Positions 1-37,024 of a DNA stretch of 37,024 nt are shown one piece after another. Position numbers and translations under genes: made by a program. Under the pieces are notes generated by a model. It was not told where the DNA came from. It ran no database searches and saw only the letters and a list, made by a program, of their open reading frames with translations. Source of the stretch: a virus; the IMG/VR virus record IMGVR_UViG_3300023443_000734, positions 1-37,024 of that record; one strand, written 5' to 3'. The stretch's first letter is position 1. Each line of letters begins with the position of its first letter.

Positions 1-62
1 AGGTAGCTACTGAGGCCGATCTTCGTCAGGCTGTCCCAGATCAGTTAGAGGGGCATTGGTTC
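1..62. repeat. Terminal overlap that circularises the contig
   Basis: These 62 bases are identical to 36897-36958. Joining the copies puts the sheath gene at the right end in frame with the open frame at the left end: 739 + 758 bases = 499 codons including the stop. The overlap is therefore an assembly overlap of a circular or circularly permuted genome of about 36,896 bp. A short terminal repeat is less likely, because it would lie in the middle of an essential gene. Confidence 0.9.
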
Positions 63-758
63 GGGGGGTTTATCGGAGACATAGACGACGCAGAAACTAA
101 GGGTGGAATTATAAATAACCAGCACGTTACCCTAATGACGTCAGGAAACGATGCCAAGCACTCTCCTGAGCATGCCTGGGCCGCTGGATACGCAGGGGTA
201 GCCTCTCGCATTGCTACCAATGACCCGGCTAGACCCTGGCAACACCAGGAGATTTTGGGACTATTGCCAGCTAAGACGATTGAGAAATTTTCGTTTAATG
301 AAAAAAATCGTATAATTAAGGGCAATATGGCAATTTCCGAAGTTACGCGGGACAACAAGGTTCAGATTTTACGCGGAGTTACGACTTACGATAAAAATGA
401 TGCTGAGCAAGACGACGAGACCTTTCTGGACAGCCAGCCAGCTTTAATACTTTCCTTTTATCGTATTACTTTAAATTCCAGACTACTGAGTAAGTTTCCA
501 AACTTCAAGTTTGCGGATGATTCTGCAATTATTACCGCTGGGGGAAGTACGGTTACCCCTTCCATTCTTTTGTCCGAGGTAATTGCTCATGCCCAGGAGT
601 TGGAAAAGATAGGATTGCTCGAAGACATTAAAGAGTTCAAAAAGACCGCAAGAGTCGAAAGAGATGAAACAGATGTTAATCGTGCCAATATATTCACACG
701 GCCTAACCTGGTTAATCAGCTTCGAGTGACGGCCGTAAAGGTTCAATTTATTCTATAA
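1..758 (+). CDS. Tail sheath protein, C-terminal part (Mu gpL-like)
   Basis: This is the 3' part of the contractile tail sheath gene that begins at 36158 and is cut by the contig ends. The frame is open from base 3 to the stop at 756-758, so the first ATG at 135 is internal and not a real start. Joined across the 62-base overlap the protein is 498 residues, close to Mu gpL. The C-terminal region includes NIFTRPNLVNQLRV and ends in a beta-like VKVQFIL segment, as is usual for this family. The sheath polymerises around the tail tube and contracts during injection. The tube gene follows after 17 bases. Confidence 0.9.
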   Translation, partial: VATEADLRQAVPDQLEGHWFGGFIGDIDDAETKGGIINNQHVTLMTSGNDAKHSPEHAWAAGYAGVASRIATNDPARPWQHQEILGLLPAKTIEKFSFNEKNRIIKGNMAISEVTRDNKVQILRGVTTYDKNDAEQDDETFLDSQPALILSFYRITLNSRLLSKFPNFKFADDSAIITAGGSTVTPSILLSEVIAHAQELEKIGLLEDIKEFKKTARVERDETDVNRANIFTRPNLVNQLRVTAVKVQFIL

Positions 759-775
759 CACAAACAAGGTAAATT

Positions 776-1144
776 ATGGCAGTTTTAGACCGAGGTACTG
801 GGAGTCTATCAATTGAGGGGGTCGTTGTAAATTTAAGTGCAGACCTTTCTTATTCCGTAACTGGTGAAACGGCTGAAGTACAGATTGGTGTCGATGGTCA
901 CCGTTCAGACATGTTCACGAGAAAGCCCAAGTTCATTGAGGCTACTGTTTCAAACCGAGGCGATTTTGACACCGGCACCTTTTCGGGACTTCAGAATGCC
1001 ACGGTACAGATAAATCTACGAAATGGGAAAATCGTTGCGCTTACGAACGCAACCCAGGTCGGTGAAGTTGAAGTCGACGCGATCGCTGGAACTTTCTCGG
1101 TTCGTTTCGAGTCGGATGAAGGTGAAGAAATACTTGTATCATAA
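776..1144 (+). CDS. Tail tube protein (Mu gpM-like)
   Basis: A 122-residue, beta-rich protein lies directly after the sheath gene, where Mu encodes its tail tube. Size (Mu gpM is about 118 residues), position and the pattern of alternating hydrophobic strands (for example VQINLRNGKIVALTNA near residues 81-96, and a conserved VDAIAGTFSVRFE near the end) fit the Mu tail tube family (PF10618). The tube is the inner channel through which DNA passes. The start has no Shine-Dalgarno; ATGG follows the A-rich AAGGTAAATT. The gene is followed by a block of 48-bp repeats. Confidence 0.85.
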   Translation: MAVLDRGTGSLSIEGVVVNLSADLSYSVTGETAEVQIGVDGHRSDMFTRKPKFIEATVSNRGDFDTGTFSGLQNATVQINLRNGKIVALTNATQVGEVEVDAIAGTFSVRFESDEGEEILVS

Positions 1145-1187
1145 AACCTAGCCTTACATTAAATGGTTAAATGAGGACTAAGAAATT

Positions 1188-1476
1188 CACCATTTCATTT
1201 TAAGAATAATATTACTTTGAATAATCTAACGTTTTCACTGTTTCGTTTTAAGAATATTATTACTTTAAGAAATCTAACGTTTTCACTGTTTCGTTTTAAG
1301 AATATATTTACTTTAAGAAATCTAACGTTTTGGCTGTTTCAATTTAAGAATATTATTACTTTAAGAAATCCAACGTTTTCACCGTTTAATTTTAAGAATA
1401 TTATTACTTTGGGTTTTCTAACGTTTTCACCGTTTCAATTTACGAATATTATTACTTTGAGAAATCCAACGTTTTA
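1188..1476 (+). repeat. Intergenic 48-bp repeat block A (6 units)
   Basis: There are six contiguous units with 48-bp periodicity. Each carries TTTTAAGAATATTATTACTT followed by TGAGAAATCTAACG and TTTTCACCGTTTC, with small substitutions. The T/A-rich half is most constant; the segment after AACG varies (TTTTCACTG, TTTTGGCTG, TTTTAGCCC). Because 48 is a multiple of 3, the array happens to be open in one frame from 1217 to 1477 with a 16-residue peptide period. I treat it as non-coding because other blocks carry stops and lie on both strands relative to the genes. Confidence 0.9.
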
Positions 1477-1486
1477 GCCCTCAACC

Positions 1487-1780
1487 ATGAATGAAAAAAA
1501 AACAATTAAACTAGCAATGCCGGTTACGGTATTTAGTAAAGAAATTTCAGAAGTTCAACTTAAAGAACCCAAGGGCCATCACATTGCTAAAATTGGCATG
1601 CCTTTTATTCTTGATTTAGAGGGTAGAGTTGATTTTAATACGGCAAAGGTAGGGAAATACTTTGACGCATTAGCTGAGTTCCCGAACGGAACACACGGTC
1701 AACTGAGCGCAGGAGATTTCCTTGTGGTTGCAGGCGTCATTCTTAATTTTTTCGGGGAATCTCCTGCCATGAAGACCTAG
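1487..1780 (+). CDS. Tail assembly chaperone, short form (Mu gp41-like)
   Basis: A 97-residue protein lies between tube and tape measure. It has the typical opening of the Mu gp41 family (PF10109): a polar start, then a MPVTVFSKEISEVQLKEPKG strand region. It chaperones the tape measure during tail assembly. The ATG follows the last 48-bp repeat unit by ten bases and has no Shine-Dalgarno. A slippery heptamer near the end (1747-1753) leads into a -1 frame that stays open to 1932, so a longer form is expected. Confidence 0.8.
   Translation: MNEKKTIKLAMPVTVFSKEISEVQLKEPKGHHIAKIGMPFILDLEGRVDFNTAKVGKYFDALAEFPNGTHGQLSAGDFLVVAGVILNFFGESPAMKT
1747..1753 (+). promoter_or_regulatory. -1 programmed ribosomal frameshift site
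   Basis: T TTT TTC in the zero frame of the chaperone gene (codons aaT TTT TTC) is a canonical X XXY YYZ slippery heptamer. It is nine codons before the zero-frame stop and exactly where the -1 frame becomes open: an in-frame TAA lies at 1744-1746, immediately upstream. Conserved -1 shifting between two tail genes upstream of the tape measure is known for many dsDNA phage tails, including P2 and Mu relatives. Confidence 0.8.
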
Positions 1781-1932
1781 TAAATCTTAAAATAACTCTT
1801 TGCCATAAAGAGTTCATGGGGGTTTCGATTTCTGAATTCTACACTATGAGGATTTCAGAAATGTTTGAATGGATTGATGTTTTTGATGAAGGAAATAAGC
1901 TTTACAATAGAATGGTAAAGAAAAATACTTAA
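1747..1932 (+). CDS. Tail assembly chaperone, -1 frame extension (gp42/GpE'-like)
   Basis: The -1 frame encodes 59 residues after the shift, beginning RGISCHEDLVNLK and ending NRMVKKNT. The fusion with the first 89 codons of the upstream gene would be 148 residues. The segment has protein-like composition with two putative helices (HEDLVNLKITLCHKEF and TMRISEMFEWIDVFDEGNKL). An internal ATG at 1816 could give a separate 38-residue product, but slippery site, frame and location favour the frameshift fusion. The stop is followed directly by the next 48-bp repeat. Confidence 0.75.
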   Translation, partial: FFRGISCHEDLVNLKITLCHKEFMGVSISEFYTMRISEMFEWIDVFDEGNKLYNRMVKKNT

Positions 1933-1936
1933 ATCT

Positions 1937-2011
1937 CCTTTTCACTGTTTCAATTTAGGAATATTTTTACTTTAAGAAATCTAACGTTTTCACCGTTTCG
2001 TTTTAAGAATA
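1937..2011 (+). repeat. 48-bp repeat block B (about 1.5 units)
   Basis: A partial unit starting TTTTCACTGTTTC and a full unit fill the gap between the chaperone extension and the tape measure gene. The final TTTTAAGAATAAAAT runs straight into the tape measure ATG, so this repeat forms the whole 5' untranslated context of that gene. Confidence 0.85.
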
Positions 2012-2015
2012 AAAT

Positions 2016-3491
2016 ATGGCAGAGTTCAAGCAGTCAGTTGTACTAAGTATTCGGGACAAATTAAGTCCAGGTATTAGGAGAGCTGAAGGAACGCTCAAGC
2101 GGTTTAACCGTACCGCTAGAAAATCAGCCGAGTCATTAAAAAGATTTGGCAAAGCTATGGCTTTACGGGTTACGCTCCCTATAGGGCTTCTAGGCGGAGC
2201 TTTTATAAAGTCTGCATCTGATATGGAGGAATCTGTAAACAAAATAGATGTCGTATTTGGGAAAACCGGAAAATCCATAATAGACTTTTCAGAAACCACG
2301 TTAAAAAGATTTGGAATCGCTCAAGGGACCACTTTAGAAATGGCCGCTCTTTTTGGAGATATGTCTGTTGGGATGGGGATTTCACAGGAAAAAGCTACTG
2401 AGTTGTCGAAAGAATTAATTGGTTTAGCTGGAGATGTGTCTTCGTTCAAAAACATAAGTTTGAGTGGGGTGCAAACTGCCTTCTCCGGTATATTTACTGG
2501 AGAAACCGAGGCTCTTAAAAGACTTGGAGTTGTTATGACTGAAACTAACCTCAAGGAATTCCTACTTGAAAAAGGATTTAAAGGGAAAATTAAAACCCTG
2601 AGTCAATCTCAAAAGGTTATGTTGAGAAGTAAATTTGTAATTGAGGCCCTAGCCAATTCTACTGGAGACTTTGAACGGACACAGGCTGGAGCTGCTAACC
2701 AGATGCGGATTTTCACTGAAACGCTTAAGGAGCTTGCGGTTTTACTGGGTAAAGAATTGCTGCCGACTTTTACTTTTCTATTAACAGGTATAAATAAAAT
2801 GCTGGATGGCTTCAGATTGTTATCCCCAGCAACAATAAAAACCATCGTCTTCGTAGGAGGATTTTTAGCTCTCGTTGGTCCCTTGGCCCTAGCCCTCGGA
2901 TTTTTGGTTACCGTACTTCTCGCAGTAGGGGCAAGTCTTTCAGGCTTGGCCATTGCGGCCGGAGTTACCGCAGCCCTAGTGGCTTTAGGAGCGGCAGCAA
3001 TTTTGATCGTTGAAAATTGGGACAGCGCAATTAAATCTCTAAAGTTTAACCTTGATACTCTAGCTTTCGGATTCGATCTCTTAGTAGAAAAAGCACGCCC
3101 TTTTCTTGAAATAATAACTAAAATTGCTAAGATTACTAAGAAATTTATTCCCGGATCAGTTTTAATAGGGGAGGGCATTAGGACCGGATTTTCCAAAGTT
3201 TCCGAATTTAGAAAGAAGAAACTTGAAGAAAGCTTGAGTGACAGCTTTGGAGGTGCGCCGCTGCCTACCGGGCGCAGAAGGCTATCAGGACGAGATTTAG
3301 AGAATGCCCTTAGAAGGATGGCCTCACGAGATTTTGAGGGGGCCCAGAGAACCGATACGAATGTTTCAATCACACTCGAACAAGCCCAGAGCGGGGCGTT
3401 ATCTGTTAAGAATGTTACGAGGTCCAATGGAGAAGACAGAGGAAAGACGACATTAAAGACTGGACTGATGGCTACGGCAGGGGCTTTCTGA
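2016..3491 (+). CDS. Tail tape measure protein
   Basis: A 491-residue tape measure protein. The N-terminal half is helical and Lys/Arg-rich, with motifs usual for this family (LSPGIRRAEGTLKRFNRTAR near residues 16-35; FIKSASDMEESV; GVQTAFSGIFTGETEALKRLG). A long hydrophobic stretch lies near residues 274-333, and the tail is basic. It sets tail length and probably contributes to channel formation in the host membrane. At about 0.15 nm per residue it implies a short tail, roughly 70-75 nm. It lies between chaperone and gpN as in Mu. Confidence 0.9.
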   Translation: MAEFKQSVVLSIRDKLSPGIRRAEGTLKRFNRTARKSAESLKRFGKAMALRVTLPIGLLGGAFIKSASDMEESVNKIDVVFGKTGKSIIDFSETTLKRFGIAQGTTLEMAALFGDMSVGMGISQEKATELSKELIGLAGDVSSFKNISLSGVQTAFSGIFTGETEALKRLGVVMTETNLKEFLLEKGFKGKIKTLSQSQKVMLRSKFVIEALANSTGDFERTQAGAANQMRIFTETLKELAVLLGKELLPTFTFLLTGINKMLDGFRLLSPATIKTIVFVGGFLALVGPLALALGFLVTVLLAVGASLSGLAIAAGVTAALVALGAAAILIVENWDSAIKSLKFNLDTLAFGFDLLVEKARPFLEIITKIAKITKKFIPGSVLIGEGIRTGFSKVSEFRKKKLEESLSDSFGGAPLPTGRRRLSGRDLENALRRMASRDFEGAQRTDTNVSITLEQAQSGALSVKNVTRSNGEDRGKTTLKTGLMATAGAF

Positions 3492-3492
3492 A

Positions 3493-4695
3493 ATGAGCTG
3501 GCGCGAAGAATTACAACCAGCTAGCTTTCGCGGTATTGGTTTTTTTGTGGTTTCGACAGAGATACAATTTGGTCGAAAAACCAAGTTACACGAGTTCCCC
3601 TTTAATCAAACGGGATTCGACGAAGACTTAGGCCGCAAGCCTAAAGAGTTTTCGTTTTCTGCCTTTTTTTCAGGTGATGACTACTTGTTTGATTTAAAGC
3701 GTCTGATCAATGCGATTGAGACTAATGAAAAGGCCGGTACACTCATTCACCCGAGTTTAGGAAGCTTGCAGGTAAAGCCTACGGCAGATTGCAAAGTCGT
3801 ATTTGACAATACAATAGGAGGGCGTGAGTCATTGACGCTTTCCTTTGTAGAGAGTGGTGATGGGGGTATTTCACTTACTATTAATTTTTTAGCCAAGATT
3901 GATGACGCTCTAGAAAACTTACAAAACAACACGACCGGAATTCTTTCCAAATCTATCAATTTCATTAGACAACCCGAACAAACATTTGTAGACGCCCAAA
4001 ACAATGTTTCACAATGGGCAGAAGCAATTACTGTAGCGCAAAGTTTTGGAAGCAAAATATCCAATCTTGATAATCAGCTACAGTCCCAAGTTTTTAAAAT
4101 TCAATCCCTGTCAGATTCAATTTTTACAGATAGTAACGAGTTTGGTTCTACTATATCTGAAACATCTACCCTAGTAAGTAACTCGATTACTTCATTAGAC
4201 GATGCTTACACGGCCCAGAAATCAATATTTACTTCTGAGTACGATGAAGTCGATAATCCCTTCGATGCGGGCAGTGTTTCTATCTCTCAGTCTAACATTG
4301 AAGCAATGACGCAGGTCTATAAGACTGAGGCTTTGGGCCAAATGGCTAAAATCTCAGTTCAAGAGGAGTTTCGTACAAGTTTAGAAGCCAGAACAAGAAG
4401 AGAAGAGATTAACGACTTTTTGGACATCGAAATAGAAAGAGTTACCATCGATAGGATTATTGAGGTCAGGAACAATTTAATAAACATTAAATCTACGGTG
4501 AACGAGTCTCTGATTGAAAAGGAAAGAATCCTGCCCGATCAAAAGGAAATACAGTTTGATGCTGGCATATCTGCCTACCGACTCGCAAACAACATTTATG
4601 GAAATTCTTTGAGGGCTGCCGAAATAGCAAGGGATAATGGAGTTTTAAACCCCCTATTTCTGCCAGCAGGCACCCCAATTGTATATTTCTCATAA
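3493..4695 (+). CDS. DNA circularisation/tail protein gpN-like
   Basis: A 400-residue protein whose N-terminus (MSWREELQPASFRGIGFFV, then GRKTKLHEFPF and DLGRKPKEFSF) matches the DNA circulation protein N-terminal family (Mu gpN, PF07157). In Mu this protein belongs to the baseplate/tail hub region. The middle is helical with long Gln/Ser/Asn-rich segments. The start lies one base after the tape measure stop, suggesting translational coupling. Confidence 0.85.
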   Translation: MSWREELQPASFRGIGFFVVSTEIQFGRKTKLHEFPFNQTGFDEDLGRKPKEFSFSAFFSGDDYLFDLKRLINAIETNEKAGTLIHPSLGSLQVKPTADCKVVFDNTIGGRESLTLSFVESGDGGISLTINFLAKIDDALENLQNNTTGILSKSINFIRQPEQTFVDAQNNVSQWAEAITVAQSFGSKISNLDNQLQSQVFKIQSLSDSIFTDSNEFGSTISETSTLVSNSITSLDDAYTAQKSIFTSEYDEVDNPFDAGSVSISQSNIEAMTQVYKTEALGQMAKISVQEEFRTSLEARTRREEINDFLDIEIERVTIDRIIEVRNNLINIKSTVNESLIEKERILPDQKEIQFDAGISAYRLANNIYGNSLRAAEIARDNGVLNPLFLPAGTPIVYFS

Positions 4696-4780
4696 ACATA
4701 GACGCGCTTAACGTCCTCTACAACGTGCTTACAAAACCTGTGTTAGTTCTCTAGCCTGTGTCCTGCCAAAATCCCTTGAG

Positions 4781-5821
4781 ATGGAGCTTCTAATATCAGG
4801 AAATAATTATCAGGGCGTCAAATCTGGCAGTGTGACTTGCTCTATTTCTTCAATAGCAAACTCCTTTAACGCTACTTTAAATAATTTCAGCAAGCAGCAG
4901 ATTTCAAGTATAAAAGCTGGTTTACCCCTATCAATTAAATTTGAAGGTGAATTGGTTCTGACCGGCTACATAGACGCTGTTTCGCCATCCTATGACAATA
5001 GAGAAACTTCAATCTCCATCAAAGGCCGTAGTAAGGCCGGAGATTTAGTTGACTGTACGCTTCCAGAAATAGGGACTGAATGGAAGAAAAAAAATGTAAT
5101 TCAAATTGCTAACATTTGGGGGTCCAGCTTCGGTATTTCTTTTACTGGTGAGAGCGGTTCTCTTATAGAAACTATCAATTACGAATATGGCACAGAGGTA
5201 TTTGAGGCATTAAAAAAGCATACCGAAAAGGAGGGCTTGATCGTTTACTCACTGCCTAATGGAAATTGTTTAATTTCAGTCACAAATATTGGATCAAGTG
5301 GACTAAGTTTTATTGAAGGTCAAAACATAATTTCCTTCGGCGGCGACATCGACCTAAGTAATGTTTTTAGTAGCTATATTGTCAAAGGGTCTGCTCAGAG
5401 TAATTTGCAGCAATCAGAAGAAGAAGCTAGCAATGCGCCCAATGCTGTCTTGAACAATAAAATGAGAAATCGACCGCTTGTAATTATAGCAGATGGCAAT
5501 GCTGATATTGGTGTTTGTAAGAAGCGAGCCGAATTTGAAGAAAAAATAAGAATAGGACAAAGCGAGTCTTACACTGTAGCTGTGCAAGGATGGTTAAGCA
5601 CAACGAACCTTAACAAAACGGCTATTATGGACTTGTCTAATAGCTTTGGCATTAAAAAGACGATGCTAATTTCAGGCATGACGCTATCGGTTAGCGAAGA
5701 CGGGTCCACAACGGAGGTGACCCTGGCCAATACCGAGGCTTTTGTTACGGATCAAACAAAAAAAACGTTAGATAAAAACCCCTATACTCTACAAGAATTT
5801 TTAGAATTGCTCAATCGTTAA
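4781..5821 (+). CDS. Baseplate hub protein (Mu gpP / gp44-like)
   Basis: A 346-residue protein resembling the Mu gpP hub family, the counterpart of T4 gp27. Recognisable features are GYIDAVSPSYDNRETSISIK (near residues 63-82), GRSKAGDLVDCTL and a LKKHTEKEGLIVYSLPNGN segment typical of hub domains. It should form the trimeric hub on which the spike (gp45) sits. The 85-bp gap before it shows no strong signal. The start ATGG follows CCCTTGAG. Confidence 0.85.
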   Translation: MELLISGNNYQGVKSGSVTCSISSIANSFNATLNNFSKQQISSIKAGLPLSIKFEGELVLTGYIDAVSPSYDNRETSISIKGRSKAGDLVDCTLPEIGTEWKKKNVIQIANIWGSSFGISFTGESGSLIETINYEYGTEVFEALKKHTEKEGLIVYSLPNGNCLISVTNIGSSGLSFIEGQNIISFGGDIDLSNVFSSYIVKGSAQSNLQQSEEEASNAPNAVLNNKMRNRPLVIIADGNADIGVCKKRAEFEEKIRIGQSESYTVAVQGWLSTTNLNKTAIMDLSNSFGIKKTMLISGMTLSVSEDGSTTEVTLANTEAFVTDQTKKTLDKNPYTLQEFLELLNR

Positions 5822-6180
5822 ACGAATAAAATTACTTTGGGTTTTCTAACGTTTTCACCGTTTCATTTTAAGAATATAATTACTTTGAGAAATCCAACGT
5901 TTTCACTGTTTCGATTTACGAATAATATTACTTTAAGAAAATTAACGATTTAGGGTTTTCATTTTAAGAAAATATTTACTTTAGATTATTTAACGAATTG
6001 GCCGTTTCATTTTACAAATATTATTACTTTAAGAAATCTAGTGTTTTAGCCGCTGTCGTTTACGAATATAATTACTTTGAATAATTTAACGTTTTCACAA
6101 TTTCAATTTACGAATATTATTACTTTGAGAAATCTAACGTTTTCACCGTTTCGATTTACGAATAAAATTACTTTTACAGA
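5822..6180 (+). repeat. 48-bp repeat block C (about 7 units)
   Basis: This is the longest block: about seven contiguous, more divergent units fill the 381-bp gap between the hub and spike genes. Variants include TTAACGATTTAGGG, TTAACGAATTGGCC and CTAGTGTTTTAGCC, while the AAGAATATTATTACTTT core is kept in most units. No other feature or coding frame was seen in the gap. Confidence 0.9.
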
Positions 6181-6202
6181 ACAGAAATGAAACTATTTTG
6201 AA

Positions 6203-6757
6203 ATGTTAAAATTCTTAAAGAATAGACTATTTAACCTAATCACTCGTGCTGTCACCTCTTTTTCACGACAAGAGGAAGGCAAGCTTTTCTACCAGATAAA
6301 AGGGCTTTCAGGCGAAGTAAGGAGTGATGTTGAACACATTTGCCAGTTCGGGTTTAGGAGTCGTCCTGAATCGGGCGCAAGGGGCTTGCTTTTTGCACTA
6401 GCCGGTAATAAAGAAAACTCCTCGCTTGTCGTAGTTGATGATAAGCGTTACGGCAAAGAGGTTGCTTTAGAGGAGGGCGATACTTTGGTTTACAACAAGG
6501 AAGGCACGTTCTCTCATTACAGCGGTGAAGAGCTTAGACATAGTGCTGTAAGCCAGCAGACATTAGAAGTCGGGGATACAAGTATCGTCCTAGATGGGTC
6601 GGAAATAACCCTAAATGCGGGTGGCGCAACGCTTATACTATCCTCGGCCGGATTGATCTTGACTGGAGGAGATATTGTGGCAGATTCAATATCACTTAAA
6701 ACACATGTTCATGGCGGAGTACTGATCGGCGGAGAAGTAACGGGAGCACCTCTATAA
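6203..6757 (+). CDS. Baseplate spike/assembly protein (Mu gp45-like)
   Basis: A 184-residue protein of the Mu gp45 family (PF06890). It has an N-terminal OB-like region and a C-terminal beta-helix-like region of short hydrophobic repeats (SIVLDGSEITLNAGGATLIL, then GLILTGGDIVADSISL). It ends in the HxH motif THVHGG near residue 168, which binds a metal ion at the spike tip in this family. It forms the membrane-piercing trimer. The start follows a repeat-derived TTTTGAA. Confidence 0.88.
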   Translation: MLKFLKNRLFNLITRAVTSFSRQEEGKLFYQIKGLSGEVRSDVEHICQFGFRSRPESGARGLLFALAGNKENSSLVVVDDKRYGKEVALEEGDTLVYNKEGTFSHYSGEELRHSAVSQQTLEVGDTSIVLDGSEITLNAGGATLILSSAGLILTGGDIVADSISLKTHVHGGVLIGGEVTGAPL

Positions 6758-6759
6758 TT

Positions 6760-7221
6760 ATGAAGAAAACTGGAGGAATTGCAATCAGCTTCGATGAAGA
6801 CCTTGAAGTTTTCGATCTTGTCCTTGAAAATGGGGATTTAAAAGGCGATAGTGACCTTGCCACCTTGGTTCTTATTGGCATTCTAACGGACAGAAGAAGC
6901 TTTCCAGATGACCCTATTCCGAATGCAAGGGGATGGACAGGTGACGGGCTTAGAAAAGCCACAGAAAGCCTTATAGGGTCTCGTCTTTTCTTGATCCGTA
7001 ATGAGAAAACAACCGATACGACACTTGTAAAAATCAATGAGTACGTTAAAGAATCTTTGCAGCTGCTAATTGACGATGGAATAGCGGCGACTGTTGAAGT
7101 AATCTCAGAATACTTTGATAAGGTGAAGGGTATTATTGCGATTCAAGTCACGATAACCAAGCCTTTCGGAGAGCTTGACACTAAATTTGAAATCCTATGG
7201 AATCAACTAGAGAGTAATTAA
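6760..7221 (+). CDS. Baseplate wedge protein (Mu gp46 / gp25-like)
   Basis: A 153-residue protein of the Mu gp46 family (PF07409). Diagnostic features are the early DLVLENGDLKGDSDLATLVLIGILTDRR-type region (residues 18-47) and RGWTGDGL near residue 51. It lies two bases downstream of the spike gene and two bases upstream of gp47. It is part of the baseplate wedge, equivalent to T4 gp25, and initiates sheath assembly. Confidence 0.88.
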   Translation: MKKTGGIAISFDEDLEVFDLVLENGDLKGDSDLATLVLIGILTDRRSFPDDPIPNARGWTGDGLRKATESLIGSRLFLIRNEKTTDTTLVKINEYVKESLQLLIDDGIAATVEVISEYFDKVKGIIAIQVTITKPFGELDTKFEILWNQLESN

Positions 7222-7223
7222 TC

Positions 7224-8288
7224 ATGGCAACACCCACACCCCAAGAAACCAGGGAAATTTATTTCTCTGCTGTAGAAACAGAATTACCGGACACTAATCC
7301 CAGGCAGCAATCTACCTTTTTAAACGCCAACGGGAAGGGCATAGCTCTGGTTGCAGATGGCTTGCATATTGAGATTGAAAATACTACTGATCAAATCTTC
7401 GTAAGGACTGCAACGGGTGAGTTTCTGGATTTACACGGCGGCGAATATTTTCTGACGCGGGTGCAAGCTACGCAGTCGAGCGGCACGGTAACGGCAATAG
7501 GCACGATTACCTCTGTAGTGCCAGCAGGAGCTATCTTGCAGTCCTCAACGGGAGCAACCTTTACTGTGGATTCAGAAGTGACGTTTGCGGCCACCTCTGA
7601 AGTATTAGATATTACGAGTGAGACCTTTGGGGAAGAGGCCAATATAGAGGAGGGTTTGACATTGACCTTTGAAAGTCCCCCTGCTGGGGTCAATAGCTCG
7701 GTAACGGTTGATCCAGGAGGGCTAACAGGAGGCATAGACCGGGAATCCGATGCAGACTTCAGGCAGAGAATTGTCCTGAGAAAGTCTTTACCACCCCAGG
7801 GGGGTTCGAAGAATGACTACAAGATATTTGCTAAAGAGGCCAAGCCCGAATTAACACGTGTGTTTGTAAGATCCGTTCCAGGTTCGGGAAGCGTTAGAAT
7901 CCTTTTTATGATGGATGACACTTACTTGGATGGGATTCCGTTGGCCACGGATATTGCGGACGTATTTGAATTTATAAATGACGATTCACGACGTCCTATT
8001 ACGGCTCAGATATTTGTGGAGGCACCTCTGCTGCAGGAGGTTGATTTTGATATAAAACTAAGCCCAAACACAATATCGGTTCAACAGGCGGTCGAAGCTG
8101 AGATCAAAAATGTAATCAGAACAACGGGGACTCCTGGACAACCGCTGCTCTTATCAAAATTGAGAGAAGCAGTCTCCATTGCGGTCGGGGAGGACGATCA
8201 TGATATTACTGATCCGACCTCAAATGTGCCTATGCCTGACTTAACAATTCCGGCAGCAGGGGATTTTTTGTTTTCAACCTTGTTCTAA
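7224..8288 (+). CDS. Baseplate J-like protein (Mu gp47)
   Basis: A 354-residue baseplate J-family protein. It has the common early segment (LYADGLHIEIENTTDQIFVRT-like, near residues 41-60), LDLHGGEYFLTRVQAT, and a central GGLTGGIDRESDADFRQRI motif near residue 165 that is highly characteristic of gpJ/gp47. It forms the wedge ring connecting hub and fibres. The order gp45-gp46-gp47-gp48 is that of Mu. Confidence 0.9.
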   Translation: MATPTPQETREIYFSAVETELPDTNPRQQSTFLNANGKGIALVADGLHIEIENTTDQIFVRTATGEFLDLHGGEYFLTRVQATQSSGTVTAIGTITSVVPAGAILQSSTGATFTVDSEVTFAATSEVLDITSETFGEEANIEEGLTLTFESPPAGVNSSVTVDPGGLTGGIDRESDADFRQRIVLRKSLPPQGGSKNDYKIFAKEAKPELTRVFVRSVPGSGSVRILFMMDDTYLDGIPLATDIADVFEFINDDSRRPITAQIFVEAPLLQEVDFDIKLSPNTISVQQAVEAEIKNVIRTTGTPGQPLLLSKLREAVSIAVGEDDHDITDPTSNVPMPDLTIPAAGDFLFSTLF

Positions 8289-8330
8289 CCCCAGCTAGTG
8301 TAGTAATTAAATCTTACTGATAAGATTCTT

Positions 8331-8924
8331 ATGGGAACAACTAGCGAAGAATCTCGCTATCGATTTGCCTTCAAGGGTCTTTTCCCCGAAGGCGACGCCT
8401 GGACTGCGGCGGCCAAGGTGCCTGAAAGCGTAATGAGTCGCCTTCTTAACGCGGAATCGGCTCTATTTTCCAATGCTTCGTGCATTCTAATAGACTTAAG
8501 GAAAGAATTTTACCCGTCTACAATAACTGAGCTGCTAGACCGCTGGGAGGCAGACTATGGGCTCCCTGATGGCTGCTTTGATCCTATTGGGTTTGATGCT
8601 CGATTGAAGTATTTTCTGGCCATATTCTTGGCTACAGGAGGTTCTAGCAAAAACTACTTCATCGAATCAGCTTTAAATTTAGGATTAACCATTGAGATCC
8701 AGGAACATGAGCCTTTCAGGCTTGGAGATCTTTTGGGCACTCGATTTGCTAACACAGCGGATCCTTTTGAATGGATTGCCGACATAACGAGTTCAACTCG
8801 TGAATTTTTCGAGCTTGGAGATCCTTTGGGTACTCGATTTGCATTTAACGAGGACGAAGAAACTTTGAGGTGTCTGCTTGACAAAATAAAGCCGGCCCAT
8901 ACAACTGTAATAATAACGAGTTAA
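8331..8924 (+). CDS. Mu gp48-like tail protein (DUF2313 family)
   Basis: A 197-residue protein after gp47, matching the gp48/DUF2313 family (PF10076): FKGLFPEGDAW near residues 14-24, TELLDRWEADYGLPDGCF near 64-81, and a C-terminal CLLDKIKPAHTTVIIT. It links the wedge to the tail fibre. An internal duplication is visible: LGDLLGTRFA and LGDPLGTRFA occur about 37 residues apart, matched at DNA level. Confidence 0.85.
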   Translation: MGTTSEESRYRFAFKGLFPEGDAWTAAAKVPESVMSRLLNAESALFSNASCILIDLRKEFYPSTITELLDRWEADYGLPDGCFDPIGFDARLKYFLAIFLATGGSSKNYFIESALNLGLTIEIQEHEPFRLGDLLGTRFANTADPFEWIADITSSTREFFELGDPLGTRFAFNEDEETLRCLLDKIKPAHTTVIITS

Positions 8925-8935
8925 AGAATCAGATA

Positions 8936-9478
8936 ATGAATCATTACAATAATTTTGCAGGAGGAGGTCAAACGGCACCTGAAGCAGCTGGATCGGTTAT
9001 CTCAGCTACCCTCAGGTATCCCCTGCTCACTGATGTTTTTCCGGCAGAAAAATATACGGATATCCTAGTTGAACTCGAAAATCTAATACTAGGATCCGGG
9101 ATACCTGAAATGGATCCTGCAAGAACCCAGGTTCTGGAGGCAGTCAGGTTACTTGCCGCATCTGGAGGAGCAGATCGTGAGGAGATCACGGATACTATGC
9201 ATGTTGTTGAAAGTGGCAAGATTTACTATGCGAGCAATGCTTCACAGATCGATTTTAAGCTACCCCCTAATTTCCCTCTTTACGGATTTTTTCATATTAG
9301 AGGATTTGGTGTAGGCGGGTTTAAAATAACGCTCGGTGCATCTCAAAAGCTTTTTGATGCAGACACGACTTTTAACGATACAAATCCAGCAGAAAGCAAT
9401 AATCAATTTGACACCGTCCATGTTGAGTGTGTCATTGAGAACACGACTTTTCAAATCGTTAGCAAGAATACCGTATAA
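8936..9478 (+). CDS. Putative tail fibre protein
   Basis: A 180-residue protein, first of the fibre cluster. The N-terminal part is helical (YTDILVELENLILGSG; ARTQVLEAVRLLAASGG). The C-terminal half is beta-rich and ends DTVHVECVIENTTFQIVSKN, the kind of final beta-sandwich strand pair seen in many phage fibre and tail-tip proteins. I infer a fibre or fibre-connector role from position and this ending. No specific family was recognised. Confidence 0.6.
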   Translation: MNHYNNFAGGGQTAPEAAGSVISATLRYPLLTDVFPAEKYTDILVELENLILGSGIPEMDPARTQVLEAVRLLAASGGADREEITDTMHVVESGKIYYASNASQIDFKLPPNFPLYGFFHIRGFGVGGFKITLGASQKLFDADTTFNDTNPAESNNQFDTVHVECVIENTTFQIVSKNTV

Positions 9479-9500
9479 TCGTTAGCAAGAAAGATAAATT

Positions 9501-10022
9501 ATGGCAGGATTAGCGACATTAAGTGGTGGTGGATTAGTTAAGACTCTCCTTGACACTGCTGATTCACCTCTTGACTGGGCCGCGCTTAGGTCCTCAACAG
9601 GAGGTCGAAACTTCCTTGTAGTTGTAATAGGCGGTGGTGGTGGTGGTACTGGTGGCAATAATGGCTCTGGCGGAACCGCTACAGAATTTGATACCGTTGG
9701 CACTACATTGACGGCATTGGGTGGCAGCGGTGGTGGTACTGCTGGTGGCGTTGGATTCTTTTGTCCAACAAGTATCGGTACAAGTACTGATAAAGCAGCA
9801 CCGTACACGGCTGGTTTTCTTTTTGGTAGTGGTGGACCTGCTCACTCAGCAGGAGACTTGCAAGGATGTTTTGGTGAAATTAAAGAACGAGAATATATTG
9901 CTCCAACAGGGAGCCCGGTCTTTGTAGTCGGTGCTGGTGGTGCTGGTGGTACTGCAATGGGTGGTGATAATGCTGGTGAAAGTGGAGTTCAAGGAGCCAT
10001 AATCATTTATAAAATAAAATAG
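9501..10022 (+). CDS. Glycine-rich tail fibre/adhesin protein
   Basis: A 173-residue protein with poly-glycine motifs (VVVIGGGGGGTGGNNGSGG near residues 40-59, GGSGGGTAGG, GAGGAGGTAMGGDNAG) and a final GVQGAIIIYKIK. This is the pattern of glycine-rich fibre-tip domains, in which Gly runs pack as polyglycine helices and the loops bind receptors. Within the cluster it is a strong candidate receptor-binding protein. The DNA is locally rich in GGTGGT, so slippage could alter loop lengths. Confidence 0.65.
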   Translation: MAGLATLSGGGLVKTLLDTADSPLDWAALRSSTGGRNFLVVVIGGGGGGTGGNNGSGGTATEFDTVGTTLTALGGSGGGTAGGVGFFCPTSIGTSTDKAAPYTAGFLFGSGGPAHSAGDLQGCFGEIKEREYIAPTGSPVFVVGAGGAGGTAMGGDNAGESGVQGAIIIYKIK

Positions 10023-10026
10023 AACC

Positions 10027-10371
10027 ATGACAGATTTTATAGACTTAAATGACTTCCTTGAAGAAGCGATGATCGGCACAGGAGGTGGAGACTTAGAGAG
10101 TACAGAGTTTAAATCCCAGGGAGGTATTTACATTTTTAGAATCAGTCAGGAGGACGGCATGAACGGAATAGTTGGAGGCACAGCCGAACTACAGGAAAAC
10201 ATTAGCCGTGACGGGGTTGGCTTGGTTTGGACAGCAATAGATGATGCTCTTAAATTTGATGAAAATTCTGCTTCAGAAACTTTCTACGCTCTGCCACAAG
10301 CGAGAATGAGAGTCATTATTTCGGGTGTCACCGATCCTGAAATTTTTGTAAGCGTACTTCGTACTGTTTAA
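10027..10371 (+). CDS. Hypothetical fibre-cluster protein
   Basis: A 114-residue acidic protein with no recognised family. It starts with an acidic helix (FIDLNDFLEEAM), then a Gly-rich turn, then alternating strands (GGIYIFRISQ; RMRVIISGV; EIFVSVLRTV). It lies between the glycine-rich protein and a fibre-tip-like protein and probably takes part in fibre structure. Confidence 0.5.
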   Translation: MTDFIDLNDFLEEAMIGTGGGDLESTEFKSQGGIYIFRISQEDGMNGIVGGTAELQENISRDGVGLVWTAIDDALKFDENSASETFYALPQARMRVIISGVTDPEIFVSVLRTV

Positions 10372-10377
10372 AGAATT

Positions 10378-10746
10378 ATGTCTAGAATAGCAGGTAGGAT
10401 ACCGGGCAGCGGCGGGACAGGCAGCGGCGGGACAGGGTCTTTCCCCGTAGAAGTTTTTAACGGGACCATCAAAAATCTCGTAGTTGCTGACAACCTCAAA
10501 TTTTTTGTCATGGACAATGCGATGGCACAAACTATCTTTGTTCCTGAGAATGTAAACCAAGAGTTTCCTATAGGGGCTGAAATGGAATTCATACGGAATG
10601 GTACCGGATCGGTTACCTTTGTAGAGTTAGGTTCTGTTGATGTCTTCTCTAGAGATTTCCTTTTAAGTATCAACGCACGATATTCTGCGGTTACTCTAAA
10701 GAAAGTAGGGGCAGATGACTGGAGGCTGATAGGGGATCTCGCATGA
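10378..10746 (+). CDS. Tail fibre tip-like protein
   Basis: A 122-residue protein with an N-terminal low-complexity segment containing a GSGGT repeat (residues about 10-20), then a beta-sandwich ending RYSAVTLKKVGADDWRLIGD. That ending (an ARYS...L.KVG...W.L.GDL pattern) is common at the C-terminus of phage fibre proteins, where it forms the trimeric tip. The stop TGA overlaps the next ATG as ATGA. Confidence 0.6.
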   Translation: MSRIAGRIPGSGGTGSGGTGSFPVEVFNGTIKNLVVADNLKFFVMDNAMAQTIFVPENVNQEFPIGAEMEFIRNGTGSVTFVELGSVDVFSRDFLLSINARYSAVTLKKVGADDWRLIGDLA

Positions 10747-11444
10747 TCGGGGTAACTGCCTCACAAGCCTTTGTGCCTAATAAGATTGCTGACTTAATTT
10801 TATGGTTAGAGGCATCTGACATTAGTACGATTATAAACTCTGGTGGATTTGTTTCCGGGTGGAAAGATAAGAGTAAAAACGGGAATAATGCTGCACAGAC
10901 AACAGGAGCGAACCAGCCCACCACAGGAATAGAGACCATCAACGGAGTCAATGCTTTAAAATTTGATGGGATAAATGATTCTTTATTACGTGCAACATTT
11001 ACTGGGGGACAAGTAGCCCAGCCAAACACCATTTTTGTTGTGTGGGAACTGCCTGATTTACCTTTATCAACTACAGGGAAAATGATAGATGGGGGTGCTG
11101 ATCCTTCCAGGCATGTTATCGAAATTTCCACTAATGATAGATGGCAAATGTGGGCGGGTCTTTTTATGTTTGGAACTGTCAGGTTAGAAAACACCCCTTA
11201 TATCACTGCAAGTCTGTTCAATACAACATCATCCGAGGCTTATGTTAATGGCGTACAGGATGTTGACGGAGATGTTGGAGACAGATTTCTAAATGGAATT
11301 TCGATTGCATCGAAGTTTGGTGTGTCTGCTTTTTTAAATGTAAAAATAGGTGAAATTATTATTTACAATAAGGATGTTTCTACTTTGGAAAGACAGCAAG
11401 TGGAGGAATCTTTATCCAACAAATGGGGGGTAGCCTTATCATGA
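10743..11444 (+). CDS. LamG-like fibre/adhesin protein, copy 1
   Basis: A 233-residue protein with the layout of a LamG/concanavalin-like jellyroll domain: LILWLEASDISTI near residue 18, GWKDKSKNGNNAAQTTGANQ, then NGVNALKFDGINDSLLRATF, TIFVVWEL and a final GEIIIYN...LS.KWG. Such domains bind carbohydrate or proteins. Here the protein is probably displayed at the tail tip. The ATGA overlaps on both sides show co-translation with its neighbours. It is nearly identical in its first third to the next gene. Confidence 0.7.
   Translation: MIGVTASQAFVPNKIADLILWLEASDISTIINSGGFVSGWKDKSKNGNNAAQTTGANQPTTGIETINGVNALKFDGINDSLLRATFTGGQVAQPNTIFVVWELPDLPLSTTGKMIDGGADPSRHVIEISTNDRWQMWAGLFMFGTVRLENTPYITASLFNTTSSEAYVNGVQDVDGDVGDRFLNGISIASKFGVSAFLNVKIGEIIIYNKDVSTLERQQVEESLSNKWGVALS
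10799..11002 (+). repeat. 204-bp duplication (partner 11497-11700)
   Basis: Bases 10799-11002 match 11497-11700 at 200 of 204 positions with no gaps (offset 698). The match covers residues about 19-87 of both LamG-like proteins. Outside it the two genes are clearly diverged, which marks either a recent tandem duplication followed by 3' replacement, or gene conversion of the 5' part. Confidence 0.95.
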
Positions 11445-12145
11445 TAGGTGTTGTTGCCTCTCAGGCATTCTCTTCTAATAAATTAGATGATCTATCTTTA
11501 TGGTTAGAGGCATCTGACATTAGTACGATTATAAACTCTGGTGGATTTGTTTCCGGGTGGAAAGATAAGAGTAAAAACGGGAATAATGTTGCACAGACAA
11601 CAGGAGCGAACCAGCCTACCACAGGCATAGAGACCATCAACGGAGTCAATGCTTTAAAATTTGATGGGATAAATGATTTTTTATTACGTGCAACATTTAC
11701 CGGAGGGGCCTTAAGTCAACCGAATACAATTTTTGTTGTGTGGGAACAGTTAGGTAATGCTTCTGGTTTGGGGAAGCTTATAGATGGGGGCATTGGTACT
11801 AATCGACATGTTCTTCAAGTGGATGCCAATGAGGGGTGGCAAGTGTTTGCAGGACTTGTTGTGATTATCGCAGTCGCTGTACCGCAAGATATCCCTTTTA
11901 TACGTTCAGTATTCTTTAATACGACATCTTCTGAAGGTTATCTTAATGGGACACTAGAATTTACAGGGGGGGATGTGGGCCCTCAGAGTTTAAACGGGCT
12001 TACTATTGGAGCAAGATTTGATGGAACTGGTCTTTTCGAAAAGAAAGTAGGCGAAATTATTATATATAACCGTCTTCTTTCTACTCCTGAACGGACAACA
12101 GTAGAACGCTATCTATCCAGTAAATGGGGGATAGCCTTATCATGA
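11441..12145 (+). CDS. LamG-like fibre/adhesin protein, copy 2
   Basis: A 234-residue paralogue of the preceding gene. I choose the ATG at 11441, which overlaps the previous TGA as ATGA and gives an N-terminus (MIGVVASQAF) aligned with copy 1 (MIGVTASQAF). The upstream in-frame ATG at 11423 would read through the end of copy 1. The middle of the protein (roughly residues 90-190) differs strongly from copy 1 while the ends match, as expected for receptor-binding surfaces under diversifying selection. Confidence 0.7.
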   Translation: MIGVVASQAFSSNKLDDLSLWLEASDISTIINSGGFVSGWKDKSKNGNNVAQTTGANQPTTGIETINGVNALKFDGINDFLLRATFTGGALSQPNTIFVVWEQLGNASGLGKLIDGGIGTNRHVLQVDANEGWQVFAGLVVIIAVAVPQDIPFIRSVFFNTTSSEGYLNGTLEFTGGDVGPQSLNGLTIGARFDGTGLFEKKVGEIIIYNRLLSTPERTTVERYLSSKWGIALS

Positions 12146-12417
12146 GCTTTTTAGTCTGGAATAATCAACAGCATGCAGTGGATTCTCTGGACGCCATTAA
12201 CACCGTGTATGAGTGCCCTTATGAGGATGAAAATGACTACAAGATGGATCAGTGGGATGTCTCTATTAAGTCCCAGGTCAATGATGACTACGGCTTTTAC
12301 TCACCTGAAACCAGATTAGGGCACGATGAGAGTTATATGATGACTATGTTGACACCAGGATATGTGGAATATGAAGAAATACCTGATGAGTTTCTACCTC
12401 CTGAGGAGGTGGTGTAA
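12142..12417 (+). CDS. Small acidic protein ending the fibre operon
   Basis: A 91-residue acidic protein starting at the ATGA overlap with copy 2 (ATG 12142) rather than at 12124. Features: QHAVDSLDAINTVYECPY near residues 10-27, then MDQWDVSIKS and YGFYSPETRLG. Small proteins with this layout often close phage fibre operons, but I cannot assign a function. A fibre-assembly chaperone is possible. It is the last rightward gene before the convergent junction at 12417/12446. Confidence 0.55.
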   Translation: MSFLVWNNQQHAVDSLDAINTVYECPYEDENDYKMDQWDVSIKSQVNDDYGFYSPETRLGHDESYMMTMLTPGYVEYEEIPDEFLPPEEVV

Positions 12418-12445
12418 TATGCATTCTATGATTTCTCGTGGTATC

Positions 12446-12877
12446 TCATATACAAGGGACCGTTTTGACTTTTTTCTTGTTGCGAGGGTTCGCTGCTCCA
12501 CTGCCGCCAACCCGTACGCCACGGTAAACTAACCAGGCCCTTATTCTACTCATCCCGTCCTCTATGCACATGCTCTTCAACAAACGATCTGCCGGCTCTC
12601 GGTAAAGCTCTCTATTGAGAAGACTCTCACGCATCAGTTGATAAAGTGCGTCATGGACTAAGGAACCTCGCATAAAGTTAGCCGTGTCTATCGTAGGGCC
12701 CGAAGGGCCATCCCAGGCGTAACCTGCTCTTATTGTCAGATTACCTAACTTATTAATGGATTTGTGAAACTCTAAATAACCAATAGTTATAGCCTTTTTT
12801 GGCACTATTTTGATCTCGACGACATAGTCCTCTACAAGTTGATACTTGTAGCCTTGTTTATAGGATATATATTCCAT
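12446..12877 (-). CDS. DUF1353 family protein
   Basis: A 143-residue protein with the core of the DUF1353 family (PF07087): TIRAGYAWDGPSGPTIDT near residues 49-66, then RGSLVHDALYQLMRES. Function is unknown; these genes commonly lie near the tail or lysis genes of phages. It is the last gene of the leftward block, ending 28 bases from the last rightward gene. The C-terminal tail is basic. Confidence 0.8.
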   Translation of the reverse strand: MEYISYKQGYKYQLVEDYVVEIKIVPKKAITIGYLEFHKSINKLGNLTIRAGYAWDGPSGPTIDTANFMRGSLVHDALYQLMRESLLNRELYREPADRLLKSMCIEDGMSRIRAWLVYRGVRVGGSGAANPRNKKKVKTVPCI

Positions 12878-12968
12878 TGGGGGACTCAGAGCGAAGCGGT
12901 ATCCGCCACAGCTATCCGATTAAACATGACTAAAATCTAAAGGGATTCTAAAGTCAACCCATTAAAAC

Positions 12969-13002
12969 ACGTTTACCCCAGTAGTAGTCCTGGGGTAAAC
13001 GT
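12969..13002. terminator. Hairpin with 13-bp perfect stem
   Basis: ACGTTTACCCCAG (12969-12981) pairs perfectly with CTGGGGTAAACGT (12990-13002) around an 8-base loop. It lies in the 231-bp gap between two leftward genes. On the minus strand the stem is followed by GTTTTAATG, a weak T-tract, so it may act as an intrinsic terminator or attenuator before the DUF1353 gene. No gene was seen in the rest of the gap. Confidence 0.65.
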
Positions 13003-13108
13003 TTGTATATCGAAAGCCAACCAAGAGAAGGAAACAAAAGCAAAACTCCTGTCCGTCACTCTCGATAACATTACTAGACGAACACAATAACCTTAAAAAT
13101 TAATGCCT

Positions 13109-13477
13109 TTAAATATCAAGTCTTTTTTTTACCTTTTTTCCTTGGGCTTTTTCCTTGGGTTCTTTCGGTTTTTCTGGGGTGCTTCTCATAAAAATTTCTC
13201 CCTCTATAATAGTAAACTCCCATTCAGATTTATCCAATTTAGAAACTACCAATCCCCTGGTAATGTTGATTTCATGCGAATAAATAAATCCTGAGTTGCC
13301 CATAGATAATTCTTTAAGATAAAAGCGGCTTCCAGCAATTATGGAAGCGGCTAAATCTAAGCGTAGTTTATCGTCTAGCGGAACCCAGGCTTCAGTATGG
13401 CCATTTAGCCTTACTAAGTTTTCTGGTTTTTTATATATTTTAGCTAGTCTCTTCCAGGCTGTAGTCTCTTTATCCAT
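13109..13477 (-). CDS. Hypothetical protein with lysine-rich tail
   Basis: A 122-residue protein of no recognised family. The body has predicted helices (KRLAKIYKKPENLVRL) and strands (EWEFTIIEGEIFM). The last 25 residues are Lys/Glu/Pro-rich (KPKEPKEKAQGKKVKKR), suggesting nucleic-acid or acidic-surface binding. It lies 11 bases after the DUF1064 gene in the same direction. Confidence 0.6.
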   Translation of the reverse strand: MDKETTAWKRLAKIYKKPENLVRLNGHTEAWVPLDDKLRLDLAASIIAGSRFYLKELSMGNSGFIYSHEINITRGLVVSKLDKSEWEFTIIEGEIFMRSTPEKPKEPKEKAQGKKVKKRLDI

Positions 13478-13488
13478 TGAAAGCTCTA

Positions 13489-13827
13489 TTATACTAGTTT
13501 GATCTCGAAGGGATAGAGAGACTCAACTTGTCGTTTCTTGAGCTTAAATATATTTGTCTGAATTCCCTTAACATCTACAAATTCAATAATCCCCCCTTTG
13601 TAGAATACCAGAAAATCGCACACATATTTAGTTTTGCCTGGAAGCCTTATAGGAACCTGACATAAAAAAAACAGGACGTCTCCAGCCTTCTGTAGCAGCT
13701 TCAAAGTATCGTAATACCTGGCTTCTTTCTTGCTGTCAAATGTCCAGCCATCACGCTCGGTTCTGACTGCTGAGAATTTGTTATTTACCCCTTTGGACAA
13801 TCCAATAGGATAGCCGTAAATCTTCAA
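13489..13827 (-). CDS. DUF1064-like PD-(D/E)XK nuclease
   Basis: A 112-residue protein resembling the phage DUF1064 family (PF06356), a small PD-(D/E)XK nuclease fold. Visible residues: FDSKKEARYY (E36), YVCDFLVF (D71) and FVDVKG (D85, K87), which together make the expected active site. It may cut branched DNA (resolvase-like) during recombination or packaging. The start is TTG, one base after the stop of the small membrane protein; no nearby ATG fits the family N-terminus. Confidence 0.75.
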   Translation of the reverse strand: MKIYGYPIGLSKGVNNKFSAVRTERDGWTFDSKKEARYYDTLKLLQKAGDVLFFLCQVPIRLPGKTKYVCDFLVFYKGGIIEFVDVKGIQTNIFKLKKRQVESLYPFEIKLV

Positions 13828-13828
13828 T

Positions 13829-13993
13829 TTACTTCTTAATCTGAATTCCTATTTTATCAAAGAAAAACCCTACCTTTTGAAGAAAGGTTTTGTCCTTTCC
13901 TGTTGGCGTGACTGTTGCAAGCACAGTGGCGGTCACATAGATTCCGCCGAGTATTTCAAGTAATAACGTATAGTTTTCGAGTATCCAGTTCAT
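13829..13993 (-). CDS. Small membrane protein (holin-like candidate)
   Basis: A 54-residue protein that is easily missed. It reads MNWILENYTLLLEIL, then a hydrophobic segment GGIYVTATVLATVTP (residues 16-30), then a basic tail (GKDKTFLQKVGFFFDKIG, ending QIKK). One transmembrane segment with N-out/C-in charge bias is consistent with small phage holin-like proteins. Function is inferred only from topology. It is tightly coupled to the DUF1064 gene. Confidence 0.65.
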   Translation of the reverse strand: MNWILENYTLLLEILGGIYVTATVLATVTPTGKDKTFLQKVGFFFDKIGIQIKK

Positions 13994-14014
13994 GGTATTA
14001 TGGGGTTTGTTTTT

Positions 14015-14452
14015 CTAGCCAACAGGGCTAAGTAAAATCTGATTTCCTTTTGAGTGTATTTTCGGCCATTTGTAGAGGTCTGTGTTTAATTTGTTTTCAA
14101 TTATTTTCAATCTTTCTAATTTGTTTTCAATTATTTCCTTCAGTGCCAATACTCCATACCTTAGCTCATTGTCATATTCAGAATTTTCTTTTCTGTACGT
14201 CACATAGAAGTCGTCCTCGTGCTTAAAACGGGCTATAGCAGCCTCTTCGAAGAGATTCATAACGCCTAAAAATTGCTGGTCAGTTAGTCCCATCTCCCAC
14301 AATTTCTGCCTTCGTGCTTTAAGATGATCTACGTTTTCAATTTCTAGATGTTTGGGTTTAAATTCCGGATAACCTTCTGGGGTTTTAGGTCGCCCGCCTT
14401 CTGGATTTGGGTCTGCCACTGGGACTTCTTCTGTGCTATTTTCCTTAGTCAT
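14015..14452 (-). CDS. Hypothetical protein, charged and helical
   Basis: A 145-residue protein from the ATG at 14452. An upstream ATG at 14527 would add 25 residues, but the 14452 start follows ACCAACCAACC plus an A-rich stretch, the same leader used by other genes in this block. The N-terminal 35 residues are acidic/Pro-rich and disordered (EEVPVADPNPEGGRPKTP). The C-terminal part is a long helical region with a near-duplication (KEIIENKLERLK, then IIENKLNTDL). No family recognised. Confidence 0.6.
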   Translation of the reverse strand: MTKENSTEEVPVADPNPEGGRPKTPEGYPEFKPKHLEIENVDHLKARRQKLWEMGLTDQQFLGVMNLFEEAAIARFKHEDDFYVTYRKENSEYDNELRYGVLALKEIIENKLERLKIIENKLNTDLYKWPKIHSKGNQILLSPVG

Positions 14453-14533
14453 TTTATTGGGTTCGGTTGGTTGGTTGGTGCCTATAGAACTACAAGCACT
14501 TATTGTATCTAATGTGAAGTCAAGCACATGATT

Positions 14534-15457
14534 TCATAAAAAGCAGTTCAATTCTATTTCCGACTCTCCATTAAAAACACCCGGCCATTTATTTGACTTA
14601 AAGCACTCTCTAATGCCACCGATTGCCCTCTGGCAAGCCTCCAGACCTGCATCGACTATGTATTGGGGAACTCTTAGCAAAGCACTCTCATAGGGTTGCT
14701 GTGTCTCGACAACCCATAAATAACAGTCTACTCTTTTTTTAAAGTGATCCTGGAGGAATTGGCTGTAGAGTCCGCATTGAATATAATAGCCGAATTTATA
14801 GAGTGGATTGCCGCGGTGATTATAGCTCCAGTCTCTCAATCGCGCCGTCGACTTCAAATCAAACAGTCTCACCCGATCTCCTTCTACTTTAAAGATGTCA
14901 GGCCGACATTGTACCGAAATGTCTTCAAGATTAATTCTGAATGTTGATTGAGTCTTAAACATACTGGTGTTTTCTTTGAAGACTTTACCAAAATCACTAC
15001 TATAAAGAGAATTTACGCAATGCTGAGTGGTCAAATAATCATTCCTGGAAAGGATGGTTTTGCATACATTTCTCTTTTCCCAATACCCGTAATCCTTAAT
15101 TAGCTCTATGGTTCGCTCGCTTGGATTCTTTGAAGATAGTTGAGACTTTGTCGGTTTTTTATCGGGATAATCCATTCCATAAAGACACTCAAACGCAGCC
15201 TTTCCCTGTGTAATATGGCAATCAATGGCATTGCCAAGCCCCATAGCCTTTGATGCAGGACACTTAATCTCATTGGTTACGTACTTCTTGAAATAGTATA
15301 GAGGAGATTCATTGATGAAATCTCGTATCCTTGAGGAACTGACAACGTCGCTGGTTACTCCTAGATATTGACTGATAGATAGTCCCTCGGTTACGGTTAT
15401 CTCATTTTCGCGGCTCCAGGCTTCTGGTAAAGGACTATGGGTTGGTTGGTTGTTCAT
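14534..15457 (-). CDS. RecE-like PD-(D/E)XK exonuclease
   Basis: A 307-residue protein with the hallmarks of phage exonuclease VIII/RecB-type nucleases (RecE, DUF3799-like): GLGNAIDCHI near residue 73, VQCRPDIF (D187), LFDLKST (D200, K202) and the QxxxY motif QCGLY (Q227, Y231). It probably resects dsDNA ends 5' to 3' to make ssDNA for annealing, together with the Sak4-like ATPase at 20039-20869. The 5' end contains AACCAACCAAC and is partly duplicated at 16348-16434. Confidence 0.8.
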   Translation of the reverse strand: MNNQPTHSPLPEAWSRENEITVTEGLSISQYLGVTSDVVSSSRIRDFINESPLYYFKKYVTNEIKCPASKAMGLGNAIDCHITQGKAAFECLYGMDYPDKKPTKSQLSSKNPSERTIELIKDYGYWEKRNVCKTILSRNDYLTTQHCVNSLYSSDFGKVFKENTSMFKTQSTFRINLEDISVQCRPDIFKVEGDRVRLFDLKSTARLRDWSYNHRGNPLYKFGYYIQCGLYSQFLQDHFKKRVDCYLWVVETQQPYESALLRVPQYIVDAGLEACQRAIGGIRECFKSNKWPGVFNGESEIELNCFL

Positions 15458-15473
15458 TGGTTGTGTTTAGGTT

Positions 15474-15770
15474 TTAGGCTTTGTAATCACGTATCCATTC
15501 GGCATTTTTCCGACTTAAACCAAACCCGATTTGCTCCATAGGGTCTAATTTAAGTTCCTCTAAAAAATATGGCAAATTTCCTGGTACGTTTTCACAATTC
15601 CAAAACCACCATTGATCGCCCAAACTTTGTGGTGTGGCATGTTGATAAGTTATACCCAGACTTTTCATTATAGCTTCAGGGTGTCTAGCTTTTTCGTCAG
15701 AGTGTCTAAATCCTGCACCATCCTTGCTCGCTATCATTATAAAACCGCCACTATATTTTAAATGTTTCAT
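15474..15770 (-). CDS. Hypothetical protein
   Basis: A 98-residue protein, unrecognised. It contains a Trp/Asn-rich centre (DQWWFWNCENVPGNLPYFLEE) and a C-terminal FGLSRKNAEWIRDYK. The start is supported by the leader CCAACCAAAGGAAAAAATG, which holds an AAGGA ribosome binding site. It lies just upstream of the exonuclease gene in the same transcript. Confidence 0.6.
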   Translation of the reverse strand: MKHLKYSGGFIMIASKDGAGFRHSDEKARHPEAIMKSLGITYQHATPQSLGDQWWFWNCENVPGNLPYFLEELKLDPMEQIGFGLSRKNAEWIRDYKA

Positions 15771-15804
15771 TTTTTCCTTTGGTTGGTTAATAAAATAGCC
15801 TATT

Positions 15805-15990
15805 GGATCGAAGCTGCGGACTCCTGACTAAGGGAAGACGCGGTAGGCCCTTGACGTCAGGCTTCGGTCGAAACGGCCAGAGCGGCCTGCGTGGCGTTCT
15901 ATTGCTTGGCCAGAGCGACAGGTTGAGGGCGTACGAAGCCTTTCTCGGCTGCCTCCTGGCTAATTCTTCAGAACATCCACCTAGGTCTGC
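15805..15990. ncRNA. Candidate structured RNA or mobile repeat, GC-rich
   Basis: A GC-rich island of about 190 bp in an AT-rich genome lies between two leftward genes. Nested pairing is visible: CGAAG (15809-15813) with CTTCG (15862-15866), CCTGAC (15823-15828) with GTCAGG (15856-15861), and AAGGG (15830-15834) with CCCTT (15848-15852). Two GGCCAGAGCG copies follow (15875-15884 and 15908-15917). Short ORFs cross it on both strands but have unconvincing Pro/Arg-rich composition. It could be a structured RNA or an inserted palindromic element; strand is unknown. Confidence 0.35.
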
Positions 15991-16054
15991 TTCTGCCTGA
16001 GATACCTGTATCATGGGGCATCGTAATAAAGGAACCAATGTATTAACACAAATA

Positions 16055-16294
16055 TTAGCCCAAAAATACAGCAAGAGCGAATATAATGAACATAAATATT
16101 GGCCATAAAATGCAACCCAGCAGCCCATACACAAACAATTTCCGTGCTAAGCTAGACTTTTTTGTTTTTTTGTTACTAGGTTTGACTACTGATTTTTCAG
16201 AGGGTGGCAACCCCTTTAATTCAATTATTTTTTCTTCGGCTTCATCTATGGCAAACCGAAGTTTTTCGATCGATGCTTCTATGGATTGTTTCAT
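16055..16294 (-). CDS. Small coiled-coil plus membrane protein
   Basis: A 79-residue protein: an N-terminal coiled coil (SIEASIEKLRFAIDEAEEKI), a Lys-rich linker and a C-terminal transmembrane segment (VYGLLGCILWPIFMFIIFAL). The start is supported by CCAAAGGAAAACATAAATG. It resembles the protein at 25711-25977 in layout and in its ELK...P region, so the two are probably paralogues. An accessory membrane or lysis-related role is possible, but nothing proves it. Confidence 0.6.
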   Translation of the reverse strand: MKQSIEASIEKLRFAIDEAEEKIIELKGLPPSEKSVVKPSNKKTKKSSLARKLFVYGLLGCILWPIFMFIIFALAVFLG

Positions 16295-16347
16295 TTATGT
16301 TTTCCTTTGGTTGTAGTTTTTGTTTAAAAATCTGTTTTGTAAATTAC

Positions 16348-16434
16348 TTATAATAAAAAAGTTTCAATTATCTCATTTTCGCAGGGACCCTCCCAGGCTT
16401 CTAAGAAAGGACTATCAGTTGGTTGATCATTCAT
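16348..16434 (-). pseudogene. Truncated duplicate of the exonuclease 5' end
   Basis: A 28-codon frame (MNDQPTDSPFLEAW, then GPCENEIIETF and a stop) copies the start of the exonuclease gene (MNNQPTHSPLPEAW, then SRENEITVT) at both DNA and protein level. It then terminates. It is either a decayed copy or the recombination scar of an element that re-uses gene starts. The same ACCAACTGATAGTCC sequence recurs at the start of the beta-barrel gene. Confidence 0.7.
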
Positions 16435-16464
16435 TGAATAATTCCTCTTAGAGATAATTTGTTA

Positions 16465-17334
16465 CTAAAAAATATATTTAAGGCCTAACGTGATTGACCT
16501 AATCCACACATCCTCAAATTTATCCCCCAAAACATCAACTCCGAATTCGTTTTCGACATCAACTCCGAATTCGTTTTCGGTTTCCAAATGGCCGTTTATA
16601 AATTTGCCCGCGGACCCGCTGGAAAAACCACCTATGTTGATAAAGGAAAAGTCAAGGCCCAATATCCACCTCTCGTTCAGTAAGTATTCTAAGCCAAAAG
16701 CCAAACGATAAGCTAATTTAGTTGTTGTGTCACTTTCCACAAATGAAGAAAATCCGAGATTTCCTATGCTTGCAGCAGCGTAGGGGCCCACTATAGAGGA
16801 TAACTTATTGACGGCGACTCCGATACCAACCCCCACATAAGGTTTAAATTTGCCTAATATAATCGGTGAAAAATAGGCGTTGACTAAAATTAAATGGGAT
16901 TGAAAGTCAGCAGCGAAGATGTGGTCACTGACCGCGAATTCGTCGTCTAAAGTCGTCCAATTTATATCTGTCGTCCAATCCATATCCCCACCTAGGTTGT
17001 AATAGGCCAGGTCAAAGCGCCATTTATCTGATAGCAACCAGCCAACCTCAGCCCCTACTACGTGAGAAAGGTTAAGATCATTATTATAGATTGATCCGGC
17101 AAAAATTGATCCGTCATAAGCGCGCCCCGCGTCAGAATCGCCATTTTTTGGCGAACCGAATACACTGTCTGCAGAACCACCAAAAATCCCGATATAAAAA
17201 GTATTAGCTTCTTTAGCAACTACTGTGTTTACAAATAAAAAGGATGACGCTAAGGTCACGATTATCGTTACTATTTTCATTGCTGATAGGAATTTGATTT
17301 TTATATATACCGGGACTATCAGTTGGTTGGTCAT
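16465..17334 (-). CDS. Outer-membrane beta-barrel protein
   Basis: A 289-residue porin-like protein. A signal peptide (MKIVTIIVTLASSFLFVNTV, cleavage after VVA) begins at the in-frame ATG at 17280. The ATG at 17334 overlaps the upstream TGA as ATGA and would add 18 residues, so either start is possible. Alternating aromatic/Gly strands (YIGIFGG; KFKPYVGVGIGVAVN; FGLEYLLNERWILGLDFSF) and the C-terminal Phe of LGLKYIF are typical of OmpA/Lom-type barrels. Phage barrels can alter the host surface and block superinfection. A 24-bp tandem duplication (16531-16578) repeats EFGVDVEN. Confidence 0.8.
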   Translation of the reverse strand: MTNQLIVPVYIKIKFLSAMKIVTIIVTLASSFLFVNTVVAKEANTFYIGIFGGSADSVFGSPKNGDSDAGRAYDGSIFAGSIYNNDLNLSHVVGAEVGWLLSDKWRFDLAYYNLGGDMDWTTDINWTTLDDEFAVSDHIFAADFQSHLILVNAYFSPIILGKFKPYVGVGIGVAVNKLSSIVGPYAAASIGNLGFSSFVESDTTTKLAYRLAFGLEYLLNERWILGLDFSFINIGGFSSGSAGKFINGHLETENEFGVDVENEFGVDVLGDKFEDVWIRSITLGLKYIF

Positions 17335-17699
17335 TCGCTGGATAAGCCCTCTCTTTTCAGGCGGACCAGAATCTTCTTCATTGAGTCATTCACAACGACT
17401 ACGCGCATAAGGTCCTCCCCTGAGAAATGGTGTTTCCGCATCTTGGACTCTAAATCTTTAAACTTTTTTAGCCAGGAGAGTATCTCACAATGAATTTTAG
17501 GATAGGTAAGTTTTGGTAGGGCTATTGACTTTTCTGTAAGTTTTTGACGCCAGGCTTTGATCGCTTGTTCGATTTGATATAGATCGTCCGTAAGTGCTAA
17601 AAGAATAAGGTCATCACCTATTTTGTCGGCTTCATGAGAACAAGCTTTGACATCATCTCCAAGAGCTTGGTTAATATAGGGGTCTGTTAGGTTAATCAT
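17331..17699 (-). CDS. Hypothetical helical protein
   Basis: A 122-residue, mostly helical and charged protein with no recognised domain. Notable segments: YQIEQAIKAWRQKLTEKS and ILSWLKKFKDLESKMRKHH. The opening MINLT resembles the MTQLT openings of neighbouring genes, but the WY motif of that family is missing. The stop overlaps the beta-barrel ATG at 17334, so the two may be translationally coupled. Confidence 0.55.
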   Translation of the reverse strand: MINLTDPYINQALGDDVKACSHEADKIGDDLILLALTDDLYQIEQAIKAWRQKLTEKSIALPKLTYPKIHCEILSWLKKFKDLESKMRKHHFSGEDLMRVVVVNDSMKKILVRLKREGLSSE

Positions 17700-17719
17700 T
17701 GGCTATAGGGTTTTGTAGT

Positions 17720-17763
17720 TATGAAAATTACTTTGAGAAATCTAACGTTTTCACCGTTTCAGT
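17720..17763 (+). repeat. 48-bp repeat block D (one unit)
   Basis: A single unit in plus orientation, opposite to the surrounding genes. It overlaps the 3' end of the leftward gene 17728-18063: the last codons of that gene (ETVKTLDFSK and the stop) are read from the antisense strand of the repeat. This suggests the repeat inserted into, and rewrote, the gene end. Confidence 0.8.
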
Positions 17764-18063
17764 TAGTCTTTTATTAATTTCTTTTCCTTCATAATCGAAG
17801 TACAAATTATAAAAGTCATAGTAGAGTTCATAGGAGCTTGATCTATTGTTGGTGGAATTATACCAGGGTTGTTTTGTTAACCAGTCGTCAAATTTTTCCC
17901 GAACTCTGCCCCCGCTCGCAAGCCGATCCTGCCAAGTGGTTTTTGTTGCTTGCTCTAACCACTTGGCATTGTCCGTTTCCCAGTTTTTAAACTGCTTAGT
18001 TTGCGGGAGGGCTTTCAGGTAGGCTTTAATAGCCGCTTCTTGTTCTTTAGTGAGTTGAGTCAT
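17728..18063 (-). CDS. WL/WY-motif family protein
   Basis: A 111-residue member of the unrecognised paralogous family in this block. It shows all family marks: the opening MTQLTKEQEAAIKAYLKAL, QFKNWE (family EFKDW), then FDDWLTKQPWYN near residues 58-69 and an aromatic C-terminal helix (YYDFYNLYFDY). The C-terminus is encoded by a 48-bp repeat. The first 17 bases overlap the next upstream gene end. Function unknown. Confidence 0.65.
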   Translation of the reverse strand: MTQLTKEQEAAIKAYLKALPQTKQFKNWETDNAKWLEQATKTTWQDRLASGGRVREKFDDWLTKQPWYNSTNNRSSSYELYYDFYNLYFDYEGKEINKRLTETVKTLDFSK

Positions 18064-18334
18064 TGTTTACATTGGATAGTTCAAACGCGGCGTCTTTATG
18101 TATTTCTGGGTCGTACCAGTCAAGGTTTTTGAGCTTGCTCTTAAATTCTGAATTGGAGGTCATCCAAGCTTTGTATAATGTCGAAAAGGTCTTCCGCATT
18201 TTTTTATTATCAAACGACTTCTTGAAGATCGTCATTGTCCTTTGATAAGCAATCAGACTTTTTTTTGTTTCTAAAAAATTGTCGGGGAAGCAGGTTTTGA
18301 CGTCTGCGACTTGTGTTGGGGTTAGTTGAGTCAT
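18047..18334 (-). CDS. WL/WY-motif family protein, divergent
   Basis: A 95-residue protein with the family opening MTQLTPTQVADVKTCF and the late motif FKSKLKNLDWYDPEIH. The middle EFKDW element is not evident. Basic and helical; no other recognisable domain. It overlaps the start of the following gene by 17 bases, typical of one transcript. Confidence 0.6.
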   Translation of the reverse strand: MTQLTPTQVADVKTCFPDNFLETKKSLIAYQRTMTIFKKSFDNKKMRKTFSTLYKAWMTSNSEFKSKLKNLDWYDPEIHKDAAFELSNVNNDSTH

Positions 18335-18365
18335 GGGTTAGTCGTTCTATTTCTTATCTATAGGG

Positions 18366-18716
18366 TTACCTTAGGTTCAGTGGGTCAAAAATGAAGCTCA
18401 AGAAGAGGTCTGACACAGCCGCGGCGTGTTTTTCCTTTTCATACCAGCCCTGTTTTCTGAGATTGTGATTAAAACGGCGTTTGAGAGCTGCAGTGGCCTT
18501 GTCCGCATTGGTACTGAAAGCTTTCATTATCGTCCATACCTGGGCGCACCTGTTATCATCATACTGATCCATTTGAACCGCAGTCTTCCAGTCCTTTTCA
18601 GCAGCATAACAGGACTTCAGGGCTTCCTTTAATTTCAAGAAACCGGCCTCTTTTTTCAAAATTTCTAAGCAGGCCATTGTCTGCACTTTTTGCGCTTTAT
18701 TTAGGGTATGGATCAT
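18366..18716 (-). CDS. WL/WY-motif family protein, divergent
   Basis: A 116-residue protein: MIHTLNKAQKVQTMACLEIL at the start, and RFNHNLRKQGWYEKEKHAA near residues 86-104, equivalent to the family's WL...WY region, followed by LFLSFIFDPL. Start ATG overlaps the sulfotransferase-like stop as ATGA. No known domain. Confidence 0.6.
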   Translation of the reverse strand: MIHTLNKAQKVQTMACLEILKKEAGFLKLKEALKSCYAAEKDWKTAVQMDQYDDNRCAQVWTIMKAFSTNADKATAALKRRFNHNLRKQGWYEKEKHAAAVSDLFLSFIFDPLNLR

Positions 18717-19327
18717 AGGTTTTTTATTGGGTAAAAATAGTTTACGTCCCGGGCTTTATCTATCTTTAAAGCAAGAGATTTGTAGGTTTCTCTTATAGTC
18801 ATTTCGTAAGGATGATTTTTGATAAGACTTTTACGTTCTCGGTATTCAGGAAGTTTAACCTTTATTTCTAAATAATCACTCAATTCTTCAAGTATTCCTG
18901 AATCCCACATCGTCTCATACCTCAAAGCCATAAAAGGGAAAGATTGCTTTTTATACCAGAGATCAAAACTCTTTTCTAGCTCTAAAGTGTCTTCAGGGAA
19001 CAGCGAGTTATTCATTTTAAATCTACTCGAACATAGGTTATAGCTATGATTAATTCCCCATTCATTAATCATTCTATGGGACGATATGACTATTTCAAAA
19101 GGGCTGCCAAAAAGAAATACCACTTTCACTGTTTTATTAAAAGACTCAGGGGGTCTATCGTGGGTCTTATAGACTCCTGTAACGATTTGATCAGGGCCTT
19201 CGAATCTTCTAAGCATGCCCCTTCTGGGAACTAGGCTTCGGTAAAGGATAGTGGTTCCACATCTCCCTAGTCCTGCGATTATTGTGGGATAAGATACATT
19301 GGGCTTGAATAGGTTTTTAAATTTCAT
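18713..19327 (-). CDS. Sulfotransferase-like protein
   Basis: A 204-residue protein resembling P-loop sulfotransferases. PTIIAGLGRCGTTILYRSL (residues 14-32) is the 5'-phosphosulfate-binding loop, with KTHD near residue 54 and VVFLFGSPFEIVISSHRMI near 69-87, the position of the family's RNP..V.S 3'-phosphate motif, though here it is degenerate. It may transfer sulfate from PAPS to a surface sugar or protein. That fits a phage that also encodes outer-membrane proteins, but the substrate is unknown. Confidence 0.65.
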   Translation of the reverse strand: MKFKNLFKPNVSYPTIIAGLGRCGTTILYRSLVPRRGMLRRFEGPDQIVTGVYKTHDRPPESFNKTVKVVFLFGSPFEIVISSHRMINEWGINHSYNLCSSRFKMNNSLFPEDTLELEKSFDLWYKKQSFPFMALRYETMWDSGILEELSDYLEIKVKLPEYRERKSLIKNHPYEMTIRETYKSLALKIDKARDVNYFYPIKNL

Positions 19328-19340
19328 CTCTGACTTTCTT

Positions 19341-19460
19341 TCATTTTAAGAATAAAATTACTTTAAGAAATCCAACGTTTTCACTGTTTTATTTTAAGAA
19401 TAATATTACTTTGAATAATCTAACGTTTTGGCCGTTTCAGTTTACGAATATTATTACTTT
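19341..19460 (+). repeat. 48-bp repeat block E (about 2.5 units)
   Basis: Two and a half contiguous units in plus orientation lie upstream of the leftward sulfotransferase-like gene, in the gap 19328-19514. The end TTTACGAATATTATTACTTT is a truncated unit. Nothing else was seen in the gap. Confidence 0.85.
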
Positions 19461-19514
19461 TCTAGCCCTGTTTTCTGATCAGAAACATAAAAAGGTTTTC
19501 TTGACTCTCTTAAA

Positions 19515-19559
19515 TTAGGCTTTAATGGCCTCGGTTTGTTCTTCGGTTAGTTCATCCAT
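19515..19559 (-). pseudogene. Orphan start module of the LTxEQ family
   Basis: A 14-codon frame, MDELTEEQTEAIKA then stop, exactly reproduces the opening shared by the neighbouring family genes (LTEEQ...IKAY). It follows the normal leader CCAACCAACATAACA and stops where the rest of a gene would begin. It is either a tiny expressed peptide or the remnant of a gene whose body was lost, with repeat block E now in its place. Confidence 0.55.
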
Positions 19560-19578
19560 TGTTATGTTGGTTGGTGGG

Positions 19579-19989
19579 CTATTTTGGACTATCCATGGCC
19601 GCCCGCACCAAATCTATGACCTTCTGCCACTCCTTATGTGTGAACTCCAGCGGCGCCAGCGGCCCAAAAGGCAGCGTCTTCTCCAGTGCCTTATGTAGTG
19701 CCTTATGTAGTGCCTTATGCAGTGCCTTATGCAGTGCCTTCTCCAGTGCCTGCTGCGCCTCATCCCGAGCTTGCCGTGAATGATCCGCGTTTTCCAGATC
19801 CATGTTCAGAGCCTCCTGGATTTCGTCTTTGTCTTCGTCCTGTGCCTGCTGTGCCTCGTGCAGAGCCTGCCGTGAATGATCCACGTTTACCAGGTCTGTG
19901 TCCAGGGCCTCCTGAGTTTCGATCAGATTCTGCTGCGCCTCGTCCAGGGCCTTGTCGGTTTCTTCGTATTTTTCAGTGAGTTGAGTCAT
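19579..19989 (-). CDS. Coiled-coil protein with ALHK repeats
   Basis: A 136-residue acidic coiled-coil protein starting MTQLTEKYEETDKALDEAQ. It contains two DHSRQAxxEAQQA units and then an ALHK tetrapeptide repeated four times, encoded by a 12-bp tandem repeat. A short C-terminal domain follows (EFTHKEWQKVIDLVRAAM). GC content is well above the neighbourhood. Repeat number could vary by slippage in 4-residue steps. Function unknown. Confidence 0.6.
   Translation of the reverse strand: MTQLTEKYEETDKALDEAQQNLIETQEALDTDLVNVDHSRQALHEAQQAQDEDKDEIQEALNMDLENADHSRQARDEAQQALEKALHKALHKALHKALHKALEKTLPFGPLAPLEFTHKEWQKVIDLVRAAMDSPK
19685..19756 (-). repeat. 12-bp tandem repeat (six units)
   Basis: AGTGCCTTATGT-type units (plus-strand reading) repeat six times with single-base changes, encoding ALHK/ALEK on the minus strand. 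In-frame tandem repeats like this are prone to length change. Confidence 0.9.
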
Positions 19990-20038
19990 TGTTATATTGG
20001 GTTAGTTTGGTTGTATTATTTGTAATTCTGTTTGGTGT

Positions 20039-20869
20039 TTAGCATTTTTTCCCCAACCCGTATTTGTCGAGTCCCTGCGAAAGTTCTTCGACCTTCCTAC
20101 TCGATAGCGGTTTACTCGAAGAATCGGGCTTAACCTTTGAGTTATTCAAGGATGGATCCGGCGCAATTGGTTGCCTTGTTTTTTGTTGCATCCAGCTTGC
20201 CATCTTCTGACCGGTTTCTTCGGTAATACGGAAGCTTTCGTTTTCAAATAGCCCTGTACGGTCTTTATCAGCTGTAGCGTTGTGTTTAATATCAAGATCA
20301 AAAACTGTTGTAAATTCGTGTTCTGTCCCGGTTCGGAAAATAGGCGTAAGCCCCACCTTGCTGACTGTTGTTCTGCCGTTTTCATTCCTTTCTACGACAT
20401 ACTCTATTTTCGAGCGTAGACAAACAATAACGTGAATATCACTTTGTAAGATGGCAAAAAGAATCGAGTTAAAATTCTCTATAGCTCGCCCCCAGTTTCC
20501 GAATTGATTACCCCGACTATCAAGCTGGGACTTTAAATCAAGAGCCGCTTGATAGAAATGGGATGCACTATCAATTACAACCAGGTCGTAGTTTTTTTCG
20601 ACGGCTTCATTTATAGGAGTTATGAATTTGTTCTTTTCTAGAAATGGCGGATCTATTGCGAGTACGTCAAAATCAAATCGATCGCTATAAAGCGAAGAGC
20701 TCTTGTTTTCTGTGTCTAGGTAGGCAATGCGACCTTGCTCGCCTACAATGCCACGCGCCAGCCTTAGGGCCGACATTGTTTTGCCCGCGCCAGCAACGCC
20801 AGTGATTGCCAGCTTTAGTTTGACGATTTGCCTAGTTGCTTTCTTGAAGATAGCGTTATTTTTTATCAT
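20039..20869 (-). CDS. RecA/Sak4-like AAA ATPase
   Basis: A 276-residue phage ATPase. Walker A is GVAGAGKT (residues 24-31), with AYLDTENKSS following as in RecA-like folds, and Walker B is YDLVVIDS (94-101). This layout fits the phage AAA/Sak4 group (PF13479-like), single-strand annealing or recombination ATPases. It probably works with the RecE-like exonuclease in the same operon to repair or recombine phage DNA. The C-terminal 50 residues are Ser/Pro/Lys-rich. Confidence 0.8.
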   Translation of the reverse strand: MIKNNAIFKKATRQIVKLKLAITGVAGAGKTMSALRLARGIVGEQGRIAYLDTENKSSSLYSDRFDFDVLAIDPPFLEKNKFITPINEAVEKNYDLVVIDSASHFYQAALDLKSQLDSRGNQFGNWGRAIENFNSILFAILQSDIHVIVCLRSKIEYVVERNENGRTTVSKVGLTPIFRTGTEHEFTTVFDLDIKHNATADKDRTGLFENESFRITEETGQKMASWMQQKTRQPIAPDPSLNNSKVKPDSSSKPLSSRKVEELSQGLDKYGLGKKC

Positions 20870-21225
20870 GGTGTTTCCTTTGGGTTGTTTTCCTTTGGGT
20901 TATTAATAGGGTCTTTATTTTTACAGTGCTTACGTATGAAGTCCCAGAAGGTATTTAAGATTTTATTATCCCATGCGCTTAGTTTGTGTCTTTCATGGTA
21001 CCAGTATTGTTCATCTAGCCAGTTATTAAAATTTTCATCGATTTTATTTGCCTTGCTTTCCAGCTCCCTTTCGGCTTTTTCTAACGGATCTTCAATCGGC
21101 CACAGAGGCAGAAGCTTATCTACCACCCCACGAGCCGTTTTATAGTCCTTGAATTCGGCCGTGTGTTTGATGCTTTCGAAGTAGTCCTTAATGGACTTTT
21201 CTAGGTATTTGTTTAATTCAGTCAC
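20866..21225 (-). CDS. WL/WY-motif family protein
   Basis: A 119-residue family member with all marks: EFKDYKTARG near residue 24, FNNWLDEQYWYHERH near 65-79 and NTFWDFIRKH near 90-99. The C-terminus is a short repeat, NNPKENNPKETP, whose DNA also repeats the AAAGGAAA ribosome-binding segment of the downstream ATPase. Stop overlaps the ATPase ATG as ATGA. Confidence 0.65.
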   Translation of the reverse strand: MTELNKYLEKSIKDYFESIKHTAEFKDYKTARGVVDKLLPLWPIEDPLEKAERELESKANKIDENFNNWLDEQYWYHERHKLSAWDNKILNTFWDFIRKHCKNKDPINNPKENNPKETP

Positions 21226-21841
21226 GGTATTTTGTTTTATTTAATTGTTCTTTTATTGCTTCTGCGGACGCCTTGACCTGTTTCTTCCGCGCCGCGACTA
21301 GTTTATCCCACGCCGTTCCCAGTTTCTCCTGCGCCTTAGCCTGGGTGTCCCGCGGCGCGTCCCATGCCGCGTCCCGTTCCTCCCACGCCTTCTCCAGGGC
21401 CTCCCACGTAGAGTCCATAGGGTTACCTTGGGTTTTCTGGGCCAGTTTCTCCCGTGTCGTCTTGTCCACGTCCTTCCGCGCCTTCTCCAGGGCCTTGATC
21501 ACGGCCTGCTTTTTTATAGCTATAGTATCCCACGCCGTTCCCAGTTTCACCCGCGCATGCCGCAGTTTCTCCCACGCCACGTCTGGTGCCTCCTGATGCG
21601 CCATGTCTACGGCCTTCTGGGCCTCGTACGCGTCCTCCTGCGCCTCGTCCCGTTCCTTCTCCAACGCCTTGAACACGGCCTTCTGGGCCTCGTCCAGTTT
21701 CTTACACGCCTCGTCCAGTTTCTCCCACGTCTTCTGGCCCAGGGCCAGTTCCTCCCACGCCGTGGCTAATGCCGCCCGCGCGGTGGACACAGCCGGAGCG
21801 GACTGGGCGGATTCTTCTTGTTCTTTAGTTAGTTGATTCAT
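21218..21841 (-). CDS. Ala/Trp/Glu-rich coiled-coil protein
   Basis: A 207-residue, almost wholly helical protein. It opens MNQLTKEQEESAQ like the family and then consists of degenerate heptad-like units around AWEKL, DEAQ, KALEKARKD and LGTAWD (two copies of KLGTAWD). GC content is high with a biased third position, unlike adjacent AT-rich genes. Ribosome binding site AAGGAAACATAATG is clear. It may be a structural or scaffold-like coil; no known family. Confidence 0.6.
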   Translation of the reverse strand: MNQLTKEQEESAQSAPAVSTARAALATAWEELALGQKTWEKLDEACKKLDEAQKAVFKALEKERDEAQEDAYEAQKAVDMAHQEAPDVAWEKLRHARVKLGTAWDTIAIKKQAVIKALEKARKDVDKTTREKLAQKTQGNPMDSTWEALEKAWEERDAAWDAPRDTQAKAQEKLGTAWDKLVAARKKQVKASAEAIKEQLNKTKYRD

Positions 21842-21891
21842 TATGTTTCCTTATTATCATTGGACTTTATAGCTTTCTATTGACCGAGACT

Positions 21892-22476
21892 TTACCTCAT
21901 TAATTCCAATTGTAGTCTTTCGATTTCCTTTTGCGTAGCAGCAAGACGTTTTTTTGCATCACTGAAGGCTTTTTGCTTTTTCAGGGCCGCGGCCCGTTCA
22001 TACCTCAGTTGTTGCAGTTGTGCTTCCGTTTTAAGAACCTGGGCTTGGATTTCCGCTACTTCCTTCTCGTTGATTAGGGCACCCTCGGCCACGGCAATTT
22101 TTTCTTCTAGAACTGCCTTTAGTTTGGCTTCTTCAACGCGCTTTTGGTCGACTGCCCGACGGTGTATGCGCTCCTGGGAGATTCTTTCCTGCTCATTACG
22201 CTCTTTGACGTCCTCGGAGTACCCCAACAACCCACCGACGGCCGCGCCTGCTCCCGCTTCCCCACTTTGGTGTCCAACAAGGCCCCCTAAGACTGAGCCT
22301 ATGACAGTGCCAACAGCAGCCCCCTGCGAGGTATTCGATTGAGGCATGGTGGTACTGCACCCGACCCCATTGAAAAGCAACAATGCTCCTAAAAATCCTT
22401 TAAAAGACCGCTTTAAATTTTTCACTGTGATACAATTTGGGACCGTTAATGATTGTGTTTCCTTTAGTTCATTCAT
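21892..22476 (-). CDS. Glycine-zipper lipoprotein
   Basis: A 194-residue putative lipoprotein. Within the N-terminus, VKNLKRSFKGFLGALLLFNG is a signal sequence ending in the lipobox-like GVGC; an alternative GTG start at 22425 would begin exactly there. It is followed by a glycine zipper (AAVGTVIGSVLGGLVGHQSG, then GAGAAVGGLLGY), as in the 17-kDa surface antigen family, and a long coiled coil (about residues 85-190). It should sit in the outer membrane facing the periplasm. Roles in envelope modification or lysis are possible. Confidence 0.75.
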   Translation of the reverse strand: MNELKETQSLTVPNCITVKNLKRSFKGFLGALLLFNGVGCSTTMPQSNTSQGAAVGTVIGSVLGGLVGHQSGEAGAGAAVGGLLGYSEDVKERNEQERISQERIHRRAVDQKRVEEAKLKAVLEEKIAVAEGALINEKEVAEIQAQVLKTEAQLQQLRYERAAALKKQKAFSDAKKRLAATQKEIERLQLELMR

Positions 22477-22505
22477 TGTGTTTCCTTTCGTTTTTGTTGA
22501 TTAAA

Positions 22506-22808
22506 TTAATATAAAGCTTTAATAAACTCTTCCAAGACAGTCTTCTTGTATGAAGGTTGTGTTTTGATACGTTCCACATACCAGGATTCCTTTGCGACCG
22601 TGCTCTGAAATTTTTTCCAGACCTTATCCCAGGACTTCGCTACGGATTTCTTCTTTTTACACACGGCCACAAACGCGTCGTTTTTCTTGATTTCACATCT
22701 TTTGCGCTCCAGGTCCAGGTCGTCCTCGGCCTTTTCGTAGTCCTTAAATTCCGACGAGTGTTTTATGTTTTTGAACTGTAATTTCAGTGCGTCGGTTATG
22801 TGCTTCAT
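22506..22808 (-). CDS. WL/WY-motif family protein
   Basis: A 100-residue protein from ATG 22808, which overlaps the upstream TGA as ATGA; a GTG at 22814 is less likely. Family marks: SEFKDYEKAE near residue 20, FQSTVAKESWYVERI near 67-81 and VLEEFIKALY at the end. Lys/Cys-rich middle. Unknown function. Confidence 0.6.
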   Translation of the reverse strand: MKHITDALKLQFKNIKHSSEFKDYEKAEDDLDLERKRCEIKKNDAFVAVCKKKKSVAKSWDKVWKKFQSTVAKESWYVERIKTQPSYKKTVLEEFIKALY

Positions 22809-22930
22809 TTCCACTCCTCGTATAGAGTTTCTTTATTGAACTCATCCCAAAATTCCTCTAGGGCCTCATTCTCGCGGGTTTTATGGTAGTCTATCACGGC
22901 CTCCTCTTGTTCTTCAGTCAGTTTTTTCAT
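22805..22930 (-). CDS. 41-residue LTxEQ-family protein
   Basis: A small gene between two ATGA overlaps. It reads MKKLTEEQEEAVIDYHKTR, then ENEALEEFWDEFNKETLY and EEWK. It has the family opening followed by an acidic helix, and looks like a shortened member lacking the middle EFKDW and WY parts. Coupling on both sides (stop with 22808, start with stop of 22927) supports translation. Confidence 0.55.
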   Translation of the reverse strand: MKKLTEEQEEAVIDYHKTRENEALEEFWDEFNKETLYEEWK

Positions 22931-23253
22931 TGTGTTTCCTTGGTTTTAGTGGGTTTGGATAAATCTAGGGTCTTCCGCACCTCCCGCACCTTATGTAGTA
23001 CCTTCCAGGCCTCATCCTCGACCGCCCACGTTTTATGCAGTGCCGACCACGCCACGTTGCGCCTTATCCAGTGCTTTATGCTGCGCCTCCCCGGCCACCT
23101 CCGCCCCCACCGTACCTCATGTAGCACCGACCGAGCCTGCTTCAGTATATCCCAGGCGTTATCCTCAGCCTCCCACGCCTCATGAAGTACCTCACAGGCG
23201 TTGTCTATGGCCTTATCTAGGGACTTTGCTTGTTCTTCAGTTGGTTGAGTCAT
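22927..23253 (-). CDS. Trp/Arg-rich coiled-coil protein
   Basis: A 108-residue protein opening MTQPTEEQAKSLDKAID, then two similar halves: EAWEAEDNAWDILKQARSVL and TWAVEDEAWKVLHKVREVR, joined by a basic Trp/Arg segment. It is GC-rich like 21218-21841 and 19579-19989, and I group the three as coiled-coil relatives sharing the same start module. Function unknown. Confidence 0.55.
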   Translation of the reverse strand: MTQPTEEQAKSLDKAIDNACEVLHEAWEAEDNAWDILKQARSVLHEVRWGRRWPGRRSIKHWIRRNVAWSALHKTWAVEDEAWKVLHKVREVRKTLDLSKPTKTKETQ

Positions 23254-23273
23254 TGTGCCTTATCCCGCGCTAT

Positions 23274-23642
23274 TCACGCCTTTTCATGGTTACAATTTAT
23301 TAGGTACTCCTTTATAAAGTCCCAGAAGAGTTTTCCGGCTTTCATTTCGTATTTTATAAATAAAGGCGCGACCACATACCAGGGTCGTCGTTCTAATCCC
23401 CGGTCAAATTTTATTCTGAATAGATTCCACGTCTTTTCCAGCTCCTTTGTGGCCTTCTCCCAAGCGACTCCATACTCTCTTTCGACTTTATACTGTGACT
23501 TTTCCACCTCCTCCAGTACTATATGAGCCGCTTTAAGGTCCTTAAATTCCTGTGAGAGCTTGATTTGTTCGTAGTAACCTTGTGCGCACTCATCTATGAG
23601 CCTAGCCGTTGCCTGTGCTTTGTTAGGGTTTTCTTTATGCAT
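23274..23642 (-). CDS. WL/WY-motif family protein
   Basis: A 122-residue protein. The opening differs (MHKENPNKAQATARLIDECA) but EFKDLKAAHIVLEEVE near residue 33, FDRGLERRPWYV near 80-91 and KLFWDFIKEYL near 104-114 mark it as a family member. The C-terminal aromatic helix is nearly the same as in 20866-21225 (FWDFI). Function unknown. Confidence 0.65.
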   Translation of the reverse strand: MHKENPNKAQATARLIDECAQGYYEQIKLSQEFKDLKAAHIVLEEVEKSQYKVEREYGVAWEKATKELEKTWNLFRIKFDRGLERRPWYVVAPLFIKYEMKAGKLFWDFIKEYLINCNHEKA

Positions 23643-23681
23643 TGTTATGTTGGTTTAGGGGTTAGTCGTTTAAATTTTCGG

Positions 23682-23945
23682 TCATTTTTTAATTTCATTC
23701 CACCAGAGTGCAAAGGCAGTTCCGCGATTTCCTGCTTCAAGATCGTTTGTCCTAAAACACCACGTTTTTTTATTAAGCCATTGATCAAAGTTGTTCCATA
23801 TTTTTATCCATTCTCTGGAGCTGGGGCCCGCACCGGATTGCTTCCATTGCTTTTTCCAGTCCTTAAACTCATTGGTTTGCTTGAGGGTTTCCAAGTAGGC
23901 TTTAATTTCCGTTACTTGTTCTTCGGTGAGTTGATTGTCATTCAT
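23682..23945 (-). CDS. WL/WY-motif family protein, first gene of leftward operon
   Basis: An 87-residue protein: MNDNQLTEEQVTEIKAYLET, NEFKDWKKQW near residue 24, FDQWLNKKTWCF near 53-64 and ALWWNEIKK at the end. WY is replaced by WC. Strong leader AAAAAGGAAACACAATG. It is the promoter-proximal gene of the leftward block, so it should be among the first products made. Confidence 0.65.
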   Translation of the reverse strand: MNDNQLTEEQVTEIKAYLETLKQTNEFKDWKKQWKQSGAGPSSREWIKIWNNFDQWLNKKTWCFRTNDLEAGNRGTAFALWWNEIKK

Positions 23946-23991
23946 TGTGTTTCCTTTTTGGTATTTCAGTTGTTAAAGTTTACATCATCAA

Positions 23992-24020
23992 ATAAAAAGT
24001 ATTTTAAATTTTCAGTCAAG
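23992..24020 (-). promoter_or_regulatory. Candidate sigma70 promoter for the leftward operon
   Basis: On the minus strand TTGACT (24020-24015) and TTTATT (23997-23992) are separated by 17 bases, upstream of the first leftward gene. The match is good at -35 (5/6) and moderate at -10 (4/6). Confidence 0.45.
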
Positions 24021-24074
24021 TTTTTCTCAATCAATTATTCAATTATTTATTTAGATTTAACACAAGTTACTTAT

Positions 24075-24092
24075 AATCAAACAGATTTGATT
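24075..24092. promoter_or_regulatory. Operator-like inverted repeat
   Basis: AATCAAA, CAGA, TTTGATT: a perfect 7-base dyad with a 4-base spacer in the centre of the 211-bp divergent intergenic region (23946-24156). A site for a dimeric regulator controlling both directions is plausible. The rest of the region is AT-rich without genes. Confidence 0.4.
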
Positions 24093-24119
24093 TATAAAAA
24101 AATCAATATTTATTATCTA

Positions 24120-24148
24120 TTGACAACCTAGATTTTCAATTACTTAAT
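24120..24148 (+). promoter_or_regulatory. Candidate promoter for the rightward early genes
   Basis: TTGACA (24120-24125) is a perfect -35 hexamer; the best -10 at 17-base spacing is CTTAAT (24143-24148), 4/6. Transcription would start almost at the ATG at 24157, implying a leaderless message, so either the -10 or the gene start may be misplaced. Confidence 0.3.
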
Positions 24149-24156
24149 GATTTTCA

Positions 24157-24513
24157 ATGAATAAAAACAAAATAGTTGAATACGATCTGGAATCATTTCT
24201 GATAGAATTGAAATTCTTCTTTAAGCTATACCTAGAGTCAAAATTACCCAAGGAACATATAAAGTCCTTTGAGTTAGCAATCTCTGAACTTGCCCGAAAA
24301 ACGTTTCCTTCACCAAGATTTCGTGGCAAGTCTCATGTTGCAGCAATAACAGAAATCTTATTCCAAGGTGAGAAAACAGTTGAAGAGATTACAAGGATTT
24401 TTCTTCTTGGAGGGGGAAAGGGGACTAGAGGTTCGTTATCTACAGTTTTAAGCAAGACTCCTTGCTTTGTTCGTTCTGGCTGTAGACTCTGGCACTACCT
24501 AGATGCACTCTAA
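24157..24513 (+). CDS. Putative winged-helix DNA-binding protein
   Basis: A 118-residue protein, first rightward gene. The C-terminal half (VAAITEILFQGEKTVEEITRIF, then SLSTVLSKTPCFVRSGCRLWHYL) has the spacing of a winged helix: helix, turn, recognition helix and a two-strand wing ending in a Trp/Tyr. The N-terminal half is a helical segment. It could be the early regulator acting at the upstream dyad. Family assignment is by pattern only. Confidence 0.5.
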   Translation: MNKNKIVEYDLESFLIELKFFFKLYLESKLPKEHIKSFELAISELARKTFPSPRFRGKSHVAAITEILFQGEKTVEEITRIFLLGGGKGTRGSLSTVLSKTPCFVRSGCRLWHYLDAL

Positions 24514-24520
24514 CAGCAAT

Positions 24521-24600
24521 TGTGAATAACTTGTGAATAACCTTTGTTTTCGTGGAATTTTTACGGAATTTTCATTAAATTTTGTAATAAAATATGTAAA
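24521..24600. other. Candidate replication origin (two DnaA boxes plus AT-rich tract)
   Basis: TGTGAATAA occurs at 24521-24529 and 24532-24540. On the minus strand both are TTATTCACA, a full match to the DnaA box consensus TTATNCACA, and they are 11 bp apart (one helical turn). A tract of about 60 bases, very rich in A and T, follows and could unwind. The replication-initiator-like gene begins at 24616. Confidence 0.55.
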
Positions 24601-24615
24601 ATAGCTGAATAAAAT

Positions 24616-25536
24616 ATGAAAAAACTGCCTTACTTGACCATTTATCCTGGAGACTTGCTCAAGGATCCCGGGGTACAAGCCCTCACTAATGAGGAATTTG
24701 GTATATGGGTAAAAATCATTTTTATCATGCACGACTCCAACCCGCGCGGCAAACTAATTTTGAATGGCAAACGCATTACTAATGAACGACTTGCTAATTC
24801 CTTAAAGTTAACTCCTGAAAAAACAAAAACAGTAACAGATACCTTAAAAGAACTAGGTGTTGCCGGAGTTGATCCCAAGACTGGAGCCTTAATCTGCCGA
24901 CGTATGATTGCTGACGAGAAATTGAGGAAATTAAAAGCAAAAGCAGGCAAGTTTGGTGGAGGAAATCCAGCTTTAAAATCACCAAAAAAACCACTAATAA
25001 AACCTAATGATCAATCTAAGCCTATCATTGACAAAGTCTTAGAAAAAGAAAAGTGTTTAAACACAATTCAAACAGAGCCTCAAACAGACTCCAAACAGAC
25101 CCCTAAACAAAAAGAGGGTATTCCACTTTCACTTCCACTTTCATCTTCAATTAAAAAACACTTAAAGTCCCCCATACCCCCAAAAGACCCCGAGCTTGAC
25201 ATTCCCAATGAAAAAAATCTTACTACTTGCAATTCAAAGGTTATCCAGGCATTTCTAAAAAGTGGAAAAACAAGGACTGAAGCTCGGGAACTCCTAAAAA
25301 ATGCCGTTCCTTTAAACGACTATGAACGAGAACTACTAGAACGAGGTGAAATTCTATTTGATATTAGACAAAATTTGTTTCTGATGTTCAAGGCCCTGTT
25401 AGGAGAAAAACGATTTGACTCCCTTTTAGCTGAAGCCAAGGGAGATGCTTTAGAAGGTCGACGTCCTAAAAAGAATCCTACTGCCCGACTCATTTTTCGG
25501 CTCATACAAGCCCTCGAAAACCGTAATTGGGGTTAG
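24616..25536 (+). CDS. Replication initiation protein (phage O/DnaT-like)
   Basis: A 306-residue protein. The first 95 residues (LPYLTIYPGDLLKDPGVQAL, FGIWVKIIFIMHDSN, then LANSLKLTPEKTKTVTDTL) form the winged-helix domain found at the N-terminus of phage replication organisers and DUF1376-like proteins. KAGKFGGGNPALKS is also typical of these. A Lys/Pro/Gln-rich linker (about 115-190) leads to a helical C-terminus that could recruit a host helicase. It sits next to the DnaA boxes. Confidence 0.65.
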   Translation: MKKLPYLTIYPGDLLKDPGVQALTNEEFGIWVKIIFIMHDSNPRGKLILNGKRITNERLANSLKLTPEKTKTVTDTLKELGVAGVDPKTGALICRRMIADEKLRKLKAKAGKFGGGNPALKSPKKPLIKPNDQSKPIIDKVLEKEKCLNTIQTEPQTDSKQTPKQKEGIPLSLPLSSSIKKHLKSPIPPKDPELDIPNEKNLTTCNSKVIQAFLKSGKTRTEARELLKNAVPLNDYERELLERGEILFDIRQNLFLMFKALLGEKRFDSLLAEAKGDALEGRRPKKNPTARLIFRLIQALENRNWG

Positions 25537-25710
25537 GACAACTAATGAAGAAACCACGCTTAAATGCTCCTATCTGCCCCTGTAAGTGATTGAAGAACCG
25601 TGTTACCATAACCTTGACTCTATCCGACTAAAACCCCTTAGAATTCAATATTGTTAATAACTACAATAAGTATGTTAATAACTAAAACACCCAACCAACC
25701 TAAAATAAAA

Positions 25711-25977
25711 ATGAAAAAACCTTTAGACCGTCTCAATAGAAAAATGACAAAGCAGGAGATTGAGGAGAATAAGATTTTAACCCCGCCTTGGCTGGACTCA
25801 GAAAATCCATCCTCGAAGTCCATCAAAGAATCCATAGAGAAGCTTCAGCTCGAAATATCCGAACTAAAAAACACGCCCAGAAAGCCGCTTGTTCCAGGAA
25901 AGTTGCTTTTTAAGGCTTTTATGATTCCAATGATTATATTGACCGCAATTCTAGTATTATTGTTCTTATTTACATGA
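25711..25977 (+). CDS. Small coiled-coil plus membrane protein
   Basis: An 88-residue protein from the ATG at 25711. The in-frame ATG at 25651 is less likely because CCAACCAACC plus an A-rich stretch, the leader of the leftward block, lies directly before 25711. It has a helix (SIKESIEKLQLEISELK) and a C-terminal membrane segment (FMIPMIILTAILVLLFLF). It resembles 16055-16294. The 174-bp gap before it holds no convincing gene. Confidence 0.6.
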   Translation: MKKPLDRLNRKMTKQEIEENKILTPPWLDSENPSSKSIKESIEKLQLEISELKNTPRKPLVPGKLLFKAFMIPMIILTAILVLLFLFT

Positions 25978-26088
25978 GTGGGATGATCCTGACTTCCTGC
26001 AAAACTTGACAACTGAGGAGATAAGTTTACTTTGGGAGTTAAATGACTAAAAACAATTTACTCCGGTAGCATAAGTTCTGTCAGTGAT

Positions 26089-26484
26089 ATGGGAGAATGG
26101 AGTAAAGGTTCGAGTGTAACGATAGCTGCTGTCTCAGTCGTTGTTTTGATTTTTGCGGGCGCAATGGTTTGGAAAATGCCCGAAGAAATTAAAAAATTAA
26201 GCAGTACCCAGGCTGTTTTGACAGAACGATTGGGCGCCTTAACTGATCAAAATAAAGAACAATCTATTAGTTTAAAAAATCTTAGCAATAACCAGGCTGT
26301 TTTGACAGAACGATTGGGCGCCCTGGCTAATCAAAATATTGAACAATCTATTAGTTTAAAAAATCTTAACAATAAGATGGACGTAATCACAGAATCTGGC
26401 GTACGTATGAGTGTTTCAATGGATTATCTCAAAGATAGTATTAAAGATTTAGTGGATCAAGTAACCTATGAAAACAACTACTGA
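26089..26484 (+). CDS. Membrane-anchored coiled-coil protein with 28-residue repeats
   Basis: A 131-residue protein: an N-terminal membrane anchor (VTIAAVSVVVLIFAGAMVW, residues 10-28), then two almost identical 28-residue repeats (QAVLTERLGAL plus QNxEQSISLKNL; 84-bp DNA period from about 26199), then a helix. Four heptads per repeat indicate a rod-like coil projecting from the membrane. Its location before the terminase genes allows a lysis (XhlA- or spanin-like) or superinfection role. Function inferred only. Confidence 0.6.
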   Translation: MGEWSKGSSVTIAAVSVVVLIFAGAMVWKMPEEIKKLSSTQAVLTERLGALTDQNKEQSISLKNLSNNQAVLTERLGALANQNIEQSISLKNLNNKMDVITESGVRMSVSMDYLKDSIKDLVDQVTYENNY

Positions 26485-26902
26485 TAACCCAGTAGGACGC
26501 CCTCCGATGTATAAGACTGCTGCGGAGATGCAGGTTAAGATTGATGAGTATTTTGAGAATAATCAGTATTACAACACTGTTGATTTAGCTGTTCACCTGG
26601 GTTTTCGTGACAAACAGAGTCTCTACGACTACAGAAAAAAGCCCGAATTTTCTTACTCGATAGAACGAGCAATACTGCGGATTGAGGGCTACCAGTGTCG
26701 TTGCCTTCAAAATGGCAATGTCGCTGGTGCGAAGTTCACCTTAATCAACAATTTTGGATGGAAGGAGAAGGTGGAAACGACCAACATAGATAAAGCTTGT
26801 ATCACCGAGAGGCCAGTTGATGAAATGACTGATCAGGAGCTTAAAGAGGAAAAAGAACGTATAGAAAAAAAGATGAAAGAAAACCATGAAAAGCCCTTAT
26901 GA
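26468..26902 (+). CDS. Terminase small subunit (gp3-like)
   Basis: A 144-residue protein matching the DNA-packaging gp3/small terminase group (PF16677-like): VGRPPMYKTAAEMQVKIDEYF at the start, HLGFRDKQSLYDYRKKPEFS as helix-turn-helix (about 44-63), then GAKFTLINNFGWKEK near 95. It recognises phage DNA and hands it to the large subunit. The C-terminus is a charged helix. It overlaps the methyltransferase start by 17 bases. Confidence 0.85.
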   Translation: MKTTTDNPVGRPPMYKTAAEMQVKIDEYFENNQYYNTVDLAVHLGFRDKQSLYDYRKKPEFSYSIERAILRIEGYQCRCLQNGNVAGAKFTLINNFGWKEKVETTNIDKACITERPVDEMTDQELKEEKERIEKKMKENHEKPL

Positions 26903-27674
26903 CCATGACTTTGTTCAAATTCAAGGAGACTCCACCTGCCCCGCAACTTTAAAACGGGAATGTGCAGATTTAATCATAACATCCCCTCCCTACAACATAG
27001 GCAAGTCTTATAACGGAACATCTGAATCGGACAAAAAATCTCCTGAGGATTATTTAAAGTTTTCTGAGAAATGGCTTAGTAACTGTTTTAAGTGGATAAA
27101 ACCTACTGGAAGGCTTTGCGTTAATGTTTCTCTCGATAAGAGCCTCAACGGCAAACAACCTTTGTCAGCAGATATCACTACTACTGCAATGAAAGTTGGA
27201 TGGAAATATCATGCAACTATTATTTGGAATGAAGGCAATATAAGTAAACGTACGGCTTGGGGAAGTTGGAAGTCTGCTAGTGCTCCGCATATTATTGCCC
27301 CTGTGGAAAGTATTATTGTTTTGTATAAAGGAAATTGGAAACGGGAGAGACCCGGCATAAGTGATATAAGTGCAGAAGAATTTAAAGAATGGACTTGGGG
27401 GATTTGGACTTTTAATGGGGAAATTTCTAAACGAATCGGTCATCCAGCTCCTTTTCCGCGCAAGTTACCGGAAAGATGTATAAAACTCTTTTCCTTTCCC
27501 GGAGATACTGTCCTTGATCCTTTTTCGGGCAGTGGAACAACTATGATCGAAGCAATAAACAGGGATCGACTTGCCTTGGGAATAGAGATAGAAGGAAAAT
27601 ATTGTAGACTAGCTAGAAAACGGATAGAAAATGAATGCCTAGATATAGAAATTCACCTAAAAAGAATTGCATAA
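26886..27674 (+). CDS. DNA N4-cytosine/N6-adenine methyltransferase
   Basis: A 262-residue class-beta methyltransferase (PF01555). The catalytic motif TSPPYN is at residues 32-37 and the SAM-binding motif DPFSGSGTT near 211-219, with HPAPFPRKLPERCI before it. SPPY favours N4-C or N6-A transfer; the specificity cannot be read from the sequence. No partner endonuclease lies nearby, so it is an orphan enzyme, likely protecting phage DNA from host restriction. It sits between the two terminase genes. Confidence 0.88.
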   Translation: MKSPYDHDFVQIQGDSTCPATLKRECADLIITSPPYNIGKSYNGTSESDKKSPEDYLKFSEKWLSNCFKWIKPTGRLCVNVSLDKSLNGKQPLSADITTTAMKVGWKYHATIIWNEGNISKRTAWGSWKSASAPHIIAPVESIIVLYKGNWKRERPGISDISAEEFKEWTWGIWTFNGEISKRIGHPAPFPRKLPERCIKLFSFPGDTVLDPFSGSGTTMIEAINRDRLALGIEIEGKYCRLARKRIENECLDIEIHLKRIA

Positions 27675-29067
27675 AACTGAAATTATTCCCGAGCTTAGAC
27701 TCAGACACCGGCGGATCCTCATTGCAGAAACGTTCAGGAGCCGTTTAAAATTCAGTGAATTTTTAAGACAAGCCAGCCCACACTATAGGTGGGATTATCC
27801 TCATGTTGAGTATATAGTAGAGAGGCTTGAGGATGCCTTAAAGCGGTCTCTGGAAGGCGAGCAGGTGCGTATGATGATCTGTATCCCGCCCCAGCATTTC
27901 AAGAGCACAATTGCCACGATCCATTTTCCGGCTTACGTGCTCAAAAAGTATCCTTGGTTTAATTGGATCATATCTGGCTTTAATCAATTGCATGTCAATA
28001 AATTCAGCAGGAAGGCGCGGAGGATTTGCGAGGAGCAGGAAGTTGATCTAGGAGAGAGTCAGGCTGTTAGTGACTGGGAAACTACCAGTGGAGGTCGTTA
28101 CCGTGCTGTAGGGGTGCAGGGTGGGGTAACTGGCACCGCCGCGCATGGGCTTATAATAGATGACCCCATCAAAAACAGAGAAGAGGCCAACTCTGAGCAA
28201 ATATCTAACAAAGTGTTTCAGGAGTTTTCAGACTCTTTTATGACCCGTCTACAAAAGAACAATTTAGTAATCATCATATTAACCCGCTGGAGTGAAATCG
28301 ACTTAATTGGTCGCATAATGGCTCTGCCGGAGTCTGAACGTTTTGGGAGCTGGGACCAGGTGATTCTTAAAGCTGAATGCGAGGAGGGAGATGACGATGT
28401 TTTAGGAAGGAATCCAGGAGATATTCTTTGTCCAGAAAGTAAGCCTTGGTCTATGCTGAGGTCTTACAAGGAGTCTAACCCGGCCTCCTGGGAGTCTTTG
28501 TATCAGCAAAGACCAAGTGCAGCAACAGGCCAGATATTTCTTAGAGACACATTTTGCTACTATGAAAAATTACCACAAGATCCGCCTATAAAGGTCATTC
28601 AGTCCATTGACTGTGCCGAAAAGAAAAGTATCACCAACGACTACACCGTGATCACAACATGGCTTCAGTTCAAAAAGGCATTCTATTTGATTGACCTGGC
28701 TCGGAAAAGGGTAAATTATCCAGAACTAAGAGAACTCTTGGTGTATCAACACGCAAAACATTGTTCTGATTTGATACTCATTGAGGACAAATCAAGCGGA
28801 ACGCCGCTAATACAAGACTTAAGAAGATCGACAACGTTGCCTATCATCGCCATAGAGCCTACAGGATCAAAGGAAATTCGGGCCGATACCATTCAGTCCC
28901 ATTTTGTTTGCCAAAGTGTATTTTTTCCTTTAAAGGCACATTTTATGGAAGAACTAACAAAAGAGCTGTTGATGTTTCCCAATGTAAAGCATGATGACCA
29001 GGTTGACAGTTTAACCCAGGCAATCACCTATATGGGTAGGCCAAGAAACAGTCTTATTGTCGTTTAG
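27667..29067 (+). CDS. Terminase large subunit
   Basis: A 466-residue packaging motor. ATPase: Walker A-like PPQHFKST (about 74-81) and Walker B LIIDDP (about 161-166). RNase H-like nuclease: SIDCAEK (about 313), LIEDKSSG (about 371) and HDDQVDS (about 441). Start is TTG, overlapping the methyltransferase stop. The stop TAG is in a 48-bp repeat: the ACGTTTTAGCC variant of the repeat reads as the final codons. Confidence 0.92.
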   Translation: MHKTEIIPELRLRHRRILIAETFRSRLKFSEFLRQASPHYRWDYPHVEYIVERLEDALKRSLEGEQVRMMICIPPQHFKSTIATIHFPAYVLKKYPWFNWIISGFNQLHVNKFSRKARRICEEQEVDLGESQAVSDWETTSGGRYRAVGVQGGVTGTAAHGLIIDDPIKNREEANSEQISNKVFQEFSDSFMTRLQKNNLVIIILTRWSEIDLIGRIMALPESERFGSWDQVILKAECEEGDDDVLGRNPGDILCPESKPWSMLRSYKESNPASWESLYQQRPSAATGQIFLRDTFCYYEKLPQDPPIKVIQSIDCAEKKSITNDYTVITTWLQFKKAFYLIDLARKRVNYPELRELLVYQHAKHCSDLILIEDKSSGTPLIQDLRRSTTLPIIAIEPTGSKEIRADTIQSHFVCQSVFFPLKAHFMEELTKELLMFPNVKHDDQVDSLTQAITYMGRPRNSLIVV

Positions 29068-29147
29068 CCGTTTCATTTTACGAATATTATTACTTTGAGA
29101 AATCTAACGTTTTCACTATTTTCATTTACGAATATTATTACTTTGAA
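29067..29147 (+). repeat. 48-bp repeat block F (about 1.7 units)
   Basis: Repeat sequence fills the whole gap between the large terminase and portal genes. It provides or abuts the terminase stop codon (GTTTAG) and ends ACTTTGAAATG, with the portal ATG immediately after the conserved ACTTTGA. Confidence 0.9.
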
Positions 29148-30368
29148 ATGATCTTTGATTTCTTTAAAAATTGGGGTAATCGCAAGGTTGCTAAAAATTC
29201 TAATTACTTTAGTGGCGGTTCCTTGAGCAATTCAGGCTTAAATTTATTCTCAAGCTTATTCCCGTCAGGCCGCACTTATAGTCAGGCTGTTAAGCATGCA
29301 TTTTTCAATAATTATGTAGTCTATAAGGCGGTGACCGCTATTGCTGAGGGCGTTTCAGCGGTTAAGTTTAATACGGAAGACATGGATTTAGAAAATATAC
29401 TAAATAATCCATCCGAAGGCGTTAGCTATAAGTGGTTTATGTACATGGCTTGTGTTCATAAGCTTTTAGCTGGACATGCAATATTCAATGGAAACGTTTC
29501 TGAAGAAACCATATTCTTCATTAAATTGGTAAGACCAGATCGCTTTGATTATGAAACAGGAATATTTAAGGGGTTGCCGGATCAAGTAACGCGTTACACA
29601 GTAACCATAGAAGGCCGTCAAATAGTTTTTTTGCCGGAAGAGAATAAAATATTTTTGTCAAAGTTTTACAATCCATTGAACGATCATGTTGGATTGTCCA
29701 GAATCGGTTCGGTTATGCTCAATATTCAATCGGCAAACGAAATGACCTTAACCAATTTTGAAACGATTAAAAACAAAGGGATTCCCAAGGCAATATTCAA
29801 ACTAAAATCTGACAAGGATTCCCCCTCGGCGACCCCGGAAGAAGTAATCAGTTTCAATACACAGATACAAGAAAAATTCTTAAAAACTGATCGTTCATTT
29901 TTTGCTACTTCAGCAAACTTTGATCTATTAAAGCTGGGCATGACGGTTCAAGAGCTAGACTATGCTTCCAGTAAAAACGTATCAGCAAGGGAAATTGCTC
30001 TAGCTCTAGGATACCCTCCCTTCCTTCTAGGAATGGCCGAGGGGGCGACATTTAATAATGTATCCGAGGCAAAGCTAGAACTCTGGGAAAGTTCCATTAT
30101 ACCAATCGCCGAAGGATTGCTAGATGATTTTGTGACCTATTACAATTTAATAACCGGGTCAAAATCAGCAATAGAATTGAATCTTGAAGGAATAAGTGCC
30201 TTGAGGTCTAGTGTCGAAATGAGAAGGAAGGGCGCAATCGAAGAAATTAAAGAAGGATTGATAACCACTGAAGAGTATAGGGTGAGATTCGGGTATCCTT
30301 CAGAACCCGAAGAAGGAGAGCTTCTAATACCTTCTAATAGGTTGCCACTGGGTATTAAAGACATGTAG
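29148..30368 (+). CDS. Portal protein (HK97 family)
   Basis: A 406-residue portal protein (PF04860). Recognisable parts: NNYVVYKAVTAIAEGVSAVKF near residue 50, ILNNPSEGVSYKWFMYMA near 84-101, and SAREIALALGYPPFLLGMAEGATFNNVSEA near 279-308, the most conserved portal region. It forms the DNA-entry ring at one head vertex. The start follows repeat block F with no Shine-Dalgarno. Confidence 0.92.
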   Translation: MIFDFFKNWGNRKVAKNSNYFSGGSLSNSGLNLFSSLFPSGRTYSQAVKHAFFNNYVVYKAVTAIAEGVSAVKFNTEDMDLENILNNPSEGVSYKWFMYMACVHKLLAGHAIFNGNVSEETIFFIKLVRPDRFDYETGIFKGLPDQVTRYTVTIEGRQIVFLPEENKIFLSKFYNPLNDHVGLSRIGSVMLNIQSANEMTLTNFETIKNKGIPKAIFKLKSDKDSPSATPEEVISFNTQIQEKFLKTDRSFFATSANFDLLKLGMTVQELDYASSKNVSAREIALALGYPPFLLGMAEGATFNNVSEAKLELWESSIIPIAEGLLDDFVTYYNLITGSKSAIELNLEGISALRSSVEMRRKGAIEEIKEGLITTEEYRVRFGYPSEPEEGELLIPSNRLPLGIKDM

Positions 30369-30369
30369 G

Positions 30370-31134
30370 ATGGCCAGGATAGCCCTCAGGACCATCCTGT
30401 ACAGGAGACGTCAGTTCATAAGGAGAATTAAAAACGAAATCATTTTTAGGCGAGAATTCTTAAGGGCATCAAAGCCTTTCGGGGCTAAAATAGTAAGTGC
30501 CTTTTTAAATGGGGGAATTGAAGGTGTCGAAAGTACGAATCAAGCCTGGGGCCTAGCCATACGCGAATCCATGCACGGCGAATACAAGAGGATTTATTCG
30601 GACGAATCAGTGGCAACCTTCGATTTTTTAGAAAATTCACGAAAAAAAAAGCAAGAAAGAATATCGACAACTGGTACCATGCTTGATTTCGATGACCTAG
30701 CCCTTGCGTTTGCCGATTCCAATGCGCTTGAGAATTCTCTATTGATTACAGCCACAAGAGCAAATTTGGCTAAGTCTTTAATAGCGAGTGGAATAAAAGA
30801 CGGTCTGTCAGAGGCTAAGATTGCTAGATCACTTAAAAATCTTTATGATGGGCAAGTTTCTAAAGCTCACGCTTCATCAATTGCGAGAACTGAGGTAGGC
30901 AATGCAACGCAGCACGCTAGTTTTGATGGCGCAAAAAGTTCAAATGTAGAATTGACAAAACAGTGGCTTACTGTACAGGATGCTGCTGTTAGAAATATAC
31001 ATGCTGCAATTCATGGACAGAAAAGAGAAATTAATGAGGTATTTTCAAATGGAATGCTCCACCCCAATGACCCTGCTGGAGGGGCGAGGAACACTATCAA
31101 CTGCCGTTGTGTTATAAATTATATCCCAAATTAG
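30370..31134 (+). CDS. Mu F-like minor head protein
   Basis: A 254-residue protein with the Mu F/SPP1 gp7 signature (PF04233) in its C-terminal half: SSIARTEVGNATQHASF near residue 175, KQWLTVQDAAVRNIHAAIHGQ near 197, and the closing GGARNTINCRCVINY. It is a minor head component near the portal. Start ATGG is one base after the portal stop. Confidence 0.88.
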   Translation: MARIALRTILYRRRQFIRRIKNEIIFRREFLRASKPFGAKIVSAFLNGGIEGVESTNQAWGLAIRESMHGEYKRIYSDESVATFDFLENSRKKKQERISTTGTMLDFDDLALAFADSNALENSLLITATRANLAKSLIASGIKDGLSEAKIARSLKNLYDGQVSKAHASSIARTEVGNATQHASFDGAKSSNVELTKQWLTVQDAAVRNIHAAIHGQKREINEVFSNGMLHPNDPAGGARNTINCRCVINYIPN

Positions 31135-31333
31135 TTTTGAATAATCTAACGTTTTAGCTATTTAATTTTAAGAATATTATTACTTTAAGAAAATTAACGT
31201 TTTTACTGTTTCAGTTTAAGAATAAATTTACTTTAAGAAATCTGACGTTTTCACCGTTTCATTTTAGGAATATAATTACTTTGGGTTTTCTAACGTTTTA
31301 GCCTTTTAATTTTAAGAATATTATTACTTTGAG
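31135..31333 (+). repeat. 48-bp repeat block G (about 4 units)
   Basis: Four contiguous units in plus orientation fill the gap from the minor head protein to the prohead protease. The final unit runs into the protease gene, whose TTG start lies inside the conserved ACTTTGAGA element. Confidence 0.9.
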
Positions 31334-31994
31334 AATCAAGAGTTTTAGAAATTTTAAGATAAAAGAGTTCTCGGAAGACGGAAAAATAGGGGGCCATGGA
31401 GTAATTTTTGAGAACAGAGACTCAGACCTTGACATTGTGGATTCAACTGCATTTGATAAAATGGCCGAAAAATTAGCTTCGGCCCCGCTCCCGATGCTTT
31501 GGCAACACAATACCAGTAGTCCCATTGGCCTCTGGGAAAAGATTACCAAGGACCTGAAGGGTCTGTTCTTTGATGGTAGAATTATAAGCGAGATTGAAAA
31601 GGGCAGAGAGGCTATAATACTTGTAAAAAACAAAGTCATAAACGGGCTTTCATTTGGAGGTTTAGTTAAGAGTTCACACTTCGACAAAGAAAGGCAGGCC
31701 AATATCCTGACAGAAATCGAACTCAAAGAGGTTTCGCTAGTCACGTTCCCAGCCAACCCACTGGCCGTGTTCTCGTCCAAATCAAAAAAGGAAATTGCAG
31801 AATTTAAGAGAATTTTAGAACATACTTTGCGCGATGCAGGTTTAACTAAAGAGGAAGCCATGACAGTAATTTCGAGTGGCGTTCAATCATTGTTTAAGAG
31901 CGATTGCGATGATCCAGATGAAAACAGTGATTTAATAAAAATAATGGATGAGGCTATTATCTCGTCTAAAATAGAATTGTTAAATTACACATAA
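31329..31994 (+). CDS. Prohead protease (S78/HK97 family)
   Basis: A 221-residue serine protease (PF04586). Catalytic-type motifs: LPMLWQHN (H60), GLSFGG near 106-111 and ELKEVSLVTFPANP (S136). It processes the capsid and itself during maturation. No ATG is available near the family N-terminus, so the TTG at 31329, inside a 48-bp repeat, is the best start. The 3' part (residues 155-221) is helical and may act as a scaffold. Confidence 0.88.
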   Translation: MRIKSFRNFKIKEFSEDGKIGGHGVIFENRDSDLDIVDSTAFDKMAEKLASAPLPMLWQHNTSSPIGLWEKITKDLKGLFFDGRIISEIEKGREAIILVKNKVINGLSFGGLVKSSHFDKERQANILTEIELKEVSLVTFPANPLAVFSSKSKKEIAEFKRILEHTLRDAGLTKEEAMTVISSGVQSLFKSDCDDPDENSDLIKIMDEAIISSKIELLNYT

Positions 31995-31999
31995 AAATT

Positions 32000-33241
32000 A
32001 TGGATAAAGTATTAATCGATAAGTTTGACCAACTTATGGGACTGAATGTAGTTCTGAAAAAGGTCTTGGATCAAAGAGATGAGGAGATAAAAACTCGCAA
32101 AGATGAATCTGCTGACTTTAAGGCTAAATTTGAAAAAATTCTTAAAGACTTAGAATCCAAGGAGAAAGAAATCAATGACTTGAAGGCATTGAAGGCCAAG
32201 GTTCTTGAAGTTGAAAACCTTGCTTCTTGGAAAAATGTTGACGGTAAACCTGAAATTGAAAAAGCGCGTAAGTTTACTAATGCGCTACTACGTTCACGTT
32301 TGCCTAAGTTACGGAATAATGTTGAAACAAAGGAGTTCTTGGAGAAATTTGATTATTCTCAAAAAGCCTACTCAGGCACAGCAGATAGTGAGGGGTACAT
32401 TTTTATTCTCCCTGAAATGTCAGCTGAAATACAAACTCAGATTTTTGAGACTTCGCCAATGCGTTCACTCGCGCGAAGGGTCAATATCTCAACTTCACGT
32501 TGGGAAGAACCCTATCGTTCAGGTCGTAGCAACGTAACTTGGGGAAGTGAAACCCTACAAGTGGTTGATTCTGGGCAACGCGTAATCGATAAACTGGCAA
32601 TTGAGGTTAAAACCCAATTCGCAACGGTTCCCATTCCACTGGAAACCCTAGAAGACTCGGATTTTGATATAACTTCGTTAATCCGTGAGGATGCAGGGAT
32701 TGATTTCGGTGATTCTGAGGCAACCGCTTCTTACATAGGGGAAGGCAACCTTGAGCTTCGAGGGATTCTGACTTATGAGGATGGGACTGAATTCAATCAA
32801 ATTGAGCAGATTCAGACTATTAGTTCACTTATTATTGAGATTGACGACCTAATCAATTTAGAAAGTGCGTTATTTAGTCCTTGGAAACGCAATGCTCGTT
32901 TTCAGATGAACAAAACCACCTTAGCGTTTTTACGTAAGCTAAAAGACCCTTCTACGAAGTTACCATTGATTCAACCTAACCTTAAAATTTTGTTGCCAAC
33001 GACATTGTTTGGTTATTCCATTCTTGAAGCAACCGATATGCCTAGTGGTTTGAACGGTGATGACCTTGCTGTTGCGTTTGGGGACTTTTTCGCGGGTTAC
33101 CGCTTTGTTGACCGTTTGGCGCTGGAAGTCAAGGTTGATGAGATTTCACTATACCCAAGCGTTGCTTTTAAGATGAGGCGTCGTGTTGGTGGGGGAGTTC
33201 GTACCTTCCAAGCAATCAAGCTTCTAAGAATTAAAGCATAA
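32000..33241 (+). CDS. Major capsid protein (HK97 fold)
   Basis: A 413-residue HK97-type capsid protein. Residues about 1-75 are a charged coiled coil (DQRDEEIKTRKDESADFKAK; LKDLESKEKEINDLKALKAK), the delta/scaffold domain removed by the protease. The shell domain begins near 115 with a YSGTADSEGYIFILPEMSAE-like start and MRSLARRVNIS. It forms the icosahedral head. It uses the typical pattern of head genes: protease, capsid, decoration. Confidence 0.92.
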   Translation: MDKVLIDKFDQLMGLNVVLKKVLDQRDEEIKTRKDESADFKAKFEKILKDLESKEKEINDLKALKAKVLEVENLASWKNVDGKPEIEKARKFTNALLRSRLPKLRNNVETKEFLEKFDYSQKAYSGTADSEGYIFILPEMSAEIQTQIFETSPMRSLARRVNISTSRWEEPYRSGRSNVTWGSETLQVVDSGQRVIDKLAIEVKTQFATVPIPLETLEDSDFDITSLIREDAGIDFGDSEATASYIGEGNLELRGILTYEDGTEFNQIEQIQTISSLIIEIDDLINLESALFSPWKRNARFQMNKTTLAFLRKLKDPSTKLPLIQPNLKILLPTTLFGYSILEATDMPSGLNGDDLAVAFGDFFAGYRFVDRLALEVKVDEISLYPSVAFKMRRRVGGGVRTFQAIKLLRIKA

Positions 33242-33258
33242 TAAGAAAGGTTTAAAAA

Positions 33259-33669
33259 ATGGATAAAAGAATTAAATTATTGCAAGCCCTTGTCCCTCAA
33301 TTAATAGACTCTGATGCTGTCTTTAACGGTATTTCAATCGACATGCAAGGGGTTCATCAAGCTAAGTTTGGCCTCAACTTTGGATTGGTAACAACCGGAG
33401 CCTTCACGTTTAGGATTGAGGAAAGCGAGGACGGAACAAGTGGTTTCACTACTATCGATGCTGCTGACCTGATTGTAGATGATACTATTTACGATGCTGC
33501 TCCAGTAGCACCAATCACAAATAGTTCTATTATTACTTCTACTCGCAATCGTAAGCATAAGCGTTTTATTCGATTGGCAGTTACCTCATCGGGTGGTACG
33601 GCAAACTTTGATTCGAGTGCAAGCGTAGTCCTTATGGGGTTAAGCCATACTGTAGATCAAACTGTTTAA
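33259..33669 (+). CDS. Head decoration/stabilisation-like protein
   Basis: A 136-residue beta-rich protein right after the capsid gene, with the layout FRIEESEDGTSGFTTIDAAD (about 51-70) and RFIRLAVTSSGG, as in small head proteins found at this place in many phages. It probably binds the shell surface, but head-to-tail roles cannot be excluded. One of few structural genes with a clear ribosome binding site (AAGAAAGG). Confidence 0.6.
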   Translation: MDKRIKLLQALVPQLIDSDAVFNGISIDMQGVHQAKFGLNFGLVTTGAFTFRIEESEDGTSGFTTIDAADLIVDDTIYDAAPVAPITNSSIITSTRNRKHKRFIRLAVTSSGGTANFDSSASVVLMGLSHTVDQTV

Positions 33670-33683
33670 AGATGATAGGGTTA

Positions 33684-33712
33684 AGCTTCGAGTCTATCAC
33701 GGACTCGAAGCT
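33684..33712. terminator. Hairpin after the capsid genes
   Basis: AGCTTCGAGTC (33684-33694) and GACTCGAAGCT (33702-33712) form a perfect 11-bp stem with a 7-base loop, filling the 62-bp gap after the decoration-like gene. No T-tract follows, so it is more likely an attenuator or an mRNA 3'-end stabiliser that raises capsid expression than a full terminator. Confidence 0.6.
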
Positions 33713-33731
33713 GTTGCCCTGATTCGGTAAG

Positions 33732-34289
33732 ATGCGAACTGAAATCATAACCGAACCAGTCGGCCAGCCGGTGACTTTGGCCGAGTCCAAGGAACACGCC
33801 GTTATTGAGGCTTTATTTCTTGATGATGACAGCTTTATCGACTCTTTGATAATCGCTGCTACTGATTATTGCGAAAGATACATAAGTAGAACGATAGGCG
33901 TTTATAAAATCCACCAATTCTTTGATAGAAAAGAGGTTTCAGAGCTACTCTGCGTTGATGACGTCGATACTATTAATGCGCTAAGCTTATTCGATATAGT
34001 TGACGTTGAGACTGTTCTCGATGAATCGGATTATAGGGTAAGCGGAGAAAGGATAGTTTTAAAGACAGGCGTATTTAATCCCTTTAATTTAAGGGATTTT
34101 GACGCCATTAAAATAGACTTTCAGTCTAAGGATAACACTAACGAACGATTCAAAACAGCAGTAAAACAGATTGTAACTCATTGGTATGAGCAGCGTGAGG
34201 CTGTGAATCCGGAATTAGTTCAAGCCGATTTTTTCGTTCGTCTCTCGACTTTATCCATTTTGCAAGGACTCAGGAGAACTAGGTTGTAA
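33732..34289 (+). CDS. Head-tail connector (gp6-like)
   Basis: A 185-residue protein of the HK97 gp6-like/QLRG connector group: PVTLAESKEHAVIE near 13-26, FIDSLIIAATDYCERYISRTIG near 35-56, and a C-terminal helical segment (FKTAVKQIVTHWYEQREAVN). It forms the ring under the portal. Confidence 0.85.
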   Translation: MRTEIITEPVGQPVTLAESKEHAVIEALFLDDDSFIDSLIIAATDYCERYISRTIGVYKIHQFFDRKEVSELLCVDDVDTINALSLFDIVDVETVLDESDYRVSGERIVLKTGVFNPFNLRDFDAIKIDFQSKDNTNERFKTAVKQIVTHWYEQREAVNPELVQADFFVRLSTLSILQGLRRTRL

Positions 34290-34654
34290 TGAAGCTAAGG
34301 GGCATTGGAAAACTTCGCCACTTAGTCATATTCCAGAAGCGCGTGGAGGTGCCAGATGTAGCAGATGGGGCCAGTATTACTACAAGCTATGAGGACGTAT
34401 TGAAGACCCGCTGTTTAATAGAGTCCCTTACAGATCGTGACTATTACCTAGACAGGAATATAGAAGAAAAAGCAACCCATAAAATAACGGTTCGCTATAG
34501 GGTAGAGATTAAGCATTCAGGACTTATTGATTTTGCCTTGATTAATGGCGTAAAATATCAAATTAACGGCAGTCAAAAGCTTGAGGAACGGAATCGATTT
34601 ATTAAATTTGTGGTTACAGAACTAGGCCAAGAATCCGAATACGAAGATATCTAA
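34289..34654 (+). CDS. Head closure / head-tail joining protein
   Basis: A 121-residue protein of the head-tail joining group (PF05521, SPP1 gp16-like): GIGKLRHLVIFQKRVEVPD near the start, and KITVRYRVEIKHSGLIDFAL with NGVKYQINGSQKLEERNRFI. The start ATG overlaps the connector stop by one base. Confidence 0.82.
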   Translation: MKLRGIGKLRHLVIFQKRVEVPDVADGASITTSYEDVLKTRCLIESLTDRDYYLDRNIEEKATHKITVRYRVEIKHSGLIDFALINGVKYQINGSQKLEERNRFIKFVVTELGQESEYEDI

Positions 34655-34755
34655 AGTAATAATATTCTTAAACTGAAACAGTGAAAACGTCAGATTATCT
34701 AAAGTAATAATATTCTTAAAACGAAACGGCCAAAACGTTAGATTTCTTAAAGTAA
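34653..34755 (-). repeat. 48-bp repeat block H, inverted (about 2 units)
   Basis: Two units in the opposite orientation to blocks A-G: the plus strand reads AAAGTAATAATATTCTTAAA, then GAAAACGTCAGATT. The block abuts the stop of the joining gene and the ATG of the gp10-like gene (TTAAAGTAAATGG). Confidence 0.9.
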
Positions 34756-35187
34756 ATGGCCTCTGTTGATTTTAAAATTAAAGGAAATATAGCTAAAGAC
34801 TTGAAAAAGGCAGGGATTCGGACTGTTAAAAAAGTTGACAAAGCCCTTAAAAAAGGGGCAATTCTTGTACAAGGCCATGCGACAGTTAATATTCAGCAAG
34901 GGAAAAGGAGTGGGCAGATTAATCCCAGGAAAAAGCGGGGGCGTAGGTCTGCCAGGCATGAGTACCCCAAGACAGATACCGGGTTTCTGGTGCGTTCTAT
35001 CAGGACAAAGAGCCTGAAATTTGGGGAATATCAAATCGGGTCTAATCTTGAATACGCCGCGATCCTTGAAAGTAAAGACCCATTGCACGGCGGTCGGCCT
35101 TTCTTAACTAGAGCCTTGAAAGAAAAAAGTAATCAGATAGATTCTCTCTTAAAAAAGGCAGTTAGATCAGCTTTTAGAAAAGGATAA
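34756..35187 (+). CDS. HK97 gp10-like neck/tail completion protein
   Basis: A 143-residue basic protein of the HK97 gp10-like group. The N-terminal helix (KDLKKAGIRTVKKVDKALKK) is followed by GHATVNIQQGKRSGQINPRK, then TGFLVRSIRTK, YAAILESKDPLHGGRPFL and a C-terminal helix. It sits between head and tail genes as expected and completes the neck. Start directly after an inverted 48-bp repeat. Confidence 0.8.
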   Translation: MASVDFKIKGNIAKDLKKAGIRTVKKVDKALKKGAILVQGHATVNIQQGKRSGQINPRKKRGRRSARHEYPKTDTGFLVRSIRTKSLKFGEYQIGSNLEYAAILESKDPLHGGRPFLTRALKEKSNQIDSLLKKAVRSAFRKG

Positions 35188-35325
35188 ACGTCAGATTTCT
35201 CAAAGTAATATTATTCTTAAAATTAAACGGTGAAAACGTTAGAAAACCCAAAGTAATAATATTCTTAAAATTAAACGGTGAAAACGTTGGATTTCTTAAA
35301 GTAATAATATTCTTAAAAAGTAACC
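35187..35325 (-). repeat. 48-bp repeat block I, inverted (about 3 units)
   Basis: Three contiguous inverted units (AAACGTCAGATTTCTCAAAG, AACGTTAGAAAACCCAAAG, AACGTTGGATTTCTTAAAG) lie between the gp10-like and tail terminator genes. The gp10-like stop TAA (35185-35187) lies at the edge of the first unit. Confidence 0.9.
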
Positions 35326-35340
35326 TAGAGCTTACTACAA

Positions 35341-35934
35341 GTGATAATTTCAGAGATAATCAAAAGGCTTAGGCTCAAGCTCCCTGAGATAGGGAATAGC
35401 ATAGAGAATAGGATTGCTGGTGCGGCAGAATTCGCGCTTGTTTCATCGGGTAAAAAAACAAGATTAGTTTTGCCCTGCATTTATATTTTCCACGACAGGA
35501 CTTCAACGGAAAGAATCGGCGTAGCTAAGTCGACTCAGATAGATATGGAGATCACTGAATATTTCGTTTTAAGGGCGATTTTCAGCAACACTGACCGCCG
35601 TGGACAGTTCTCTCAAGATCAAACTTTTGCATTGCGGCTCGATATTCTAAAGTCATTTCTGGGCTGGGCTCCTACCTTAGATCCTTTTACCGGAATAAAT
35701 GAAATCAGTGCAAGGGGAATGGAGCTTTTCGAGGACAAGAGCCACGAATTAACCGAAGAGACTTACTCGCACGATTACACGATAAATTTTAGTTATGATG
35801 TATACCAGGAACTTCAAGGGATTGGTAGTGTGATGCCAGATTCTACGCTAGAAGACCTGTTGAGGATACGGGGAGAGCTTACCATATCTGAGGACGAGAA
35901 AGTGCCTAAAACATTTTCAGAAGTTGACTATTGA
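35341..35934 (+). CDS. Tail terminator protein (Mu gp37-like)
   Basis: A 197-residue protein beginning at GTG 35341. IISEIIKRLRLKLPEIGNSI at the start, LPCIYIFHDRTS near 43-54 and a central FALRLDILKSFLGWAP fit the Mu gp37-type terminator that caps the tail tube and joins it to the head. It precedes the sheath region as in Mu. Confidence 0.75.
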   Translation: MIISEIIKRLRLKLPEIGNSIENRIAGAAEFALVSSGKKTRLVLPCIYIFHDRTSTERIGVAKSTQIDMEITEYFVLRAIFSNTDRRGQFSQDQTFALRLDILKSFLGWAPTLDPFTGINEISARGMELFEDKSHELTEETYSHDYTINFSYDVYQELQGIGSVMPDSTLEDLLRIRGELTISEDEKVPKTFSEVDY

Positions 35935-35971
35935 CAGAACATAGAATTTTATAAAGATATTCATTGCAATA

Positions 35972-36154
35972 ATGACTTGTAAAATAGAGAAGATTAGAGT
36001 TTCCCCTAGGAAGGGTTTCGTTATGAAGCAACCCTACACTGTGAAACGTCTAAGGGATGGAGATGAAGTTTTTAAAACTAAGGCCATCGTTGAACACCTT
36101 AAAAAAGGGGATTTGATACCATTTTATCGTCCAATAGAGACAAAACACATATAA
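35972..36154 (+). CDS. Small gp38-position protein (DUF2635-like)
   Basis: A 60-residue basic protein between terminator and sheath, where Mu has gp38 (DUF2635). VSPRKGFVMKQPYTVKRLRD and HLKKGDLIPF are compatible with that family's short VKP..G.....P....V..D pattern but the match is weak. Position is the main evidence. Three bases separate it from the sheath ATG. Confidence 0.55.
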   Translation: MTCKIEKIRVSPRKGFVMKQPYTVKRLRDGDEVFKTKAIVEHLKKGDLIPFYRPIETKHI

Positions 36155-36157
36155 AAT

Positions 36158-36958
36158 ATGGCAATAACATTTAATCAATACGACGTAACCAACAGGGTTC
36201 CCGGTAGCTTTATAGAATTCGACCCATCGCGGGCCATCACAGGACTTGCAAGTGTTCCCTTCAGGGCGCTTTTATTCGGGCAGTTCGATGAGAGCGTGAC
36301 GACTACTACGCCGAACGTCCCTATACCAGTTGGAAGCTTCGGTGAGGCTAAGACTCTATTTGGAGCGGGCAGCCAACTTACTGACATGTTTGATTATTTT
36401 TATCTAAATAATTCCAACATAGAAACCTGGGGGATGCCTCTCTCAGATACAGGGGGTACAGCAGCTGAAAAGACGATTACCGTAACTGCTGCAACAACTG
36501 AGGGCGGTGTAATTGCATTAAACGTTGGCGGCCGGTCTGTTCGTGTAACGGTTGAACCCTCAGTTATTGATGCTGCAATTACTATTGCAGCATCAATTGA
36601 AACTGCAATAAATGCGAATCCGGACCTACTCTTTTCTACCACAGTAGCAGGAACCAATGTAGTTACCCTTACAGCAAAAAACGGAGGAGAGTGGACGGAA
36701 GAGATTCCTCTAGAAGTAAACTATAGAAACGCAGAAATCGGAGGGAGTGAAGTTCTTCCGGTTGGAGTTGATTTGGCTTTTGCAACTTCGGTGGCTGGCT
36801 TAGTCAATACAGACCTGGGGGATGCCCTAGATGCAATTCTTGACGAAGTTTTTAACTATTTTGTCTTGCCCTTTAATGATGATGCAAATTTGCTCAAGGT
36901 AGCTACTGAGGCCGATCTTCGTCAGGCTGTCCCAGATCAGTTAGAGGGGCATTGGTTC
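36158..36958 (+). CDS. Tail sheath protein, N-terminal part (Mu gpL-like)
   Basis: The 5' part of the sheath gene, continuing at base 1 of the window through the 62-base overlap. The start (FNQYDVTNRVPGSFIEFDPS, then GLASVPFRALLFGQFD) is characteristic of Mu gpL-like sheaths; the middle has an inserted beta-domain (about 100-200: KTITVTAATTEGGVIALNVG). Codons after 36958 come from the chimeric tail and should be ignored. Confidence 0.9.
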
Positions 36959-37024
36959 CTGCTACTGTGGTAGAAAAGAGTAGGTCCGGATTCGCATTTA
37001 TTGCAGTTTCAATTGATGCTGCAA
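36950..37024 (-). repeat. 75-base inverted copy of 36585-36659 (probable chimera)
   Basis: These 75 bases are a perfect reverse complement of 36585-36659 in the sheath gene. The switch happens at a 9-base microhomology, CATTGGTTC (36950-36958), shared by the normal sequence and the inverted copy. This is the signature of template switching during amplification or a mis-extended contig end, not of a natural genome end. Confidence 0.88.

Follow-up and report, generated by a model that had tools for sequence, protein, structure and literature searches.

The window, that is, the whole 37,024-nt stretch of DNA analysed, constitutes an essentially complete circular myovirus genome of about 36.9 kb, and its source is a little-known tailed phage. 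All seven open reading frames that a sequence-only reading had grouped as small proteins with a WL/WY pattern are present on the minus strand (Table 1; genes are designated by their lower coordinate), where they form part of a tightly packed leftward operon whose stop and start codons overlap in places. This operon also encodes Sak4-like, exonuclease VIII-like (RecE-like) and PHROG 190 resolvase-like genes, as well as a glycine-zipper, YiaD-like protein (21892) and an outer membrane beta-barrel (16465). The interleaving with recombination and membrane genes described earlier is confirmed, since the Sak4-type ATPase and the glycine-zipper protein lie within the cluster, and a member does head it: the first gene, 23682, adjoins a divergent intergenic region. 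Shuffled sequences contain promoter-like sites at least as often as this region does. The operon is probably polycistronic and, because recombination genes sit in it, is probably expressed early, as judged from its position and content.

Table 1. Features of the WL/WY gene cluster, in the direction of the leftward operon
Feature	Positions	Strand	Length	Characteristics and evidence
Core member, first gene of leftward operon	23682..23945	-	87 aa	NQLTEEQ..IKAYL, NEFKDW, FDQWLNKKTWC; leave-one-out HMM E 1.3e-9
Core member	23274..23642	-	122 aa	QEFKDL, FDRGLERRPWY, LFWDFIKEYL; leave-one-out HMM E 1.5e-10
Coiled-coil gene, non-member	22927..23253	-		MTQPTEEQ start
Mini-ORF	22805..22930	-	41 aa	MKKLTEEQEEAVIDY...EEFWDEFNKETLYEEWK; strong RBS; family-like start; direct-repeat family D3
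Core member	22506..22808	-	100 aa from ATG 22808	SEFKDY, FQSTVAKESWY; leave-one-out HMM E 9.2e-10
Heptad-like repeat (coiled-coil) gene, non-member	21218..21841	-		MNQLTKEQ start
Core member, GTG start	20866..21225	-	119 aa	AEFKDY, FNNWLDEQYWY, TFWDFIRK; leave-one-out HMM E 3.2e-14
Sak4-like / phrog_1366 recombination ATPase, neighbour, non-member	20039..20869	-		PHROG 1366 E 4e-65; PHROG 124 Sak4-like E 8.5e-14
Coiled-coil gene, non-member	19579..19989	-		MTQLTE start; internal 96-nt and 12-nt repeats
Truncated family start	19515..19559	-		MDELTEEQTEAIKA then stop; direct repeats D3 and D17, translation, start-region alignment
Probable member	18366..18716	-	116 aa	FNHNLRKQGWY; core HMM 15.1 bits
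Tentative member	18047..18334	-	95 aa	MTQLTPTQ, FKSKLKNLDWY; motif in register, shared start
Core member	17728..18063	-	111 aa	QLTKEQ..IKAYL, KQFKNW, FDDWLTKQPWY; leave-one-out HMM E 1.8e-9

Judged by their sequences, the five core genes 17728, 20866, 22506, 23274 and 23682 are unmistakable paralogues. Nine of their ten Smith–Waterman pairings beat all 300 shuffles, the pair 17728/22506 being weak (6/300), and a profile HMM built with each core member left out in turn recovers that member at 35.7–51.2 bits (E about 1e-9 to 1e-14), against a maximum of 11.6 bits among 500 shuffles. The core HMM score of 18366 is equalled by none of 2000 shuffles, and this gene is a probable member. At 5.7 bits, 18047 is non-significant on sequence alone, because 82 of 2000 shuffles score as well, and its membership, by motif and fold only, is tentative. 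The proposed family of diverged, clustered paralogues is thus borne out for five genes, probable for a sixth and tentative for a seventh. Among the sub-patterns said to unite them, the late F..WL....WY type holds throughout: in the form F...[LV]....W[YC], it occurs in 7/7 members and in none of the other proteins tested from the window, with a chance rate of 0.2% in shuffled family proteins. In contrast, the remaining three are not universal, as LTxEQ...IKxY is complete in 17728 and 23682 only, EFKD[WYL] (or QFKNW) is found in five members, and two or three show a clear FWDFI-type ending.

Identity between copies ranges from 21 to 38%, the majority are full-length and retain the aromatic pattern, and the closest pair, 17728 and 23682 (Smith–Waterman z 12.6), occupies opposite ends of the cluster. 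Identical residues in the copies are often encoded by different codons, and NG86 dN/dS values for pairs of copies stay below 1 in every comparison that permits an estimate, most dS values being saturated; the protein has therefore been maintained by selection. The searches turned up no orthologous genes in related phages, and hence no gain, loss or rapid change is visible. The earlier description of the copies as fast-diverging arms-race genes consequently finds no backing, with no orthologues from which to derive rates and dN/dS below 1 wherever measurable.

Besides the complete genes, the operon carries apparent partial copies, and both operon and genome are rich in tandem and dispersed repeats. 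The stop of the mini-ORF overlaps the start of 22506 (ATGA), which makes ATG 22808 the more likely start of this gene, while GTG 22814 would give 102 aa. The mini-ORF scores a non-significant 8.1 bits with the core HMM and is probably an internally shortened family copy with a shared start. The truncated start between 18366 and 19579 ends at TAA, where other copies have TAC, and is a probable remnant of a family copy. Moreover, the last ~12 residues of 17728 (..TETVKTLDFSK) are encoded by an intergenic 48-nt repeat (copy at 17715), which, used as a host tag, gave no match in IMG/VR or GTDB. An M.QLTEEQ-type start is common to the WL/WY genes and to the three coiled-coil genes (19579, 21218 and 22927), but HMM scores reject the latter as members, the start alone being in common.

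Structure prediction had been put forward as a check for a single fold. The AlphaFold (AF2) model of 20866 contains four helices (pLDDT 80.8), and that of 18366, built without core sequences from 18366 and 18047 alone, has a matching helix layout (pLDDT 82.6). Both models, derived from disjoint members, display equal helix order, with the WY directly after the long third helix. Unrelated folds were not seen, and the agreement supports one predicted four-helix fold that covers even the doubtful members 18366 and 18047. The conserved aromatics (the F in EFKD, the helix 3-terminal F...L....WY and those of helix 4) most likely form a hydrophobic core. The members are proteins of 10–15 kDa, mostly with a basic pI. 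In none of them does a 19-residue window exceed a mean hydropathy of 1.1, so that transmembrane-grade stretches are absent; by eye, no signal peptide is apparent, the N-termini being charged and devoid of a hydrophobic stretch.

The WL/WY proteins are a compact fold family absent from every library searched. Pfam, PHROGs, NCBIfam and PADLOC profiles provide no family match for the set and no structural, replication, lysis or defence profile, in agreement with the earlier statement that no known family fits; likewise, no member matches the known phage anti-defence or defence families in these collections. The PDB yielded no credible match by sequence, a match to MWFE (E 0.075) being a WY-motif coincidence only, and the fold search of PDB and BFVD gave nothing below E 0.5. 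Searches by tblastn of 17728, 20866, 22506 and 23274 against phages, and of 20866 against plasmids, returned nothing or at best E 0.02, judged chance. No relative emerged from IMG/VR, scanned using a single member, the alignment and also two DNA motif patterns, or from GTDB, scanned using the family alignment; the best IMG/VR pattern matches (15–16 bits in large ORF sets) were judged chance. Kin phages sought via TerL reach 36–37% identity at best among the matches listed, with no early genes in common.

Whether profiles would reveal a housekeeping family was a further point of the sequence-only reading; none matches the set, and the lone partial match is that of 22506 to DUF413/MaoP. This gene scores with the PRK11027/MaoP models (E 8.5e-6), with DUF413 (PF04219; E 8e-4, 19.7 bits, or 19.6 in a six-frame search, the curated cut-off being 25 bits) and with E. 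coli MaoP itself (19.1 bits, the best of 40000 shuffles reaching 11.0). However, the match is short (57 residues, 25% identity) and local to 22506, E. coli MaoP scores 0.7 bits or less with its siblings, and hhalign of a four-member profile against MaoP gives a probability of 7.6 with an unconvincing alignment. Membership in MaoP/DUF413 was rejected, as 22506 falls below the Pfam cut-off and its siblings lack similarity, and it is highly improbable that the WL/WY proteins are a nucleoid-associated family related to MaoP. An envelope function is also very unlikely. The proteins could act in superinfection exclusion together with the glycine-zipper protein and the outer membrane barrel, both envelope-type neighbours. 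Nevertheless, the lack of an apparent signal peptide and of transmembrane-grade stretches speaks against superinfection exclusion, a role previously suggested for these genes, being exerted at the membrane, and the LTXXQ (PF07813) and Metal_resist (PF13801) profiles have no match in the window at E 10. The periplasmic proteins CnrX, Spy, CpxP and ZraP resemble the members in their LTxxQ helix start. Their hooked four-helix hairpin was compared through the fold search, in which CnrX is a recurring neighbour of both models, never significant (TMq mostly 0.34–0.46, E 0.6–4). With these profiles silent and the N-termini charged, membership in that group (CpxP, Spy, ZraP, CnrX) was rejected.

Two other explanations, each unlikely, take the surroundings of the genes as their starting point. 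The members could be small helical mediators that partner the operon's Sak4-like ATPase and its RecE-like exonuclease, as UvsY does with UvsX in T4. The stop of 20866 overlaps the start of the Sak4-type gene (ATGA), whereby the two are probably translationally coupled; exonuclease VIII-like and PHROG 190 resolvase-like genes share the operon, and UvsY, itself small and helical and encoded next to a recombinase gene, appears among the weakly similar folds retrieved with the 18366 model, far from significance (E 3.3, TM 0.41). However, UvsY is a single gene in T4, and a single mediator has no need of seven diverged copies; nor does UvsY or any annealing partner resemble the members in sequence or match their fold significantly. 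Alternatively, the expansion could be non-adaptive, a repeat-prone genome duplicating and decaying segments and leaving copies that are mostly redundant or being lost. The repeats, the truncated and shortened copies, the repeat-made tail of 17728 and the same start sequence fronting unrelated coiled-coil bodies are consistent with this, but most copies remain full-length, with aromatic pattern and predicted fold kept despite their low identity, and the codon differences and dN below dS also argue against it. A further, quite improbable reading gives the repeats a function: the shared start (ribosome-binding region and M.QLTEEQ codons) and the dispersed repeats would serve as homology for Sak4/RecE-type recombination, reshuffling bodies behind a common start into ever new early effectors (WL/WY bundles and coiled coils) as a built-in diversity array.

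Early phage genes that are small, variable and not conserved commonly serve in host interaction. Paralogy, shared predicted fold, operon position, solubility and the absence of profile matches lead us to favour, tentatively and at somewhat less than an even chance, the reading that the WL/WY proteins are lineage-specific soluble four-helix proteins that bind host targets early, in anti-defence or takeover. Seven or more copies would have arisen by ancient duplication, accompanied by a degree of decay and end re-shuffling; in these copies the aromatic positions would form the hydrophobic core and leave the remaining surface free to vary. Early in infection, members may bind host proteins so as to block or redirect them, in counter-defence or host takeover, each copy possibly with its own target or variant. 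Against host binding stand the lack of any measurable dN/dS above 1, the absence of orthologues showing gain, loss or rapid change, and the unremarkable frequency of promoter-like sites. Among tailed phages, early genes for host takeover or counter-defence, for instance anti-defence loci or the host-takeover module of SPO1, likewise specify small, variable, soluble proteins and lie next to recombination genes in a probably early operon. The present cluster differs in having several copies of one fold and no sequence relative; genes known to act in counter-defence are, as a rule, neighbours unrelated to one another, which also weighs against the favoured reading.

Should the members bind proteins of host defence or regulation, a single small phage would offer seven natural scaffold variants for comparing target specificity. 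If, instead, they are recombination partners or repeat by-products, the cluster would equally caution against a default arms-race interpretation of clustered paralogues.

All seven leftward ORFs that the sequence-only reading had gathered into one clustered family of small WL/WY proteins (named by their lower coordinates: 17728, 18047, 18366, 20866, 22506, 23274, and 23682) are present, and that reading was correct in treating the family as real. Leave-one-out profile scores establish a core of five (17728, 20866, 22506, 23274, and 23682) as paralogues beyond doubt. A profile built from the remaining four recovers each core member at E values of 3e-14 to 2e-9, with scores of 35.7–51.2 bits versus at most 11.6 bits in 500 shuffles of each. 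Against the core profile, the probable member 18366 reaches 15.1 bits (0/2000 shuffles as high) and the tentative member 18047 scores 5.7 bits, a value equalled by 4% of shuffles, so that the membership of the latter leans on motif, start, and predicted fold. All seven family ORFs carry F...[LV]....W[YC], which turned up in no further window protein among those tested and in 0.2% of shuffles of the family proteins, counts that are descriptive because the pattern partly guided the choice of the seven, the actual test being the profile scores.

Structure predictions for a shared fold gave a matching helix layout and WY position in two models built from disjoint inputs, with no sequence common to both. 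Modelled together with three siblings, 20866 (pLDDT 80.8) contains helices at 2-19, 23-41, 45-72, and 85-101, with WY in the short turn joining helices 3 and 4, and 18366, modelled with 18047 only (pLDDT 82.6), contains helices at 7-20, 24-48, 54-87, and 94-109, with WY (residues 91-92) likewise between helices 3 and 4. This agreement supports but does not prove a single fold, the comparison being one of helix layout, in which small helical proteins may agree by chance. No significant match to the family models was found among solved and viral structures; CnrX was a repeated weak neighbour of both in the fold search, and the LTXXQ and Metal_resist profiles did not match the window at E 10.

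The earlier statement that no known family fits also stands: profile, structure, and collection searches found no family relative in Pfam, PHROGs, NCBIfam, PADLOC, PDB, phage and plasmid collections, IMG/VR, or GTDB species genomes, where the collection scans depended on exact short peptide or DNA matches, one terminase-based scan for kin extends to the matches listed, and the collections may lack records close to the window. A segment of 22506 resembles MaoP/DUF413 (E 8.5e-6 in NCBIfam; E 8e-4 in Pfam, below the cut-off), with a pairwise score above all 40,000 shuffles. No such likeness appears in its siblings, and a profile of four members gave no convincing alignment with MaoP. The likeness is a lead on 22506 alone rather than a family assignment, and could reflect chance, convergence, or a recombined segment.

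The 37,024 bases form a complete virus record. Bases 1-62 recur exactly at 36,897-36,958, followed by a stray 66-bp end, and the tail sheath gene is divided between the record ends (PHROG 165 positions 1-264 at the right, 251-493 at the left), so that the record is effectively a circular (or permuted) genome of ~36.9 kb plus a short stray end. The rightward strand encodes a contractile-tailed phage gene set (terminase, portal, capsid, sheath, and Mu-type baseplate), and the family lies in a leftward block running from 23,945 down to ~12,400. No integrase was recognised among the scanned proteins, a subset of the window ORFs. The outer membrane beta-barrel gene contains an exact 24-nt tandem duplication. 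On the rightward strand, the adjacent, overlapping ORFs 10743-11444 and 11423-12145 form a second paralogous pair, both matching positions 375-626 of the virion-protein profile PHROG 10356, with similar starts extending into 12124. An 84-nt tandem repeat (26189-26394) lies inside the coiled-coil-like ORF 26089-26484, upstream of a methyltransferase gene.

Features of the family array, its leftward surroundings, and the genome-wide repeat
Feature	Position	Strand	Remarks
MaoP/DUF413-like segment of 22506	22584-22724
41-residue mini-ORF	22805-22930		Good ribosome-binding site; reads like a shortened family copy
Start ending after 14 codons	19515-19559		Repeat analysis
Glycine-zipper protein	21892	Leftward
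Sak4-like ATPase	20039	Leftward
Outer membrane beta-barrel gene	16465-17334	Leftward	OMP_b-brl E 6e-8; weak Rickettsia Adr-like match
Exonuclease VIII-like gene	14534	Leftward
PHROG 190 resolvase-like gene	13489	Leftward
48-nt repeat	1186-1480, 1954-2000, 5819-6174, 17709-17756, 19339-19460
48-nt repeat, continued	29077-29118, 31143-31335, 34648-34770, 35180-35320

Genes of the leftward array overlap or almost abut, with ATGA stop/start overlaps at 20866/Sak4-like gene, mini-ORF/22506, and 18713/18366. Beyond the seven ORFs, repeat analysis located family 5' sequence at two sites, the mini-ORF and the 14-codon start. The start M.QLTEEQ is common to the family and to three coiled-coil genes (19579, 21218, and 22927) otherwise unrelated to it; since LT.EQ commonly serves to cap helices as well, some of this sharing may be convergent. 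Mean pair identity of starts is 0.403 (shuffled 0.359) among leftward genes and lower, 0.327 (shuffled 0.315), among rightward ones. Two coiled-coil genes (21218-21841 and 19579-19989) are composed of slippage-type repeats with 21-nt, 12-nt, and 96-nt units, and the 21-22 kb bin has a GC of ~0.52 and strong AT skew relative to its surroundings. A 48-nt unit, approximately TTTAAGAATATTATTACTTTAAGAAATCTAACGTTTTCACCGTTTCAT, occurs in ~26 copies genome-wide, nearly always intergenic, single or in tandem and in both orientations, and an exact-core scan of other IMG/VR or GTDB records did not find it. 17728 takes its C-terminal tail from one of these copies.

The two most similar members, 17728 and 23682, sit at opposite cluster ends, and 20866, 22506, and 23274 group together in the five-member tree (support 91), so the cluster is no simple product of recent tandem duplication. 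For all pairs that allow both estimates, NG86 gives dN lower than dS, with values mostly near saturation, which shows long-standing constraint on the protein. Positive selection between copies is not evident from these pairs, individual sites may still be under it, and an arms race among the family genes is possible. Less likely than a host-directed role are a partnership with the recombination genes and, at an equal level, a non-adaptive expansion. Superinfection exclusion at the membrane, suggested earlier, is unlikely, the proteins being soluble in character as judged from their sequences.

The family is real, new, and lineage-specific, and its members are probably four-helix proteins. Going by what is generally known about the early regions of phages, we tentatively favour, as the likeliest reading, that they are putative early host-directed accessory proteins, given their position, size, and solubility and the lack of a structural or replication match.
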